Assembly: GCF_000718095.1 (NCBI RefSeq)
Contig: NZ_JOEI01000018.1
Span: 1 to 64,000 of the forward strand
DNA from: Streptomyces scopuliridis RB72
Lineage (GTDB): Bacteria > Actinomycetota > Actinomycetes > Streptomycetales > Streptomycetaceae
Direction: 5' to 3'
Length of the DNA stretch: 64,000 nt
Shown here: one piece after another, positions 1 to 64,000 of the stretch
Layout: each line of letters begins with the position of its first letter
Position numbering within the stretch: the stretch's first letter is position 1
Notes under the pieces: model-generated
The model's database searches: none
Told to the model about the DNA's origin: nothing
The model's input: only the letters and a program-made list of their open reading frames with translations
Made by a program: the position numbers and the translations under genes

Positions 1-84
1 TCACGGGGGAACGGGGTACGGGGGAACGGGGCAGGGGGGTACGGGGGAGAACGGGGAACGGGGGAGAACGGGGTACGGGGGAAC
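1..84. repeat. G-rich short tandem repeats
   Basis: The first 84 bases are built from variants of an 8-10 base unit such as GGGGNACG, with about ten runs of four to six G on the + strand separated by AAC, TAC or AGAAC. Such regularly spaced G-runs could form a G-quadruplex. The tract sits downstream of the tetR terminator and starts at the window edge, so its full length is unknown. No coding function is supported. Confidence 0.7.
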
Positions 85-133
85 GCGCCGGTCCGGTGAG
101 GCTCAGGGGGATGGAGCCTCACCGGACCGGCGC
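85..133 (-). terminator. Perfect 20-bp hairpin after the tetR-family gene
   Basis: Arms 85-104 and 114-133 are perfectly complementary over 20 bp around a 9-base loop. The hairpin lies 28 bases beyond the stop codon of the minus-strand TetR gene. There is no U-tract, which is usual for GC-rich actinobacterial terminators. The same arms would also act on + strand transcripts. Confidence 0.75.
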
Positions 134-161
134 ACGTATGTCCGCGGTGTACGTGCCGGCT

Positions 162-785
162 TCAGCGTCCGCCGACCCGGCCGTGCAGCAGCCGCGAGAG
201 CGCCGCGTGCACCTCGTCCATCGACCGCTCCGGCTGGAACGCCTGCCAGTCGAGCGCCGCCACGAGCACCATCCCGACCAGCGCCGCCGCCGTCAGCGGA
301 ACGTCGATCTCGTCGCTCAGCTCACCGCCCTCGACGGCCTCCCGGAGCACGCTCTCGACGACCGCGACGGCTTCCTGGCGAACCACCAACAGCGTCGACT
401 GCCAGGCCCGGTTGGTCCGCCACAGCTCGGCGACGTACAGCTGAGTGAAGGCGGGATAGCGGTCGATGAAGACCAGACCGGCCCCGATCATCGCGTCCAG
501 CGCCTCGATCTTGCTGCCGCCGCGCTCCGCCGTGGTGTCGGCCGCCGTGCGCAGGGACGAGGCGAGCAGCCCGACGCCGTGCCGCAGCAGCTCCTCGAAA
601 AGCTCCGTCTTGCTCTTGAAGTTGTAGTAGACCGTGCCCTTGGCGACGCCGGCGCGCTCGGCGATCTCGTCCACCGTCGTCGCCGAGAAGCCCTGTTCGG
701 CGATGAGGGTCACCGCGGCCTCGTAGAGCTTCTGCCGGGTGGCCTGGCGGCGGGTGCTGCTGCTGTCCATGGCGACGATTGTCAC
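162..785 (-). CDS. TetR/AcrR-family transcriptional regulator
   Basis: This 207-aa protein has the usual TetR layout and length. The N-terminal helix-turn-helix spans about residues 12-58, with a recognition segment reading GVAKGTVYYNFKSK, followed by an all-helical ligand-binding and dimerisation domain. The GTG at 785 is chosen because GGAGG lies just upstream; an ATG five codons further in has poorer spacing. It is 30 bases downstream of the YhgE-type membrane gene, in the same direction and probably in the same operon. The TetR-type operator upstream of the ABC gene suggests it represses this three-gene unit. Its ligand is unknown. Confidence 0.9.
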   Translation of the reverse strand: MTIVAMDSSSTRRQATRQKLYEAAVTLIAEQGFSATTVDEIAERAGVAKGTVYYNFKSKTELFEELLRHGVGLLASSLRTAADTTAERGGSKIEALDAMIGAGLVFIDRYPAFTQLYVAELWRTNRAWQSTLLVVRQEAVAVVESVLREAVEGGELSDEIDVPLTAAALVGMVLVAALDWQAFQPERSMDEVHAALSRLLHGRVGGR

Positions 786-815
786 AGGTCCTCCGCTGTC
801 AGAGGTCTTCCGCGC

Positions 816-2939
816 TCACAGGCTCAGCTCGGGGTGGAGCCGGTCGAGCGTCCACACCTGCTTGCGCCGCGCGGACAGGGCGGTCAGCGCCAGCGCGCCC
901 GCGGTGAAGGCGGCGAGCACGGCACAGGCCTGCCATACGGGGCCGAGTCCGCCGCCCGAGATGAGCCTGCGCAGCGCGTCGACCACGTAACTCATCGGCA
1001 GGAAGGGGTGGATGGCGCCGAAGAAGCCCGGACTGGTCTGGACGGGATAGGTGCCGCCCGCCGAGGTCAGCTGGAGCATCAGCAGGGCCAGTACGAGGAT
1101 CCGGCCCGCGGGTCCGAAGCGGGCGTTGAGCCACTGGACGATCGCGGTGAAGCAGCAGGTGACCAGCGCCAGGAAACCGACCGTTCCGGCGGCGCGCGCC
1201 ATTTCCAGGCCGATGGCCCAGTGCAGTACGGAGATCAGCGCGCCGACCTGGAGCAGTCCGATCGCGGCGACCGGCAGCCAGCCCGCGAGGGCGATACGCC
1301 AGGCAGAGGCGCCGGCGGCCAGCGCGCGCCGGTTCAGCGGCTGGATCAGCATGTACGCCACCATCGCGCCGACCCAGAGGGAGAGCGGGATGAAGTACGG
1401 GGCGAAGCCGGTGCCGTAGTTGGGCGCGGCGTGCAGCGAGCGCGAGGCGAGCTGGACGGGGTCGGCCATCACTTCCGTCCGCCGGTCCCGGTCGGTCTTG
1501 TCGTAGTCGGGGATCTTGCCGACGCCGTCGTTGAGCCCTCCGGCCAGCTCGGTCGATCCGTCGGCGAGCTTGAAGAGCCCGCCGTCGAGGGTGTCCGCGC
1601 CGGTACTGAGCTTGCCGACACCGGTGTTGAGGGTGGCGGAGCCCTTCTTGGCGTCGGTCAGTCCGGTGTGCAGTCGGCCCGCGCCCTCGGCGACCTTCCG
1701 AGCGCCGGTGTTGAGGGCGTTGATCTTCGTGACGGCGGTCTCCAGGTCCTCGTCCAGCGTCGGCGCGTGCTCGGCGAGCGCCTTCGCCTGCTTCTGGAGC
1801 GTGGCGAGCCGGCCGTCCAGCGCCTTCAGATCGCCTTTGTTGTTCGTCACCAGGGTGTTGACGTCATCGGCGACGGCGGCCACGTCCGCGGCGGCGGTCC
1901 TGGCGCGGTTGAGGGGCGGGCAGGCGCTGGGGTCCGCACCGGGGGAGGCGGTGCTGGGGGCGGGATCGGGGGCGGCGGGGACGTTCTCGCAGCGTTCCGT
2001 ATAGAGGGAGTTCAGCTCGTCGGAGGCCAGACGGGCCTTCGTCGCGGCGCCGGGCGCGGCCTTCACGAGCAGCCCGAGGTCGTCCCGTATCGACTGGGAG
2101 GAGTCCGCCACGAGCCGCGCCGCATCACCGATCGTCTTCCCGTTGTCCTTGAGGTACGGACGGACGTTCCCCGCCATTGAGTTGATCTTGTCGGCGAGCG
2201 ACTGGGTACCGGCGGCGACCTGTTGGGCGCCGGTGTCCAGATCACTGGCACCCGTACCGAGCTTCTTCAGTCCGTCCGCCAGGTCACCGCTGCCCTCCTT
2301 GGCGGTCTTCAGCCCGTCCACGAGGTCCTTCGAACCCTTCTGGGCCTTTCCGATACCGCCCTTGAGTTCGTCGGCGCCCTTGGCGGCCTTCGCGGTGGCG
2401 TCATGGATGTCCGAGAAGGAGATGAAGATCCGGTCGAGGAAGGAGCGGGAGGCGTTGGTCGAGGCGGCGGTCCGTACCTCGGAGAACACGGTCCTGGAGA
2501 TCTGCCCGACGATGTAGTTGTTCGCGTCGTTCGTACGGACCTGAAGCGCGCCGGTCCCGGGGGCGTCGCCGGAGCTGGACGCGATCCGTTCGCTGAGGTC
2601 GGCCGGCATGGTCAGGGAGAGGTAGTACGAACCGTCCTCCACGCCCTCGCGCGCCTCGGCCGCGCTCACCTCGTGCCAGGCGAAGACCTTGCTCTCGCGC
2701 AGGCCCCGGGTGATCTCGTCACCGGCCGCGATCTTCCGGCCCGCCGCGGTGGCGCCCTTGTCGTCGTTGACGAGCGCGACGGGGATCCGGTCGAGCCGTC
2801 CGTACGGATCCCAGAACGACCACAGATAGAGCGCGCCGTACAGCAGCGGCAGCAGCAGGATCGCGACGAGCGCGGCGCGCGGCAGTTTTCCCCTGCCGAA
2901 CCGCTTCAGCTCAAGCGCGGCCAGTTTCGGCGAGCGCAT
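816..2939 (-). CDS. YhgE/Pip-family membrane protein
   Basis: The 707-aa protein has one membrane segment near the N-terminus (about residues 22-42), the typical early motif IPVALVNDDKGA, a long extracytoplasmic region and a cluster of five or six membrane segments at the C-terminus (about 515-690). The extracytoplasmic part (about 180-460) carries repeated Gly/Ala/Asp heptad-like units such as LxTGxxKLxxG, as in the family founded by B. subtilis YhgE and the phage-infection protein Pip. Relatives act as ABC-2-like permeases or secretion components. The start overlaps the end of the upstream ABC ATPase gene by 29 bases, so the two are probably translated together and work as a complex. Substrate unknown. 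Confidence 0.85.
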   Translation of the reverse strand: MRSPKLAALELKRFGRGKLPRAALVAILLLPLLYGALYLWSFWDPYGRLDRIPVALVNDDKGATAAGRKIAAGDEITRGLRESKVFAWHEVSAAEAREGVEDGSYYLSLTMPADLSERIASSSGDAPGTGALQVRTNDANNYIVGQISRTVFSEVRTAASTNASRSFLDRIFISFSDIHDATAKAAKGADELKGGIGKAQKGSKDLVDGLKTAKEGSGDLADGLKKLGTGASDLDTGAQQVAAGTQSLADKINSMAGNVRPYLKDNGKTIGDAARLVADSSQSIRDDLGLLVKAAPGAATKARLASDELNSLYTERCENVPAAPDPAPSTASPGADPSACPPLNRARTAAADVAAVADDVNTLVTNNKGDLKALDGRLATLQKQAKALAEHAPTLDEDLETAVTKINALNTGARKVAEGAGRLHTGLTDAKKGSATLNTGVGKLSTGADTLDGGLFKLADGSTELAGGLNDGVGKIPDYDKTDRDRRTEVMADPVQLASRSLHAAPNYGTGFAPYFIPLSLWVGAMVAYMLIQPLNRRALAAGASAWRIALAGWLPVAAIGLLQVGALISVLHWAIGLEMARAAGTVGFLALVTCCFTAIVQWLNARFGPAGRILVLALLMLQLTSAGGTYPVQTSPGFFGAIHPFLPMSYVVDALRRLISGGGLGPVWQACAVLAAFTAGALALTALSARRKQVWTLDRLHPELSL

Positions 2940-3708
2940 CGGCCGTCCCTTCCTGGTTGTTCCGTGTACGGATGACGGTGTCGGTGTCCGCGTTCTCGGG
3001 GGCCTGGCCGCACACGGCGAGCACGGTCGTGCCGGCCCCGGCGACGGACCGCAGCAGCCGCCAGGCCTCCGCGCGGTCGGCGTCGGAGAGCTTGAGGTCC
3101 AGATCGTCCACCGCGAGCAGCCGGGGCCGGCCGATCAGCGCGAGGGCGACCGAGAGGCGCAGCGCCTCCAGCCGCTCCAGATCACGCACCGCTGTGCGCT
3201 CGCCCTTGGGCAGCGCGGCCGTGTCGAGCCCGGCGGCCGTCAGCGCGGCGTCGATACGGTCCCGGGCCTCGGCGGTCCGCCGGGCGCGTGGCCGCAGCAG
3301 GGCACGCGGGGACCCGCCGAACCGGCGTTGCAGCAGGGCGCGTTCGCGCAGATGCTCGGCGACGGTCAGTGCCGGGTCGAGATCGCTGACGCCCGGGACG
3401 TGGCCGAGGCCGCTGATCCGGCGTACGGCCGCCATGGCGCGGGGCAGGGGCAGGCCGGCGATCTCGGCGTGGCCTTCGGTGGGGCGCATACGGCCGGTGA
3501 GCGCGAGCAGCAGACACGTGCGCCCCGAGCCCGAGGGGCCCTCGATCACGACGACCGTGCCGGGCGCGGCGTCGACGCGTACATGACGGAACGCCCAGCC
3601 GCGCGTGCCCTTGAGCCCGAAGTCCTCGGCGACGACGGCCGCGCCGTGCGGGCCGTCCCGTCGGCTGCCTGCGCGTTCCTCGCTGTCCCCGCGTTCCCGG
3701 CTGTCCAC
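2911..3708 (-). CDS. ABC-transporter-like ATPase with degenerate motifs
   Basis: This 265-aa protein has the fold order of an ABC ATPase but altered catalytic motifs. The Walker A reads GPSGSGRT (residues 57-64), with Arg63 where Lys is normally essential. No clean LSGGQ signature is visible. The Walker B region is LLAVDDLD (197-204), lacking the usual Asp-Glu pair, and the switch histidine region reads LAVCGQ. It precedes and overlaps the YhgE-type gene and starts with GTG about 15 bases from the TetR operator. It may bind but hydrolyse nucleotide poorly, or serve as a structural partner of the permease. The arginine was checked at codon level (CGC). Confidence 0.8.
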   Translation of the reverse strand: MDSRERGDSEERAGSRRDGPHGAAVVAEDFGLKGTRGWAFRHVRVDAAPGTVVVIEGPSGSGRTCLLLALTGRMRPTEGHAEIAGLPLPRAMAAVRRISGLGHVPGVSDLDPALTVAEHLRERALLQRRFGGSPRALLRPRARRTAEARDRIDAALTAAGLDTAALPKGERTAVRDLERLEALRLSVALALIGRPRLLAVDDLDLKLSDADRAEAWRLLRSVAGAGTTVLAVCGQAPENADTDTVIRTRNNQEGTADALAETGRA

Positions 3709-3722
3709 GGGCCGCCCCCATC

Positions 3723-3748
3723 TTTTGTACTGACTGGTCAGTGCAAAA
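3723..3748. promoter_or_regulatory. TetR-type operator upstream of the ABC/YhgE/tetR operon
   Basis: Two 12-base arms, TTTTGTACTGAC and its near-complement GTCAGTGCAAAA, flank a 2-base centre; 11 of 12 positions are symmetric. The core ACTGACTGGTCAGT is typical of TetR-family operators. It lies 15 bases upstream of the GTG start of the ABC gene, where it would block initiation of the three-gene minus-strand operon. That the TetR protein at 162-785 binds here is inferred. Confidence 0.8.
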
Positions 3749-3865
3749 GCTACTCCGAACCCGCGTACGAGGCAAAGTCGCAGGTCAGGGCCGATTGTCA
3801 GTGGTGCCCCTCACCATGGACACATACGGCTACAGCACCGTCACACGACGACAGGAGGTTCCGTC

Positions 3866-4405
3866 ATGGCCAGCTCCTACGCCGGTGCCGCACGTCGGCG
3901 CCGTACAGACGGCCCTGCCCCTGCCCTGACCGGTCCGCCGAGCGATGTCCACCCCGTCCTGCGCAGGGCCACGGCCCCGCCCGCGGCCCTCGATCTCCTC
4001 GCCAAGGCGCACGCGGGCCTGGACGAGGCCGCCGCGCTGGACGCTCCGAACGAGCGCTATGCCACCGCCCATCTCGCCGCCCTGCGCACCGCCGCCGCGG
4101 TGCTCGCCGCCCGAGGCCGTCCGGAGACCACGCCGCAGCGGCGGCGGCGTATCAGGAGCGCCTGGGAGGTCCTCACCGAGATCGCGCCCGAGCTGTCCGA
4201 GTGGAGCGCTCTCTTCGCCTCGGGCGCCCCGCGCAGGGCGCGCGCCGAGGCGGGCATACCCGGCGCGGCCACCGGCCGTGACGCGGACGATCTGCTGCGC
4301 GACGCCGGTATGTTCCTGCGCCTGGTCGAGCGGCTGCTCGTGCTCGAACCGGTCCTGCCCCAGCCCCGCGCCGAACACCCCCGGCAGGGCGATGCCGCTG
4401 GGTGA
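3866..4405 (+). CDS. SAV_6107-family HEPN-domain protein
   Basis: The 179-aa protein starts at an ATG preceded by AGGAGG. It is mostly alpha-helical, with a basic N-terminus, a helical pair around residues 40-80 (LDLLAKAHAGLDEAA and ATAHLAALRTAAAVLAARG) and a further pair at about 90-160. This matches the small HEPN-fold family named after a Streptomyces avermitilis protein, found near the dcw cluster in streptomycetes. HEPN proteins are often RNases or nucleotide-binding partners, but the classical RX4-6H motif is not obvious here, so catalytic function is uncertain. It diverges from the ABC/YhgE operon and is followed by a methyltransferase on the same strand. Confidence 0.75.
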   Translation: MASSYAGAARRRRTDGPAPALTGPPSDVHPVLRRATAPPAALDLLAKAHAGLDEAAALDAPNERYATAHLAALRTAAAVLAARGRPETTPQRRRRIRSAWEVLTEIAPELSEWSALFASGAPRRARAEAGIPGAATGRDADDLLRDAGMFLRLVERLLVLEPVLPQPRAEHPRQGDAAG

Positions 4406-4498
4406 CCGGGACCCACCGTTGAGGCAATAGGGTGGGCGGAGCCTGCACCGTTCACGCCCCGCCACCAGGGGCGGCACCGCGCCGAGGAGTCAACTGCC

Positions 4499-5284
4499 GT
4501 GTCGGACCGTTCCCCTGTTACCGGTGGGGAGACGCCCTCCCGCCCCCGCGGCGCCCTGCGTACCGCCGTGGTCTGGGAGGTCCTCAAGGACGCCCTCGGC
4601 CGCCGCGCCAAGGTGGCGGGCACCGACGTTCTGGACGTGCTCGACACCGGAGGGGGGACGGGCAGCTTCGCGGTGCCCGTCGCCCGTCTGGGTCATCGCG
4701 TGACCGTGGTGGACCCCAGCCCGAACGCTCTCTTCGCGCTGGAGCGCCGGGCGGCCGAGGCCGGGGTCGCCGAGCGTGTCCGCGGGGTGCAGGGGGACAT
4801 CCACGGCCTCTTCGACGTGGTCGAGCGCGGCGGCTGCGACGCGGTGCTCTGCCATGGCGTCCTGGAGTACGTGGACGATCCGGCCGAGGGTGTACGGAAC
4901 GCCGTGGAGGCCCTGCGCCCGGCCGGGGCGCTCAGCCTGCTCGCCGCGGGTCTGGGCGGCGCCGTGCTCGCCAGGGCGCTCGCCGGGCATTTCGCCGAGG
5001 CCCGGCAGGCGCTCACCGACCCGGCGGGCCGCTGGGGCGAGGGCGACCCGGTGCCCCGGCGCTTCACCGCCGAGCAGCTCACGGAACTGGCCGCCGGAGC
5101 CGGCCTCCGGGTCAGCGCCGTGCACGGCGTACGGGTCTTCTCGGATCTGGTCCCCGGCGGGCTGGTGGACACCCAGCCGGGCGCCCTGGACGCGCTGCTC
5201 CAGCTGGAAGCGGCGGCGGCGGAGCTGCCCGCCTTCCACTCCATCGCGACCCAGCTGCACGTCCTGGGCGAGAAGCGGGACTGA
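4499..5284 (+). CDS. Class I SAM-dependent methyltransferase
   Basis: The 261-aa protein starts at GTG 4499, preceded by GAGGAG. Motif I, DVLDTGGGTGSFAVPVA, lies near residues 43-59 and binds the methionine part of S-adenosylmethionine. The acidic end of beta-2 (VTVVDPSPN) and a post-II segment (CDAVLCHGVLEYVDDP) follow, all in the usual order. The substrate cannot be told; the C-terminal half resembles CmoM/SmtA-like tRNA or small-molecule methyltransferases. It follows the HEPN protein by 93 bases and may be cotranscribed with it. Confidence 0.85.
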   Translation: MSDRSPVTGGETPSRPRGALRTAVVWEVLKDALGRRAKVAGTDVLDVLDTGGGTGSFAVPVARLGHRVTVVDPSPNALFALERRAAEAGVAERVRGVQGDIHGLFDVVERGGCDAVLCHGVLEYVDDPAEGVRNAVEALRPAGALSLLAAGLGGAVLARALAGHFAEARQALTDPAGRWGEGDPVPRRFTAEQLTELAAGAGLRVSAVHGVRVFSDLVPGGLVDTQPGALDALLQLEAAAAELPAFHSIATQLHVLGEKRD

Positions 5285-5647
5285 CGCGATTCCCCGTCCT
5301 GAAGCCATTCCGAAGCCTTCCCGAGGCCTTCCCAGAGCCGTCCTGGGCCGTTCTGGGCCGCCCGGAGCACTTCCGGAACGCTGATCGCGTGGCTGATCAG
5401 CCACGCAGCCGTACATGGAGTACGCCACAGGCCCCCCGGTGGGGCGTTGGGCGCCGTATGATCGGGGTACACCATCCGGCATGACGGATCGATGGTTGGG
5501 GAATCAACGCCTCAGCGGCCGAGCCGACATGGCGGCCCGGAATGGCGAATTGGCGTTGAGGGCGGGTTTCACGGGGGCGATTCCCTGCCTATCCTTGAAG
5601 GAGCCGCATACCGGTCGCCCCCCGCGACCGACGACTAGGAGGACTCC
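5285..5647 (+). promoter_or_regulatory. Intergenic region with terminator-like palindrome and likely promoter
   Basis: A perfect 20-bp palindrome, GCGTGGCTGATCAGCCACGC, lies at 5387-5406, about 100 bases after the methyltransferase stop. It could fold as an 8-bp stem with a GATC loop (terminator) or serve as a protein site. Further down, TTTCAC (5567-5572) and TATCCT (5590-5595), 17 bases apart, are a plausible weak promoter for the DUF3040 gene. The ribosome-binding site AGGAGGA is at about 5637. No further gene is seen. Confidence 0.45.
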
Positions 5648-6049
5648 GTGCCGCTCTCGGAGCACGAGCAGCGAATGCTCGAGCAAATGGAGCGAGCGCT
5701 GTACGCCGAAGATCCCAAGTTCGCGACAGCGCTTGAGGGAAGCGGGCTGCGTACGTACACCCGGCGACGGGTCTACCAGGCGGTCGCAGGCTTCCTGGTG
5801 GGTATCGCGCTCCTCATGGCCGGAATGGTCGCCCAGCAGATCTGGATCAGCGTGGTGGGGTTCCTCGTCATGCTGGGCTGTGCGGTCCTGGCGGTCACCG
5901 GCTGGCGCAAAGCGCCCAAACCAGGTCAGCAGCAGGCGGCGGGCGGCCCATCCGGCGGCCCCGCGGCCGCACCATCGAGACAGCGCCGCTCGATGATGAA
6001 CCGCATCGAGCAGCGGTGGCAGCGCCGCCGCGACGAACAGGGTCAGTGA
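5648..6049 (+). CDS. DUF3040-family small membrane protein
   Basis: This 133-aa protein starts at GTG behind a strong AGGAGGA site. It has the DUF3040 pattern: an acidic amphipathic N-terminus beginning PLSEHEQRMLEQMERAL, a short basic stretch (RTYTRRR, about 35-41), two adjacent membrane segments (about 42-62 and 64-85), and a polar Gln/Gly/Pro-rich basic tail with a helical RIEQRWQRRRDEQ end. The family is actinobacterial and of unknown biochemical role; the position beside the dcw cluster suggests a link to growth or division, which is inference. A strong hairpin follows directly. Confidence 0.85.
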   Translation: MPLSEHEQRMLEQMERALYAEDPKFATALEGSGLRTYTRRRVYQAVAGFLVGIALLMAGMVAQQIWISVVGFLVMLGCAVLAVTGWRKAPKPGQQQAAGGPSGGPAAAPSRQRRSMMNRIEQRWQRRRDEQGQ

Positions 6050-6066
6050 ACGGCACGACGAACGGT

Positions 6067-6109
6067 ACGACCGAGGGGCGAACGCGTCAGGCGTTCGCCC
6101 CTCGGTCGT
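6067..6109. terminator. Perfect 19-bp hairpin between convergent genes
   Basis: Arms 6067-6085 and 6091-6109 pair perfectly over 19 bp around a 5-base loop. The hairpin starts 17 bases after the DUF3040 stop codon and about 100 bases beyond the end of the minus-strand transglutaminase gene, so it can stop transcription from both sides. Confidence 0.85.
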
Positions 6110-6126
6110 TTCCGGAGGCTGTTTCC

Positions 6127-6201
6127 CGAAGCCGGGGGCACCGAAGTCGCCGAAGCCGGGGGCACCGAAGGGCGCCCGTCGGCGCCCCGGGCCCCCGGCT
6201 T
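6127..6201 (-). repeat. 24-bp direct repeat with complementary downstream arm
   Basis: A 20-base sequence, CGAAGCCGGGGGCACCGAAG, occurs at 6127-6146 and again at 6151-6170, a period of 24. Its core AAGCCGGGGGC is complementary to GCCCCCGGCTT at 6191-6201, so either copy can form an 11-bp stem. The segment lies right after the transglutaminase stop codon and may form its first terminator. Confidence 0.55.
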
Positions 6202-6206
6202 GCCGC

Positions 6207-8627
6207 TCAGCCGCGCTGACGCGAGGGGCGCCAGCGCATGGTGGCCGCCCTGGTGGCCTGCGAGAGCCGCTGAGGGCTCCAGCGGGCCGTGAGGGACGTC
6301 CAGCGCTCCGAGGCGGCCCAGACCACCCGTACGGACGAGCGGGGCGCGAGGAGTGCGCGCAGCCGGGTCCAGCGGCCGGCCGAGGCGCCCAGCCCCTCCC
6401 GGACCCGCCGGGCGTCGTCGGCGAGGCCCGTACCCGGCCGTGGCTCCGGCGCGTACAGCACCTGCTCCACGGAACCGGCCACCCGGTGCACCGCCTCGGC
6501 CGCCGCTCCCTCCAGCCGGCCCAGACGCACGATGCGCTCCGCCGCCTTCCGCGGCGTCCGTGATTCATCGGGCGGGACCCCGTGGTCCCAGGCCGTATCG
6601 GTGATCTCCCGCCAGGCCGCCAGCGTGCGCGCCGTCGCGTCCGCGGAAGTGCGCCCCCCGGAGCCCAGCCGCCGGGCCCGGATCCTGGTCCGCCAGAGCA
6701 GGGGCAGCAGCGGCAGCGCCACCACCGCCAGCCCGCCCAGGACGATCCACAGCACGGTCTTCAGCGGGAAACCCGAGTCCGTCGGCGGCAGGGCGGCGCC
6801 GGGAGCGACCGTGCCGCACTCGCCCAGCTGCCGCGACGGCGCCGGGCAGCTGTCCGAGGCGGACGGCGCGACGGACGGGGCGTCCGAGGCGCTCGTGTCG
6901 GGACTGGCCGCGTCGCTCGGCCCGCCGGACGGCACGTCCGCGCGGGTGTAGTCGGGCGCGCTGCCCCGGCTCGGCGTCGGCTCGAACCGGGTCCACCCGA
7001 CGCCCTCGAAGTACAGCTCGGGCCAGGCGTGCGCGTCACGCAGCCCGACGGACATGCTGCCGTCCGGCTGCGGGGTGCCCGGCGTGAAGCCCACCGCGAC
7101 CCGCGCCGGGATGCCGAGCGTGCGGGACATCGCCGCCATCGCGAAGGAGAAGTGGACGCAGAAGCCTTCCTTGTTCCTGAGGAACCGCGTGATCGCCGTG
7201 ACGCCGGTGCCCGAGTCGACCTCGGTGTTGTAGGTGAAGCCGCCGTCCTGCGCGAACCAGTCCTGGAGCCTGACGGCCTTCTCGTAGTCGTTGGCCGCGC
7301 CCCGGGTGACATCGAGCGCGGTCGACTTCACCATCTGCGGCAGGACCGCCGGTACCTCGGTGTACTCACTGCGCAGGGCCGACGGGGCCGGGGGCGCCGC
7401 GGCGAGCTGTTCCCGGGTCGGGTTCACCAGCAGGCTGCCGACCTCGTACTGCGCGCCGCGCGTCGACTGCCCGCGGTCGCCCACCAGCGTCCTGCCCGCC
7501 GGCTCGAAGCGCCAGCGCCCCTCGATGTCCACCTGGGTCGCCGGGTAGGGCATCGGCAGATAGTTCTGCCGGTACCAGCCGGCGGCCGAGATATTGGTCC
7601 TGATCTCGGTCGTGCTGACCCCGGGGCCCAGCCCGGGGGAGCCGGGCAGCCGGTCGGGTACGTCCTCGACCTTGCGCTGCGAGAACCGCCAGGACGTGCC
7701 GTCGAACCTGTCCAGCGCCATGATCCGCAGATACATGTCCTGGGTGTCCTGCGCGTTCGTCCTGTACCGCAGCGCCTCGCGGTCCTCCGGCTGGTTCAGA
7801 TTGTCCTGGAGCGAGATCAGCGGGTTGACCGCGGAGATCGTGCCCCCGCCGCCCACCCCCGAGCCGCTCCCGCCGCCGGTGCCGCCCAGCAGACCGCCGT
7901 CCAGCGCGGGCAGGGCGGCCGGGACCACCAGCGCGACACCCAGCGCCACCACACCGATACGGCGTCCGGTACGGACCGGGGCGCGCCCGTCCGAGGCGTC
8001 GGGGCCGGACGAGAACCGGCCCGTACGCGGCGCGCCGCCGAACACCCGGCCCCACTGGGACAGCCGGTCCCGGCCCTCCGCCAGGAGCAGCAGCAGATAG
8101 CCGGCGGCCGCGAGCAGGAACCACAGCCAGCCCCCGGCGCCGCCGGAGAGCCCCGCCGCGACCGAGTAGAGCGCGAGCAGCGGCAGTCCGGCCGGGGCCG
8201 CGCTGCGGAAGGTCACCGCGATCGCGTCCACCGCGAGCCCGATGACCAGCACGCCGCCGATCAGCATCAGCCTGATGCCGTCGGTCGCGGGCGCCGGTAT
8301 CGCGTACCGCCCGACGTCATCGCCGCCCTCGGTGAGCAGCCGGCCGAACTGCGCGAAGACCTCGGGGGTCGGCACGATGCCGAGCAGCGCCTGGTCCCGG
8401 GCGAAGACCACCGTGAGCATCAGCAGGGCGGCGAGGCCCTGGAGCGCCACGGTCAGGGTCCTGGCCAGCGGCACCCGCCGGGTCAGCGCGCCGACCCCGC
8501 CGACGACCGCCACCATGATTCCGGCGTGCAGCAGCCAGAGGGCCGGTTCGACCAGCGGCAGCAGTGCGCCCGCCGCCATCAGCGTGGCGGCGAAAGCGCA
8601 CAGCGCCAGCCTTCCGCTACCGCTCAT
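6207..8627 (-). CDS. Membrane-anchored transglutaminase-like protein (DUF3488/TgpA type)
   Basis: The 806-aa protein has six or so N-terminal membrane segments (about residues 5-200), a large extracytoplasmic domain, a transglutaminase core, a Ser/Pro-rich linker, a further membrane segment and a cytoplasmic DUF4129-like tail. The core holds Cys490 in KEGFCVHF, His533 in DAHAWPE and the downstream GWTRFEPTP, the expected catalytic order. The ATG at 8627 is chosen because GGAGG is correctly spaced and the start overlaps the DUF58 stop by 4 bases. It is the last gene of a MoxR-DUF58-transglutaminase operon, a widely conserved set whose members are thought to act together at the cell envelope. 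The physiological substrate is unknown. Confidence 0.88.
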   Translation of the reverse strand: MSGSGRLALCAFAATLMAAGALLPLVEPALWLLHAGIMVAVVGGVGALTRRVPLARTLTVALQGLAALLMLTVVFARDQALLGIVPTPEVFAQFGRLLTEGGDDVGRYAIPAPATDGIRLMLIGGVLVIGLAVDAIAVTFRSAAPAGLPLLALYSVAAGLSGGAGGWLWFLLAAAGYLLLLLAEGRDRLSQWGRVFGGAPRTGRFSSGPDASDGRAPVRTGRRIGVVALGVALVVPAALPALDGGLLGGTGGGSGSGVGGGGTISAVNPLISLQDNLNQPEDREALRYRTNAQDTQDMYLRIMALDRFDGTSWRFSQRKVEDVPDRLPGSPGLGPGVSTTEIRTNISAAGWYRQNYLPMPYPATQVDIEGRWRFEPAGRTLVGDRGQSTRGAQYEVGSLLVNPTREQLAAAPPAPSALRSEYTEVPAVLPQMVKSTALDVTRGAANDYEKAVRLQDWFAQDGGFTYNTEVDSGTGVTAITRFLRNKEGFCVHFSFAMAAMSRTLGIPARVAVGFTPGTPQPDGSMSVGLRDAHAWPELYFEGVGWTRFEPTPSRGSAPDYTRADVPSGGPSDAASPDTSASDAPSVAPSASDSCPAPSRQLGECGTVAPGAALPPTDSGFPLKTVLWIVLGGLAVVALPLLPLLWRTRIRARRLGSGGRTSADATARTLAAWREITDTAWDHGVPPDESRTPRKAAERIVRLGRLEGAAAEAVHRVAGSVEQVLYAPEPRPGTGLADDARRVREGLGASAGRWTRLRALLAPRSSVRVVWAASERWTSLTARWSPQRLSQATRAATMRWRPSRQRG

Positions 8628-9985
8628 GACCATCCTCCGGAGAAGCCTGTCGTACCGCCCGTGACGGCCGATTCCGATCGCTGCCGCGCGGCCCGCTGCC
8701 ACAGCTCGGGCAGCGCGGCCCCCGAGGGCACGGCGAGCGCGGTCCAGCCCGCTTCGCGCAGCCGCCGCAGCCGGTTCTCGACGGGCCCCGCGGGTCCGGC
8801 GCCCTGCGTCCAGCCGGTGCTGTCCAGTACGAAGGCGACGGCCACGGCGCTGCGCTGCCGCATCCGGGCCGCCACCGCACTCTGCTCCTCGTCCAGATCG
8901 CCGAAGAACGCGACCAGCAGTCCTTCGGTGGCGCCGCGCAGGACCGCGTACGCGGGGGAGAGGTCCGTGCCGTCGGAGTGCTCGACGACCGCGAGCGTGT
9001 CCATCATCAGTCCGGCCGAGTCGGCGGATTCCTGGGTGGCCCCCGCGAAGCCGTCGGCGCTCTCGCCGGGCATGGAGCTGCCGGTGTCCGTCAACAGCCG
9101 TACCGCGAAGCCGCGTTCCAGCAGATGAACCAGGGCGGAGGCCGCGCCCGACACCGCCCATTCGAAGGCGGAGTCGGGGCCCGCGCCCTGGTAGGCGCTT
9201 CGCCGGGTGTCCAGCAGCACCGTGCATCTGGCCCGCTGCGGCTGCTCCTCGCGACGCACCATCAGCTCGCCGTAGCGGGCCGTGGAGCGCCAGTGCACCC
9301 GGCGCAGATCGTCGCCGTGCCGGTAGCCGCGGGGGATCACATCGTCCTCGCCGGCCAGCGACAGCGAGCGCTGCCGCCCCTCGCCGTACCCCGACGCCTC
9401 GCCCCCGAGCCGTACCGGTGGCAGCGGTTCGGTGCGCGGGACGACGGTCAGGGTGTCGTACGCGCTGAACGAGCGGGTCAGCTCGCACATCCCGAAGGGG
9501 TCGCTCAGCCGCAGCTGGAGCGGTCCGAGCGGATACCGCCCGCGCAGATCCGAGCGCACCCGGTAGGACACCTCGCGGCGGCCGCCCGGCTCGACCCGGT
9601 CCAGCACGAAGCGGGGGCGCGGGCCGAGCACGTACGGCACATGGTCCTGGAGCATCAGCAGCCCGGTGGGCATCCGCGTGACGTTGTCCATCCGCAGCTG
9701 CACCCGCGCCTCGGAGCCCGCCGGGACCCGGGAGGGCGACAGCCGCCGGCTGCCCGCGACCCGGTAGCGGGTGCGGTAGAGGACCGCCACGCAGAGCAGC
9801 GGCAGCACGGCGAGCAGGAGCCCCACGCGCAGCAGATCCGACTGGCCCAGGACATAGGCGCAGACGGCCGCCGCGACCCCGGCCGCGAGGAACGACCGGC
9901 CGCGCGTCGTCAGTCCGGACAGCGCGGCCCGCATCCCGCCCTTCTCCTCGCCGCCCTCGGCCACCGGCCCCCCGGGTGCCATCAC
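8624..9985 (-). CDS. DUF58 domain protein
   Basis: This 453-aa protein has two hydrophobic segments near the N-terminus (about residues 30-70), a beta-sandwich region and a von Willebrand factor A-like C-terminal half. The DUF58 hallmark GEDDVIPRGYRHGDDLRRVHWRS-like stretch sits near residues 225-247 and is followed by LLDTRRSAY, a MIDAS-like strand. It overlaps both neighbours: the MoxR gene upstream and the transglutaminase gene downstream. The GTG at 9985 couples directly to the MoxR stop, but an ATG at 9934 has a better purine-rich site (GAGGAG) and is a real alternative. DUF58 proteins are thought to work as partners of MoxR AAA ATPases. Confidence 0.85.
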   Translation of the reverse strand: MMAPGGPVAEGGEEKGGMRAALSGLTTRGRSFLAAGVAAAVCAYVLGQSDLLRVGLLLAVLPLLCVAVLYRTRYRVAGSRRLSPSRVPAGSEARVQLRMDNVTRMPTGLLMLQDHVPYVLGPRPRFVLDRVEPGGRREVSYRVRSDLRGRYPLGPLQLRLSDPFGMCELTRSFSAYDTLTVVPRTEPLPPVRLGGEASGYGEGRQRSLSLAGEDDVIPRGYRHGDDLRRVHWRSTARYGELMVRREEQPQRARCTVLLDTRRSAYQGAGPDSAFEWAVSGAASALVHLLERGFAVRLLTDTGSSMPGESADGFAGATQESADSAGLMMDTLAVVEHSDGTDLSPAYAVLRGATEGLLVAFFGDLDEEQSAVAARMRQRSAVAVAFVLDSTGWTQGAGPAGPVENRLRRLREAGWTALAVPSGAALPELWQRAARQRSESAVTGGTTGFSGGWS

Positions 9986-11025
9986 AGCCGCCGTACGCCG
10001 GGCTGCTGGCCGTAGAGCGGTCCGCCGTGCGGCGCCTGGCGCCCGGGGCTCTGGCCACCGCCCGCCGTCGGCACCGGCACGCGCTGCAGGATCTCCAGCA
10101 CGACCTGCTCGGCGGTACGGCGGTTGAGCTGTGCCTGGGCCGTGGGCAGCAGCCGGTGCGCGAGCACCGCCGTCGCCAGGGACTGCACATCGTCCGGCAG
10201 CGCGTAGTCCCGTCCGCTCAGCGCCGCCGCGGCCTTCGCGGCGCGCAGCAGATGGAGCGTCGCGCGCGGCGAGGCGCCGAGTCTGAGGTCGGGGTGGTTA
10301 CGGGTCGCCCCGACCAGCTCGACCGCGTACCGCCGCACGGACTCGGCGACATGGACCGTCCGCACCGCGTCGATCAGCTTCACGATGTCGTGCGCGTGGG
10401 CCACCGGCTGGAGGTCGTCCAGCGGAGATATCCCGCCGTGCACGTCCAGCATCTGCAACTCGGCCTCCGCGCTCGGATAGCCGATCGAGACCCTGGCCAT
10501 GAAGCGGTCGCGCTGTGCCTCGGGCAGGGGGTACGTCCCCTCCATCTCCACCGGGTTCTGCGTGGCCACCACCATGAAGGGGCTGGGCAGTTCATAGGTC
10601 TGCCCGTCGATGGTGACCTGGCGCTCCTCCATGGACTCCAGCAGCGCCGACTGGGTCTTGGGCGAGGCGCGGTTGATCTCGTCGCCGATCACGATCTGAG
10701 CGAAGATCGCGCCCGGCTTGAATTCGAAGTCCCGCCGCTGCTGGTCGTAGATCGACACTCCGGTGATGTCCGAAGGCAGCAGGTCGGGGGTGAACTGAAT
10801 GCGCCGCACCGAACAGTCGATGGAGCGCGCGAGCGCTTTGGCCAGCATGGTCTTGCCCACGCCGGGGACATCCTCGATCAGAAGATGCCCCTCGGCGAGC
10901 AGCACGGTCAGCGAAAGCCGTACGACCTCCGGCTTGCCCTCGATCACACCCTCCACCGACGCGCGCACCCGCTCCGCTGTGGTGGTCAGATCTGTGAGGC
11001 TCGCTCGATCGTCATAGGTCGTCAC
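9982..11025 (-). CDS. MoxR-family AAA+ ATPase
   Basis: The 347-aa protein shows a Walker A IEDVPGVGKTMLAKALA (around residues 50-66), a Walker B with IVIGDEINRASPKTQSALLESMEE, and sensor segment VVATQNPVEMEGTYPLPEAQRDRF, all diagnostic of MoxR. The GTG at 11025 is chosen because GAGGAGGG lies just upstream and the family homology begins there; an in-frame extension to 11130 is unlikely. MoxR ATPases act as chaperone-like remodellers of partner proteins, here presumably the DUF58 and transglutaminase proteins encoded downstream with overlapping ends. Confidence 0.92.
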   Translation of the reverse strand: MTTYDDRASLTDLTTTAERVRASVEGVIEGKPEVVRLSLTVLLAEGHLLIEDVPGVGKTMLAKALARSIDCSVRRIQFTPDLLPSDITGVSIYDQQRRDFEFKPGAIFAQIVIGDEINRASPKTQSALLESMEERQVTIDGQTYELPSPFMVVATQNPVEMEGTYPLPEAQRDRFMARVSIGYPSAEAELQMLDVHGGISPLDDLQPVAHAHDIVKLIDAVRTVHVAESVRRYAVELVGATRNHPDLRLGASPRATLHLLRAAKAAAALSGRDYALPDDVQSLATAVLAHRLLPTAQAQLNRRTAEQVVLEILQRVPVPTAGGGQSPGRQAPHGGPLYGQQPGVRRL

Positions 11026-11167
11026 CCGGCCCTCCTCGGCCCTTTCCTCGGGCCGATGCTCATCAGACGGCCCGGCCCTCCCCGAAACACGGACACCGTC
11101 TCCGGATGGTTCCGGAACGGTGTCCCACACGCATTCTTGTTGCCGTTACCGCTTCGTGTCATCCGCC

Positions 11168-11176
11168 TGTGGATAA
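11168..11176 (-). other. Isolated DnaA-box match upstream of the MoxR operon
   Basis: The nine bases read TTATCCACA on the minus strand, the classical DnaA box (streptomycete boxes more often read TTGTCCACA). It lies in the 210-base gap between the MoxR gene and the carbonic anhydrase gene, so in the presumed MoxR promoter region. Only one box is present and no AT-rich unwinding element is seen, so it is not an origin. It may be chance or a DnaA-responsive site. Confidence 0.4.
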
Positions 11177-11235
11177 GTGGGTGTGATATGTCGGCTTTGC
11201 TGTTTATCTCGTGACGGCCTGTCCCATGACGGCGC

Positions 11236-11799
11236 TCAGGCGCTGGGATCGATCTCCCGCAGCAGCCCCGTCTTCACGTCGAAGACGAAACCGCGGACGT
11301 CGTCGGTGTGCGGCAGGAAGGGCGACGTCCTGATTCGCTGCATCGACTGCCGTACGTCCTGATCGACATCGCGGAACGCCTCCACGGCCCAGGCCGGCCG
11401 CTGTCCGACCTCCATCTCCAGCTCGTGCCGGAACTCCTCGGTCAGGCTCTCCAGACCGCAGCCGGTGTGATGGATCAGGACGACGCTGCGCGTGCCCAGC
11501 GCCCGCTGGCTGATGGTGAGGGAGCGGATGACGTCGTCGGTGACGACACCGCCCGCGTTGCGGATGGTGTGGCAGTCACCCAGGGAGAGCCCGAGCGCGT
11601 CGTGCAGGTCGAGCCTGGCGTCCATGCAGGCGACCACGGCGACCCGCAGTACCGGGCGCGCGTCCATGCCCGGGTCGTCGAACCCGGCAGCGTAGAGGAG
11701 GTTGGCGTCGATGAGCCGGTCGGTGACCGTCCCGCCGGAGCGGGCCGCGCCGGCGGGAGCCTGGACGGGCTCTGCGGGGAGGTGTGCGGAAGTCGACAT
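11236..11799 (-). CDS. Beta-class carbonic anhydrase
   Basis: The 187-aa protein interconverts CO2 and bicarbonate. Zinc ligands are visible: Cys58 in VACMDARLD, with Asp60 and Arg62 of the conserved dyad, and His111 and Cys114 in IHHTGCG. Length fits the small bacterial beta class. The ATG at 11799 (MSTSAHLPAEP) is chosen because the upstream in-frame extension to 11889 looks non-coding; the ribosome site is weak. It lies between the MoxR operon and the dcw cluster and has no obvious tie to either. Confidence 0.88.
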   Translation of the reverse strand: MSTSAHLPAEPVQAPAGAARSGGTVTDRLIDANLLYAAGFDDPGMDARPVLRVAVVACMDARLDLHDALGLSLGDCHTIRNAGGVVTDDVIRSLTISQRALGTRSVVLIHHTGCGLESLTEEFRHELEMEVGQRPAWAVEAFRDVDQDVRQSMQRIRTSPFLPHTDDVRGFVFDVKTGLLREIDPSA

Positions 11800-11974
11800 A
11801 CCTATGACGGTAGTCGTCGCCGCGCCGTTAAGCCTGCTGTGAGAGGGGACAAAGAACGTCAACGTGGCTTGGTGTGACCTAACCCACACGGGTGAGTCCG
11901 GCGGGGCTGAGCGAGTGAATTGTGCCGTTTATGGTCTTGTGGTGAGTGACCCTTGCGACGCGCTGACCGGTTGA

Positions 11975-12002
11975 TTGACCGGAAGAGCGAGTGGACTAAA
12001 GT
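11975..12002 (+). promoter_or_regulatory. Probable vegetative promoter of the dcw cluster
   Basis: TTGACC (11975-11980) and TAAAGT (11997-12002) are 16 bases apart and fit the principal streptomycete sigma factor. The site is about 260 bases upstream of rsmH and faces it. No mraZ gene lies between this promoter and rsmH. Confidence 0.55.
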
Positions 12003-12200
12003 GACGCGAAGTTCACGGACACATCCCGGACACATTCCGAACCCACCACAATATTCCCGCATGTCGCGGCGTACGTGCGGCTCGGCCTCCTCCCGCTCGG
12101 CGGTCGGCCGACGCCTCTTCCGGCGCCGGCGGACCACCTCCCCTTCTGAGCGGGCGGGGACCCGGCGGTACGTACGGCCGCGCCGGATCTGAGAGGGCGC

Positions 12201-12266
12201 ATGAGCGAGCGCAGCGAGCGAATCATGGAGAGCCGCGCGCCCGCGGACCGTGAGGGACGCGCATGA
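12201..12266 (+). CDS. Possible 21-codon leader ORF overlapping rsmH
   Basis: An ATG at 12201, preceded by GAGAGGG, opens a 21-codon reading frame ([12 protein letters not shown]...) whose stop codon overlaps the ATG of rsmH as ATGA. The arrangement would couple rsmH translation to the leader. The peptide is rich in Ser, Glu and Arg and its first part comes from an imperfect GAGC repeat, so it could also be non-coding. Whether it is translated is unknown. Confidence 0.4.
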
Positions 12267-13219
12267 ATCAGGTCCGGCACGTTCCCGTGATGCTCCAGCG
12301 GTGCCTCGACCTGCTGGCCCCCGCCCTCGCCGAGCCCGGCGCGGTCGTGGTCGACTGCACCCTCGGTCTCGGCGGACACAGCGAGGCCCTCCTCTCCGCC
12401 TTCCCCGCCGCACGGCTGGTCGCGCTCGACCGCGACCAGGAGGCGCTGCGCCTCTCCGGCGAGCGGCTCGCCCCGTTCGGCGACCGCGCCACCCTCGTCC
12501 ACGCGGTCTACAACGAACTGCCCGACGTGCTCGCCCGGCTGGGCATCCCCCGCGTCCAGGGCGTGCTCTTCGACCTCGGCGTCTCCTCGATGCAGCTGGA
12601 CGAGGCGGAGCGCGGCTTCGCCTACGCCCAGGACTCCCCCCTCGACATGCGCATGGACCAGTCGTCCGGCGTCAGCGCCGCCGAGGTACTCAACACCTAC
12701 CCGCCCGGCGAACTGGTCCGGATCCTGCGCGCGTACGGCGAGGAGAAGCAGGCCAAGCGGATCGTCTCCGCGGTCGTCAGGGAGCGGGAGAAGGAGCCCT
12801 TCTCGCACAGCGCCCGGCTGGTCGAGCTGATCCGCGACGCCCTCCCGCAGGCCGCCAAGCGCACCGGCGGCAACCCCGCCAAGCGCACCTTCCAGGCCCT
12901 GCGCATCGAGGTCAACGGCGAGCTGTCCGTCCTGGAGCGGGCCATCCCGGCCGCCGTGAAGTCCCTCGCCCTCGGCGGCCGTATCGCCGTCCTGTCGTAC
13001 CACTCGCTGGAGGACCGCCTCGTCAAGCAGGTCTTCGCGGCCGGGGCCACCAACACCGCGCCGCCCGGTCTGCCCGTCGTCCCCGAGCGCTATCAGCCCC
13101 GGCTGAAACTCCTCACGCGCGGCGCCGAACTCCCCACCGAGGAAGAGATCGCGGAGAACCGCCGCGCGGCCCCGGCGCGGCTGCGGGGGGCGCAGCGGAT
13201 CCGGGAGGACTCTCTGTGA
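12263..13219 (+). CDS. rsmH: 16S rRNA m4C1402 methyltransferase RsmH
   Basis: RsmH (MraW) methylates N4 of C1402 in the ribosomal P site using S-adenosylmethionine. The 318-aa product has the usual length and motifs: [13 protein letters not shown] at the N-terminus, the SAM-binding [16 protein letters not shown], the acidic [10 protein letters not shown], and the family signature [22 protein letters not shown] with PLDMRMDQ. A helical insert and the closing [14 protein letters not shown] follow. It opens the dcw cluster, and its stop overlaps the GTG of ftsL by 4 bases. Confidence 0.95.
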
Positions 13220-13806
13220 GCGGACCGGCCAAGCAGTTGAGGGGGCGGGCCGCGCGGCTCGCCCAGCTGATGCCGTCCGGATCCAGTTCGGCGGCGCGCA
13301 CCCCCTTCGTCCTGCTGGTCGTGCTGCTCCTCGGCGGCGGTCTGATCACCCTGCTGCTGCTGAACTCCTCCCTCAACGAGGGCTCGTTCCAGCTGAGCGA
13401 GCTCAAGAAGCGGACGACCGACCTCACCGACGAGGAGCAGGCCCTGCAACGGGACGTGGACAACCGCTCCGCCCCGTACGCCCTGGAGCGGCGGGCCCGT
13501 GAGCTCGGCATGGTGCCCGGCGGCAGCCCCGCCTTCCTCAACCCGGACGGTACGGTCCGCGGCGTGCCCGGCGCCGGGGCGTCGCCCTCCGCCCAGCCAT
13601 CGGCGCAGTCGGCCGGCCGGCCCTCTCCCATGGAGGAGGCCCCGCCCTCGGCTGTCTCGTCGCCGTCTCCCGCGCCCTCCGCCCCGGCGTCCTCTTCCCC
13701 CGTTACGTCCCCTCTTACGTCCTCCTCCGCCTCCGCCCGTGAGATCCCCGGGCGGGCCCCCGCACCGGCAACCGGCACGCCGGCCCCGACGACCCCCGGC
13801 AGGTGA
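13216..13806 (+). CDS. ftsL: Cell division protein FtsL
   Basis: FtsL is a small bitopic divisome protein that works with FtsQ and DivIC/FtsB to activate FtsW-FtsI. The 196-aa product has a short cytoplasmic N-terminus, one membrane segment (about residues 34-54, [20 protein letters not shown]) and a coiled-coil-like stretch [20 protein letters not shown]. Residues after about 110 form a Ser/Pro/Ala-rich, probably disordered extracytoplasmic tail of some 80 residues, much longer than in the E. coli protein. GTG 13216 overlaps the rsmH stop, with GGGAGGA upstream. Identity rests on position and topology more than on sequence. Confidence 0.85.
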
Positions 13807-13810
13807 CCCA

Positions 13811-15787
13811 GTGCCCTCCCAGGAACCCCCGCGCCGCCGGGTGCCCAAGCCCGCGCGCTCCGGGAACGACGGACGGTCCCGGCCCGCGTCCCGCCCCGCG
13901 GCCCGCCGCCCCGGGTCCCGTAACTCGCGGCAGATCAGGCTCGGCAGCCCCCGCCCCCGGCTGCGGCTGGTCAGCCTCGGACTGACCCTCGTCATGCTGG
14001 CGTTCGTCGTCCGGCTCCTCCAGGTACAGGCGGTCGACGCCAGCGCGTACGCCGCCAAGGCGGAGAAGAGCCGCTACCTCAGCCACACGATCGCGGCCGA
14101 GCGCGGGGAGATCACCGACCGCTCCGGGATCGCGCTCGCCACCAGCGTCGACGCGTACGACATCACCGCCGACCCGTCGATGTTCACCGCCGACTTCACC
14201 AAGGTCCCTGACGCCCCCGAACAGGCCGCCGCGCTGCTCGCCCCGATCCTGGGGGTGGAGAGCGCCGTCATCGTGAAGAAGCTCAGGACCCCCGACTCCC
14301 CCCGCTACACCGTGCTGTCACGCCGCCAGACCCCGCAGGTCTGGAACCAGATCAAGGACCTCAAGCGCGTCCTCGCCGAGAAGGCGAGCAAGGCGAGCAG
14401 GGCCGCCAAGGGGAAGGCCGCCGGCGGCGCCACCGTCAGTGTGCTGTCGGGCGTCCTCCAGGAGGCCAGCAGCAAGCGCGTGTACCCCAACGGCGATCTC
14501 GCCGCCGGGATACTGGGGTACGTCAACGCCGCGGGCCGCGGCGCGGGCGGTGTCGAATCCATGCTGGACAAGCAGCTGGCCGGCGAGGACGGAAAGGTCA
14601 CCTACGCCCAGTCGGGAGGCCGCCGCGTCCCCACCGCCAGTTCCCGCGAGACCCCCGCCGTGCCCGGCTCCGACATCGAGCTGACCATCGACCGGGACAT
14701 CCAGTGGGCCGCCCAGCAGGCCATCACCGATCAGGTGAAGGAGTCCAAGGCGGACCGCGGCTATGTGGTGGTCCAGAACACCAGGACGGGCGAGGTGCTC
14801 GCCATGGCCAACGCCCCCGGATTCGACCCCAACGACGTCTCCGCGGCCAACTCCGCCGCCATGGGCAACGCGGCCCTCCAGGACGTGTACGAGCCCGGCT
14901 CCACCAGCAAGGTCATGTCGATGGCCGCCGTACTGGAGGAGAAGGCCGCCACCCCCGGCACCCATGTGGTCGTCCCGAACCGGCTGCACCGCGGGGACCG
15001 GCTCTTCAAGGACGACATCGACCACCCCACCTGGAACCTGACCCTCAACGGTGTCCTCGCCAAGTCCAGCAATATCGGCACCATCCTGGCGACCGGCCAG
15101 CTCGGCAAGACGCAGCCCGAGGCCAACAAGGTCCTCCACTCGTATCTGAGCAAGTTCGGCATCGGCAGCCCCACCGGTCTCGGCTATCCCGGCGAGACCC
15201 AGGGCATCCTGGCCCAGCCGCAGGACTGGTCCACCTCACAGCAGTACACGATCCCCTTCGGCCAGGGCCTCTCCCTCAACGCGATGCAGGCCGCCTCGGT
15301 CTACTCGACCATCGCCAACGGCGGCGTACGGATCGAACCCACCCTGATCCGCGGCACGCAGGGCCCCGACGGCCGCTTCACCGCCGCCCCCGCGCCCAAG
15401 AAGACCCGCGTGGTGAGCGAGCAGACCGCCAAGACGGTCGCCACCATGCTGGAGTCGGTCGTGGGCGACGAGGAGGGGACCGGCACCAAGGCCGCCATCC
15501 CCGGCTACCGCGTCGCGGGCAAGACGGGTACGGCCAACCGGGTCGACCCGAAGCTCGGCGTCTACAAGGGCTACACCGCCTCCTTCGCCGGCTTCGCGCC
15601 CGCCGACGACCCGCAGATCACCGTCTACTGCGCCATCCAGAACCCCACCAAGGGCAGCTACTTCGGCGGACAGATCTGCGGCCCCATCTACAAGAAGGTC
15701 ATGGAGTTCGCTCTCAAGACCCTGCAGGTCGAACCGACCGGCAGTAAACCCGCCCGGCTGCCGGTCACCTTCAAACCCGGCGAGTGA
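13811..15787 (+). CDS. ftsI: Septal peptidoglycan transpeptidase FtsI (PBP3)
   Basis: This class B penicillin-binding protein cross-links septal peptidoglycan. The 658-aa product has a basic cytoplasmic N-terminus (about 1-50), one membrane anchor (LVSLGLTLVMLAFVVRLL), a pedestal domain, and a transpeptidase domain with Ser364-Thr-Ser-Lys367 (nucleophile), Ser419-Ser-Asn421 and Lys571-Thr-Gly573. No PASTA domains follow. The GTG at 13811 lies 4 bases after the ftsL stop. It pairs with FtsW encoded downstream. Confidence 0.95.
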   Translation: MPSQEPPRRRVPKPARSGNDGRSRPASRPAARRPGSRNSRQIRLGSPRPRLRLVSLGLTLVMLAFVVRLLQVQAVDASAYAAKAEKSRYLSHTIAAERGEITDRSGIALATSVDAYDITADPSMFTADFTKVPDAPEQAAALLAPILGVESAVIVKKLRTPDSPRYTVLSRRQTPQVWNQIKDLKRVLAEKASKASRAAKGKAAGGATVSVLSGVLQEASSKRVYPNGDLAAGILGYVNAAGRGAGGVESMLDKQLAGEDGKVTYAQSGGRRVPTASSRETPAVPGSDIELTIDRDIQWAAQQAITDQVKESKADRGYVVVQNTRTGEVLAMANAPGFDPNDVSAANSAAMGNAALQDVYEPGSTSKVMSMAAVLEEKAATPGTHVVVPNRLHRGDRLFKDDIDHPTWNLTLNGVLAKSSNIGTILATGQLGKTQPEANKVLHSYLSKFGIGSPTGLGYPGETQGILAQPQDWSTSQQYTIPFGQGLSLNAMQAASVYSTIANGGVRIEPTLIRGTQGPDGRFTAAPAPKKTRVVSEQTAKTVATMLESVVGDEEGTGTKAAIPGYRVAGKTGTANRVDPKLGVYKGYTASFAGFAPADDPQITVYCAIQNPTKGSYFGGQICGPIYKKVMEFALKTLQVEPTGSKPARLPVTFKPGE

Positions 15788-15804
15788 CCCCAGGGAAAGC
15801 CCCA

Positions 15805-17547
15805 GTGACAACCATCACCCCCGATTCCGGGAACCACCCGGAACCCCCCGCGCACCAGTCCCCCTCACGTGGCTCAGGGCCCGCGGAGCCCGGTACGCTC
15901 ACCGCCGTGCCACAAGCTGATCAGTACCGAACCACCCCGAAGGACGCCCCTGTGAACCATCCGGGGACGCCCCGTCCGGACCGGGTACGCCCGACCTCCC
16001 TCGCGGAGCTGGCGGCCCGGCTGGGCGCCGAGGCACCGGACCCGGGGGAGGTGAGGGGCCCCGGGGAAGCGACCGGCATCACCCACGACTCCCGGGCCGT
16101 ACGCCCCGGAGACGTGTACGCCGCCCTCCCGGGCGCCCGCTTCCACGGCGCCGACTTCGCCGCCCAGGCCGCCGACCTCGGGGCCGCCGCGATCCTGACG
16201 GACCCGGCGGGCGCCGAGCGCGCCGCGGCCACCGGTCTGCCGGTCCTGATCGTCCCGGACCCGCGGGGCCGCATGGGGCAGCTCGCCGCCGAGATCTACG
16301 GACACCCCGGCAGGGATCTGCTCCAGATCGGGATCACCGGCACCTCCGGCAAGACCACCACGGCGTATCTCATCGAGGGCGGACTGCGTGGCGCGGGCCA
16401 CCGCACCGGCCTGATCGGCACCGTGGAGATGCGCATCGACGACGAGCGCATCAAGTCGGAGCGCACCACCCCCGAGGCCACCGACCTCCAGGCGCTCTTC
16501 GCCGTCATGCGCGAGCGGGGCGTCGAATCGGTCGCGATGGAGGTCTCCAGCCACGCGCTGGTGCTCGGCCGGGTCGACGGCTGTGTGTTCGATGTCGCCG
16601 TCTTCAACAACCTCAGCCCGGAGCACATGGAGTTCCACTCCGGCATGGAGGACTACTTCCAGGCGAAGGCGCGGCTCTTCACCCCGGAGCGCAGCAAGAC
16701 CGGCGTGGTGAACTTCGACGACGAGTACGGCCGCCGGCTCGTCGCGGAGGCGACCGTACCGGTCACCACCTTCTCCGCGGAGGGCCACCCGGACGCCGAC
16801 TGGCGCGCCGAGGACGTCGAGGTCGGCTCGCACGGCTCCACCTTCACCGCGATCGGCCCCAAGGGGGAGCGCGTCCGGGCCGAGGCGCCGCTGCCGGGAC
16901 CGTTCAACGTCGCCAACACCCTGGCGGCCATCGTCACCCTCGCCGTCGCCGGGATCGACCCGCACACCGCCGCCGACGGCATCGCCGCGGTCCCCGGAGT
17001 GCCGGGCCGGCTGGAGCGGGTGGAGGCCGGCCAGCCGTATCTCGCCGTCGTCGACTACGCGCACAAGACGGACGCCGTCGAATCGGTCCTGCGCTCCCTG
17101 CGCAAGGTCACCAAGGGCAAGGTGCATATCGTCCTCGGCTGCGGCGGCGACCGCGACAAGACCAAGCGCGGCCCCATGGGCGCGGCGGCGGCCCGGCTCG
17201 CCGACACCGCCGTACTGACCTCCGACAACCCGCGCGGCGAGGACCCGCTCGCGATCCTCGCCGCGATGCTCGCGGGCGCCGCGGAGGTGCCGATCCATGA
17301 GCGCGGGGAGGTCCTGGTCAACGCCGACCGGGCCTCCGCCATCGCCGCCGCGGTGGCACTGGCCCAGGACGACGACACCGTACTGGTCGCCGGCAAGGGC
17401 CATGAGCAGGGCCAGGACATCGCCGGGGTGGTTCGCGCCTTCGACGACCGTCAGGTCCTGCGCGAGGCCATCGAGCGCTCCCTCCGCCAGGAGCCGGGCC
17501 GTGAGCCCGGCCACGAGCACCGTCACGAGAACAACAGTCAGGGATGA
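15805..17547 (+). CDS. murE: UDP-MurNAc-tripeptide synthetase MurE
   Basis: MurE adds the third amino acid, diaminopimelate, to UDP-MurNAc-L-Ala-D-Glu. The ATP-binding GITGTSGKTTTAYL, the magnesium and substrate residues ERTTPEATDL and EVSSHAL, and the late signature TSDNPRGEDP are present. The DNPR segment is the diaminopimelate-selecting motif; streptomycetes use the LL isomer. Three GTG starts are possible: 15784 (overlapping the ftsI stop), 15805 (used here, 580 aa), and 15952, which has the best ribosome site (AAGGA) and would give a 531-aa protein of more typical length. The region between is Pro-rich and dispensable-looking. Confidence 0.92.
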   Translation: MTTITPDSGNHPEPPAHQSPSRGSGPAEPGTLTAVPQADQYRTTPKDAPVNHPGTPRPDRVRPTSLAELAARLGAEAPDPGEVRGPGEATGITHDSRAVRPGDVYAALPGARFHGADFAAQAADLGAAAILTDPAGAERAAATGLPVLIVPDPRGRMGQLAAEIYGHPGRDLLQIGITGTSGKTTTAYLIEGGLRGAGHRTGLIGTVEMRIDDERIKSERTTPEATDLQALFAVMRERGVESVAMEVSSHALVLGRVDGCVFDVAVFNNLSPEHMEFHSGMEDYFQAKARLFTPERSKTGVVNFDDEYGRRLVAEATVPVTTFSAEGHPDADWRAEDVEVGSHGSTFTAIGPKGERVRAEAPLPGPFNVANTLAAIVTLAVAGIDPHTAADGIAAVPGVPGRLERVEAGQPYLAVVDYAHKTDAVESVLRSLRKVTKGKVHIVLGCGGDRDKTKRGPMGAAAARLADTAVLTSDNPRGEDPLAILAAMLAGAAEVPIHERGEVLVNADRASAIAAAVALAQDDDTVLVAGKGHEQGQDIAGVVRAFDDRQVLREAIERSLRQEPGREPGHEHRHENNSQG

Positions 17548-17551
17548 CCCA

Positions 17552-18982
17552 GTGATCGCCCTCTCTCTCGCCGAGATCGCCGCCATCGTCGGCGGGCAGC
17601 CGCACGACATACCGGATCCGGCCGTCCGTGTCACCGGATCCGTCGTCTACGACTCCCGCGCGGTGGAGACCGGCAGCCTGTTCGCCGCCTTCGCCGGGGA
17701 GCGCGTCGACGGCCACGACTACGCGCGGCGTGCCGTCGAGGCGGGCGCTGTGGCCGTACTGGCCACCCGCCCCGTCGGTGTGCCCGCGATCGTCGTGGAC
17801 GACGTCGTACGCGCCCTCGGCGCCCTCGCCCGTACCGTCGTGGAGCGCCTCGGCGCCACCGCCGTCGCGCTGACCGGCTCGGCCGGCAAGACCAGCACCA
17901 AGGACCTCATCGCCCAGCTGCTCCAGCGCAGCGCGCCCACGGTCTGGCCGGAGGGCAATCTCAACAATGAGATCGGCCTGCCGGTGACCGCCCTGCGGGC
18001 CGTCGAGGACACCCGCTATCTCGTCCTCGAAATGGGCGCGCGCTACATCGGCGACATCCGCTACCTCACCGGACTCGTCCCGCCCCGGATCGGCCTCGTA
18101 CTGAACGTCGGCACCGCCCACATCGGCGAGTTCGGCGGCCGGGAGCAGATCGCCCAGGCCAAGGGGGAACTGGTCGAGTCCCTGCCGTCCGCGGCCGAGG
18201 GCGGGGTGGCGGTGCTCAACGCCGACGACCCGCTCGTCCGCGCGATGGTCACCCGCACCAAGGCCCGTACCGTCCTGTTCGGAGAGTCAGACGAAGCAGA
18301 CGTACGGGCAGAGAACGTCCGCCTCACCGAGACCGGACAGCCCGCTTTCCGGCTTCGAACACCCTCCGGGTGCAGCGACGTGACGCTGCGGCTGTACGGT
18401 GAGCACCACGTGTCGAACGCGCTCGCCGCGGCCGCCGTCGCCCATGAGTTGGGCATGTCCGTCGACGAGATCGCCGTGGCGCTCTCCGAGGCGGGAACCC
18501 TCTCCCGCTGGCGTATGGAGGTCACCGAGCGCTCGGACGGCGTGACGATCGTCAACGACGCCTACAACGCGAACCCGGAATCCATGAGAGCGGCGCTCCG
18601 CGCGCTGGTCGCCATGGGTGGTGCCTCACGGGCCACGGGGGGCCGTACGTGGGCGGTGCTCGGCCCGATGGCCGAGCTGGGTGACGAATCGCTCGCCGAG
18701 CACGACGCGGTCGGACGGCTCGCCGTCCGGCTCAACGTCAGCAAGCTCGTGGCAGTCGGGGGCAGGGAAGCGTCCTGGCTGCAACTGGGCGCTTACAACG
18801 AGGGTTCGTGGGGTGAGGAGTCGGTGCACGTGTCCGACGCGCAGGCGGCGGTCGACCTGTTGCGCAGTGAACTGCGTCCGGGAGACGTCGTGCTGGTGAA
18901 GGCTTCGAGGTCGGTCGGTCTTGAGCGAGTCGCCGAGGCACTGATCGAGAACGCCACCGAGGGCGAGGTCGCCGGCCGATGA
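17552..18982 (+). CDS. murF: UDP-MurNAc-pentapeptide synthetase MurF
   Basis: MurF adds D-Ala-D-Ala to the UDP-MurNAc-tripeptide, completing the cytoplasmic precursor. The 476-aa product contains the Mur-ligase P-loop [14 protein letters not shown], the [15 protein letters not shown] motif typical of Mur[24 protein letters not shown] and [11 protein letters not shown]. The GTG at 17552 lies 4 bases after the murE stop. Its own stop overlaps the ATG of mraY. Confidence 0.95.
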
Positions 18983-20049
18983 GGCAGATCCTCTTCGCGG
19001 GAGCCATCGGGCTCTTCCTGACCCTGATCGGCACCCCGCTGCTGATCAAGCTCCTGGCCCGCAAGGGATACGGGCAGTTCATCCGGGACGACGGCCCGCG
19101 CACGCACGGCAGCAAGAAGGGCACGCCCACGATGGGCGGCATCGCCTTCATCCTGGCCACGCTCATCGCCTACGCCCTGGCGAAGGTGATCACCGGCGAG
19201 GACCCGACCTTCTCGGGTGTGCTGGTGCTGTTCCTGATGGCCGGGATGGGGCTCGTCGGGTTCCTCGACGACTACATCAAGATCGTGAAGCAGCGGTCGC
19301 TCGGCCTGCGGGCCAAGGCGAAGATGGCCGGCCAGCTGATCGTCGGTATCGCCTTCGCGGTGCTGTCGCTCCAGTTCGCCGACTACCGCGGCAACACCCC
19401 CGCCTCCACCAAGCTGTCGTTCGTCACGGACTTCGGCTGGTCGATCGGCCCGGTGCTGTTCGTGGTCTGGGCGCTGTTCATGATTCTCGCGATGTCCAAC
19501 GGTGTGAACCTGACGGACGGTCTCGACGGTCTCGCCACCGGCGCCTCGGTGATGGTCTTCGGCGCGTACACCTTCATCGGGCTGTGGCAGTTCCAGGAGT
19601 CGTGCGCCAACGCGACGACCCTGACCAACCCCAACGCCTGTTTCGAGGTACGGGATCCGCTGGACCTCGCGGTCGTCGCCTCGGCGCTGATGGGCTCCTG
19701 CTTCGGCTTCCTGTGGTGGAACACCTCACCGGCCAAGATCTTCATGGGGGACACCGGCTCGCTCGCGCTCGGCGGCGCGCTCGCCGGTCTGGCGATCTGC
19801 TCCCGTACGGAGTTCCTGATGGCCATCCTGGGCGGCCTCTTCGTGATGATCACCATGTCCGTGGTCATCCAGGTCGGTTCGTTCAAGATGACCGGCAAGC
19901 GCGTCTTCCGGATGGCACCGCTCCAGCACCACTTCGAACTCAAGGGGTGGTCCGAAGTCCTTGTGGTGGTCCGCTTCTGGATCATTCAGGGCATGTGCGT
20001 CATCGTGGGTCTGGGGCTCTTCTACGCGGGCTGGGCGGCCGAGAAGTGA
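18979..20049 (+). CDS. mraY: Phospho-MurNAc-pentapeptide translocase MraY
   Basis: MraY transfers phospho-MurNAc-pentapeptide to undecaprenyl phosphate, making lipid I at the inner face of the membrane. The 356-aa product has about ten membrane segments and the family motifs [27 protein letters not shown] (the Asp-Asp pair), [10 protein letters not shown] and the cytoplasmic [12 protein letters not shown] and [11 protein letters not shown] histidine motif. Length is typical. It overlaps murF upstream and murD downstream by 4 bases each. Confidence 0.96.
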
Positions 20050-21455
20050 ACTGGCAGGGCAAGCGGGTCACCGTCGCGGGTCTCGGGGTCTCCGGGATCC
20101 CGGCGGCCCGGGTGCTGCGCGGACTGGGCGCGGAGGTCACCGTCGTCAACGACGGCGACGACGAGCGGGCCCGCGCCCAGGCCGCCGAGCTGGAGAAGCT
20201 GGGGGTCACCGTCCGCCTCGGCGACGGGGCGACCCTCCCCGACGGCACCGAGCTCGTCGTCACGGCCCCCGGCTGGAAGCCGGACAAGCCGCTCTTCCTG
20301 GCCGCCGAGGCGGCCGGGGTGGAGATCTGGGGCGATGTCGAGCTGGCCTGGCGGCTGCGCGGGCCCGGCGCGGCCCCCTGGCTCGCCGTCACCGGCACCA
20401 ACGGCAAGACGACGACCGTCAGGATGCTCGCCTCGATCCTGGCCGCCGCGGGGCTGCGTACGGCCGCCGTCGGCAATATCGGCGTCTCGCTGCTGGACGC
20501 GGTCACCGGCGAGGAGACGTACGACGTACTCGCCGTCGAGCTGTCCAGCTACCAGCTGCACTGGGCGCCCAGCCTGCGCGCCCACTCCGGCGCCGTGCTC
20601 AACCTCGCTCCCGACCATCTGGACTGGCACGGCTCCATGGCGGCGTACGCGGCCGACAAGGGCCGGATCTACGAGGGCAACAGCGTCGCCTGCGTCTACA
20701 ACGTGGCCGACCCGGCCACCGAGGACCTGGTGCGCGCGGCCGACGTCGAGGAGGGCTGCCGCGCGATCGGCTTCACCCTCGGCACCCCGGGACCGTCCCA
20801 ACTCGGCGTCGTGGACGGCATCCTGGTCGACCGCGCCTTCGTCGAGAACCGCCGGGAGCAGGCCCAGGAACTCGCCCACGTCTCCGACGTCAACCCGCCC
20901 GTCCCGCACAACATCGCCAACGCGCTCGCCGCCGCGGCGCTGGCGCGCGCGTACGGTGTCGAGCCGGCCGCCGTACGTGACGGACTGCGCGCCTTCCGCC
21001 CCGACCCGCACCGGATCGAACGCGTCGCGGAGATCGCCGGCGTCACGTACATCGACGACTCCAAGGCCACCAACACCCATGCCGCGGAGGCGTCGCTCGC
21101 GGCGTACGACCCGATCGTCTGGATCGCGGGCGGTCTCGCCAAGGGCGCGACCTTCGACGAACTCGTCGGGGCGTCCGCGAAGCGGCTGCGCGGTGTGGTC
21201 CTGATCGGCAAGGACCGCGCGCTCATCCGGGAAGCCCTCGCGCGACACGCCCCCGAAGTCCCGGTCGTGGACCTCGACCGGACCGACACTGGGGCGATGT
21301 CGGCCGCGGTCCGCGAAGCGGCACGGCTCGCGCAGCCGGGGGACACGGTACTGATGGCCCCGGCCTGTGCCTCGATGGACATGTTCGTCAACTACAACAA
21401 GCGGGGCGAGGCGTTCGCGGACGCGGTACACGCCCTCGCCGCCGAGCACGCCTGA
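20046..21455 (+). CDS. murD: UDP-MurNAc-L-Ala-D-Glu ligase MurD
   Basis: MurD adds D-glutamate to UDP-MurNAc-L-alanine. The 469-aa product begins with a Rossmann-like UMP-binding domain ([17 protein letters not shown]), continues with the ATP-binding [36 protein letters not shown] and the C-terminal FRPDPHRIE and [10 protein letters not shown] motifs. GTG 20046 overlaps the mraY stop. It is separated from ftsW by 79 bases without an evident terminator. Confidence 0.96.
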
Positions 21456-21534
21456 CCGGTGTCGCAGCAGCAGGCCGCAGCCCACTGACCACTCGCGCCA
21501 GCCGCGCCAGGCACGACTGGAGGGGACAGCGACG

Positions 21535-23046
21535 ATGGCGGCCGACGACACCGCGGACCGAGATCCGCGGCCCGCGCCGGGGCCCGTCCGGCGCGGCTGG
21601 GGCTTCCTGGGCGCGCTTCAGGGCGCTCCCGTTCTCGCGGGGGCGCCCGGTGGTGTGAAGGCCCCCGAGGAGAGCGCGCACGCCGGTGCGGGCGCCCGCG
21701 CGGGGCGCCTGGCAGGGCTCCTGCTGCGCGGCCGGGCCGCCGGAGCCGCCGTACGCCGTACGCCCGCCGCCCGGCGCGGAGGCGGCAGGAGCGGCACACC
21801 CCGGCGGCCGCGCGGCGGACCCCGGCGCTTCTACGAGCGGATGCGGCGCGCCTGGGACCGGCCGCTCACCGCGTACTACCTGATCCTCGGCAGCGGTCTG
21901 CTGATCACCGTGCTCGGTCTGGTGATGGTCTACTCCGCGTCGATGATCTACGCGCTCCAGCTGTCGCTGCCCGCCACGTACTTCTTCCGCAAGCAGTTCC
22001 TCGCGGTCGTCCTCGGCACCGGCCTGCTGCTGCTCGCCTCCCGCATGCCGATCAAGCTCAACCGCGCGCTCTCGTACCCGCTGCTGGTCGGTACGGTCTT
22101 CCTGATGGTGCTCGTCCAGGTCCCGGGGATAGGGCGTGCCGTCAACGGCAACCAGAACTGGATCTATCTGGGCGGCCCGTTCCAGCTCCAGCCCAGCGAG
22201 TTCGGCAAACTGGCGCTGATCCTCTGGGGCGCCGATCTGCTCGCCCGTAAACAGGACAAGCGGCTGCTGACCCAGTGGAAACACCTGCTGGTGCCGTTCG
22301 TCCCGGTCGCCCTGATGCTGCTCGGACTGATCATGCTCGGCGGCGACATGGGGACCGCGATCATTCTCACGGCGATCCTCTTCGGGCTGCTCTGGCTGGC
22401 GGGCGCCCCCACCCGGCTCTTCGCCGGGGTGCTGGCCGTCGCCGGGCTGATCGGCTTCGCGCTGATCAAGACCAGCGAGAACCGGCTGTCGCGGTTCTCC
22501 TGCGTCGGCGCGATCGATCTGGGCCCGGACGGGGAGTGCTGGCAGGCGGTCCACGGGATCTACGCGCTGGCCTCCGGCGGATGGTTCGGTTCAGGCCTCG
22601 GCGCGAGTGTGGAAAAGTGGGGTCAACTGCCCGAACCGCACACCGACTTCATTTTCGCCATCACCGGGGAGGAACTGGGTCTGGCGGGGACGCTGTCGGT
22701 ACTCGCACTGTTCGCGGCTCTAGGCTATGCGGGTATCCGCGTGGCCGGACGCACGGAGGATCCCTTCGTGAGGTACGCCGCGGGAGGTGTGACCACCTGG
22801 ATCACGGTGCAGGCCGTGATCAACATTGGTGCGGTGCTCGGCCTGCTGCCGATCGCCGGAGTCCCGCTCCCGCTGTTCTCCTACGGAGGGTCGGCCCTGC
22901 TGCCGACCATGTTCGCTATCGGGCTGCTGATCGCGTTCGCGCGAGAGGATCCCGCCGCGAAAGCGGCCCTGGCCATGCGACGGCCCGGGGTGAGATGGAA
23001 GACGATGAGACGGCGCGTCAAGAAGCGTCCGTCCGGAGAGCGGTGA
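21535..23046 (+). CDS. ftsW: Septal peptidoglycan glycosyltransferase FtsW (SEDS)
   Basis: FtsW polymerises lipid II into glycan strands together with FtsI. The 503-aa product has about ten membrane segments after residue 110 and the SEDS motifs LGGPFQLQPSEFGKLALI, GTAIILTAILFGLLW, ITGEELGLAG and GVPLPLFSYGGSALLPTM. The first 100 or so residues form a Gly/Arg/Pro-rich cytoplasmic extension, far longer than in E. coli FtsW. The ATG at 21535 is preceded by GGAGGGG. An FtsI partner is encoded upstream in the same cluster. Confidence 0.95.
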   Translation: MAADDTADRDPRPAPGPVRRGWGFLGALQGAPVLAGAPGGVKAPEESAHAGAGARAGRLAGLLLRGRAAGAAVRRTPAARRGGGRSGTPRRPRGGPRRFYERMRRAWDRPLTAYYLILGSGLLITVLGLVMVYSASMIYALQLSLPATYFFRKQFLAVVLGTGLLLLASRMPIKLNRALSYPLLVGTVFLMVLVQVPGIGRAVNGNQNWIYLGGPFQLQPSEFGKLALILWGADLLARKQDKRLLTQWKHLLVPFVPVALMLLGLIMLGGDMGTAIILTAILFGLLWLAGAPTRLFAGVLAVAGLIGFALIKTSENRLSRFSCVGAIDLGPDGECWQAVHGIYALASGGWFGSGLGASVEKWGQLPEPHTDFIFAITGEELGLAGTLSVLALFAALGYAGIRVAGRTEDPFVRYAAGGVTTWITVQAVINIGAVLGLLPIAGVPLPLFSYGGSALLPTMFAIGLLIAFAREDPAAKAALAMRRPGVRWKTMRRRVKKRPSGER

Positions 23047-23052
23047 ATTTCG

Positions 23053-24147
23053 GTGCATGTCGTACTCGCCGGTGGGGGGACCGCCGGCCACATCGAGCCC
23101 GCGCTCGCCCTCGCGGACGCCCTGCGCAGGCAGGACCCCACCGTGGGGATCACGGCCCTCGGCACGGAGCGCGGACTGGAGACCAGGCTCGTACCGGAGC
23201 GGGGGTACGAGCTGGGGCTGATCCCCGCCGTACCGCTGCCGCGCAAACCCACGCCCGAACTGATCACCGTCCCCGGGCGGCTGCGCGGCACGATCAAGGC
23301 CGCCGAGCAGATCCTGGAGCGCACCAAGGCGGACTGTGTGGTGGGCTTCGGCGGCTATGTCGCGCTGCCCGGCTATCTGGCCGCCAAACGGCTCGGGGTG
23401 CCGATCATCGTCCATGAGGCCAACGCCAGGCCGGGACTGGCCAACAAGATCGGCTCGCGGTACGCGGCCGGTGTGGCCGTCTCCACCCCGGACAGCAAGC
23501 TGCGCGGCGCCCGCTACATCGGCATCCCGCTGCGCCGCACCATCGCCACCCTCGACCGCGCTCGCGTACGCCCCGAGGCGCGCGCGGCGTTCGGGCTCGA
23601 CCCCAATCTGCCGACGCTGCTCGTCTCCGGCGGCTCGCAGGGCGCGCGCCGGCTCAACGAGGTGATCCAGCAGATCGCTCCGGTGCTCCAGCGCTCCGGA
23701 ATCCAGATCCTGCACGCGGTCGGTCCGAAGAATGAAATGCCGCGCGTGGACAACATGCCCGGAATGCCGCCTTATATCCCGGTACCGTATGTGGACCGGA
23801 TGGACCTCGCGTACGCCGCGGCCGACATGATGCTCTGCCGCGCGGGCGCGATGACCGTCGCCGAACTCTCCGCCGTCGGACTGCCGGCCGCCTATGTACC
23901 GCTGCCCATCGGCAACGGTGAACAGCGGCTCAACGCCCAGCCGGTGGTGAAGGCCGGCGGTGGACTGCTGGTCGATGACGCCGAACTGACCCCCGAGTGG
24001 GTCCAGAGCCATGTGCTCCCGGTGCTCGCCGATCCGCACCGGCTGTACGAGATGTCCCGCGCGGCCTCCGAGTTCGGCCGTCGGGACGCCGATGATCTGC
24101 TCGTAGGAATGGTGTACGAGGCGATCGCCGCACGCCGCCAGGCGTAG
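23053..24147 (+). CDS. murG: Lipid II synthase MurG
   Basis: MurG adds GlcNAc from UDP-GlcNAc to lipid I, making lipid II. The 364-aa, two-domain GT-B protein starts HVVLAGGGTAGHIEPALALA, holds the second glycine-rich loop VGFGGYVALPGYLA, the acceptor motif HEANARPGLANK, and the UDP-binding LLVSGGSQGARRLNE and CRAGAMTVAELSAVGLPA with PIGNGEQRLNA. GTG 23053 is 6 bases after the ftsW stop. In many bacteria murC would follow; here ftsQ does. Confidence 0.96.
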   Translation: MHVVLAGGGTAGHIEPALALADALRRQDPTVGITALGTERGLETRLVPERGYELGLIPAVPLPRKPTPELITVPGRLRGTIKAAEQILERTKADCVVGFGGYVALPGYLAAKRLGVPIIVHEANARPGLANKIGSRYAAGVAVSTPDSKLRGARYIGIPLRRTIATLDRARVRPEARAAFGLDPNLPTLLVSGGSQGARRLNEVIQQIAPVLQRSGIQILHAVGPKNEMPRVDNMPGMPPYIPVPYVDRMDLAYAAADMMLCRAGAMTVAELSAVGLPAAYVPLPIGNGEQRLNAQPVVKAGGGLLVDDAELTPEWVQSHVLPVLADPHRLYEMSRAASEFGRRDADDLLVGMVYEAIAARRQA

Positions 24148-24169
24148 CGGCGCAAGGAGGCAGGGGAGC

Positions 24170-24973
24170 GTGGCCGGACCGACGACCGCAGAGCGTGGCA
24201 CCCGACCGCGGTCGGAGTCCGGCCGCCCCGACGAGGGGCCGCCGGCCCGCCGGTTCGGGCTCCCCCGTCTCCGCCTCTCTCCCCGTCCGCTGATCGCGCT
24301 CATCGCCGTGGCCCTGCTGGTCGCGGGCGGGATCTGGGCGCTGTACGGCTCCTCGTGGCTGCGGGTGGAGAAGGTGCACACCTCGGGCACGGACGTGCTC
24401 ACGCACACCGAGGTCGAGACCGCAGCCGCCGTGCCGGTCGGGGCGCCGCTGATTTCCGTCGACACGGACGGGATTGAGGCGCGGCTCCGTCAGAAGCTGC
24501 CGCGTATCGATTCGGTCGAGGTGGTCCGTTCATGGCCGAACGGCATCAGGCTGAAAGTGATCGAGCGAAAGCCCGCGCTGCTTCTCGAAAAGGGAGCAAA
24601 GTTCATCGAAGTGGACGCCGGGGGTGTGCGTTTCGCCACGGTCGAGAAGGCGCCCAAGGATGTCCCCCTCCTCGAATTGACGGTGGATCAGTCAGCCGGA
24701 ACGCAACGCTTCGGAACGGAGCGGCTGATGCGCGAAGCGGTACGGGTCCGCGCCGAACTGCCGGAGAAAGTGGCCGGGGACATCAGGGTCGTACGGGTCC
24801 GTTCGTACGACTCGATCTCCCTGGAGCTGACCGGCGGCCGTACGGTGATGTGGGGAAGCGGAGAGGACGGCACGGCCAAGGCGCGTGCGCTCACCGCTCT
24901 CATGAAAGCCGTCCCCAAGGCGGGGCACTTCGATGTGAGCGCACCCACCGCGCCTGCGGCGTCGGGGAGTTGA
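24170..24973 (+). CDS. ftsQ: Divisome protein FtsQ/DivIB
   Basis: FtsQ links early and late divisome proteins. The 267-aa product has a basic cytoplasmic N-terminus (about 1-40), one membrane segment (LIALIAVALLVAGGIWAL), a POTRA domain beginning LRVEKVHTSGTDVLTHTEV with the RLRQKLPRIDSVEVVRSWPN segment, and the FtsQ domain. GTG 24170 has AAGGAGG upstream. It is followed by a 276-base control region ahead of ftsZ. Confidence 0.93.
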   Translation: MAGPTTAERGTRPRSESGRPDEGPPARRFGLPRLRLSPRPLIALIAVALLVAGGIWALYGSSWLRVEKVHTSGTDVLTHTEVETAAAVPVGAPLISVDTDGIEARLRQKLPRIDSVEVVRSWPNGIRLKVIERKPALLLEKGAKFIEVDAGGVRFATVEKAPKDVPLLELTVDQSAGTQRFGTERLMREAVRVRAELPEKVAGDIRVVRVRSYDSISLELTGGRTVMWGSGEDGTAKARALTALMKAVPKAGHFDVSAPTAPAASGS

Positions 24974-24982
24974 CGGGCATAT

Positions 24983-24996
24983 GTGCTGGCCAGCAC
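24983..24996. promoter_or_regulatory. Perfect 14-bp palindrome between ftsQ and ftsZ
   Basis: GTGCTGGCCAGCAC is a perfect palindrome starting 10 bases after the ftsQ stop. It is too compact to be a convincing terminator and may be a protein-binding site in the ftsZ control region. No known regulator is assigned. Confidence 0.4.
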
Positions 24997-25021
24997 CCTG
25001 GTTGGTCAGCGCTATGGGTGA

Positions 25022-25034
25022 TCACATAGGGTGA
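25022..25034 (+). promoter_or_regulatory. BldD-box-like site in the ftsZ control region
   Basis: TCACATAGGGTGA matches the BldD consensus tnACnC(A/T)GnGTnA at every fixed position but one (T for C). BldD is the c-di-GMP-dependent repressor of streptomycete sporulation genes, and ftsZ is one of its known targets. The match overlaps a possible -10 element TAGGGT at 25027-25032, a position fit for repression. Binding here is inferred. Confidence 0.6.
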
Positions 25035-25063
25035 AAAGAAAAACGGGAGGTTCGGCGTGTTCG

Positions 25064-25093
25064 TTGAACGTGCGCCACTTGTCGACTTAGTGT
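25064..25093 (+). promoter_or_regulatory. Probable ftsZ promoter
   Basis: TTGAAC (25064-25069) and TAGTGT (25088-25093) are 18 bases apart, about 155 bases upstream of the ftsZ start. Streptomycete ftsZ is known to have several promoters, one raised during sporulation. Which one this would be cannot be told from sequence alone. Confidence 0.5.
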
Positions 25094-25123
25094 CCTGTTC
25101 GGAAGAGTCCAAGAAGCGGACAC
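25090..25123. promoter_or_regulatory. Paired WhiA-like GACAC motifs upstream of ftsZ
   Basis: The WhiA core GACAC occurs at 25119-25123 on the + strand and in reverse (GTGTC) at 25090-25094, overlapping the putative -10. WhiA with WhiB is known to activate ftsZ at the onset of sporulation septation in Streptomyces. Five-base motifs are common by chance; the paired placement by the promoter is the argument for function. Confidence 0.45.
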
Positions 25124-25249
25124 ACTGGTAACCCTGAACTTCAACGTGAGGGTTTGGGTCGGCGTTTCGGACCGTCCCATCGGCATCAGTCGTCGCGGCG
25201 CCACATCAGCGAAGCGACGACACGTAACTCGAGGCGAGAGGCCTTCGAC

Positions 25250-26461
25250 GTGGCAGCACCGCAGAACTACCTCGCAGTCATCAAGGTCATCGGTGTCGGC
25301 GGCGGTGGTGTCAATGCCATCAACCGAATGATCGAGGTCGGCCTCAAGGGCGTCGAGTTCATCGCGATCAACACCGACGCACAAGCCCTGTTGATGAGCG
25401 ACGCCGACGTCAAGCTCGACGTCGGCCGTGAACTCACCCGCGGCCTCGGCGCCGGAGCCAACCCGGCAGTCGGCCGCAAGGCGGCAGAGGACCACCGCGA
25501 GGAGATCGAGGAGGTCCTCAAGGGGGCCGACATGGTCTTCGTCACCGCCGGCGAGGGTGGCGGCACCGGCACCGGCGGCGCGCCCGTCGTCGCCAATATC
25601 GCCCGCTCGCTGGGCGCCCTCACGATCGGTGTGGTCACCCGCCCGTTCACCTTCGAGGGCCGCCGTCGCGCGAACCAGGCGGAGGACGGCATCGCCGAAC
25701 TCCGCGAAGAGGTCGACACCCTCATCGTCATCCCCAACGACCGGCTGCTGTCCATCTCGGACCGCCAGGTCAGCGTCCTCGACGCGTTCAAGTCCGCGGA
25801 CCAGGTGCTGCTGTCGGGTGTCCAGGGCATCACGGACCTCATCACCACCCCCGGTCTGATCAACCTCGACTTCGCCGACGTCAAGTCCGTGATGTCCGAG
25901 GCGGGCTCCGCGCTCATGGGCATCGGCTCGGCCCGCGGCGACGACCGCGCGGTGGCCGCCGCCGAGATGGCGATCTCCTCGCCGCTCCTCGAAGCGTCCA
26001 TCGACGGCGCCCGCGGTGTCCTGCTCTCCATCTCCGGCGGTTCCGACCTCGGTCTCTTCGAGATCAACGAGGCGGCGCAGCTGGTCAGCGAGGCGGCCCA
26101 CCCCGAGGCCAACATCATCTTCGGCGCCGTCATCGACGACGCCCTGGGCGACGAGGTACGGGTCACCGTGATCGCGGCCGGCTTCGACGGCGGACAGCCG
26201 CCGACCCGGCGCGAGACCGTACTGGGCGCGGGCTCCGCGAAGCGCGACGAGCAGCCGGCGCCCTCCCGGTCCTCGGACACCGGCCGCTCCTCCGGGCTCG
26301 GCACCGTACCGCCGCGCGAGGACGCCCCGGCCAGGCCCGAGCCCGTTCCGGCGGTCAACGAGAAGCCGCTCTCCCCGGTGAGCCCGCCGCAGGTTCCCCC
26401 GGCCCGTCCCTACCAGGACAGCCAGGCCGAGGAGCTGGACGTCCCGGACTTCTTGAAGTGA
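25250..26461 (+). CDS. ftsZ: Tubulin-like division GTPase FtsZ
   Basis: FtsZ polymerises into the Z-ring; in Streptomyces it makes cross-walls and sporulation ladders. The 403-aa product begins [25 protein letters not shown], carries the tubulin signature GGGTGTG at residues 103-109, the T7 synergy segment with [11 protein letters not shown], and a Pro/Ser-rich linker ending in the conserved C-terminal peptide ELDVPDFLK, the site for SepF binding. GTG 25250 follows GAGGCGAGAGG. Its stop overlaps the pgeF start by 4 bases. Confidence 0.98.
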
Positions 26462-27186
26462 TACGACAGCACGAAACACGGAGCGGCGCGCACTTCGCCT
26501 TCACCGACCGGTGGGGCGGGGTGAGCGCCGTTCCGTACGCTCAGCTCAATCTCGGCGGCGCGGTCGGCGACGATCCCGGGGCCGTCCGCACCAATCGCGA
26601 ACTCGCCGCGAAGTCCCTGGCGCTCGACCCCGCGCGGGTCGTCTGGATGAACCAGGTGCACGGCCGCGATGTGGCCGTCGTCGATGGACCGTGGACGAGC
26701 GCGGACATCCCGGCCGTCGACGCGATCGTCACGCAGCGGCGCGGACTGGCACTCGCCGTACTCACCGCGGACTGCGTTCCGCTGCTGATGGCCGACCCGG
26801 CCGCCGGGATCGTGGCCGCCGCCCACGCCGGCCGTCCCGGTCTGGTCGCGGGGATCGTACCGGCCGCCGTCGAGGCGATGATCACACTGGGCGCGGAACC
26901 TTCCCGGATCACCGCCCGTACCGGACCGGCCGTCTGCGGTCGCTGTTACGAAGTCCCGGCGCGGATGCGGGACGAGGTCGCCGCCGCCGTGCCGGAGGCC
27001 CACTCCGAGACCAGCTGGTCCACCCCGGCCGTGGATGTCGTCGCCGGGGTCCACGCACAGCTCGACGCGCTCGGGGTGCGGGACCGGCAGCGCTCGGCGG
27101 TCTGCACACTGGAGTCGGACGACCACTATTCGTACCGCCGCGACCGCACCACCGGACGGCTCGCCGGCTATGTCTGGCTGGACTGA
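26458..27186 (+). CDS. pgeF: Multicopper-oxidase-fold purine nucleoside phosphorylase (PgeF/YlmD/YfiH)
   Basis: The 242-aa protein belongs to the LACC1/YfiH family, shown for relatives to have purine nucleoside phosphorylase, adenosine deaminase or peptidoglycan-editing activity. Candidate zinc ligands stand in [10 protein letters not shown] (His), LTADCVPLL (Cys) and AAAHAGRPG (His), followed by [11 protein letters not shown]. The usual AHAGWRG motif reads AHAGRPG here. The gene is translationally coupled to ftsZ by a GTGA overlap, the normal position of ylmD in Gram-positive dcw clusters. Confidence 0.9.
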
Positions 27187-27193
27187 TAAGCGC

Positions 27194-27913
27194 ATGAAGG
27201 ACCGGAAGACCGAACTCGCCGCGAATCTGGCGAGGGTGGAGGAACGTATCTCCGCCGCCTGCGCCGCCGCCGGGCGCGCGCGGGACGAGGTGACCCTGAT
27301 CGTGGTCACCAAGACCTACCCCGCGAGCGATGTCCGCCTGCTCCATGAACTCGGCGTACGGCACGTCGCCGAGAACCGTGACCAGGATGCCGCGCCCAAG
27401 GCCGCCGCCTGTGCGGATTTGTCGCTGACCTGGCACTTTGTTGGTCAATTGCAGACGAACAAGGTCCGCTCCGTAGCCAGTTACGCCGAAGTCGTGCAGT
27501 CTGTCGACCGGATCAAGCTCGTTTCCGCGCTCTCCGCCGCGGCGGTGCGCGCGGAGCGTGAGCTGACCTGTCTGATTCAGGTCGCCCTCGACGCCGAGTC
27601 CGGTGAACGCGGTGCGCGGGGCGGCACGGCACCCGACGGAATTGAGGAGTTGGCCACAGCGGTGGCCGGTTCACCAGGACTGCGGCTCGGCGGTCTGATG
27701 ACCGTGGCGCCGCTCGCCGGACCGTACGCGGGACGGCAACAGGCGGCGTTCGAGCGGCTGCTGGAATTCTCATCCCGCCTGCGCGCGGACCATCCGGCTG
27801 CGAACATGGTCTCAGCAGGGATGAGTGCGGACCTTGAGGACGCTGTGAAGGCCGGTGCGACACATGTACGCGTCGGTACGGCGGTACTCGGAGTCCGACC
27901 CAGCCTCGGGTAA
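27194..27913 (+). CDS. ylmE: YggS/YlmE-family PLP homeostasis protein
   Basis: The 239-aa protein binds pyridoxal phosphate and keeps its level in balance without a known catalytic reaction. The Schiff-base lysine is in LIVVTKTYPASD, and the barrel motifs AENRDQDA, WHFVGQLQTNKVR, LGGLMTVAP and VSAGMSADLEDAVKAGATHVRVGTAVLG follow in the usual order. It starts 7 bases after pgeF with only a weak ribosome site, so translation may depend on the upstream gene. The position between pgeF and sepF is conserved. Confidence 0.92.
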   Translation: MKDRKTELAANLARVEERISAACAAAGRARDEVTLIVVTKTYPASDVRLLHELGVRHVAENRDQDAAPKAAACADLSLTWHFVGQLQTNKVRSVASYAEVVQSVDRIKLVSALSAAAVRAERELTCLIQVALDAESGERGARGGTAPDGIEELATAVAGSPGLRLGGLMTVAPLAGPYAGRQQAAFERLLEFSSRLRADHPAANMVSAGMSADLEDAVKAGATHVRVGTAVLGVRPSLG

Positions 27914-27978
27914 CGTCGCGAAGCAAGTCGGACCACAGCAGAAAATATGGTCATTTCGCCAAAAAGCGGACAGACCTA

Positions 27979-28014
27979 GTGGATCGCGGGCACTTGGTGA
28001 CGAGGCCGATCCAC
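27979..28014 (+). promoter_or_regulatory. Inverted repeat in the sepF leader
   Basis: GTGGATCG (27979-27986) and CGATCCAC (28007-28014) are perfect complements around a 20-base loop. The hairpin ends about 10 bases before the GGAGG of sepF and lies in a 123-base gap after ylmE. It could be a protein site, an mRNA structure affecting sepF translation, or a partial terminator. Confidence 0.4.
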
Positions 28015-28036
28015 CACAGAGCGGAGGACTCAGAGC

Positions 28037-28648
28037 ATGGCCGGCGCGATGCGCAAGATGGCGGTCTACCTCGGCCTCGTGGAGGACGATGGGTACGACG
28101 GCCGGGGCTTCGACCCCGACGATGATTTCGAACCCGAGCCGGAGCCCGAGCGGGAACACCGGCGTCACCAGCCCGTGCGTCAGCAGGAGCGGGAAGAGCC
28201 GGTACGGCTGCCCCAACCGCCGGCGCAGCGCGAGCGTGAGCCGGTGTCGCTAGCGGCAGAAAGCGGACGTCCCGCCCGAATCGCCCCCGTGGCGTCCATC
28301 ACACCTGAACGTCCGAGCCTGGAGAAGAACGCACCGGTGATCATGCCCAAGGTTGTGTCCGAGCGGGAGCCCTACCGCATCACCACACTGCACCCGAGGA
28401 CCTACAACGAGGCCCGTACTATCGGGGAACACTTCCGCGAGGGCACTCCAGTGATCATGAATCTGACCGAGATGGACGACACCGATGCGAAGCGACTTGT
28501 CGACTTTGCCGCGGGACTTGTCTTCGGTCTCCATGGCAGCATTGAGCGAGTGACCCAGAAGGTGTTCCTGCTGTCTCCTGCTAACGTCGATGTCACGGCG
28601 GAGGACAAGGCCCGCATCGCAGAGGGCGGGTTCTTCAACCAGAGCTAG
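28037..28648 (+). CDS. sepF: Cell division protein SepF
   Basis: SepF anchors FtsZ to the membrane in bacteria that lack FtsA. The 203-aa product has an N-terminal amphipathic stretch ([17 protein letters not shown]), an acidic and Gln/Arg-rich linker (about 18-80) and the C-terminal SepF domain (about 110-200) with [41 protein letters not shown] and [12 protein letters not shown]. The ATG at 28037 has GGAGG upstream; ATG 28049 is an alternative. No ftsA is seen in the cluster. Confidence 0.95.
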
Positions 28649-28739
28649 GAAGCAGCACCGGGAACGACCCGGTCGCACGGCGGGAAAGTCCCGGCGAGCG
28701 GCCGGACCAGAGTGAGCCAGGGGAGAGGGAAGCAGCGGG

Positions 28740-29036
28740 ATGGGCGTCGCACTACAGGTGGTTTACATCGCTCTGATGTGCTTCCTCATCGTGCTTATTT
28801 TCCGGTTGGTCATGGACTACGTCTTCCAGTTCGCCCGCTCATGGCAGCCCGGCAAGGCGATGGTGGTCGTTCTGGAGGCCACCTACACTGTCACCGATCC
28901 ACCGCTCAAGCTTCTGCGGCGGTTCATTCCGCCGCTGCGTCTCGGGGGCGTGGCACTCGACCTGTCCTTCTTCGTTCTGATGATCATCGTTTACATCCTG
29001 ATCTCGCTTGTGAGCAACCTGGCGAGGGGAATGTGA
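28740..29036 (+). CDS. ylmG: YggT/YlmG-family membrane protein
   Basis: This 98-aa protein has two membrane segments (about residues 5-28 and 70-93) joined by a loop with the family's [22 protein letters not shown] motif. YggT/YlmG proteins are found beside sepF and divIVA in Gram-positive clusters and beside chloroplast division genes in plants; their precise role is not settled. ATG 28740 is preceded by GGGAGAGGG. It lies 91 bases after sepF and 49 before divIVA. Confidence 0.9.
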
Positions 29037-29085
29037 ACGATACGGTCTTGCCGACTGCCGACGACTACGTAGAGGTGAAGTAGAG

Positions 29086-30312
29086 ATGCCGTTGACCCCT
29101 GAGGACGTGCGGAACAAGCAGTTCACGACCGTCCGCCTCCGAGAAGGCTACGACGAGGACGAGGTCGATGCCTTTCTCGACGAGGTCGAGGCCGAACTGA
29201 CCCGCCTGCTCCGCGAGAACGAGGACCTGCGCGCCAAGCTGGCCGCCGCCACGCGTGCCGCCGCGCAGAACCAACAGCAGCAGGGTATGCGGAAGCCTCC
29301 CGAACAGCAGGAACGGCCGGGTGCCCCGGTACCCGCCGCCATATCAGGACCGCCGCAGCAGCAGCAGCCCCCGCAGATGGGTCCCCCCCAGCTGCCCGGT
29401 GGTGCTCCGCAGCTGCCCGCGGGTCCGAGCGCGCACGGCCACGGCCCCGGTCCGCAGGGTCATGACCCGCGCGGCCAGCACGGCCCCGGACCGATGGGCC
29501 AGGGCGGCCCCATGCAGCAGGGCGGCCCGATGCAGGGCGGTCCCATGCAGCAGGGTGGCCCCATGGGCCAGGGCGGTCCGATGGGCCAGGGCGGCCCCAT
29601 GCAGCAGCAGGGCGGCCCCATGGGTGGACCGATGGGCGGCCCCATGGGCGGCCACGGCCCGGGGATGCCCCAGCCCGGTCAGGGCCCCGGCGGCGACAGC
29701 GCCGCGCGAGTCCTCTCGCTCGCCCAGCAGACCGCTGACCAGGCGATCGCCGAGGCGCGCTCCGAGGCCAACAAGATCGTCGGCGAGGCGCGCAGCCGTG
29801 CCGAGGGTCTGGAGCGGGACGCGCGCGCCAAGGCGGACGCGCTGGAGCGGGACGCGCAGGAGAAGCACCGCGTGGCGATGGGCTCCCTGGAGTCCGCGCG
29901 CGCGACGCTGGAGCGCAAGGTCGAGGACCTGCGCGGCTTCGAGCGCGAGTACCGTACGCGGCTGAAGTCCTACCTGGAGAGCCAGCTGCGTCAGCTGGAG
30001 ACCCAGGCCGACGACTCACTGGCCCCGCCGCGGACCCCGGCGACCGCGTCGCTGCCGCCGTCGCCGTCCATGGCTCCGGCCGGTGCGGGCGCGATGGGAC
30101 ACAGCATGGGAGGCAACCCGTCCATGGGGGGCTCCATGGGCGGTTCCATGGGTGGCCACACGCCCTCGCCGGGTCCGTCGTACGGCGGTCAGCAGCAGAT
30201 GTCGCCGGCGATGACCCAGCCGATGGCACCGGTGCGGCCGCAGGCACCGCAGCCGATGCAGCAGGCGCCGTCGCCGATGCGGGGCTTTCTGATCGACGAG
30301 GACGACAACTGA
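29086..30312 (+). CDS. divIVA: Polar growth determinant DivIVA (Wag31)
   Basis: DivIVA marks hyphal tips and recruits the cell-wall machinery; it is essential in Streptomyces. The 408-aa product starts with the membrane-curvature-binding domain ([33 protein letters not shown], about residues 3-60), continues with a Gln/Pro linker, a run of GGPM-Q/G repeats at about 137-200, a long coiled coil (about 208-305, ending [21 protein letters not shown]) and a Met/Gly/Pro-rich tail ending GFLIDEDDN. Actinobacterial DivIVA is longer than that of Bacillus. It closes the dcw cluster, just ahead of a strong terminator. Confidence 0.96.
29494..29665 (+). repeat. GGPM-type tandem repeat inside divIVA
   Basis: Within divIVA, 12-18-base units of the form CAGGGCGGCCCCATG recur about ten times, encoding GGPM with Gln or Gly spacers (residues about 137-195). 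The units differ at wobble positions, which points to selection on the protein as well as repeat slippage. The segment separates the two coiled-coil regions and is probably disordered. Copy number is likely to vary between strains. Confidence 0.8.
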
Positions 30313-30355
30313 GGGGCGGGGTGCGCGTGAGCAGCGCGTAGCCGTCGGCAGGCTG

Positions 30356-30401
30356 AGGGGCTGGGCCCGGGGTATTTACCTCGGGCCCAGCCCCTTTTTT
30401 T
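30356..30401 (+). terminator. Intrinsic terminator at the end of the dcw cluster
   Basis: Arms 30356-30373 and 30378-30395 form an 18-bp stem (17 Watson-Crick pairs and one G-U) with a 4-base ATTT loop, followed by seven T (30395-30401). It is 44 bases after the divIVA stop. A U-tract this long is uncommon in Streptomyces. Confidence 0.92.
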
Positions 30402-30443
30402 GGGTGCGGGTGCGGGTGCGGGTGCGGGTGCGGGTGCGGGTGC
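30402..30443 (+). repeat. Seven exact GGGTGC hexamers
   Basis: GGGTGC is repeated seven times without interruption directly after the terminator U-tract. It is a simple-sequence repeat liable to slippage. A short related array, (CACCCG)3 in the complementary sense, lies at 49937-49954. Confidence 0.9.
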
Positions 30444-30793
30444 GGTGGCCGGCGCGGGCGTGTGCGTGGGCCGCTGCGCGGGGCTCTCCCCTGACCCGCC
30501 CCTTCCCGAAACCGGGGCGCTGCCCGGGACCCCGGCCCCCACCGTTCCGGTGGGGTGGGTACGGACGGCGGGGCGGACCCCGCACCCCAGGGCGCCGGCT
30601 TCGCGGCGCCGACGCACCGGGCGCCACCGTCCCGGTGAGCCCCGGCTGCACCGGCTTTCGCGTCGCGGAACCTCGCGCCGGAGTGCGCCGGCTTCGCGGC
30701 GCTACCGTCGCGTGGGGGTGGAGGTGGGACAAAGGCGGGCGGACACAGGAACGGCCCGGACCGGGGATGCCGGGCCGGGCCGCTCGGGGGGCG
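30444..30793. other. Gene-free spacer between divIVA and ileS
   Basis: This 350-base, very GC-rich stretch between convergent divIVA and ileS holds no convincing gene. It contains two copies of GCGCCGGCTTCGCGGCGC (30592-30609 and 30685-30702), each able to form a 6-bp hairpin, and several shorter inverted repeats. These may help terminate the minus-strand ileS transcript. Open frames across it lack ribosome sites and are taken as chance. Confidence 0.5.
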
Positions 30794-33700
30794 TTAGATC
30801 TTGCGCAGGCGGAACGTGAGGGAGAGGCCCTCGTCCGTGAAGGGGGTGCCGTACGCGTCGTCCGCTTCGCCCGTGGCGAAGTCCGTGGCGAGGACCTCCT
30901 CGGAGATCAGCGGGGCGTGTGCGGTCAGGGCTTCCGTGGTGGACGGGGAGGATGTCGTCCAGCGGACCGCGATGCGGTCCGCCACGTCGAGGCCGCTGTT
31001 CTTGCGGGCCTCCTGGATGAGGCGGATCGCGTCACGGGCCAGGCCCGCGAGGCGCAGCTCCGGCGTGATCTCCAGGTCCAGGGCGACCGTCGCCCCGGAG
31101 TCCGAGGCGACCGACCAGCCTTCGCGCGGGGTCTCCGTGATGATCACCTCGTCGGGGGCGAGCGAGATCGGCTCGCCGTCGATGGTCACCGTGGCCGTAC
31201 CGTCGCGCAGGGCGGCGGAGAGGGCCGCCGCGTCCGCCTCGGCGACGGCCTTGGCCACCGCCTGGACGCCCTTGCCGAAGCGCTTGCCCAGCGCGCGGAA
31301 GTTCGCCTTGGCCGTGGTGTCGACCAGCGAGCCGCCCACCTCGGAGAGCGTCGCCAGCGAGGAGACGTTCAGCTCCTCGGTGATCTGGGCGCGCAGCTCG
31401 GCGGAGAGGTCCTCGAAGCCCGTCGCCGCGATCAGCGCGCGGGACAGCGGCTGGCGGGTCTTCACGCCCGACTCGGCGCGCGTCGCGCGGCCCAGCTCGA
31501 CCAGCCTGCGTACCAGCGTCATCTGCCGCGACAGCGCCGGATCGATCGCCGTCAGGTCGGCCTCCGGCCAGCTCGCCAGGTGGACCGACTCCTCCGCCTC
31601 GGCCGTCACCGGCACGATCATGTCCTGCCAGACCCGCTCGGTGATGAACGGGGTCAGCGGGGCCATCAGCCGCGTGACCGTCTCGACCACCTCGTGCAGC
31701 GTGCGCAGCGCCGCCTTGTCGCCCTGCCAGAAGCGACGGCGCGAGCGGCGTACGTACCAGTTGGAGAGATCGTCGACGAAGGCCGAGAGCAGCTTGCCGG
31801 TGCGCTGGGTGTCGTATGTCTCCATGGCCTGGGTGGTCTGGTCGACCAGCGCGTGCAGCTCGCTCAGCAGCCAGCGGTCGAGCAGCGGGCGGTCGGCCGG
31901 CGCCGGATCGGCCTGGCTCGGGGCCCAGTTGGAGGTGCGCGCGTACAGGGCCTGGAAGGCGACCGTGTTCCAGTACGTGAGCAGCGTCTTGCGGACGACC
32001 TCCTGGATCGTGCCGTTGCCGACGCGGCGGGCCGCCCACGGGGAGCCGCCGGCCGCCATGAACCAGCGGACCGCGTCCGCGCCGTGCTGGTCCATCAGCG
32101 GGATCGGCTGGAGGATATTGCCCAGGTGCTTGGACATCTTGCGGCCGTCCTCGGCGAGGATATGGCCGAGGCAGACCACGTTCTCGTACGACGACTTGTC
32201 GAACACCAGCGTGCCGACGGCCATCAGCGTGTAGAACCAGCCGCGTGTCTGGTCGATCGCCTCCGAGATGAACTGCGCCGGGTAGCGCTTCTCGAAGAGG
32301 TCCTTGTTCTTGTACGGGTAGCCCCACTGCGCGAACGGCATCGAACCCGAGTCGTACCAGGCGTCGATGACCTCCGGGACCCGGACGGCCTCCAGCGAAC
32401 AGCCCTCGGTGGGGCAGCCGAACGTGATCTCGTCGATGAACGGGCGGTGCGGGTCCAGCGCCGACTGGTCGGTGCCCGTCAGCTCGCTCAGCTCCGCGCG
32501 CGATCCCACGCACGTCAGGTGGTTGTCCTCGCAGCGCCAGATGGGCAGCGGGGTGCCCCAGTAGCGGTTACGGGACAGCGCCCAGTCGACGTTGTTGTTC
32601 AGCCAGTCCCCGTACCGGCCGTGCTTGACCGAGTCCGGGAACCAGTTGGTCTTCTCGTTCTCCTCCAGCAGCCGGTCCTTGATGGCCGTCGTACGGATGT
32701 ACCAGGACGGCTGCGCGTAGTAGAGCAGCGCGGTGTGGCAGCGCCAGCAGTGCGGGTAGCTGTGCTCGTAGGGCACATGGCGCAGCAGCAGGCCGCGCGT
32801 GCGCAGGTCCTCGGTGAGCGCTTCGTCGGCCTTCTTGAAGAAGACCCCGCCGACCAGCGGGACGCTCTCCTCGAACGTGCCGTCGGGGCGGACCGGGTTC
32901 ACGACCGGGAGGCCGTACGCGCGGCAGACCTTGAGGTCGTCCTCGCCGAAGGCCGGGGACTGGTGGACCAGACCCGTACCGTCCTCGGTCGTGACGTACT
33001 CGGCGTTGACGATGTAGTGCGCCTCGGTCCCGTCCGGGAAGTCGATCAGCGCGAAGGGGCGCTTGTACGTCCAGCGCTCCATCTCACGGCCGGTGAACGA
33101 CTCGCCGGTGGTCTCCCACCCCTCGCCCAGCGCCTTCTCCACCAGTGGCTGGGCGACGACGAGCTTCTCCTCGCCGTTCGTCGCGACGACATAGGTGACA
33201 TCGGGGTGCGCGGCGACGGCGGTGTTCGAGACCAGGGTCCAGGGGGTGGTCGTCCAGACCAGCAGCGCCGCCTCGCCCGCGAGCGGTCCCGAGGTGAGCG
33301 GGAAGCGGACGAAGACCGAGGGGTCGACGACCGTCTCGTAGCCCTGCGCCAGCTCATGGTCGGACAGGCCCGTCTGGTCGCGCGGACACCAGGGCGCGAC
33401 GCGGTAGTCCTGGACCAGCAGGCCCTTGTTGAAGATCTCCTTCAGCGACCACCAGACGGACTCGACGTACTCCGGGTCCATCGTGCGGTACGCGTCGTCC
33501 AGATCGACCCAGTACCCCATGCGGGTCGTGAGCTCGGCGAAGGCGTCGGTGTGCCGGGTGACGGACTCGCGGCACTTGGCGTTGAACTCGGCGATGCCGT
33601 ACGCCTCGATGTCCTGCTTGCCGGTGAAGCCCAGCTCCTTCTCGACGGCCAGCTCGACGGGCAGGCCGTGGCAGTCCCAGCCGGCCTTGCGGGCGACGTG

Positions 33701-33952
33701 GTAGCCGCGCATGGTGCGGAAGCGCGGGAAGACGTCCTTGAAGACCCGGGCCTCGATGTGGTGCGCGCCCGGCATGCCGTTGGCGGTGGGCGGGCCCTCG
33801 TAGAAGACCCACTCGGGGCGGCCCTCGGACTGTTCGAGGCTCTTGTCGAAGACCTTGCTCTCGCGCCAGAAATCGAGCACGGCGTGCTCCAGCGCGGGCA
33901 GATCGACCTGGGCGGGCACCTGGCGGTACTGGGGCGGGGTCACTGGTGTCAT
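30794..33952 (-). CDS. ileS: Isoleucyl-tRNA synthetase with GXHH signature
   Basis: The 1052-aa class I synthetase charges tRNA-Ile. The catalytic domain starts with WVFYEGPPTANGMPGAHHIEAR, and the site normally reading HIGH is Gly62-Ala-His-His65. The CP1 editing domain follows (VWTTTPWTLVSN), then GRKMSKHLGN (KMSKS loop) and the anticodon-binding C-terminus. The overall sequence is of the eukaryote-like IleRS2 type, which resists mupirocin; the swapped GXHH form is known from Bacillus IleRS2 to give very high resistance. ATG 33952 has GGAGGA 8 bases upstream. Translation is probably controlled by the T-box leader just upstream. Confidence 0.95.
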   Translation of the reverse strand: MTPVTPPQYRQVPAQVDLPALEHAVLDFWRESKVFDKSLEQSEGRPEWVFYEGPPTANGMPGAHHIEARVFKDVFPRFRTMRGYHVARKAGWDCHGLPVELAVEKELGFTGKQDIEAYGIAEFNAKCRESVTRHTDAFAELTTRMGYWVDLDDAYRTMDPEYVESVWWSLKEIFNKGLLVQDYRVAPWCPRDQTGLSDHELAQGYETVVDPSVFVRFPLTSGPLAGEAALLVWTTTPWTLVSNTAVAAHPDVTYVVATNGEEKLVVAQPLVEKALGEGWETTGESFTGREMERWTYKRPFALIDFPDGTEAHYIVNAEYVTTEDGTGLVHQSPAFGEDDLKVCRAYGLPVVNPVRPDGTFEESVPLVGGVFFKKADEALTEDLRTRGLLLRHVPYEHSYPHCWRCHTALLYYAQPSWYIRTTAIKDRLLEENEKTNWFPDSVKHGRYGDWLNNNVDWALSRNRYWGTPLPIWRCEDNHLTCVGSRAELSELTGTDQSALDPHRPFIDEITFGCPTEGCSLEAVRVPEVIDAWYDSGSMPFAQWGYPYKNKDLFEKRYPAQFISEAIDQTRGWFYTLMAVGTLVFDKSSYENVVCLGHILAEDGRKMSKHLGNILQPIPLMDQHGADAVRWFMAAGGSPWAARRVGNGTIQEVVRKTLLTYWNTVAFQALYARTSNWAPSQADPAPADRPLLDRWLLSELHALVDQTTQAMETYDTQRTGKLLSAFVDDLSNWYVRRSRRRFWQGDKAALRTLHEVVETVTRLMAPLTPFITERVWQDMIVPVTAEAEESVHLASWPEADLTAIDPALSRQMTLVRRLVELGRATRAESGVKTRQPLSRALIAATGFEDLSAELRAQITEELNVSSLATLSEVGGSLVDTTAKANFRALGKRFGKGVQAVAKAVAEADAAALSAALRDGTATVTIDGEPISLAPDEVIITETPREGWSVASDSGATVALDLEITPELRLAGLARDAIRLIQEARKNSGLDVADRIAVRWTTSSPSTTEALTAHAPLISEEVLATDFATGEADDAYGTPFTDEGLSLTFRLRKI

Positions 33953-33954
33953 GG

Positions 33955-34229
33955 GGCGCTTCCTCCGGCGGAACTGCGGCATCTCCGTCGGAGGGACGAG
34001 AGCAGTGCTCCCGCGGTACCACCCTCCTTGGCCCCGGGCGTGCGCCGCCCGTGGCCCCCTCATTGGGGTCGCGCTGCCGGTTCTACTCGCTCCGGTGGGA
34101 CCGGGGCTTTCTTCCGGCGGCTCCGGGGTGATGCTTCACTTCGCGCTCTGCCCCCGGGCTCTCACCGTCCCCGGGTCGCTCATGGCCGCGTACGACGCTA
34201 CTCGTCCCCATCCACGCCTCTCGCTCGGC
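33955..34229 (-). promoter_or_regulatory. T-box riboswitch (translational type) of ileS
   Basis: On the minus strand the ileS leader carries GGGACGAGTAG near its 5' end (Stem I hallmark), a candidate specifier codon ATC followed by A (34130-34132), and the T-box AGGGTGGTACCGCGG (within 34011-34029). The TGGT can pair with the free 3' end of tRNA-Ile, whose discriminator base is A. No U-tract terminator follows. Instead CCCTCC at 33990-33995 is complementary to the ileS Shine-Dalgarno GGAGGA at 33961-33966, so uncharged tRNA would free the ribosome site. Actinobacterial ileS T-boxes are known to act on translation. The 5' boundary is approximate; a TACACT at 34232-34237 may be the -10 element. 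Confidence 0.88.
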
Positions 34230-34511
34230 CCAGTGTACGGGGCCGGGCGGGGCGCGGCCGACCGGTTTACGCGGGGAGCGCCGTACGGCCGAACGTATGA
34301 CCCGAATGGTTATACCGGCCCGGTGGGCTCGGCGGCGGCCCCTCGGCGGATTACCGGGCGGCGAGCTGGGCACAACCGATGCAGGCTGGTCTTGTCGTCG
34401 ACGTGGGGAGGGCCGATCCGGCGGCGTGCCCCGTTGCCGCGGGGCTGGGGTCGATTTATCGTCCCAGCACGATTCGCGAGCAAGATCACCCTATGTGAAG
34501 GGGCCGCGGCC

Positions 34512-35345
34512 ATGGTGGCGAAGAAGACCGCCGCGAAGAAGACGACCGCGGCGAAACCGGCGACCGAGAGCGCGGCCAGGACCACGGCGAAGGCCACAGC
34601 GAAGTCGGCGGCGAAGAAGACACCGGCCAAGAAAGCACCGGCGAAGAAGTCCGCGGCCAAGGAAGCAGCCAAGAAGACGGCCAGGAAAGCGACCAAGAAG
34701 GCACCGGCGAAGAAGACGGCCGCGAAGAAGTCCGCGGCCAAGAAGGCGGCGCCCGGCCGGGCGGCCGCCGGTGAGACCGCGAAGAAGGCCGCGTCCGCGG
34801 CCGAGGGGGCGGCCCAGGCCGCGGAACAGACGGGAGCCAGCACGGTGGGAGCGAAGAAGACCGCGGGCGGCGGGGGTACGGCGGCCGGCCGGCGTGGATC
34901 GGGGGCCGCGACGGCGGTCCCCACCGCGCGCGCCGCCGCCACACCCCCGGAGGAGCTGGCCGTACGGCCGGGCGAGGATCCCTGGACGCCGGAGGAGGTC
35001 GCGGCGGCCCGCGCCGTGCTGGAGAGCGAGGTGGCCAGACTGCGCGCCGAGATCACCTCGTCCGAGACCGCGCTGGCCGGGCTGATGCGGGACTCCGGGG
35101 ACGGGGCGGGTGACGACGACGCGGACACCGGCACGAAGAACATCACGCGGGAGCACGAGATGTCGCTCGCGGCCAACGCCCGCGAGATGCTGGAGCAGAC
35201 CGAGCGGGCGCTCCAGCGGCTCGACACCGGTACGTACGGGCTCTGCGAGGTCTGCGGTAAGCCGATCGGCAAGGCCAGGATGCAGGCGTTTCCGCGGGCC
35301 ACACTCTGTGTGGAGGACAAGCAGAAACAGGAACGTCGCGGCTGA
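34512..35345 (+). CDS. TraR/DksA zinc-finger protein with histone-H1-like N-terminal domain
   Basis: The 277-aa protein has two parts. Residues 1-100 are Lys/Ala-rich with repeats such as AAKKT, PAKK and AKKS, like histone H1 tails and other actinobacterial nucleoid proteins, and should bind DNA. Residues about 145-277 are DksA-like: a coiled-coil hairpin and the zinc-finger segment [32 protein letters not shown]. The fourth ligand position, usually Cys, is Asp (CVED). DksA relatives bind RNA polymerase through the secondary channel. ATG 34512 is preceded by AAGGGG. lspA follows after 60 bases. Confidence 0.88.
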
Positions 35346-35405
35346 ACGCGTTCGCGTGTGCCGTACGCTCGTCCTCAGTCAGGTACCTAGGGTTGAGGAA
35401 CTTAC

Positions 35406-35966
35406 GTGGCAGAGGCGGAGCGCAGCATCGGTACGCCGGAGGTTGACGACGAGGCCGCGGCTGCCGCCGAGCAGCCCAGAGGGAAGCGCAGGATCGCCGC
35501 CCTCTTCGCCGTGGCCGTGGTGGCTTATCTGCTGGACCTCGGCAGCAAGATGCTCGTGGTGGCCAAGCTGGAGCACCACGAGCCGATCGAGGTGATCGGC
35601 GATCTGCTGAAGTTCGAGGCGATCAGGAACCCGGGCGCCGCGTTCGGTATCGGCGAGGCGTTCACGGTGATCTTCACGTGTATCGCGGCGGCGGTGATCG
35701 TGGTGATCGCCCGGCTGGCCCGCAAGCTGTACAGCCTGCCCTGGGCGATCGCGCTGGGTCTGCTGCTCGGTGGCGCGCTGGGCAATCTCACCGACCGGAT
35801 CTTCCGTTCGCCCGGCGTCTTCCAGGGCGCCGTGGTCGACTTCATCGCGCCCGCGCACTTCGCGGTCTTCAATCTCGCCGACTCCGCGATCGTCTGCGGC
35901 GGCATCCTCATCGTGCTGCTGTCGTTCCGGGGTCTCGACCCCGACGGGACCGTCCACCGGGACTGA
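35406..35966 (+). CDS. lspA: Lipoprotein signal peptidase LspA
   Basis: LspA cleaves the signal peptide of prolipoproteins after lipidation. The 186-aa product has an acidic cytoplasmic extension of about 35 residues, four membrane segments, and the family motifs [25 protein letters not shown] (first catalytic Asp region) and [20 protein letters not shown] (second). GTG 35406 has GAGGAA upstream. It is followed by rluD, a frequent neighbour. Confidence 0.95.
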
Positions 35967-35990
35967 GGGTCCGGGGGCGCGCGGTCCGGC

Positions 35991-36008
35991 GCCTTGTAGC
36001 TACAAGGC
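35991..36008. promoter_or_regulatory. Perfect 18-bp palindrome immediately upstream of rluD
   Basis: GCCTTGTAGCTACAAGGC is perfectly symmetric and ends 11 bases before the GTG of rluD. The core CTTGTAGCTACAAG looks like the operator of a small dimeric regulator (GntR-, MarR- or PadR-like). CATACT at 36008-36013 could be a -10 element, which would place the transcript start at or next to the GTG, that is, a leaderless mRNA with the operator in the promoter spacer. The regulator is not identified. Confidence 0.6.
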
Positions 36009-36019
36009 ATACTCGACAG

Positions 36020-36961
36020 GTGAGCTTTCCCGAGATCAGAACCCTGCCCGTGCCCGATGGCCTGGAAGGCGAGCGCGTCGACGCCGCCATCGCCCGTATG
36101 TTCGGGTTCTCCCGTACGAAGGCGGCCGAGCTGGCCGCCTCCGGGAAGGTCCTGGTCGACGGCGCCGTCGTCGGGAAGTCCGAGCGTGTGAACGGCGGGG
36201 CCTGGCTGGAGGTCGAGATGCCGGGGGCGGCCGTCCCCGTGCAGATCGTGGCCGAGCCCGTCGAGGGCATGGAGATCGTGCACGACGACGACGACATCGT
36301 GGTGATCGTCAAGCCGGTCGGCGTCGCCGCGCACCCCAGCCCCGGCTGGAGCGGTACGACCGTCATCGGCGGCCTGGCCGCCGCCGGCTACCGCATCTCC
36401 ACCTCCGGGGCGGCCGAACGGCAGGGCATCGTGCACCGGCTGGACGTCGGGACCTCCGGGCTGATGGTGGTGGCCAAGTCGGAGCGCGCGTACACGCTGC
36501 TCAAGGCGCAGTTCAAGGAGCGGGTCGTCGACAAGCGCTACCACGCGCTGGTGCAGGGCCACCCGGACCCGATGAGCGGGACCATCGACGCCCCCATCGG
36601 GCGCCATCCGAACCACGACTACAAGTGGGCGGTCACCGCCGAGGGCAAGCCGTCGGTGACGCACTACGACCTGATCGAGGCGTTCCGGTCGGCCTCGCTG
36701 CTGGACATCAAGCTGGAGACGGGCCGTACGCACCAGATCCGGGTGCACATGTCCGCCCACCGCCATCCGTGCGTGGGCGATCTGACCTACGGCGCCGATC
36801 CGACGCTGGCCAAGCGGCTTGGGCTGACCCGGCAGTGGCTGCACGCCGTACGGCTCGGCTTCGAGCACCCGTCGGACGGGCGATGGGTGGAGTACTCCAG
36901 CGGCTACCCCGACGATCTCCAGGCCGCGCTGGACAAGGTCAGGGCGGAGAGCAACGGATGA
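36020..36961 (+). CDS. rluD: RluD-type 23S rRNA pseudouridine synthase
   Basis: The 313-aa protein belongs to the RluA/RluD family that converts specific uridines of 23S rRNA to pseudouridine. An N-terminal S4 RNA-binding domain ([30 protein letters not shown]) is followed by the catalytic domain with [18 protein letters not shown] (catalytic Asp) and the later [29 protein letters not shown] 36020 is chosen because homology begins there. Its stop overlaps the GNAT gene by 4 bases. Confidence 0.92.
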
Positions 36962-37446
36962 CCCCGGGCGGCGACGGCGCCGGCTTCCAGGTGCGGATCG
37001 CGGCCGGACCGGCGGACATCGAGGCGTGCTTCGCGGTCCGCAAGGAGGTCTTCGTCGTCGAGCAGCGGGTCTCCGAGGACATCGAGTACGACGGCCGTGA
37101 CGCGCGGGCGCTCCAGCTGCTCGCGATCCGCGAGGACGGGACGCCGCTGGGCACCGCGCGGCTGCTGTACGGGCCCGAGGCCGCCGACAGGACCGGCGGG
37201 GACCCGTCCGTCGGCTCGCTGGGACGGCTGGCGGTCGTCGCGTCGGCCCGCGGTCTCGGTATCGGCGTGGCGCTCGTACGGGCCGTCGAGGACGCGGCCC
37301 GCGAGCGCGGCCTCACGGTGGTGGACCTGCACGCGCAATCGCACGCGCTGGGCTTCTACGAGCGGCTGGGATACGCGGCGTACGGCCCCGAGTTCCAGGA
37401 CGCGGGCATAGCGCACCGGTCGATGCGCCGGACGCTTCTGCCGTAA
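36958..37446 (+). CDS. GNAT-family N-acetyltransferase (ElaA-like)
   Basis: The 162-aa protein has the ElaA-type start ([25 protein letters not shown]), the GNAT motif [28 protein letters not shown] that binds acetyl-CoA pyrophosphate, and motif B in [16 protein letters not shown]. The acceptor is unknown. The ATG overlaps the rluD stop by 4 bases, so the two are made from one message. Confidence 0.88.
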
Positions 37447-37472
37447 CGCTTTCGATCACTGGAGGGCCCACC

Positions 37473-39059
37473 GTGGACCAGTTGGCGCTGCTGCTCGTGC
37501 TGTTGCTGGGCGCGGTGGTCACGGTTCCGCTCGGGGAGCGGCTGGGGCTGCCCTCGCCGGTGCTGATGACCCTGGCGGGGATCGTCCTGGCGCTGCTGCC
37601 GTTCGTACCGAACGTTCAGGTGCCGCCGGACTTCATCCTTCCGCTGCTGCTGCCGCCCCTGCTGTACGCCGCCGTACAGCGCACCTCCTGGCGGCAGTTC
37701 GCGGCGAATGTGCGGCCGATCCTGCTGCTCGCGGTCGCGCTCGTCTTCGTGACGATGGCGGCCGTCGCGGCGGTGGCCAACTCCATCGTGCCCGGACTGC
37801 CGATCGCCGCCGCGGTCGCGCTCGGCGCGCTCGTCGCCCCGCCCGACCCGGTGGCCGCGACCGCCGTCGCGGGCTCCCTCGGACTGCCCCGGCGGCTGGT
37901 CTCGATCCTGGAGGGCGAGGGGCTCTTCAACGATGTCACCGCGATCGTGCTCTACCACGTGGCGATCGCCGCGGTCGTCAGCGGAACGTTCTCCTGGCCG
38001 AACGCGGTCGGCTCGCTGGTCCTGTCCGCGGTGGTGGCCGTGGCGATGGGGCTCGCGCTCGGCTGGATCTCCAACAAGCTGATGTCGGTGCTCGGTGACG
38101 CGACGCTGCAGATCGGACTCTCGCTGCTGGTGCCGTTCGTCAGCTATGTGCTGGCCGAGGAGCTGCACGGCTCGGGTGTGCTCGCCGTCCTGACCACCGC
38201 GCTCTTCCTGGCCACGCACACGGCGGACGCCGACGACGTGATGGGGCGGCTGGCCGGCAACTCCTTCTGGCAGATCGTCGACACCCTGGTGACCGGCGTC
38301 GCCTTCGGTCTGATCGGGCTGGAGCTCCACAACGCCTTCGGCGCGGCCGGCGGCCACGCGTACGAGATGCTCGGCTGGGGCGCGGCGGTCATCGGGGTCG
38401 TCGTGTTCGTACGGCTGCTGTGGCTGCTGCCGGCGACCTGGCTGGCCAAGCGGATGCACAAGCTCCGCGACTACGACGAGGAGATCCCGACCAGCTGGCG
38501 CGAGACCGTCGTCATGTGGTGGGCCGGGATGCGCGGGGTGGCCTCGGTCGCCCTGGCGCTGGCGATCCCGCTGAAGACCGACAGCGGCGAGCCGTTCCCC
38601 GGCCGCGAGGAGATCATCTTCATCGCGTTCGCGGTCATCATCGCCACCCTGGTCATCCAGGGCCTGACCCTGCCCTGGCTGGTCCGGAAGCTCGGCGTGC
38701 GGGCGGACACGGACGCGGAACGCGAGCTGGAGCACTCGCTCGCGATCCGCGCCGCCAAGGCGGCCAAGCGCCGGCTCAGGGAGATCGAGGACGTCGAGGA
38801 CCTGCCGGAGGAGATCAGCGAGCGGCTCCAGCGCGGCGCGGGCGACATCGGGGTGCGGATCAGCCCCGATCTGATCGATGACGAGCGGCGTGAGTGGGTC
38901 ACCAAGCGGGTGGAGCGCATCAAGACCGTCCAGCGCATTCAGCGCGAGATGATGTCGGCGGCCCGCCACGAGGTCCTCTCGGCCCGCAACGAGCCCGGCT
39001 CGGACCCGGAGATCGTGGACCGCGTCCTGCGCCACCTGGACGTGCGCAGCATGCGCTGA
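37473..39059 (+). CDS. CPA1-family Na+/H+ antiporter
   Basis: The 528-aa protein has about twelve membrane segments within residues 1-410 and a cytoplasmic, charged helical tail (about 415-528). Family motifs are visible: PPDPVAATAVAGSLGLP (ion-binding Asp), ILEGEGLFNDVTAIVLY and WAGMRGVASVALALAIP. It should exchange monovalent cations for protons across the membrane. GTG 37473 has GGAGGG upstream. It converges with the mechanosensitive channel gene with only 18 bases between. Confidence 0.9.
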   Translation: MDQLALLLVLLLGAVVTVPLGERLGLPSPVLMTLAGIVLALLPFVPNVQVPPDFILPLLLPPLLYAAVQRTSWRQFAANVRPILLLAVALVFVTMAAVAAVANSIVPGLPIAAAVALGALVAPPDPVAATAVAGSLGLPRRLVSILEGEGLFNDVTAIVLYHVAIAAVVSGTFSWPNAVGSLVLSAVVAVAMGLALGWISNKLMSVLGDATLQIGLSLLVPFVSYVLAEELHGSGVLAVLTTALFLATHTADADDVMGRLAGNSFWQIVDTLVTGVAFGLIGLELHNAFGAAGGHAYEMLGWGAAVIGVVVFVRLLWLLPATWLAKRMHKLRDYDEEIPTSWRETVVMWWAGMRGVASVALALAIPLKTDSGEPFPGREEIIFIAFAVIIATLVIQGLTLPWLVRKLGVRADTDAERELEHSLAIRAAKAAKRRLREIEDVEDLPEEISERLQRGAGDIGVRISPDLIDDERREWVTKRVERIKTVQRIQREMMSAARHEVLSARNEPGSDPEIVDRVLRHLDVRSMR

Positions 39060-39077
39060 GCGAGCGTGTGCGCGGTC

Positions 39078-40241
39078 TCAGCCGCGGCCCGTGCGGGGCC
39101 GCGGCGTGTCCTCGTCGCGGTCTCCCTCGTCGTGCTCGTCGTGCTCGTCGCGCTCGTCCCGTTCCGTCCGCTCGGCGGGCAGCGGGCTCCGGCCGCGCGG
39201 GAGAAGTCCATGGGCGAGATCCGTCGAGATCCTCGGCAGCGCGTACGGATGCGTCTCCACCAGCCAGCCGATCAGCTGCTCGCGTACCGCGCAGCGCACC
39301 GTCCAGATGTCGTCCGCGTCCTTGGCCGTGACCACGGCGCGCACCTCCATGGTGGTCGTGGCGGTGTCGGTGACCGTCAGATTCCAGGCCCTGCCGTCCC
39401 AGGCCGGGCACGCCAGCAGGATCTCGTGGAGCTTCTCGCGCATCGGCCCCATCGGCGCCGAGTGATCCAGCTGGAAGAAGACGGTGCCGGTCATCTGGAC
39501 CCCGCCGCGCGACCAGTTCTCGAACGGCTTGCTGGTGAAGTACGACACCGGCATCGTGATGCGCCGCTCGTCCCAGGTCCGTACGGCGAGGAAGGTGAGC
39601 GTGACCTCCTCGACCACGCCCCACTCGCCGTCCACCACCACCGTGTCGCCGATCCGCACCATGTCCCCGAACGCGATCTGGAAGCCCGCGAAGAGATTGC
39701 CGAGCGTGGACTGCGCGGCCACACCGGCGACGATGCCGATGATGCCCGCGGAGGCCAGGATCGAGGTGCCGATGGCCCGCATGTCGGGGAAGGTGAGCAG
39801 GATCGCCGCCGCCGCGACCACCACGACGACCGCCGTCACGATTCGCATGATCAGCGTCACCTGCGTACGGACCCGGCGGATCCGGGCCGCGTCCCGGGTC
39901 GTGGCCGCGTAGCGGGCGTACGTGGACTCCACCGCCGCCGACACGATGCGTACCACCAGCCAGGCACCGGCGCCGATGAGCACCAGCGAGAGCGCCCGGC
40001 CGATCCCGTCGTGATGGCTCTCGATGATCCGCCACCGGGTCTGCCGGAACGTACCGCGCAGCAGGGCCGTGAGCAGGACCACCTGGAGCGGCAGCCGGCA
40101 GCGCCGCAGCAGCCCCCACAGCGGGGTATCGGAGTGCCGGGCGTCCGCGCGGCGCAGCACCAGATCGACGGCCCAGCCGAGCGCGAGCGTCAGCAGCACC
40201 GAGCCGCCGAGCACGAGAAGTGGGCGCAGTACGTTCTCCAT
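39078..40241 (-). CDS. MscS-family mechanosensitive ion channel
   Basis: The 387-aa protein has four membrane segments, the last being the Gly/Ala-rich pore helix (SILASAGIIGIVAGVAAQSTLGNLFAGFQIAF), then the beta domain (MVRIGDTVVVDGEWGVVEEVTLTFLAVRTWDERRITMPVSYF) and an alpha/beta cytoplasmic domain. The last 35 or so residues are an Asp/Glu/His/Arg-rich, low-complexity tail. ATG 40241 is used, with GAGGGAG upstream; an in-frame extension to 40295 looks non-coding. It releases solutes on osmotic downshift. Confidence 0.9.
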   Translation of the reverse strand: MENVLRPLLVLGGSVLLTLALGWAVDLVLRRADARHSDTPLWGLLRRCRLPLQVVLLTALLRGTFRQTRWRIIESHHDGIGRALSLVLIGAGAWLVVRIVSAAVESTYARYAATTRDAARIRRVRTQVTLIMRIVTAVVVVVAAAAILLTFPDMRAIGTSILASAGIIGIVAGVAAQSTLGNLFAGFQIAFGDMVRIGDTVVVDGEWGVVEEVTLTFLAVRTWDERRITMPVSYFTSKPFENWSRGGVQMTGTVFFQLDHSAPMGPMREKLHEILLACPAWDGRAWNLTVTDTATTTMEVRAVVTAKDADDIWTVRCAVREQLIGWLVETHPYALPRISTDLAHGLLPRGRSPLPAERTERDERDEHDEHDEGDRDEDTPRPRTGRG

Positions 40242-40284
40242 GGCTCCCTCGTCGGGTGTCGATACGGGCTGGCAGGATGGCCGG

Positions 40285-40854
40285 ATGGACATCATGCTCT
40301 TCCATTCCGTTTACGGTCCGCGCCCGGCCGTGCACGCCGCGGCGGACCGGCTGCGTGCCGCCGGGCATCAGGTGCGCGTGCCCGACCTCTTCGAGGGCCA
40401 GACCGCGACCTCTGTGGAGGAGGGTATGGCCTTGAAGGAGAAGATCGGAAAGGACGAGCTGCTGCGCCGCGCGGTGCTGGCCGCCGCGCCGTACTCGGAA
40501 CGCGGTCTGGTGTACGCGGGTTTCTCACTCGGCGGCTCGATCGCGCAGACTCTGGCGCTCGGCGACACCAAGGCGCGCGGGCTGCTGCTGTTGCACGGTA
40601 CGTCCGAGATCGCGGAGAACGCGTCCGTGGACGACCTGCCCGTACAGCTGCATGTCGCGGACCCGGACCCGTTCGAGTCGCACGACTGGCTGACCGCCTG
40701 GTACCTGAAGATGCGGCAGGCCGGCGCCGATGTGGAGATCTACCGCTACCCGGGGGCGGGGCATCTCTACACCGACCCCGAGCTGCCGGACTACGACGAG
40801 CGGGCCGCCGAGGAGACCTGGCGGACCGGGCTCGCCTTCATCGACTCGCTCTGA
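40285..40854 (+). CDS. Dienelactone-hydrolase-like alpha/beta hydrolase
   Basis: The 189-aa protein has the compact DLH-type fold: HSVYGPRPAVHAAADRL, the nucleophile elbow YAGFSLGGSIAQ with Ser in place of the Cys of true dienelactone hydrolases, VQLHVADPDPF with the likely catalytic Asp, and YPGAGHLYTD with the His. ATG 40285 follows AGGATGG. The substrate is unknown. It is divergent from the MscS gene, 43 bases apart. Confidence 0.85.
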   Translation: MDIMLFHSVYGPRPAVHAAADRLRAAGHQVRVPDLFEGQTATSVEEGMALKEKIGKDELLRRAVLAAAPYSERGLVYAGFSLGGSIAQTLALGDTKARGLLLLHGTSEIAENASVDDLPVQLHVADPDPFESHDWLTAWYLKMRQAGADVEIYRYPGAGHLYTDPELPDYDERAAEETWRTGLAFIDSL

Positions 40855-40939
40855 GGCCGCCTGAGGCGGTTCTGAGGCCGCTCCGAGGCCGGGGACCGGC
40901 CAGCGTACGGGCCGCTCCGCCCGTTCCACCCGTTGCGAG

Positions 40940-40972
40940 CCCGGCCCGGAGGGTTCCCGCCTCCGGGCCGGG
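40940..40972. terminator. Bidirectional hairpin between convergent genes
   Basis: Arms 40940-40952 and 40960-40972 pair perfectly over 13 bp around a 7-base loop. The hairpin lies between the end of the hydrolase gene (40854) and the end of the minus-strand DsbA-like gene (40985). Confidence 0.8.
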
Positions 40973-40984
40973 TGGTTTCCCTGG

Positions 40985-41800
40985 TCAGCCCTTGAGGGCC
41001 TTGGTGACCGCCGCGTTGAACTCCGCCACCGTCATGGGCGGGTTCTCGGTGCCCTCGGCGGTGAGCTTCTTGCCGTCCAGCTTCAGCGTCGGGGTGCCGC
41101 TCACCCCGCTCTTGTCGAAGGTGGCGGACATCTTCATCGCCCAGGCGTCGTACGTACCGTCCGTGACGTCCTTCTGGAACGCCTTGTTGCCCTTGAGCGC
41201 GCTCACCGAGTCCGCCACCTGGATCAGATAACTGTCCTTGGCGAACTTGTCGTTGGTCTCCTCGGGGTGGAACTTCGCCGAGTACAGCGCGGTCTTGTAC
41301 TGGAGGAACGCCTCGGGGCTCACATTGAGCGCCGCGCCCAGCGCCGACAGGGCGTTCTTCGAGCCCGTGCCGTTGTCGGAGTTGTCGATGAAGGTCGCGC
41401 CGACATACTTGATCTTGAATGTGCCGGAGTCGACGCCGTTCTGGACGGTCTCGCCGACCGTCTGCTCGAAGCTCGCGCAGACCGGGCAGCGGGAGTCCTC
41501 GTACAGCTCCAGCGTGTTCTTTGCGTCGGCCTTGCCGATGACGACGGTCGTACCGTCCGTACCCTCGGTGTTCTTCGGGGCGACGACGGACTTCTCGTCC
41601 TTCATCGCCTCCCAGTGCGAGGGCTTGTTGGCCTGGACGACGGCGAAGCCCACGCCGCCGGCTATCGCGAGGACCACGACGGCCGAGCCGAGGACGACGA
41701 GCTGGCGGCGGACCTTGTCCTTCTTCGCCTGCCGCTCGCGCTCCTCGCGCAGCCGCTCGCGGGCTGCCGCCTTGTTGGCCTGGTTGTTGCGTGCGCTCAT
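40985..41800 (-). CDS. Membrane-anchored DsbA-like thioredoxin-fold protein
   Basis: The 271-aa protein has a charged cytoplasmic N-terminus (1-32), one membrane segment (about 33-55) and an extracytoplasmic DsbA-like domain with Cys105-Pro-Val-Cys108 in YEDSRCPVCASFEQ and a cis-proline loop in SGVSGTPTLKL. It probably oxidises, reduces or isomerises disulfides of exported proteins. ATG 41800 has GGAG upstream. It follows a polytopic membrane protein gene by 49 bases, where a redox partner of the DsbB/VKOR kind might be expected. Confidence 0.9.
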   Translation of the reverse strand: MSARNNQANKAAARERLREERERQAKKDKVRRQLVVLGSAVVVLAIAGGVGFAVVQANKPSHWEAMKDEKSVVAPKNTEGTDGTTVVIGKADAKNTLELYEDSRCPVCASFEQTVGETVQNGVDSGTFKIKYVGATFIDNSDNGTGSKNALSALGAALNVSPEAFLQYKTALYSAKFHPEETNDKFAKDSYLIQVADSVSALKGNKAFQKDVTDGTYDAWAMKMSATFDKSGVSGTPTLKLDGKKLTAEGTENPPMTVAEFNAAVTKALKG

Positions 41801-41849
41801 GATGGTTCACTCCGTGTGATGACGTAACTGCTGGGGGACGGGGCGCGGC

Positions 41850-42551
41850 TCAGACAGAGCTGAGCGCGAGGCGCGGCGGCCCCCGCCGTCCTACGGAGTG
41901 CACGAGAAGGCGGGTACGGGACGGCCGCGGGCGGGCGGCGGGGCGCGGCCCGCGCCGTACGGCCCGGCGGACCGTGCCCGCCGCCGCGACGGCGATCAGC
42001 AGCGGGCGGAAGGCACAGGCGCCCGCGGCCCGGACCAGCCGGGAGAGCGCGGACTCGCCGTGCCGCAGCCAGGCCGCGGCGAGCAGCCCGACCGAGACAT
42101 GGGCGGCCAGCAGCAGCCAGGGCAGAGCCGGGTCGGGAGAGTTCAGCAGCGTGGACGCGGTGGCCTCGGGGGAGACCACCCCGGGCAGCGGCGTACCGAA
42201 GGCGCCCCCGCACAGGACATCGAGGCCGACCGAGCGCAGCGACCCCGCGACGGGGCCGCCGGCCGGGCCGTAACAGACGTGCTGGCCGCTGGTGAAGACG
42301 GTGTCCGCGGCCAGTTCGAGCGGGACGAGCAGGGCCGCGATCCGCCAGAAGCCCCGCTCGCGGCCCGCCGCCGCGTACGCGACCAGGAACACCACGACGC
42401 TGAGCGCGGCGACGACGGTCAGGGGCAGCGGGGCCCGGGACAGCAGCACATGCGAGCCCGCGGACAGTGTCACGACCAGTGCCGTGAACAGTGCTGCCCG
42501 CGCCGCCCTGAGCCGCGTCCCTGATATGTCCATCGTCGCCGAGTGTGCCAT
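41850..42551 (-). CDS. Polytopic membrane protein of unknown function
   Basis: The 233-aa protein has about five membrane segments (roughly residues 15-40, 45-62, 68-88, 140-160, 175-195) and an Arg/Pro-rich cytoplasmic C-terminus. Cysteines occur at VCYGP and VLCGG in the loop between segments 3 and 4, and one more at about residue 178. I do not recognise the family. The place between the DUF2252 gene and the DsbA-like gene on one strand suggests cotranscription. A role as electron partner of the DsbA-like protein is possible, but the two loop cysteines do not form a CXXC. Confidence 0.75.
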   Translation of the reverse strand: MAHSATMDISGTRLRAARAALFTALVVTLSAGSHVLLSRAPLPLTVVAALSVVVFLVAYAAAGRERGFWRIAALLVPLELAADTVFTSGQHVCYGPAGGPVAGSLRSVGLDVLCGGAFGTPLPGVVSPEATASTLLNSPDPALPWLLLAAHVSVGLLAAAWLRHGESALSRLVRAAGACAFRPLLIAVAAAGTVRRAVRRGPRPAARPRPSRTRLLVHSVGRRGPPRLALSSV

Positions 42552-42588
42552 GCGTCCCTGTAAGCGGTCCTTAAAAAACGGGCAGGCC

Positions 42589-43929
42589 TCAGCCCAGCCG
42601 GCCGTTGCGGAACAGGTCGACGAAGATCTGGTGGTCGGCCCTGGCCCGCGCCCCGTACGCGTGCGCGAAGTCCACCAGCAGCGCGCCGAAGCCCTCCTCG
42701 TCGGCCGCGATCGCCGCGTCGATGGAGCGCTCCGTGGAGAACGGCACCAGCGAGTGGCCGCTCTCGTCGTCCGCCGCCGCGTGCATCGTGGCCGTCGCGC
42801 GGCCCAGGTCGGCGACGACCGCCGCGATCTCCTCGGGATCGTCCAGATCCGACCAGTCCAGATCGACGGCGTACGGCGAGACCTCCGCCACCAGCTGCCC
42901 CGTCCCGGCCAGCTCGGTCCAGCCCAGCCATGGGTCGGCGTGGGCCTGGAGCGCCCGCTGCGAGATCACCGTGCGGTGGCCCTCGTGCTGGAAGTACTCC
43001 CGTACGGCCCGGTCGGTGATGTGCCGCGAGACCGCCGGGGTCTGCGCCTGCTTCATATAGATCACGACATCGTTTTCCAGGGCGTCGCTGTTGCCCTCCA
43101 GCAGGATGTTGTACGAGGGCAGCCCCGCGGAGCCGATGCCGATGCCGCGCCGTCCGACGACGTCCTTCACGCGGTACGAGTCGGGGCGGGCCAGGCTGGA
43201 CTCGGGGAGGGTCTCCAGATAGCCGTCGAAGGCCGCGAGGATCTTGTAGCGGGTGGCGGCGTCCAGCTCCATGGAGCCGCCGCCCGGCGCGAAGCGGCGC
43301 TCGTACTCCCTGATCTCGGTCATCGAGTCGAGCAGCCCGAAGCGGGTCAGCGAGCGGGCCGAGCGCAGGGCGTCGAGCAGCGGGCCCTGGGCGGTGTCCA
43401 GGGTGAAGGGCGGGACCTCGTCGTTCTTGGCGCCGGTGGCCAGCGCGTGGATCCGCTCGCGGTAGGCGCCCGCGTAGATCTCCACCAGTTCGGTGATCTG
43501 CTCGTCACTGAGTGCCTTGGTGTAGCCGATCAGGGCCAGGGACGCGGCGAAGCGCTTCAGATCCCAGGTGAAGGGGCCGACGTACGCCTCGTCGAAGTCA
43601 TTGACGTTGAAGATCAGCCGGCCGTTGGCGTCCATGTACGTACCGAAGTTCTCGGCGTGCAGATCGCCGTGGATCCATACCCGGCCGGTGCGCTCGTCGA
43701 GGAAGGGGCCGGTGACCCCGCTCGCCGTACGCTCCCGCTCCAGGTCGTGGTAGAAGAGGCACGCCGTGCCCCGGTAGAAGGCGAACGCGGAGGCCGCCAT
43801 CTTCCGGAACTTCACCCGGAAGGCCGCTGGATCGGCCGCCAGGAGCTCACCGAACGCGGTGTCGAAAACGGCGAGAATCTCCTCGCCGCGCTGCTCGTCA
43901 GCTGCTTCAACGGGTCGCGGGACCGACAT
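42589..43929 (-). CDS. DUF2252 family protein (kinase-like fold)
   Basis: The 446-aa protein has the DUF2252 pattern: FRKMAASAFAFYRGTACLFYHDL near the N-terminus, WIHGDLHAENFGTYMDANGRLIFNVNDFDEAYVGPF-type catalytic-loop and DFD-like segments around residues 85-120, and GIGSAGLPSYNILLEG further on. HGDLHxxNFG with NDFDE resembles aminoglycoside-phosphotransferase-type kinases, so phosphotransfer is likely, substrate unknown. ATG 43929 is preceded by AGGAGG. It is divergent from dnaE. Confidence 0.85.
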   Translation of the reverse strand: MSVPRPVEAADEQRGEEILAVFDTAFGELLAADPAAFRVKFRKMAASAFAFYRGTACLFYHDLERERTASGVTGPFLDERTGRVWIHGDLHAENFGTYMDANGRLIFNVNDFDEAYVGPFTWDLKRFAASLALIGYTKALSDEQITELVEIYAGAYRERIHALATGAKNDEVPPFTLDTAQGPLLDALRSARSLTRFGLLDSMTEIREYERRFAPGGGSMELDAATRYKILAAFDGYLETLPESSLARPDSYRVKDVVGRRGIGIGSAGLPSYNILLEGNSDALENDVVIYMKQAQTPAVSRHITDRAVREYFQHEGHRTVISQRALQAHADPWLGWTELAGTGQLVAEVSPYAVDLDWSDLDDPEEIAAVVADLGRATATMHAAADDESGHSLVPFSTERSIDAAIAADEEGFGALLVDFAHAYGARARADHQIFVDLFRNGRLG

Positions 43930-44092
43930 CGCGGGGTGCCTCCTGGTGCATGACAGTGGAGTGAGGGGCCTCGTCGCCCCTCGGAGTGGGCAACGCGTGA
44001 CGCTACTCGCGAGTGCCCGCCGCTGTCAGTCCCGAGACGTAGACTTCGAGGCTGTCCCCCCAGACTGTCCGCAGCGCTGTGGGACCCCGGGT

Positions 44093-44126
44093 TCACCCCT
44101 GGAGAACAACAGATTCACCCCTGGAA
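44093..44126. repeat. Direct repeat pair upstream of dnaE
   Basis: TTCACCCCTGGA occurs at 44093-44104 and again at 44115-44126, a spacing of 22 bases or about two helical turns, 38-71 bases before the dnaE start. Same-face repeats in a promoter suggest a regulator site. No known regulator is assigned, and no clear -35/-10 pair is seen close by. Confidence 0.5.
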
Positions 44127-44163
44127 ACCACACCGTGTCGTCCGCTCGCTGGAGGCCCTCGCC

Positions 44164-47100
44164 GTGACCAAGCCGCCGTTCACGCACCTGCATGTCCACA
44201 CCCAGTACTCGCTGCTGGACGGTGCCGCGCGGCTGGGGGACATGTTCAACGCCTGCAAAGAGATGGGCATGTCCCATATCGCGATGACGGACCATGGCAA
44301 TCTGCATGGCGCCTACGACTTCTTCCATCAGGCGAAGAAGGCGGGGGTGACGCCGATCATCGGGATCGAGGCGTACGTGGCGCCCGAATCCCGGCGGCTG
44401 AAGCGGAAGGTGCAGTGGGGCCAGCCGCACCAGAAGCGGGACGACGTGTCCGGTTCCGGTGGTTACACGCACAAGACGATCTGGGCGGCGAACCGGACCG
44501 GGCTGCACAACCTCTTCCGGCTCTCCTCGGACGCGTACAAGGAGGGCTGGCTCCAGAAGTGGCCCCGGATGGACAAGGAGACCATCGCGAAGTGGTCGGA
44601 GGGGCTGATCGCCTCGACGGGCTGCCCCTCGGGGGAGCTCCAGACGCGGCTGCGCCTCGGCCAGTTCGACGAGGCGCTTAAGGCGGCCTCCGAGTACCAG
44701 GACATCTTCGGCAAGGACCGTTATTTCCTGGAGCTGATGGACCACGGCATCGAGATCGAACGCCGGGTGCGGGACGGGCTGCTGGAGGTCGGCAAGAAGC
44801 TGGGCATCCCGCCGCTGGTCACCAACGACTCCCACTACACGTACGCGAACGAGGCCACCGCCCACGACGCGCTGCTCTGCATCCAGACCGGCAAGAACCT
44901 CTCCGACCCGGACCGCTTCCGCTTCGACGGCACCGGCTACTACCTCAAGTCGACCGACGAGATGTACGCGGTGGACCTGTCCGACGCCTGGCAGGAGGGG
45001 TGCGCCAACACCCGCCTGGTCGCCGAGCAGATCGACACCGAGGGCTGGTTCCAGGAGCGGAACCTGATGCCGAAGTTCGAGGTGCCCGAGGGCTTCACCG
45101 AAGTCTCCTGGTTCCGCGAGGAGACCATGCGCGGCATGGCCCGCCGCTTCCCGAACGGCATCCCGGAAGACCGCATGCGCCAGGTCGAGTACGAGATGGG
45201 CATCATCATCGACATGGGCTTCCCGGGGTACTTCCTCGTGGTCGCCGACTTCATCATGTGGGCGAAGAACAACGGCATCGCGGTCGGCCCCGGCCGTGGC
45301 TCCGCCGCCGGTTCGATCGTGTCGTACGCCATGGGCATCACCGACCTCGACCCGATCGAGCACGGCCTGATCTTCGAGCGGTTCCTCAACCCCGAGCGCA
45401 TCTCCATGCCCGATGTCGACATCGACTTCGACGAGCGCCGGCGCGGTGAGGTCATCCGCTACGTGACCGAGAAGTACGGCGCCGACAAGGTCGCCATGAT
45501 CGGCACGTACGGCAAGATCAAGGCGAAGAACGCGATCAAGGACTCGGCGCGGGTGCTGGGTTACCCGTACGCGATGGGCGACCGGCTCACGAAAGCGATG
45601 CCCGCCGACGTCCTCGGCAAGGGCATCGACCTCAACGGCATCACCGACCCCAAGCACCCCCGCTACGGCGAGGCGGGGGAGATCCGGGGGATGTACGAGA
45701 ACGAGCCGGATGTGAAGAAGGTCATCGACACCGCGAAGGGTGTGGAGGGCCTGGTCCGGCAGATGGGTGTCCACGCGGCCGGCGTGATCATGTCCAGTGA
45801 GACGATCACCGACCACGTCCCCGTCTGGGTCCGGCACACCGACGGTGTGACGATCACGCAGTGGGACTACCCGCAGTGCGAGTCGCTCGGCCTGCTGAAG
45901 ATGGACTTCCTCGGCCTGCGCAACCTGACCATCATGGACGACGCCGTCAAGATGGTGAAGTCCAACAAGGGCGTCGACCTCGACCTGCTCTCGCTGCCGC
46001 TCGATGACCCGAAGACGTACGAACTGCTCTGCCGCGGCGACACGCTCGGTGTCTTCCAGTTCGACGGCGGCCCCATGCGCTCCTTGCTGCGCCAGATGCA
46101 GCCCGACAACTTCGAGGACATTTCCGCCGTCTCGGCCCTCTACCGGCCGGGCCCGATGGGCATGAACTCGCACACGAACTACGCGGAGCGCAAGAACGCC
46201 CGCCAGGAGATCACCCCGATCCACCCGGAGCTGGAGGAGCCCCTCAAGGAGGTGCTCGGGCTCACCTACGGTCTGATCGTCTACCAGGAGCAGGTACAGA
46301 AGGCCGCCCAGATCGTCGCGGGGTACTCGCTCGGCGAGGCCGACATCCTGCGCCGCGTGATGGGCAAGAAGAAGGCCGACGAACTAGCGAAGAACTTCGT
46401 CCTCTTCGAGGCGGGCGCCAAGAAGAACGGCTTCTCGGACGAGGCGATCAAGGCGCTGTGGGACGTTCTGGTGCCGTTCGCCGGATACGCGTTCAACAAG
46501 GCGCACTCCTCCGCGTACGGACTGGTCACCTACTGGACCGCGTATCTCAAGGCCAACTACCCCGCCGAGTACATGGCGGCGCTCCTGACCTCCGTGAAGG
46601 ACGACAAGGACAAGTCGGCCGTCTACCTGAACGAGTGCCGGCGCATGGGCATCAAGGTGCTGCCGCCCAACGTCAACGAGTCGCTGTCCAACTTCGCCGC
46701 GCAGGGCGACGACGTGATCCTGTTCGGCCTGACCGCCGTCCGCAACGTCGGCCAGAACGTTGTCGACTCGATCATCCGGTCCCGCAAGGCGAAGGGTAAG
46801 TACGCCACCTTCCCCGACTTCCTCGACAAGGTCGAAGCGGTCGTCTGCAACAAGCGCACCGTCGAATCGCTCATCAAGGCCGGCGCCTTCGACGAGATGG
46901 GCCACACCCGCAAGGGCCTGGTCGCCCATCACGAGCCGATGATCGACAACGTGGTGCAGGTCAAGCGCAAGGAGGCCGAGGGACAGTTCGACCTCTTCGG
47001 CGGGATGGGCGAGGAGGAGACCAGCGAGCCCGGCTTCGGACTCGACGTCGAATTCTCGGACATCGAGTGGGACAAGTCGTATCTGCTCGCCCAGGAGCGG

Positions 47101-47703
47101 GAGATGCTCGGTCTGTACGTCTCCGACCACCCGCTGTTCGGTATCGAGCATGTCCTGTCCGACAAGTCCGACGCCGCGATCTCCCAGCTGACCGGCGGTG
47201 AGCACGCGGACGGCGCGGTGGTCACCATCGGCGGCATCATCTCCGGTCTCCAGCGGAAGATGACCAAGCAGGGCAACGCGTGGGCGATCGCGACGGTCGA
47301 GGATCTGGCCGGCTCCATCGAGTGCATGTTCTTCCCCGCGACGTATCAGCTGGTCTCCACGCAACTGGTCGAGGACACCGTCGTCTTCGTCAAGGGCCGG
47401 CTCGACAAGCGCGAGGACATCCCCCGCCTCGTCGCCATGGAGCTGCAGGTCCCCGACGTGTCGTCGGCGGGCACCGACGCTCCTGTCACCATCACGATCC
47501 CGACGGTGAAGCTCACCCCGCCGATGGTCAGCAGGCTCGGTGAGATCCTCAGCCACCACCGGGGCAACTCCGAGGTCAGGATCAAGCTCCAGGGCGCCAG
47601 GAAGACCACGGTGCTCCGGCTCGACCGGCACCGCGTCCAGCCCGATCCGGCGCTCTTCGGCGACCTGAAGGTCCTGCTGGGCCCGTCCTGCCTGGCTGGA
47701 TAG
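44164..47703 (+). CDS. dnaE: DNA polymerase III alpha subunit
   Basis: The 1179-aa protein is the main replicative polymerase. It begins with the PHP domain (FTHLHVHTQYSLLDGAARL, MTDHGNLHGAYDF), continues with the C-family polymerase core whose catalytic aspartates lie in MPDVDIDFDERRRGEVI, the fingers region (YRPGPMGMNSHTNYAERK, GLIVYQEQVQKAAQI), a helix-hairpin-helix region and a C-terminal OB fold (VVTIGGIISGLQRKMTKQG). Length matches actinobacterial DnaE1. GTG 44164 has GGAGG upstream. Confidence 0.97.
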   Translation: MTKPPFTHLHVHTQYSLLDGAARLGDMFNACKEMGMSHIAMTDHGNLHGAYDFFHQAKKAGVTPIIGIEAYVAPESRRLKRKVQWGQPHQKRDDVSGSGGYTHKTIWAANRTGLHNLFRLSSDAYKEGWLQKWPRMDKETIAKWSEGLIASTGCPSGELQTRLRLGQFDEALKAASEYQDIFGKDRYFLELMDHGIEIERRVRDGLLEVGKKLGIPPLVTNDSHYTYANEATAHDALLCIQTGKNLSDPDRFRFDGTGYYLKSTDEMYAVDLSDAWQEGCANTRLVAEQIDTEGWFQERNLMPKFEVPEGFTEVSWFREETMRGMARRFPNGIPEDRMRQVEYEMGIIIDMGFPGYFLVVADFIMWAKNNGIAVGPGRGSAAGSIVSYAMGITDLDPIEHGLIFERFLNPERISMPDVDIDFDERRRGEVIRYVTEKYGADKVAMIGTYGKIKAKNAIKDSARVLGYPYAMGDRLTKAMPADVLGKGIDLNGITDPKHPRYGEAGEIRGMYENEPDVKKVIDTAKGVEGLVRQMGVHAAGVIMSSETITDHVPVWVRHTDGVTITQWDYPQCESLGLLKMDFLGLRNLTIMDDAVKMVKSNKGVDLDLLSLPLDDPKTYELLCRGDTLGVFQFDGGPMRSLLRQMQPDNFEDISAVSALYRPGPMGMNSHTNYAERKNARQEITPIHPELEEPLKEVLGLTYGLIVYQEQVQKAAQIVAGYSLGEADILRRVMGKKKADELAKNFVLFEAGAKKNGFSDEAIKALWDVLVPFAGYAFNKAHSSAYGLVTYWTAYLKANYPAEYMAALLTSVKDDKDKSAVYLNECRRMGIKVLPPNVNESLSNFAAQGDDVILFGLTAVRNVGQNVVDSIIRSRKAKGKYATFPDFLDKVEAVVCNKRTVESLIKAGAFDEMGHTRKGLVAHHEPMIDNVVQVKRKEAEGQFDLFGGMGEEETSEPGFGLDVEFSDIEWDKSYLLAQEREMLGLYVSDHPLFGIEHVLSDKSDAAISQLTGGEHADGAVVTIGGIISGLQRKMTKQGNAWAIATVEDLAGSIECMFFPATYQLVSTQLVEDTVVFVKGRLDKREDIPRLVAMELQVPDVSSAGTDAPVTITIPTVKLTPPMVSRLGEILSHHRGNSEVRIKLQGARKTTVLRLDRHRVQPDPALFGDLKVLLGPSCLAG

Positions 47704-47727
47704 CCCTGCCTCGGTGAGGCGGACGCA

Positions 47728-47764
47728 TATGAGGGGCACCCCAGCACGTGGGATGCCCCTCATA
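47728..47764. terminator. Hairpin between convergent dnaE and a small gene
   Basis: Arms 47728-47743 and 47749-47764 form a 16-bp stem with one A-C mismatch and a 5-base loop. It begins 25 bases after the dnaE stop and ends 25 bases beyond the stop of the 59-aa minus-strand gene, so it serves both. Confidence 0.85.
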
Positions 47765-47789
47765 CGGTTACGGACGGCGGGTGGTGGGG

Positions 47790-47969
47790 TCAGTTGTGGC
47801 CGAAACGCTTCTGCTTGCCCTTGTGGGCTACATCCGTCGGCGTGATCCTTGACTGCACCTGCTCTGACCGGTCCTCCATCGACGAGGACTTCGACTCTTC
47901 GGTGCCACGCTCGGCGTCCGAGCGGGCGTGCTGCCTGTTGCTGCGATCCCGGTTCTTGTGCTTGGCCAT
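47790..47969 (-). CDS. Small basic hydrophilic protein, 59 aa
   Basis: An ATG at 47969 with GGAGG seven bases upstream opens a 59-codon frame starting MAKHKNRDRSNRQHARSD and ending KGKQKRFGHN. It is rich in Lys, Arg, Ser and Glu, has no cysteine or membrane segment, and is probably disordered. The good ribosome site, codon bias typical of high-GC genes and the terminator behind it support a real gene. I do not recognise a function; small nucleic-acid-binding or stress proteins look like this. Confidence 0.75.
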   Translation of the reverse strand: MAKHKNRDRSNRQHARSDAERGTEESKSSSMEDRSEQVQSRITPTDVAHKGKQKRFGHN

Positions 47970-48222
47970 GGTGCTGCCTCCTGCCGGGGGTTTGGATGCC
48001 AGGCCGCGTCAAGCCTCACATACACCGCCAATCGGCGCATTTTGGATCATTGCCGTGTGTAGTGGTCCCTCGTCAGGGGCCTGATCGGTTCTGTAGCGCC
48101 GATACGCCACGCCGATGATCGAGTTCCGGACGTTAAGCCTCTTGCCGTCGGGCAGACTCGAAGGAAACCCGCAGTAACTCCCGATCTCACGATCCCGAGG
48201 TTCCCGAAAGAAGGTGGAACAC
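47970..48222. promoter_or_regulatory. Divergent promoter region
   Basis: This 253-base stretch separates the minus-strand 59-aa gene from the NYN-domain gene and must hold both promoters. GAAGGTGG near 48211-48217 is the likely ribosome site of the NYN gene. I see no clear consensus promoter or operator. Confidence 0.35.
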
Positions 48223-49527
48223 GTGGACCGCTGCGTCGTCCTGGTGGACGCCGGCTATCTGCTGGGCGCCGCCGCGAGTCTCCTCGCCGGAGAACCGGCC
48301 CGTTCCCGCATCACCGTCGACCACGCCGCCCTCATCCAGGGCCTGCGCGAACGGGCCGAGGCCGATACGGAACAGCCGCTGCTCCGTATCTACTGGTTCG
48401 ACGGTGCCCCCGATCGGGTCCCGCAACCCGAGCACCGCCGGCTGCGGGTCATGCCGCGCGTCACCGTCCGGCTCGGCGCCCTCACCCGCAGCGACGGGCG
48501 CTGGGCACAGAAGGGCGTGGACGCGGCGATGCACGCGGAGCTGACCGAGCTGGCCAGAAATCGCGCCTGCTCGGACGTGGTGCTGGTGACCGGGGACGGG
48601 GATCTGCTGCCCGGCCTGATGTCCGCGAAGGAGCATGGCGTCGCGGTCCATCTCTGGGCCGTGCAGGCCGCCGACGGCGACTACAACCAGTCCGAGGACC
48701 TGGTCGCCGAGGCCGATGAGCGGCGGGTGCTCGACCGGGCCTGGATCACCAAGGCGGTACGGGCCAAGGACCTGGGCGGCGTTTGCGCGCCACCGCCGGC
48801 ACCGCGGCCCGAGATCGCGGCGATTCTCTCGGCGCCGCTGCCGGAGTCGGCGCTGGCCGCGTCTGCGGAGCGGGCGGCGGAGGCGGAGGCGGCGGGCAGC
48901 GCCGCGGCTGCCGCCGCGGGTGCCGGGCGCAACGGCTCGTCGCCCGCGCCCGCCCCCGCGGGGCCCGGCGCGGAGCCCCCGTCCGCCACGGGCAGCAAGG
49001 GCGTCCCGACGCCCAAGGACCTGGCGGGCCTGCGCGGCCCCGGCGCCCCGACGCCGGGTCCGTCGGGGCAGCAGTCCGGACAGCAGTCCGCACAGCATCC
49101 GGCGGGGGCGACGCTGCGGTGGTCCTCCGACAAGGGGTGGATCGAGCGACCGGGCAGCGGCACGGCGGGCGAGCCGCCGGAGACGGCCTCGCTGCCGACC
49201 CTGGCCCAGCTGACCAGCGCGGAGCAGCGCTGGGCGGACCGGGAGGAGGACATCACCACGGTGGGGGGCGATCCCTTCGAGGTGGGGCAGGTGTTCGCGC
49301 GGCGGTGGATGGAGCGGCTGCCGGAGGCGGGGCATGTGCAGAAGCTGTCCGTGATGTATCCGCGGGTGCCGCACCGTATTGACGGGGAACTGCTGCGGTA
49401 TGCGGCGCGGTTCGGTCTGCTGGCGCATAAGGACGACCAGATCGATGAGCATGACCGGTATGCGATTCGGGCGGGGTTCTGGCGGGAGATCGATGTGCGA
49501 GCGGCGGCGGATACGGCTTCGCCGTAG
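48223..49527 (+). CDS. NYN-domain (PIN-like) putative ribonuclease
   Basis: The 434-aa protein starts with a NYN domain (residues about 1-165): VVLVDAGYLLG with the first acidic residue, KGVDAAMHAELTELA, and VVLVTGDGDLLPGLMSAKEHG, giving the Asp set of a PIN-like metal-dependent nuclease (LabA/DUF88 type). A Pro/Ala/Gly-rich linker (about 190-310) joins a C-terminal helical domain (LTSAEQRWADREEDITT to FWREIDV). GTG 48223 is chosen for its ribosome site; GTG 48214 is possible. RNA substrate unknown. Confidence 0.85.
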   Translation: MDRCVVLVDAGYLLGAAASLLAGEPARSRITVDHAALIQGLRERAEADTEQPLLRIYWFDGAPDRVPQPEHRRLRVMPRVTVRLGALTRSDGRWAQKGVDAAMHAELTELARNRACSDVVLVTGDGDLLPGLMSAKEHGVAVHLWAVQAADGDYNQSEDLVAEADERRVLDRAWITKAVRAKDLGGVCAPPPAPRPEIAAILSAPLPESALAASAERAAEAEAAGSAAAAAAGAGRNGSSPAPAPAGPGAEPPSATGSKGVPTPKDLAGLRGPGAPTPGPSGQQSGQQSAQHPAGATLRWSSDKGWIERPGSGTAGEPPETASLPTLAQLTSAEQRWADREEDITTVGGDPFEVGQVFARRWMERLPEAGHVQKLSVMYPRVPHRIDGELLRYAARFGLLAHKDDQIDEHDRYAIRAGFWREIDVRAAADTASP

Positions 49528-49555
49528 GTTGCGGGTTGCGGTTGCGGCTGCCTGG

Positions 49556-49901
49556 GCCGGGGGCCGGAGCCTCCGGAGGTACATGTCCGGACGGCATGAT
49601 TTACGGCGCGCAGCTGCCCACAGTCGGAAGACGGGCGTTCGCGCGCCACAAATCACGCTTTAGTGTCCGGACACGCACCTCCTACGACCCCGGCCCCCTC
49701 CCGCCGGTGGGTCGGCCCGATCGCCGCCCCGGTGGGGGTGAGGGGGTGGGTGCAACCCGGTGGTCCCCCAACCCGCCTCCCCTTGCTGGGGGTTGGGGCG
49801 GGTGCGGAGGTGCGTGTCCGGACGTAAAGCGTCGCAGCTCGCGCGAAGCGCGGTGAGGAAAGCAGTCCGGACACGGACCTCCGGAGGCCCCGGCCCCCGG
49901 C
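49556..49901. repeat. 346-bp element with 37-bp terminal inverted repeats
   Basis: The ends 49556-49592 and 49865-49901 are inverted repeats matching at 34 of 37 positions. Inside, the inner 18 bases of these ends (GGAGGTnCnTGTCCGGAC) recur inverted at 49665-49682 and direct at 49806-49823, so four copies alternate in orientation. The first pair (49575-49682) can fold into a long imperfect hairpin that also uses GATTTACGGCGCGC and its near-complement; the second (49806-49882) is a shorter one. The element fills the 510-base gap between the NYN gene and the ABC genes. It looks like a non-autonomous mobile or structured element. No transposase and no obvious target duplication are seen. Confidence 0.7.
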
Positions 49902-50037
49902 ACCACAACGCACCCGCACAAGAAAACCGGCCCGGACACCCGCACCCGCACCCGCACTCGGAAACCGGCCCTGGCCAAAGACGACCCCCACCCCCGCCGG
50001 AACCGTCCCGTACCGCCACAACGTAAGGTCCTTGCTC

Positions 50038-51018
50038 GTGAGTACGGTGTGCGTGGTGCGCGACTTGGTCAAGACGTACCCCGCCGCGCGCGGCAGGCGT
50101 GGCGTCCCCGGGACGTCCGCGGTGCGGGCCACCGATGGGGTTTCGCTCGATGTGCGGCGCGGTGAGATCTTCGGGCTTCTCGGGCCCAACGGCGCCGGCA
50201 AGTCCACGCTCGTACGCCAGCTCACCGGCCTGATGCGGCCCGACTCCGGTGACGTCGAGGTCCTCGGGCACGATCTGGTGCGGCATCCCGAGCGCGCCTC
50301 CCGGCTCATCGGGTATCTCGGCCAGGAGTCGACCGCGCTGGACGAGCTGACCGTCGCGCTCGCGGCGGAGACCACCGGCCGGCTGCGCGGGCTGTCGCTG
50401 CGGGTGGCGCGGGCCGAGCGGGACGATGTGCTGGCGGAGTTGGGGCTCACCGAGATCGCCGGGCGGCCCCTGAAGAAGCTGTCGGGAGGTCAGCGGCGGC
50501 TGGCCTGTTTCGCCGCCGCGCTGGTGGGGGAGCGGCCCGTGCTGGTTCTGGATGAGCCGACCACCGGTATGGATCCTGTCGCGCGGCGCGCGGTGTGGGC
50601 GGCCGTGGACCGGCGGCGGGCCGAGCACGGCGTGACCGTACTGCTCGTCACGCATAACGTCATCGAGGCCGAGACCGTGCTCGACCGGGTCGCCGTGCTG
50701 GAGCGGGGCAGGGTCATCGCCTGCGACACCCCGTCCGGGCTCAAGGAAGAGGTCGCCGGTGAGGTGCGGGTGGAGCTCGTGTGGCGCGAGCGCGCGCCGC
50801 TCGATGTTCCCGAGGTCGCGGCGCTGCGCGATTCGGCGCAGGAGTCGGGGCGCCGCTGGGTGCTGCGGCTCGCACCGGACGAGGCGCGCGCGGCGGTCGC
50901 CGCGGTGACCGGCGGCGCGGCCTTCGCGGCGCTGGACGATTTCACGCTGGCGACGCCGAGTCTGGAAGATGTCTATCTGGCGCTCGGCGGCCGGGCGAAG
51001 GGGCTGGTCAAGGCGTGA
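50038..51018 (+). CDS. ABC transporter ATP-binding protein (ABC-2 exporter type)
   Basis: The 326-aa protein has a complete ATPase: Walker A GLLGPNGAGKSTLVRQL, signature KKLSGGQRRLACFAAAL, Walker B PVLVLDEPTTGMDP and switch histidine LLVTHNVIEAE, in DrrA/CcmA order. An extra C-terminal domain (about 230-326) follows. GTG 50038 is used with AAGG upstream. The stop overlaps the permease gene by 4 bases. The pair probably exports a small hydrophobic compound or lipid; substrate unknown. Confidence 0.92.
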   Translation: MSTVCVVRDLVKTYPAARGRRGVPGTSAVRATDGVSLDVRRGEIFGLLGPNGAGKSTLVRQLTGLMRPDSGDVEVLGHDLVRHPERASRLIGYLGQESTALDELTVALAAETTGRLRGLSLRVARAERDDVLAELGLTEIAGRPLKKLSGGQRRLACFAAALVGERPVLVLDEPTTGMDPVARRAVWAAVDRRRAEHGVTVLLVTHNVIEAETVLDRVAVLERGRVIACDTPSGLKEEVAGEVRVELVWRERAPLDVPEVAALRDSAQESGRRWVLRLAPDEARAAVAAVTGGAAFAALDDFTLATPSLEDVYLALGGRAKGLVKA

Positions 51019-51914
51019 GCAGCCGTTTCGCGAGCGACGCACGTACGTACGCCCGTACCGAACAGGAGCAGCACCAGGTGAGCATCGTGCCTGCGGAGGC
51101 CGTGTCCGGGAGAGTCAGCACGGCGGCGGAGACCGTGAACGAGCCGGCGGACGGCGCGCCCGCGCCGCTCGCGCCCCGGGCGCGGCTGCTGCCCTCGCTC
51201 GCGGCCGTGTACCGCGCCCAGCTGTCCCGGGCCCGGGTCGCGCGGATCCCGCTGCTTTTCGTGGCGACGTTCCAGTCGGTCGGGATCATGATCCTGATGC
51301 GGGGCGTGGTGGACGGGGGCGACGAGGCGCGTGCGGTGGTCGCCGGGTCGAGTGTGCTCGTCGTCGCGTTCGTGGCGCTCAATCTGCTCGCCCAGTACTT
51401 CGGTCAGCTCCGTGCGAGCGGTGGGCTCGACCACTACGCCACCCTGCCCGTGCCGCCCGCGGCGGTGGTGCTCGGCGCGGCGGGTGCCTATGCCTCGTTC
51501 ACGGTGCCAGGCACCGCGGTCACGGCCGTCGCCGGCAGTGTCCTCTTTCAGCTGCCGCTCACCCATCTCTGGGTGCTGGTCGCGGTGATTCCGCTGTCGG
51601 GCGCGGCGCTCGCCGGTCTGGGCGCGGCGCTCGGACTGCTCGCGCCCCGTCAGGAGCTGGCGACGCTGCTGGGCCAGCTGGGCATGTCGGCGGCGCTGCT
51701 GCTGGGTGTGCTGCCCGCGGACCGGCTGCCGGGACCGATCGGGTACGCGCGTGATCTGCTGCCCTCCACGTACGGGGTGGAGGCTCTTGCCCGTACGTTC
51801 GACGCCCGTCCCGACTGGCCGGTGGTCGCTTTCGACCTGGCGGTGTGCGCGGCCGTCGGTGTGTGCTCGCTGGCCGTGGCGACCTGGGCGTACCGGAGGG
51901 CGGCGGTCCGATGA
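51015..51914 (+). CDS. ABC-2-type transporter permease
   Basis: The 299-aa protein has a hydrophilic N-terminus of about 70 residues and six membrane segments (from about 75 to 295), with the ABC-2 layout and a loop LPSTYGVEALARTFD before the last segment. GTG 51015 overlaps the stop of the ATPase gene; GTG 51078 has a better ribosome site (AGGAG) and would shorten the product by 21 residues. It pairs with the ATPase encoded upstream. Confidence 0.87.
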   Translation: MSSRFASDARTYARTEQEQHQVSIVPAEAVSGRVSTAAETVNEPADGAPAPLAPRARLLPSLAAVYRAQLSRARVARIPLLFVATFQSVGIMILMRGVVDGGDEARAVVAGSSVLVVAFVALNLLAQYFGQLRASGGLDHYATLPVPPAAVVLGAAGAYASFTVPGTAVTAVAGSVLFQLPLTHLWVLVAVIPLSGAALAGLGAALGLLAPRQELATLLGQLGMSAALLLGVLPADRLPGPIGYARDLLPSTYGVEALARTFDARPDWPVVAFDLAVCAAVGVCSLAVATWAYRRAAVR

Positions 51915-51948
51915 GGCACCCCTTGGCCGGGACTGGCACGATGGCACA

Positions 51949-52614
51949 GTGACCGCACCCTTGACGCCGCCCCATCAACCGCCGCACGACGATCCCTGGC
52001 AGACACCGCCGGCCGGGGGATCGCCCTATCCCGGGGCCGAAGCGGAGAAGGGGCCCGATATGAGGACCGAACTGCGCCAGGCCGTCGTGGTGATGGTGGC
52101 GGTCGCGGTCCTGGGGGTGGCGCTCGGGCTGCTGTGGCTGTGGCTGTCGCCTCGTGTCCCGTTGATCTCGGACGAGACGGCGGTCTTCCTCAAGGACACC
52201 GAGGGCGAGGAGGCGATCGCGGCTGACGGTACGTTCATGCTGCTGGCGCTCGCCTTCGGGCTGGTCAGCGCGGTGCTGGTGTTCGTCTTCCGCAGGCGTG
52301 GCGGTATCCCGCTGGTGGTGGGCCTGGCGCTGGGCGGACTGCTGGGCGCGGTGGTGGCCTGGCGGGTCGGCGTCTGGTTCGGCCCTACGTCGGACGTGGT
52401 GGCGCATGCCAGGGCGGTCGGCAAGGGCGTCACGTTCGACGCGCCGCTCGCACTGAACGCGAAGGGCGGGCTGCTGGCGTGGCCGATCGCGGCGATGGTG
52501 GTCCATCTGCGGAGTCGCCCAAGTACGTCCAGTACGAGGGCGATCCTCCGCCTTGCGATGCACGGCACCAGACGCCGCGGGCTGATCCACGAAGATCGAC
52601 CGGACAGGCCCTAG
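51949..52614 (+). CDS. DUF2567 membrane protein, possibly frameshifted at its end
   Basis: The 221-aa protein has a Pro-rich N-terminus and four membrane segments, with LWLWLSPRVPLISDETAVFLKDTEGEEAIAADGTF between the first two and WFGPTSDVVAHARAVG later, the DUF2567 pattern. After the fourth segment the sequence turns into a Ser/Arg-rich tail. In another forward frame the DNA from 52515 reads PKYVQYEGDPP, which looks more protein-like, so a frameshift near 52510 is possible. It ends 6 bases from the convergent ybaK-type gene. Function unknown. Confidence 0.75.
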   Translation: MTAPLTPPHQPPHDDPWQTPPAGGSPYPGAEAEKGPDMRTELRQAVVVMVAVAVLGVALGLLWLWLSPRVPLISDETAVFLKDTEGEEAIAADGTFMLLALAFGLVSAVLVFVFRRRGGIPLVVGLALGGLLGAVVAWRVGVWFGPTSDVVAHARAVGKGVTFDAPLALNAKGGLLAWPIAAMVVHLRSRPSTSSTRAILRLAMHGTRRRGLIHEDRPDRP

Positions 52615-52620
52615 GGGGCG

Positions 52621-53121
52621 TCAGCTCCGGCCGATGGGGGCCATGACCGCCGACGTGAGGGCCGCCAGATCCGCCGGGGACAGCTCGACCTCCAGGCCCC
52701 GGCGGCCCGCCGAGACACAGATCGTCGCATGGGCCTCCGCCGACGCGTCCACTACGGTGCGTAGCCGTTTGCGCTGGCCCAGGGGTGAGATTCCACCGCG
52801 TACATAACCTGTCGTACGTTCCGCGGCCGCCGGGTCCGCCATCGAGGCGCGTTTGCCGCCGACGGCCGCCGCGAGAGCCTTCAGATCGAGCGAACCGGCG
52901 ACCGGCACGACAGCCACGGTCAGTTCGCCGTCGACGTCCGCGACCAGGGTCTTGAAGACCCGGTCGGGAGAGACGCCGAGGGCCTCGGCCGCCTCCTCGC
53001 CGTACGAGGGCGACGCAGGGTCGTGCGCGTACGCGTGCAGGGTGTACGGCGTGCCCGCAGCCGTCAGGGCGACCGTCGCGGGGGTGCCTCCGGACTGCTG
53101 CTTCTTGGACTTCTTCGCCAA
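52621..53121 (-). CDS. ybaK: YbaK/EbsC-type aminoacyl-tRNA deacylase
   Basis: The 166-aa protein resembles Cys-tRNA(Pro) deacylases that clear mischarged tRNA. The active-site lysine region VSPDRVFKTLVADV, the GKRASMADPAAAERTTGYVRGGISPLG segment and ICVSAGRRGLEVELSPADL fit the family and length. The start is TTG 53121, beginning with a basic stretch (AKKSKKQQ), with GGAAAG upstream. It lies 31 bases after the LON-domain gene on the same strand. Confidence 0.88.
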   Translation of the reverse strand: MAKKSKKQQSGGTPATVALTAAGTPYTLHAYAHDPASPSYGEEAAEALGVSPDRVFKTLVADVDGELTVAVVPVAGSLDLKALAAAVGGKRASMADPAAAERTTGYVRGGISPLGQRKRLRTVVDASAEAHATICVSAGRRGLEVELSPADLAALTSAVMAPIGRS

Positions 53122-53152
53122 GGCGGTTCTTTCCGGGGTGAGTTGAGGGGTG

Positions 53153-53890
53153 TCAGTTGGGGCTGGGCGGCGTGTGCGTCAGGGTCACGGCGGGCAGCGA
53201 GGGGAGATGGCGGATCACCGCCGTCTCGGCCCGCAGGAGCTTCAGCTCCTCGCGCAGCCGGGCCGCGATGTCCGGGGCCTCCAGCAGCCGCTGCTTGGCC
53301 GGGATGTCGAGTACGGCCGCCGCGGCGACCAGATAGGACACCACCGAGGGCTCGTCGGGCAGTTCGTCGCCGGAGAGCGAGCGCTCACGCGCCCCGGCCA
53401 GCCGCTTCTGGTAGTTCCGGAACGCGCGCAGCACGCCTTCGGCGAGCGTGCCCGCGCCGTCGCCCGTCTCCTCGGGGAGCTCTTCCAGCTCGGCCGTCAG
53501 ATACGGGCCGCTCGCGTCGACCGAGAGCAGCCGGACGCGGGTGGTGCCGGTGGCCACCACCTCGAAGCTGCCGTCGGGGCGCTCGCGGATGGTCGCCGCG
53601 TCGGCGACGCAGCCCACCGGGTGGAAGGATTTCAGGGGGTCGGGGCCGAAGCCGGCGGCGGGCCCACGGTCGGTCAGGGCGGTTCCGTCCGGCATTCCGG
53701 GTGCTGTCGGCGCGACTTCGTGCCCGTCGCGGATGGCGACCACGGCGAAGCGGCGCGGCTCGGACTCATCGGTCTTGAGCAGCTCGCGCATCATCGCGCG
53801 GTAGCGCTCCTCGAAGACGTTCAGAGGCAGGACGAGGCCGGGGAACAGCACCGCGTTCAGCGGGAAGAGAGGGAGGCGTGCGGTGGTCAC
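53153..53890 (-). CDS. LON peptidase substrate-binding domain protein
   Basis: The 245-aa protein is a stand-alone LON N-terminal (LAN) domain: RLPLFPLNAVLFPGLVLPLNVFEERYRAMM at the start, VGCVADAATI and a C-terminal helical part (SVVSYLVAAAAVLDIPAKQRLLEAPD). It has no ATPase or protease domain. Such proteins may bind proteins or peptides; the function is unknown. GTG 53890 lies 5 bases beyond the stop of the upstream gene with no clear ribosome site, so translation is probably coupled. Confidence 0.87.
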   Translation of the reverse strand: MTTARLPLFPLNAVLFPGLVLPLNVFEERYRAMMRELLKTDESEPRRFAVVAIRDGHEVAPTAPGMPDGTALTDRGPAAGFGPDPLKSFHPVGCVADAATIRERPDGSFEVVATGTTRVRLLSVDASGPYLTAELEELPEETGDGAGTLAEGVLRAFRNYQKRLAGARERSLSGDELPDEPSVVSYLVAAAAVLDIPAKQRLLEAPDIAARLREELKLLRAETAVIRHLPSLPAVTLTHTPPSPN

Positions 53891-53895
53891 AACGG

Positions 53896-54924
53896 TCAAG
53901 CGTAGTGGCCGCGGGGCCCTCTCCGTTCTGTCCTGCTCCGCAAAGGCATCGCCGAGGCCACTTGGATCCGTACGGCGTGCCGCGATTCGAGGAACTGACC
54001 CAGCGGATCGTCGGTGAACGAGGTCCACGGGAAGGACGTCGCGTACGGGCCGATCAGCCGGAACTGCTCCAGCGCCTCCTCCCACCGCCCCCGTTCCACC
54101 AGCACGTACGCCAGCAGATTGCGCACCTCGGCCGGCCACGGGTCGCCCGCCCCGTACTCGGCGGAGACCGCGATCGCGAGATCGGCCGCCGCGTCGATCC
54201 GGTCCGCCTGTACGGAGGTGGGCTCGCCGCTCAGCAGCAGCGTGAAGGCGGCGCGCACGGGCAGCGCGCGGACGAGGGAGCCGGGCAGGGCGTCGTGCGC
54301 AGCCTGCTCGGCGAAGTCGAAGCACTCGCGGTGCGAGCCGTACCACTCGGCGGAGAGGTACTGGAGGGCCGCGACATGGCAGCCGTAGTGGTGCGAGGAG
54401 CGGCGTACAGCCCGCTCCCACAGCGACTCGAACGCGGTGTGGGTGGCGTGCGTACCGCGGGCGTGGTCGAGCGCGACCCGCCAGGGCACCGGATCGCGTG
54501 GATCGCCGGCGGCCGCCGCGTCGATCATCGGGCCCGTCTCCCGGAGCCGCTCGGCGCGGGCCGGTGACTCCCAGGCCCTGCGGATGGCCAGCTCGGCCCG
54601 GACGAGCAGCGCGTCGGGATCGCGGGGCGCGGCGCGCAGCCAGGCCGTGAGCCAGCCGTCCCGGCCGTACGCGAACGCGGCCAGCCGCATCACATAGCGG
54701 TCGCGGTTCTCCCACTCGGCGGCCTCGCGCGTCGTCGCGAGCAGCTTCGCCGCGGGCTCGTACTCGCCGAGAGCGGCGGCGACGAGCGCGGGAGCGAGCC
54801 GCTCGTCGGGAGCGTCGAGCAGCACCGCGTCGTCCGGCGGCAGCCCGGCGGCGAGCTGCGGGGTGTGCCGGACCATACGCGCGGTGCTGATCAGGGCGCG
54901 GAGCAATGACATGGTGCGGACCAT
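53896..54924 (-). CDS. Conserved helical-repeat protein of unknown function
   Basis: The 342-aa protein is almost entirely helical, with TPR-like pairs (for example PALVAAALGEYEPAAKLLATTREAAEW and NLLAYVLVERGRWEEALEQFRLIG). No catalytic motif or membrane segment is seen. It is the first gene of a minus-strand unit with the LON-domain and YbaK-type genes. ATG 54924 is used; ATG 54912 is equally possible. A scaffolding or binding role is inferred from the repeats only. Confidence 0.7.
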   Translation of the reverse strand: MVRTMSLLRALISTARMVRHTPQLAAGLPPDDAVLLDAPDERLAPALVAAALGEYEPAAKLLATTREAAEWENRDRYVMRLAAFAYGRDGWLTAWLRAAPRDPDALLVRAELAIRRAWESPARAERLRETGPMIDAAAAGDPRDPVPWRVALDHARGTHATHTAFESLWERAVRRSSHHYGCHVAALQYLSAEWYGSHRECFDFAEQAAHDALPGSLVRALPVRAAFTLLLSGEPTSVQADRIDAAADLAIAVSAEYGAGDPWPAEVRNLLAYVLVERGRWEEALEQFRLIGPYATSFPWTSFTDDPLGQFLESRHAVRIQVASAMPLRSRTERRGPRGHYA

Positions 54925-55021
54925 TGAAAACCGCAGGTCGCGGACGCGCCAGGGGGCGGCTGTGAAGCTTTCGTATCGGGCGAAAAGGTTGTAGCGCCCA
55001 AAGTCAAGGCGAGGTAAAGAA

Positions 55022-55047
55022 ACCCGGGATGCCGATACATCCCGGGT
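55022..55047 (-). terminator. Hairpin with U-rich tail after the beta-helix membrane protein gene
   Basis: Arms 55022-55031 and 55038-55047 pair perfectly over 10 bp around a 6-base loop. On the minus strand the stem is followed by TTTCTTT, making an intrinsic terminator 16 bases after the stop codon of the gene at 55063-56664. Confidence 0.85.
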
Positions 55048-55062
55048 GCCGAGCTCTTACAA

Positions 55063-56664
55063 CTAGCCGCGCCGCAGGAGCCGCGACGCGCCCGCCGCCA
55101 CCGTCGTCGCCAGGATCCAGCCCAGCATGATCAGCGCCGCCGCCGCCCACTGCCAGCCGCCCTCCAGCAGCCAGTAGCCGTCCTGGCCCAGGTCGATCAC
55201 CGGGATCAGCAGATCCAGGGCGAACAGCGCCGGGTTCCACGCCGGGTGGCCGTCGCCCTTCATCGCCGGTGGAGCGTGGCGGGCGAAGGCGACCGTACTG
55301 GCTCCCCACAGCACCGCCATCCACAGCGCCGCCCGGCCCGGCCGGTAGCCGTAGGCCACCGTCCAGTCCTGGAGGTAGCCCCAGAGCTTCGCTGCGAGCG
55401 GCAGCGTCTCGCGGCGCCGGCGCTGTTTGGCGAGGAGGACTTCGCGCGCGTCCGCGTCCTCGCCGCTGTTGCGCAGGACCTGGGCCAGGCGTTCGTACGG
55501 CTCGGGGGAGTACTCAGGGGTCGCCGCCGCCACCCACTCCAGCCGCCTGATCAGCGGGAAGTGGCCGAACGGGACGAGGTTCTCGTACACGAAACCGCCC
55601 ATGGCGAGCCCGCCGGGGCCCGGCCAGCTGGTCGACATGTCGACCAGCGTGATGATCTTCGCGCCGCTCAGGACGACCCGGCCGTCCTCCACCCGCTCGC
55701 ACTTGAACCGCAGCTCGGGGGTGTTGATCCGGCGCAGCGACAGCTCCTCCGTGGGGGCGAGATAGAACCGCGCCTGGTCCATGTCGACCGCGTCGCCGAA
55801 ACGCCCGTCGTCCAGCCGCACCCCACCCCGGCACTCGAAGCGCTGCAGCCGCGTGCCGAGGAACGGCGTGGCGACGCTGCCGACGCCGTGCGGGGGCGTC
55901 ATCCCCGGGTCGCCGGTCTCCGTGCTCACCCACGCGCCCGTCATGTACAACGAGCGCTCCACCGTCAACTGCGGGGCGTTGAGTGCCCGACGCTCCTCCG
56001 CCGCGCGCAGCCGGCTGCCCCGCAGGCTCAGCGACACACCGATCTTGGCGCCGCGCAGACTGACCTCGCCATATGTCTCGATCTGATCGGCCTGGAGGTC
56101 CTGGGCGACGGACATTCCGTCCGCGGTGATCGCCCGGCCCAGCCGGTCGGGCCGTACATCGATCTGGCTGATCAGCAGATCCGTACCGATTTGCGCGTCG
56201 GTCAGCCGGATGCCCCGCTCGACCCGGCAGCGCGGCAGATGGAGATCTCCCTCGGTGTGCAGCCGGGCGGCCTCCAGCCGGGGGATGGCGCAGCCCACCA
56301 TCCGCAGGGTCGTGAAGTGCGACTCGGGCAGCACCACCTCGTTCTCGAAACGGCAGTGGTTCAGCTCGACGTACGGGGCGATCGTGCCGCCCGCGAGATT
56401 GAGCGTGCCGGTGATCTGCACCCCGCGGAGCTTGAGCGCGGAGACCCGGCCGGGCAGCGCGGCAGGGCCGTTGAGCAGCAGTAGCGCGATGACCCTGGCG
56501 CGGACGCTGCGGTCCGTGCCCCAGGGACGCGGCGCGAAGGGGTCGTTCAGTAATGCGTCCGACGTGCTCAGGTCGTACGTGCTGCCGTTGCGGAACGACT
56601 GCCACATGCCGAGTTCCGCCGCGCTGAGCCAGTCGGGAGATTCGTCGTTCTGCGGCTCGGTCAC
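55063..56664 (-). CDS. Membrane-anchored beta-helix-like protein
   Basis: The 533-aa protein has a long soluble part (about 1-430) with regular short repeats of alternating hydrophobic residues such as LRGVQITGTLNLAGGTI, VSLRGAKIGVSLSLRGS and GRVVLSGAKIITLVDMSTS, as in beta-helix or bactofilin-like proteins, followed by three membrane segments (about 440-525). Streptomycete relatives are often called membrane-associated oxidoreductases, but I see no cofactor-binding motif. GTG 56664 has GGAGG upstream. It is divergent from hisD. Function unknown. Confidence 0.75.
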   Translation of the reverse strand: MTEPQNDESPDWLSAAELGMWQSFRNGSTYDLSTSDALLNDPFAPRPWGTDRSVRARVIALLLLNGPAALPGRVSALKLRGVQITGTLNLAGGTIAPYVELNHCRFENEVVLPESHFTTLRMVGCAIPRLEAARLHTEGDLHLPRCRVERGIRLTDAQIGTDLLISQIDVRPDRLGRAITADGMSVAQDLQADQIETYGEVSLRGAKIGVSLSLRGSRLRAAEERRALNAPQLTVERSLYMTGAWVSTETGDPGMTPPHGVGSVATPFLGTRLQRFECRGGVRLDDGRFGDAVDMDQARFYLAPTEELSLRRINTPELRFKCERVEDGRVVLSGAKIITLVDMSTSWPGPGGLAMGGFVYENLVPFGHFPLIRRLEWVAAATPEYSPEPYERLAQVLRNSGEDADAREVLLAKQRRRRETLPLAAKLWGYLQDWTVAYGYRPGRAALWMAVLWGASTVAFARHAPPAMKGDGHPAWNPALFALDLLIPVIDLGQDGYWLLEGGWQWAAAALIMLGWILATTVAAGASRLLRRG

Positions 56665-56694
56665 TGCCGCGCCTCCGCTTCCCCTGTGCGTACA

Positions 56695-56738
56695 GATGGT
56701 CCGTACAACTGATGACGGATGGTCCGTGCGACTGATGA
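56695..56738. repeat. 23-bp-period direct repeat in the divergent region
   Basis: The 21-base units at 56695-56715 and 56718-56738 share 19 of 21 bases (core GATGGTCCGT and ACTGATGA). A third, partial copy (GGTGGTCGTAC) follows. They lie 31-74 bases upstream of the membrane protein gene and about 135 upstream of hisD, a fitting place for a regulator. Confidence 0.5.
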
Positions 56739-56809
56739 AAGGTGGTCGTACATGCGTTGTTCCCGCTGAGTGACGTGCTGAACGCTAATGGTGACCCGGA
56801 GTGAACATG

Positions 56810-56834
56810 GCGTGTATCAGCCAGTGATACGCGC
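56810..56834. promoter_or_regulatory. Inverted repeat upstream of hisD
   Basis: The arms GCGTGTATCA (56810-56819) and TGATACGCGC (56825-56834) are complementary at 9 of 10 positions around GCCAG. The repeat ends 37 bases before the hisD GTG and may be an operator for the his operon or a leader hairpin. No His-rich leader peptide of the attenuation type is seen. Confidence 0.5.
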
Positions 56835-56871
56835 GACCGGCGGCCTGATCCGGTCTGAGAGAATTGACCCC

Positions 56872-58203
56872 GTGATCTCACGAATCGATCTGCGCGGCGA
56901 CACCCTCCCCGAGGGTGGAGACCTGCGTGACCTGCTGCCCCGAGCCGAGTTCGACGTGGAAGCCGCCCTGGAGAAGGTGCGCCCGCTCTGCGAGGACGTG
57001 CGCCATAGGGGTACGGCGGCGCTGATCGATGCCGCGGAGAAGTTCGACGGAGTGACGCTGGAGCGGGTCCGCGTGCCCGAGAAGGCCCTTATTGACGCCC
57101 TGGAAGCGCTTGATCCGGCCGTACGGGCCGCGCTGGAGGAGTCGATCCGGCGCGCCAGGCTCGTTCACCGCGCGCAGCGCCGCTCCTCGCACACCACTCA
57201 GGTCGTGCCCGGCGGCACGGTCACCGAGAAGTGGGTGCCGGTCGGACGGGTGGGGCTCTACGCGCCCGGCGGACGGTCCGTCTACCCGTCGTCGGTGATC
57301 ATGAACGTGGTGCCGGCCCAGGAGGCGGGCGTCGAGTCCATCGCCCTGGCCTCTCCCGCGCAGAAGGAATTCGGCGGTCTGCCGCACCCGACGATCCTGG
57401 CCGCGTGCGCGCTGCTCGGGATCGACGAGGTGTACGCGGCCGGTGGCGCCTCGGCCGTCGCGATGTTCGCGTACGGCACCGCGGGCCCCGACGGCTGCGC
57501 GCCCGCCAACATGGTCACGGGCCCCGGCAATATCTGGGTCGCCGCCGCCAAGCGCTACTTCACCGGCCGGATCGGCATCGACGCCGAGGCGGGCCCGACC
57601 GAGATCGCGGTCCTCGCGGACGCGACCGCCGATCCGGTCCATGTCGCGGCCGACCTGATCAGCCAGGCCGAGCACGACCCGCTGGCCGCCGCCGTCCTGG
57701 TCACCGACTCCGCCGAGCTGGCCGACGCCGTCGAGAAGGAGCTGGAGCCGCAGATCGCGGCGACCAAGCACATCGAGGACCGGGTGGTCCCCGCGCTCTC
57801 CGGCCGGCAGTCCGCGATCGTGCTGGTCGACTCCGTCGAGGACGGCCTGCGCGTCGTCGACGCGTACGGCGCCGAGCACCTGGAGATCCAGACCGCCGAC
57901 GCCGCCGCGGTGGCCGCGCGGGTGCGCAACGCGGGCGCGATCTTCGTCGGCCCGTACGCCCCGGTCTCGCTCGGCGACTACTGCGCGGGCTCCAACCACG
58001 TACTGCCGACCGGTGGTTGCGCCTGCCACTCCTCGGGGCTCTCCGTCCAGTCCTTCCTGCGCGGTATCCACATCGTGGACTACAGCGAGGAGGCGCTCGC
58101 CGAGGTCGCCCACCATGTGGTGACCCTCGCCGAGGCCGAGGACCTGCCCGCGCACGGCGCGGCGCTGAAGGCGAGGTTCGCGTGGAAGGTGCCCGGAAAG
58201 TGA
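56872..58203 (+). CDS. hisD: Histidinol dehydrogenase
   Basis: HisD carries out the last two steps of histidine synthesis, oxidising histidinol to histidine with two NAD+. The 443-aa product has the expected length and motifs: [31 protein letters not shown] with the [16 protein letters not shown] segment, [12 protein letters not shown] (Gln/His zinc ligands), GAEHLEI and the C-terminal [21 protein letters not shown] 56872 fits the start of homology, with GAGAG upstream. It opens the operon and overlaps hisC by 4 bases. Confidence 0.96.
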
Positions 58204-59309
58204 CGTTCGGTATCGACGATCTGCCTGTACGGGACGAGCTGCGCGGCAAGTCCCCCTACGGCGCGCCCCAGCTGGACGTCCCCGTGCAGCTGAACACCAA
58301 CGAGAACCCGTACCCGCTGCCCGAGCCGCTGGTCGAGCGGATCGCCGAGCGCGTCCGCGAGGCCGCCCGGGGCCTCAACCGCTACCCCGACCGGGACGCG
58401 GTCGAGCTGCGCACCGAGCTGGCCCGGTATCTGACCCGCACCGGAAAGCACCCGCTGACCGCCGCGAACGTCTGGGCCGCCAATGGCTCCAACGAGGTCA
58501 TCCAGCAGCTGCTGCAGACCTTCGGTGGCCCCGGCCGTACGGCGATCGGTTTCGAGCCCTCTTACTCGATGCACGGCCTGATCGCCCGCGGCACCGGCAC
58601 CGGCTGGCTCTCCGGCCCGCGCAACGAGGACTTCACCATCGATGTGGAGGCGGCGCGCAAGGCCCTCGCCGAGCACCGCCCCGACGTCGTCTTCATCACC
58701 TCGCCCAACAACCCCACGGGCACCGCGGTCGACGCCGGGACCGTCCTCGCGCTCTACGAGGCCGCCCAGGCCGCCAGGCCGTCCCTGGTCGTGGTCGACG
58801 AGGCGTACGTCGAATTCAGCCACCGGGACTCCCTGCTGCCCCTCATCGAGGGCCGGCCGCGGCTCGTCGTGTCCCGCACGATGTCCAAGGCGTTCGGGGC
58901 GGCCGGGCTGCGTCTGGGCTATCTCGCCGCGCATCCCGCCGTGGTCGACGCCGTCCAGCTGGTGCGCCTGCCGTACCACCTCTCCGCCGTCACGCAGGCC
59001 ACCGCGCTCGCCGCGCTGGAGCACACCGATACGCTGCTCGGGTACGTCGAGACGCTCAAGGCCGAGCGGGACCGGCTGGTAGGGGAGTTGCGGGCGATCG
59101 GTTACGAGGTCACCGAGTCGGACGCGAACTTCGTCCAGTTCGGCCGCTTCGAGGACTCCCACGCGGCCTGGCAGCGGATCCTCGACCGGGGTGTCCTCAT
59201 CCGTGACAACGGCGTACCGGGCTGGCTGCGGGTGACCGCGGGCACCCCGTCCGAGAACGACGCGTTCCTCGACGCGGTACGCGACCTCAAGAAGGAGCAG
59301 CGCGCATGA
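58200..59309 (+). CDS. hisC: Histidinol-phosphate aminotransferase
   Basis: HisC converts imidazole-acetol phosphate to histidinol phosphate with glutamate as amino donor. The 369-aa fold-type I PLP enzyme has [10 protein letters not shown] at the start, [33 protein letters not shown] and the PLP lysine Lys230 in [16 protein letters not shown], then the C-terminal arginine in [12 protein letters not shown] 58200 overlaps the hisD stop, and its own stop overlaps the hisB ATG. Confidence 0.96.
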
Positions 59310-59899
59310 GCCGCATCGGCCGCGTGGAACGCAGTACGAAGGAGACCTCCGTCGTCGTCGAGATCGATCTCGACGGCAGCGGCAAGGTCGATGTGTCGAC
59401 CGGGGTCGGCTTCTACGACCACATGCTCGACCAGCTCGGCAGGCACGGCCTGTTCGACCTCACGGTGAAGACCGAGGGCGATCTGCACATCGACTCGCAC
59501 CACACCATCGAGGACACCGCGCTGGCCCTCGGCGCCGCCTTCAAGCAGGCCCTCGGCGACAAGGTCGGCATCTACCGCTTCGGCAACTGCACCGTCCCGC
59601 TGGACGAGTCGCTCGCCCAGGTGACGGTGGACCTGTCGGGGCGGCCGTATCTCGTGCACACCGAGCCCGAGAACATGGCGCCGATGATCGGCGAGTACGA
59701 CACGACCATGACCCGGCACATCCTGGAGTCGTTCGTCGCCCAGGCGCAGATCGCGCTGCACGTACACGTTCCGTACGGGCGCAACGCGCACCACATCGTG
59801 GAGTGCCAGTTCAAGGCCCTCGCCCGTGCTCTGCGGTACGCCTCCGAGCGCGACCCGCGTGCGGTGGGGATTCTTCCTTCGACCAAGGGTGCTTTGTGA
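59306..59899 (+). CDS. hisB: Imidazoleglycerol-phosphate dehydratase
   Basis: HisB dehydrates imidazole-glycerol phosphate to imidazole-acetol phosphate. The 197-aa product is the monofunctional form, without a phosphatase domain. The two half-repeats each carry the metal-binding motif: [14 protein letters not shown] and [32 protein letters not shown] precedes the first. It starts inside the hisC stop (ATGA) and ends in a GTGA overlap with a 39-codon ORF. Confidence 0.96.
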
Positions 59900-60015
59900 G
59901 CGACGCACACGCGGCCGCCGGGCCGCAGGTGGACACGATGGCCGCACCTCTGCGCCGCGTGGGCGACGGTGACATAAGCCGCTGCCGCGGCGGGGCGAAC
60001 GGGGAGACGCTGTGA
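59896..60015 (+). CDS. Candidate 39-aa coupled ORF between hisB and hisH
   Basis: A GTG at 59896 overlapping the hisB stop (GTGA) opens a 39-codon frame, starting [18 protein letters not shown], that ends in another GTGA overlap with the next small ORF at 60012. Translating ribosomes could pass from hisB through both tiny ORFs into hisH by reinitiation. The peptide is hydrophilic and has no recognisable domain. It could be a passive coupling device, or the frame could be chance. Confidence 0.45.
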
Positions 60016-60179
60016 CCGGTCTGTCGACCATTCTGATCGTCGTGGGGCTCTTCCTCGCCGGCGGTGTGTACTCCTTCCACAAGCAGAAGCTGCCCAAGGG
60101 CGTGATCGTGCTGCTGGGAATCTGCTCCGCGCTGTGTCTGATCGCCGGAGTCCTGCGCATCCAAGGGATCTGGGAATGA
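60012..60179 (+). CDS. Small 55-aa membrane protein in the his operon
   Basis: GTG 60012 with GGGGAGA upstream opens a 55-codon frame with two membrane segments: [19 protein letters not shown] (about residues 4-22) and [18 protein letters not shown] (about 31-48), joined by a basic loop HKQKLPKG. Its stop overlaps the hisH ATG (ATGA). The good ribosome site, hydrophobic pattern and coupling make it a convincing gene. Function unknown; no histidine enzyme of this size is known. Confidence 0.8.
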
Positions 60180-60811
60180 GCAAGAACGTCGTCGTCTTCG
60201 ACTACGGGTTCGGTAATGTCCGCTCCGCGGAGCGCGCCCTCGCCAGGGCCGGCGCCGACGTCGAGATCACCCGCGACTTCGACCGCGCCATGAACGCCGA
60301 CGGGCTGCTCGTCCCGGGTGTCGGGGCCTTCTCCGCCTGCATGCGGGGGCTCACCGCCGCCCGCGGCGAGTGGATCATCGGCCGCAGGCTCGCCGGCGGT
60401 CGGCCCGTCATGGGGATCTGCGTCGGGATGCAGATCCTCTTCGAGCGCGGTATCGAGCACGGCGAGGAGACCGAGGGCCTCGACGAGTGGCCCGGTACGG
60501 TCGCGCCGCTCAAGGCCCCGGTCGTCCCGCACATGGGGTGGAACACCGTCGAGGCGCCGGAGGGCAGCCGGCTGTTCGCCGGGCTGGACCCGGAGGCCCG
60601 CTTCTACTTCGTGCACTCGTACGCCGTGCACGAGTGGGGCCTTGAGGTCACCAACCCCAAGATCCGCGCCCCCAAGGTCACCTGGGCCACCCATGGCGAG
60701 CGGTTCGTCGCCGCCGTGGAGAACGGCGCCCTGTGGGCCACCCAGTTCCACCCCGAGAAGTCCGGCGACGCCGGCGCCCAGCTGCTGACCAACTGGATCG
60801 GAACCCTCTGA
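60176..60811 (+). CDS. hisH: Imidazole glycerol phosphate synthase, glutaminase subunit
   Basis: HisH releases ammonia from glutamine and channels it to HisF. The 211-aa class I amidotransferase has the nucleophile Cys82 in [11 protein letters not shown] and the His192/Glu194 pair in [10 protein letters not shown], with [17 protein letters not shown] and [10 protein letters not shown] in their usual places. ATG 60176 overlaps the stop of the small membrane ORF. The HisF partner lies two genes downstream. Confidence 0.96.
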
Positions 60812-61563
60812 TGTCATCTGTGCCCCCGGGGCCCTCTGTGCCGAAGCTCGAACTCCTGCCCGCCGTCGACGTCCGCGACGGCCAGGCCGTCCGGCTGGTC
60901 CATGGCGAGTCCGGTACGGAGACGTCGTACGGCTCCCCGCTCGAAGCGGCCCTCGCGTGGCAGCGCTCGGGCGCCGAGTGGCTGCATCTGGTCGACCTCG
61001 ACGCGGCGTTCGGCACCGGTGACAACCGCGCGCTGATCGCCGAGGTCACCGACGCCATGGACATCAAGGTCGAACTGTCCGGGGGCATCCGCGACGACGC
61101 CTCGCTCGCCGCGGCCCTCGCCACCGGCTGCACCCGCGTCAACCTCGGTACGGCCGCGCTGGAGAGCCCCGAGTGGGTCGCCAAGATCATCGCCGAGCAC
61201 GGCGACCGGATCGCGGTCGGCCTCGACGTACGCGGTACGACGCTGCGCGGGCGCGGCTGGACCCGTGACGGCGGTGATCTCTACGACACACTGGCCCGGC
61301 TCGACTCCGAGGGCTGCGCGCGGTACGTCGTCACCGACATCGCCAAGGACGGCACCCTCCAGGGCCCCAACCTGGAGCTGCTCAAGAACGTCTGCGCCGT
61401 CACCGACAAGCCGGTCGTCGCCTCCGGCGGGGTCTCCTCGCTGGACGATCTGCGCGCGATCGCCACGCTCGTGCCCGAGGGCGTCGAGGGCGCGATCGTC
61501 GGCAAGGCGCTGTACGCCAAGGCGTTCACCCTGGAAGAGGCGTTGGCGGCGGTGTCCGGATGA
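60811..61563 (+). CDS. priA: Bifunctional HisA/TrpF isomerase PriA
   Basis: PriA isomerises ProFAR in histidine synthesis and, in actinobacteria lacking trpF, PRA in tryptophan synthesis. The 250-aa barrel starts [17 protein letters not shown] with the first catalytic Asp, holds [24 protein letters not shown] and [14 protein letters not shown] with the second catalytic Asp, and [12 protein letters not shown]. The bifunctional reading follows from the host group and PriA-like sequence, not from one residue. The ATG shares one base with the hisH stop. Confidence 0.92.
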
Positions 61564-62000
61564 GTGACGGCGTACGGGAAGGCGCACGCGCCGGGGAGGT
61601 ACGGAAGATCTCGTCCGGCGGCCCGTGGGAGGACTCCATCGGCTACTCCCGCGCGGTGGAACTCCCCAACGGCCTTGTCCTGGTGGCCGGGTGCACGGCG
61701 ATGATCGACGGCAGGATCGCGGCGGGCGGCCCGTACGAACAGGCGAGGGCCGCCTTCGGGGTCGCCGTCAAGGCGCTGGAGGAGCTGGGGCTCGGCGCGG
61801 AGCATGTGGTGCGCACACGTATGTACATCACCCACGTACGGGACTCCGACGAGGTGGGCCGCGCCCACAAGGAGCTGTTCGACGCCGTACGTCCGGCCGC
61901 GTCGATGATCGTCGTCTCCGGCTTCATCGACCCGAGTCTGGTCGTCGAGATCGAGGTCGAGGCGTACCGGCCCGAGGCACACCGGGGAGGTGCCGGATGA
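61560..62000 (+). CDS. RidA-family protein in the his operon
   Basis: The 146-aa protein belongs to the RidA/YjgF group, whose founding members hydrolyse reactive enamine/imine intermediates. It shows [24 protein letters not shown], the trimer-interface region and the end motif [25 protein letters not shown], with Val in places where active RidA has the Arg of the R105 motif; the Arg is not seen, so classical deaminase activity is doubtful. It overlaps priA and hisF by 4 bases each. Confidence 0.87.
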
Positions 62001-62752
62001 CTCTCGCCGTACGGGTCATTCCCTGTCTGGACGTGGACAACGGCCGGGTGGTGAAGGGCGTCAACTTCCAGAACCTGCGGGACGCGGGCGACCCGGTCGA
62101 GATGGCCAAGCTGTACGACGCGGAGGGCGCCGACGAGCTGACGTTCCTCGACATCACCGCCTCCTCCGGCGACCGCGAGACGACGTACGACGTGGTGCGC
62201 CGCACGGCCGAGCAGGTCTTCATCCCGCTCACGGTCGGCGGCGGCGTACGCACCCCCGAGGATGTCGACAAGCTGCTGCGGGCGGGCGCGGACAAGGTCG
62301 GCGTCAACACGGCGGCCATCGCGCGCCCCGATCTCATACGGGAGATCGCCGAGCGCTTCGGGCGCCAGGTGCTGGTGCTGTCGGTCGACGCGCGGCGCAC
62401 GCCCTCGGGGTCCTTCGAGGTGACGACGCACGGCGGACGCAAGGGCACCGGCATCGACGCCGTCGAATGGGCGCACCGCGCGGCCGAGTTGGGGGCGGGG
62501 GAGATCCTGCTCAACTCGATGGACGCGGACGGTACGAAGGACGGCTACGACACGGAGATGATCGCGGCCGTACGCGCGCATGTCACCGTGCCCGTCATCG
62601 CGTCCGGGGGCGCGGGCAGGCTCGCGGACTTCGCGCCGGCCATCGAGGCGGGCGCCGACGCCGTACTGGCCGCCTCCGTCTTCCACTTCGGTGATCTGCG
62701 GATCTCGGAGGTCAAGGGCGCGCTGCGCGGGGCGGGTCATCCGGTGCGCTGA
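61997..62752 (+). CDS. hisF: Imidazole glycerol phosphate synthase, cyclase subunit
   Basis: HisF uses ammonia from HisH to convert PRFAR to imidazole-glycerol phosphate and AICAR. The 251-aa barrel has [18 protein letters not shown] with the catalytic Asp11 region, [52 protein letters not shown] with the second catalytic Asp, and [13 protein letters not shown]. It is the last gene of the operon and overlaps the ridA-like stop. Confidence 0.96.
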
Positions 62753-63031
62753 TCCGGGGCGTTGGCCTCGGTGGGGGTCCGGGGCGTTGACCCCGGTGCG
62801 GATTCGGTAGTTCGGCCTCCGTTCGTGAAGGCCGGGCAGGTCCGGTGAGAACCGGCGAGAACTGGTGAAGACCGGTGAACTCGCCGGTGCTTATCCGCCG
62901 GTTGCGCCGCGACAGTGGAATCGCCAGTCATCATCGCGGTTCCATTCCGGTGCGCCCGGCGGCATCCGACGGTTTGCGGCGGCTTCAGGCGGCTTCCGGT
63001 GTGGCTCCGTCACGACCGAGAGGCACCCGCC
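62753..63031. other. Intergenic region between hisF and the cutinase gene
   Basis: This 279-base stretch has no convincing gene. The 12-base TCCGGGGCGTTG occurs at 62753-62764 and again at 62778-62789. Several ACCGGTGA-type motifs recur at about 62840-62890. No strong terminator is seen after hisF and no clear promoter for the cutinase. An in-frame extension of the cutinase upstream to 62915 is taken as non-coding. Confidence 0.4.
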
Positions 63032-63958
63032 GTGTATCCGTCCTCCCCACCACGCCCCGCCACCTCCCACTCCCCGCGTTTATGGGCGGGCGCGCTCGCG
63101 ACCGCCGCGCTGGTCGCGGCGCTGATCCCCGGCGCGTCCGGTGCGCGCGCCGCCGGCCCCGCCGGGGCCGCGGACAATCCGTACGAGCGCGGACCGGCCC
63201 CGACCGTGGCGTCCATCGAGGCCGACCTGGGCCCGTACGCCGTCTCGCAGACCCCGGTCTCCCCGGTCTCCGTCAGCGGATTCGGCGGCGGCACGATCTA
63301 CTACCCGACATCCACGGCGGACGGCACCTTCGGCGCCGTGGCGATCGTGCCCGGCTTCACCGGCACGCAGTCGAGCCTCAGCTGGCTCGGACCGCGGCTC
63401 GCCTCCCAGGGGTTCGTCGTCTTCACCATCGACACCATCACCGTCCTCGACCAGCCCGCGAGCCGGGGCCATCAACTCCTCGCCGCACTCGACTATCTGA
63501 CGGAGCGTTCGGCCGTCAGCGGCCGGATCGACAGCGCGCGGCTCGGCGTCATGGGCCACTCGATGGGCGGGGGCGGCACCCTGGAGGCCGCCAGGAGCCG
63601 TACCTCACTGAAGGCGGCCATCCCGCTGACCGCCTGGAACCTGGACAAGACCTGGCCCGAGGTGCGTACCCCCACCCTGGTGGTCGGGGCCGACGGCGAC
63701 ACCGTCGCGCCCGTCGCCACGCACTCCGAGCCGTTCTACACCTCGCTGCCGGGCTCGCTCGACAAGGCGTATCTGGAGCTGAAGGGAGCCACCCACAACG
63801 CGCCGAACACCGCGAACACCACGATCGCGAAGTACAGCGTCTCCTGGCTGAAACGGTTCATCGACAGTGACACCCGCTACGAGCAGTTCCTCTGCCCCCT
63901 GCCCCAGCCGGGCCCGGCGATCGTGGAGTACCGCGGGAACTGCCCGCACCCCTCCTGA
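63032..63958 (+). CDS. Secreted cutinase/polyester hydrolase (PET-hydrolase type)
   Basis: The 308-aa precursor has a signal peptide (about 1-40: basic start, [18 protein letters not shown], cleavage near ARA). The mature part closely follows actinobacterial cutinases such as TfCut2: [10 protein letters not shown] at its start, [10 protein letters not shown], the oxyanion loop PGFTGT (Phe109 where TfCut2 has Tyr), nucleophile Ser177 in GHSMGGGG, Trp202, Asp223 in GADGDTVAP, His255 in GATHNAPN, and a C-terminal Cys288-Cys304 pair. It should hydrolyse cutin-like polyesters and perhaps PET. GTG 63032 has GAGAGG upstream. Confidence 0.93.
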
Positions 63959-63969
63959 TCCTCAGGATT

Positions 63970-63993
63970 TATTGCGCAGTTTATATTGCGCAA
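63970..63993. repeat. TATTGCGCA repeat with TTGCGCAA palindrome at the window end
   Basis: TATTGCGCA occurs at 63970-63978 and 63984-63992, a spacing of 14, and the second copy extends into the palindrome TTGCGCAA (63986-63993). The AT-rich setting stands out from the rest of the window. It may be an operator for a gene beyond the edge. The window ends too soon to tell. Confidence 0.4.
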
Positions 63994-64000
63994 CTTTTCT

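Follow-up and report, generated by a model that had tools for sequence, protein, structure and literature searches.

The housekeeping isoleucyl-tRNA synthetase of Streptomyces scopuliridis RB72 carries the published GXHH variant of the class I signature, an ordinary state in its genus

The window, i.e., the whole stretch of 64,000 nucleotides analysed here from a contig of Streptomyces scopuliridis RB72, contains one ileS gene, which is preceded by a leader of the T-box type. The relevant features are as follows.

30794..33952, minus strand: ileS, isoleucyl-tRNA synthetase (IleRS) type 2, protein P0001 (1052 aa; ATG at 33952; stop codon included)
33758..33769, minus strand: GAHH (Gly62-Ala63-His64-His65), the swapped class I signature, from translation and from alignment to 1ile and 8c8w
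32126..32140, minus strand: KMSKH, the second class I signature motif (residues 605-609, from translation)
33989..34223, minus strand: T-box leader before ileS (RF00230, 41.5 bits, E 7.1e-8, full model 1-219)
34130..34132, minus strand: putative T-box specifier codon ATC (Ile), with ATC in this column in 80/80 aligned Streptomyces leaders

The plus strand reads gtggtgcgcgcc at 33758-33769, and the minus strand thus reads GGC-GCG-CAC-CAC, which is translated into GAHH when residues are counted from the ATG at 33952. This start is favoured by the preceding GGAGGAAG stretch and by the lengths of the homologues (1039-1126 aa, mostly 1045-1063, in the 120 matches listed). P0001 scores 899 bits against TIGR00392, whose cut-off is 621.4. 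The context of the motif, FYEGPPTANGMP-GAHH-IEARVF, was matched by phmmer without gaps to GPPTANGLP-HVGH of Thermus thermophilus IleRS2 (1ile), and the GAHH column was likewise matched without gaps to GVHH in chain 8c8w of Priestia megaterium IleRS2. It was therefore confirmed that GAHH occupies the HIGH column at residues 62-65, as an earlier note on this DNA had proposed. P0001 has G/A-X-H-H in the HXGH column, which is the defining trait of the published G/AXHH group of IleRS2. A covariation of residue 52 (Glu/Asp) with the motif was also considered and dropped, since the solved HVGH enzyme 1ile has Glu there as well.

The T-box match does not reach the gathering score that Rfam sets for the family (93), and a default scan of the window gave no match. 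The T-box core GGTGGTACCGC is nevertheless present in 80/80 Streptomyces loci (the best 80 of 579 candidates), so that this ileS leader falls under the gathering score despite the conservation of both its core and its ATC specifier. A T-box stem, a specifier, and a T-box sequence are found upstream of ileS, as in the actinobacterial ileS T-boxes that were proposed in 2005 to act on translation (PMC1262725), a type in which the Shine-Dalgarno box would be sequestered and no terminator is used. The expression of ileS is probably under the control of a translational T-box reading tRNA-Ile through the ATC specifier.

Is P0001 a type 2 enzyme, and is it the only IleRS of the strain? PF00133, PF08264, and PF19302 (at 856-1044) are present in P0001. 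PF06827, the zinc finger of IleRS1, is absent from P0001 and was found in 3/3 IleRS1 proteins run alongside. In a tree of 240 rows, made with FastTree only, P0001 lies on the 204-row side, apart from the 36 IleRS1 rows with a support of 100, and thus groups with IleRS2. Judged by its C-terminal domain and its tree position, P0001 is an IleRS2, in agreement with the earlier note. That note had also taken the gene for the only housekeeping ileS in view, and this holds across the 8.24-Mb assembly (117 contigs, completeness 100), where a single place exceeds the TIGR00392 cut-off, although a second ileS could have been missed because of the 117 contigs. Eight weaker places below the cut-off were read, by score and length, as other class I synthetases rather than as a second ileS. 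By inspection, the neighbours of ileS read as division genes, lspA, and the genes for a zinc-finger DksA/TraR-like protein and a pseudouridine synthase.

The trait is not restricted to this actinobacterium. GAHH was found in 80/80 Streptomyces loci (again the best 80 of 579 candidates), with the context PPTANGMP in 79/80 and PPTANGLP in 1/80, and in 120/120 of the closest proteins listed (the best 120 of 7999 scored). Since it recurs in all of these loci and listed proteins, GAHH is not a chance occurrence. To cover the phylum, 272 Actinomycetota genomes were examined and 239 were fetched, the other 33 being left out because of no match (7), repetition within a genus (12), a match ending before the motif (3), or a match not listed (11). 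Two of the 239 lacked a readable motif. The remaining 237 comprise 167 with GXHH, 49 with HXGH, 19 with HXGT, one with GXHN, and one with HXGN, and the GXHH genomes belong to 52 family codes. On the FastTree tree, GXHH requires 3 changes (against a mean of 60.4 after shuffling), HXGH 6, and HXGT 3. A published active-site variant is thus what the housekeeping IleRS ordinarily carries in the Streptomyces loci and in most of the Actinomycetota genomes read, and it is hard to view GAHH as a strain-level resistance mutation. The trait is most probably inherited, both in the genus and in most of these genomes, and not a recent resistance mutation.

Three single rows, all from metagenome-like assemblies, appear to deviate from their surroundings. 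An IleRS2 with HIGH (L285:112-2799, plus strand) lies inside the otherwise GXHH family code f12 of the 172-row GXHH lineage; its nearest join has a support of 7 and the 12-row family node a support of 99. It is possible that this is a second natural reversion besides that of Deinococcus-Thermus. In another IleRS2 of the GXHH lineage (L324:1-2703, minus strand), the fourth His is replaced by Asn, giving GVHN in one row of the 172. The same replacement gives HFGN in an IleRS2 of the HXGH lineage (L305:121-2871, plus strand), which adjoins PPFANG/HYGH enzymes.

The G/AXHH group was defined in IleRS2 by Brkic et al. in 2023, who found it in 86/379 IleRS sequences and linked it to millimolar inhibition constants for mupirocin (PMC10485003). 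As natural enzymes with a non-canonical motif, that paper names the IleRS2 of Streptomyces griseus and of Deinococcus radiodurans. Motif exchanges in IleRS2 from D. radiodurans, T. thermophilus, and P. megaterium alter the Ki for mupirocin by two to three orders of magnitude (PMC10485003). S. griseus IleRS has a mupirocin Ki of 10 mM, and Escherichia coli expressing it grows at 100 µM mupirocin (Cvetesic 2016, PMC4861432). Three loci titled S. griseus encode an IleRS that is 88.3-88.9% identical to P0001 across 1048-1053 aligned positions. The S. griseus enzyme (SgIleRS2) shares GAHH and KMSKH with P0001, and nothing bearing on the mechanism was found to differ. D. radiodurans IleRS2 also has a natural non-canonical motif (ALHH) and a mupirocin Ki of 6.6 mM (PMC10485003), but the first position is Ala instead of Gly. 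The P. megaterium enzyme (8c8u, 8c8v, 8c8w, 8c9d) is an IleRS2 like P0001, and its GVHH form in 8c8w aligns over residues 22-1022; it differs in that the wild type has HVGH and the GVHH form was engineered (PMC10485003). Thus, the observation of GAHH is right, while the trait and its link to resistance are already known, S. griseus included.

The earlier note had stated that work on Bacillus IleRS2 connects the GXHH swap with extreme mupirocin resistance without loss of activity. The connection with mupirocin stands, but the Bacillus example is inexact, since wild-type P. megaterium IleRS2 is an HVGH enzyme. Likewise, unimpaired activity applies to natural D. radiodurans IleRS2 and not to the engineered P. 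megaterium enzyme, in which KM and kcat become up to 10-fold worse (PMC10485003). The explanation given for the relatives of P0001 is that IleRS2 has a displaced tip of helix alpha1, owing to which the third-position His does not collide with adenine. The imidazole nitrogen of this His then sits where in HXGH enzymes the first His acts, which keeps amino acid activation (PMC10485003). Upon mupirocin binding, the alpha1 tip moves back, and in a model the third His then clashes with the drug, bringing the Ki into the millimolar range (PMC10485003). By orthology, P0001 would use the same mechanism and be hyper-resistant to mupirocin. Catalytic activity and a millimolar Ki, published only for the enzymes of S. 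griseus and D. radiodurans, would be expected of P0001. The suggestion of intrinsic hyper-resistance in the earlier note is reasonable in this sense, as it follows from the Ki of 10 mM of the S. griseus orthologue and from the causal motif exchanges (PMC4861432, PMC10485003). With a probability of roughly 0.93, I take P0001 to be the housekeeping type 2 IleRS of Streptomyces in the GXHH lineage, with the mechanism and hyper-resistance of its relatives and with the trait inherited.

Other explanations were weighed against this reading. That GAHH is an error or a decoy, with a working HIGH motif elsewhere, is negligible in probability; the earlier note had named a true HIGH motif elsewhere as the finding that would overturn its claim. 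A scan of the whole P0001 found no HXGH anywhere, so that this objection fails. Only one further place comes close to the patterns tried, namely HLGN at 609, directly after KMSK. The motif column is moreover free of gaps against the solved IleRS2 chains, and GAHH agrees in all 80 loci and all 120 listed proteins described above. It is also very unlikely that the gene is a self-resistance copy from a gene cluster that makes an IleRS inhibitor. Such copies do exist, as exemplified by SbzA, the second IleRS of the SB-203208 cluster (PMC9113183, PMC6331615, PMC12945691). SbzA is an IleRS-like Streptomyces protein, as is P0001, but it is borne by a cluster and has HYGH and AMSKA in place of GAHH and KMSKH. 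Its charging of tRNA is only weak, and it transfers Ile onto altemicidin (PMC12945691, PMC6331615). The window gene is the sole ileS over the cut-off in its assembly and thus not a second copy of the SbzA type, its neighbours are the division and other genes listed above, and its leader and coding sequence are common to the 80 Streptomyces loci (best 80 of 579).

A more serious alternative is that GXHH did not arise as an adaptation to mupirocin but is an old, selectively neutral form of the active site within this IleRS2 lineage, with hyper-resistance as a by-product. The breadth of GXHH, i.e., 167/237 readable Actinomycetota genomes in 52 family codes, is consistent with this, and so is its presence in small genomes: 7/7 read in family code f72 (complete genomes of 1.3-1.4 Mb and one of 2.2 Mb) and 11/11 read in f9 (assemblies of 1.3-2.1 Mb). 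In the 172-row GXHH lineage, the only departures are the one reversion-like HXGH row and the one GVHN row. On the other hand, Brkic et al. favoured antibiotic selection (PMC10485003), and the motif state alone does not separate ancestral selection from neutrality. I would give the neutral origin somewhat less than an even chance. The inherited GXHH state of P0001, with the properties of its relatives, remains the preferred reading of the locus itself.

Two side leads, if they hold, matter more than the confirmation of GAHH. One is an IleRS1 with HXGT, in which the fourth His of the signature is replaced. HXGT was found in 19/237 genomes of 6 family codes (rows L013, L022, L024, L027, L028, L031, L033, L229, L237, L244, L245, L248, L249, L251, L253, L259, L267, L269, and L270). 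At E 1e-120, a single ileS match was obtained in each of these genomes, and the HXGT enzyme is thus probably the working IleRS of its genome. An end-to-end alignment of the L033 protein with P. megaterium IleRS1 (8c9e) places GDIHLGT on GDIHMGH, and the IleRS1 zinc finger is present in 3/3 HXGT proteins tested. A profile made from 11 of the 19 proteins retrieved 119 HXGT and one HXGH among the 120 matches listed (the best 120 of 8000 scored), under names including Candidatus Aquicultor, Anoxymicrobium, Solincola, and Geothermincolia. According to the legend of Figure 2 in PMC10485003, HXGH is present in all IleRS1; the methods of that paper state that sequences without the catalytic motif were discarded, which may explain why HXGT was missed there. 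The same paper mentions laboratory mutants of Staphylococcus aureus with a changed fourth His. In the open-licence PMC literature, no report of HXGT in an isoleucyl-tRNA synthetase was found, and a wider search matched PMC10485003 alone. If the reading is true, natural HXGT IleRS1 would mean that working enzymes can do without the fourth His of the class I signature, contrary to the statement in that legend.

The other lead is a second ileS beside a nonribosomal peptide synthetase (NRPS) cluster. Among 150 genomes drawn from the genus of the window, 148 have one ileS match, one has none (78% complete), and one, G308, has two. G308 is apparently a Streptomyces, as judged by its genus code and the named relatives of the window protein. 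Its housekeeping IleRS has GAHH, and its second copy, 39.7% identical, has HYGH and KMSKS.

L335:2090-5287, minus strand: second ileS, HYGH-type, with neighbours in L334 and L335 (loci of the two-copy genomes G308 and G594, together with L339, L341, and L342)

The NRPS genes beside the second copy of G308 encode 1184 and 3911 aa, and the other neighbours encode a 4'-phosphopantetheinyl transferase, a GNAT protein, a JmjC/cupin protein, a CmcI-like methyltransferase, and a DUF2817 protein. No relative of the DUF2817 protein was found in the genome of the window, where there are many other NRPS matches. Of 394 genomes drawn from the family, one from another genus (G594) has a close HYGH copy, 86% identical to that of G308, along with a GAHH housekeeping IleRS. 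The same contig of G594 carries counterparts of the NRPS (74%), the DUF2817 protein (81%), the transferase (61%), and the GNAT protein (53%). In the two-copy Streptomycetaceae genomes, the second IleRS is 38-40% identical to the first. HYGH was found in 120/120 of the relatives listed, whose names include Kitasatospora, Streptomyces, Streptosporangium, and many Pseudonocardia. The coexistence of the two types suggests that the protection given by GXHH extends to mupirocin but not to all inhibitors of IleRS. As a tentative and rather doubtful idea, the cluster might make an IleRS inhibitor to which the GXHH enzyme is sensitive, the HYGH copy being either a self-resistance enzyme or, like SbzA, a biosynthetic transferase. 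If so, finding HYGH copies next to this NRPS cluster would indicate a new IleRS inhibitor.
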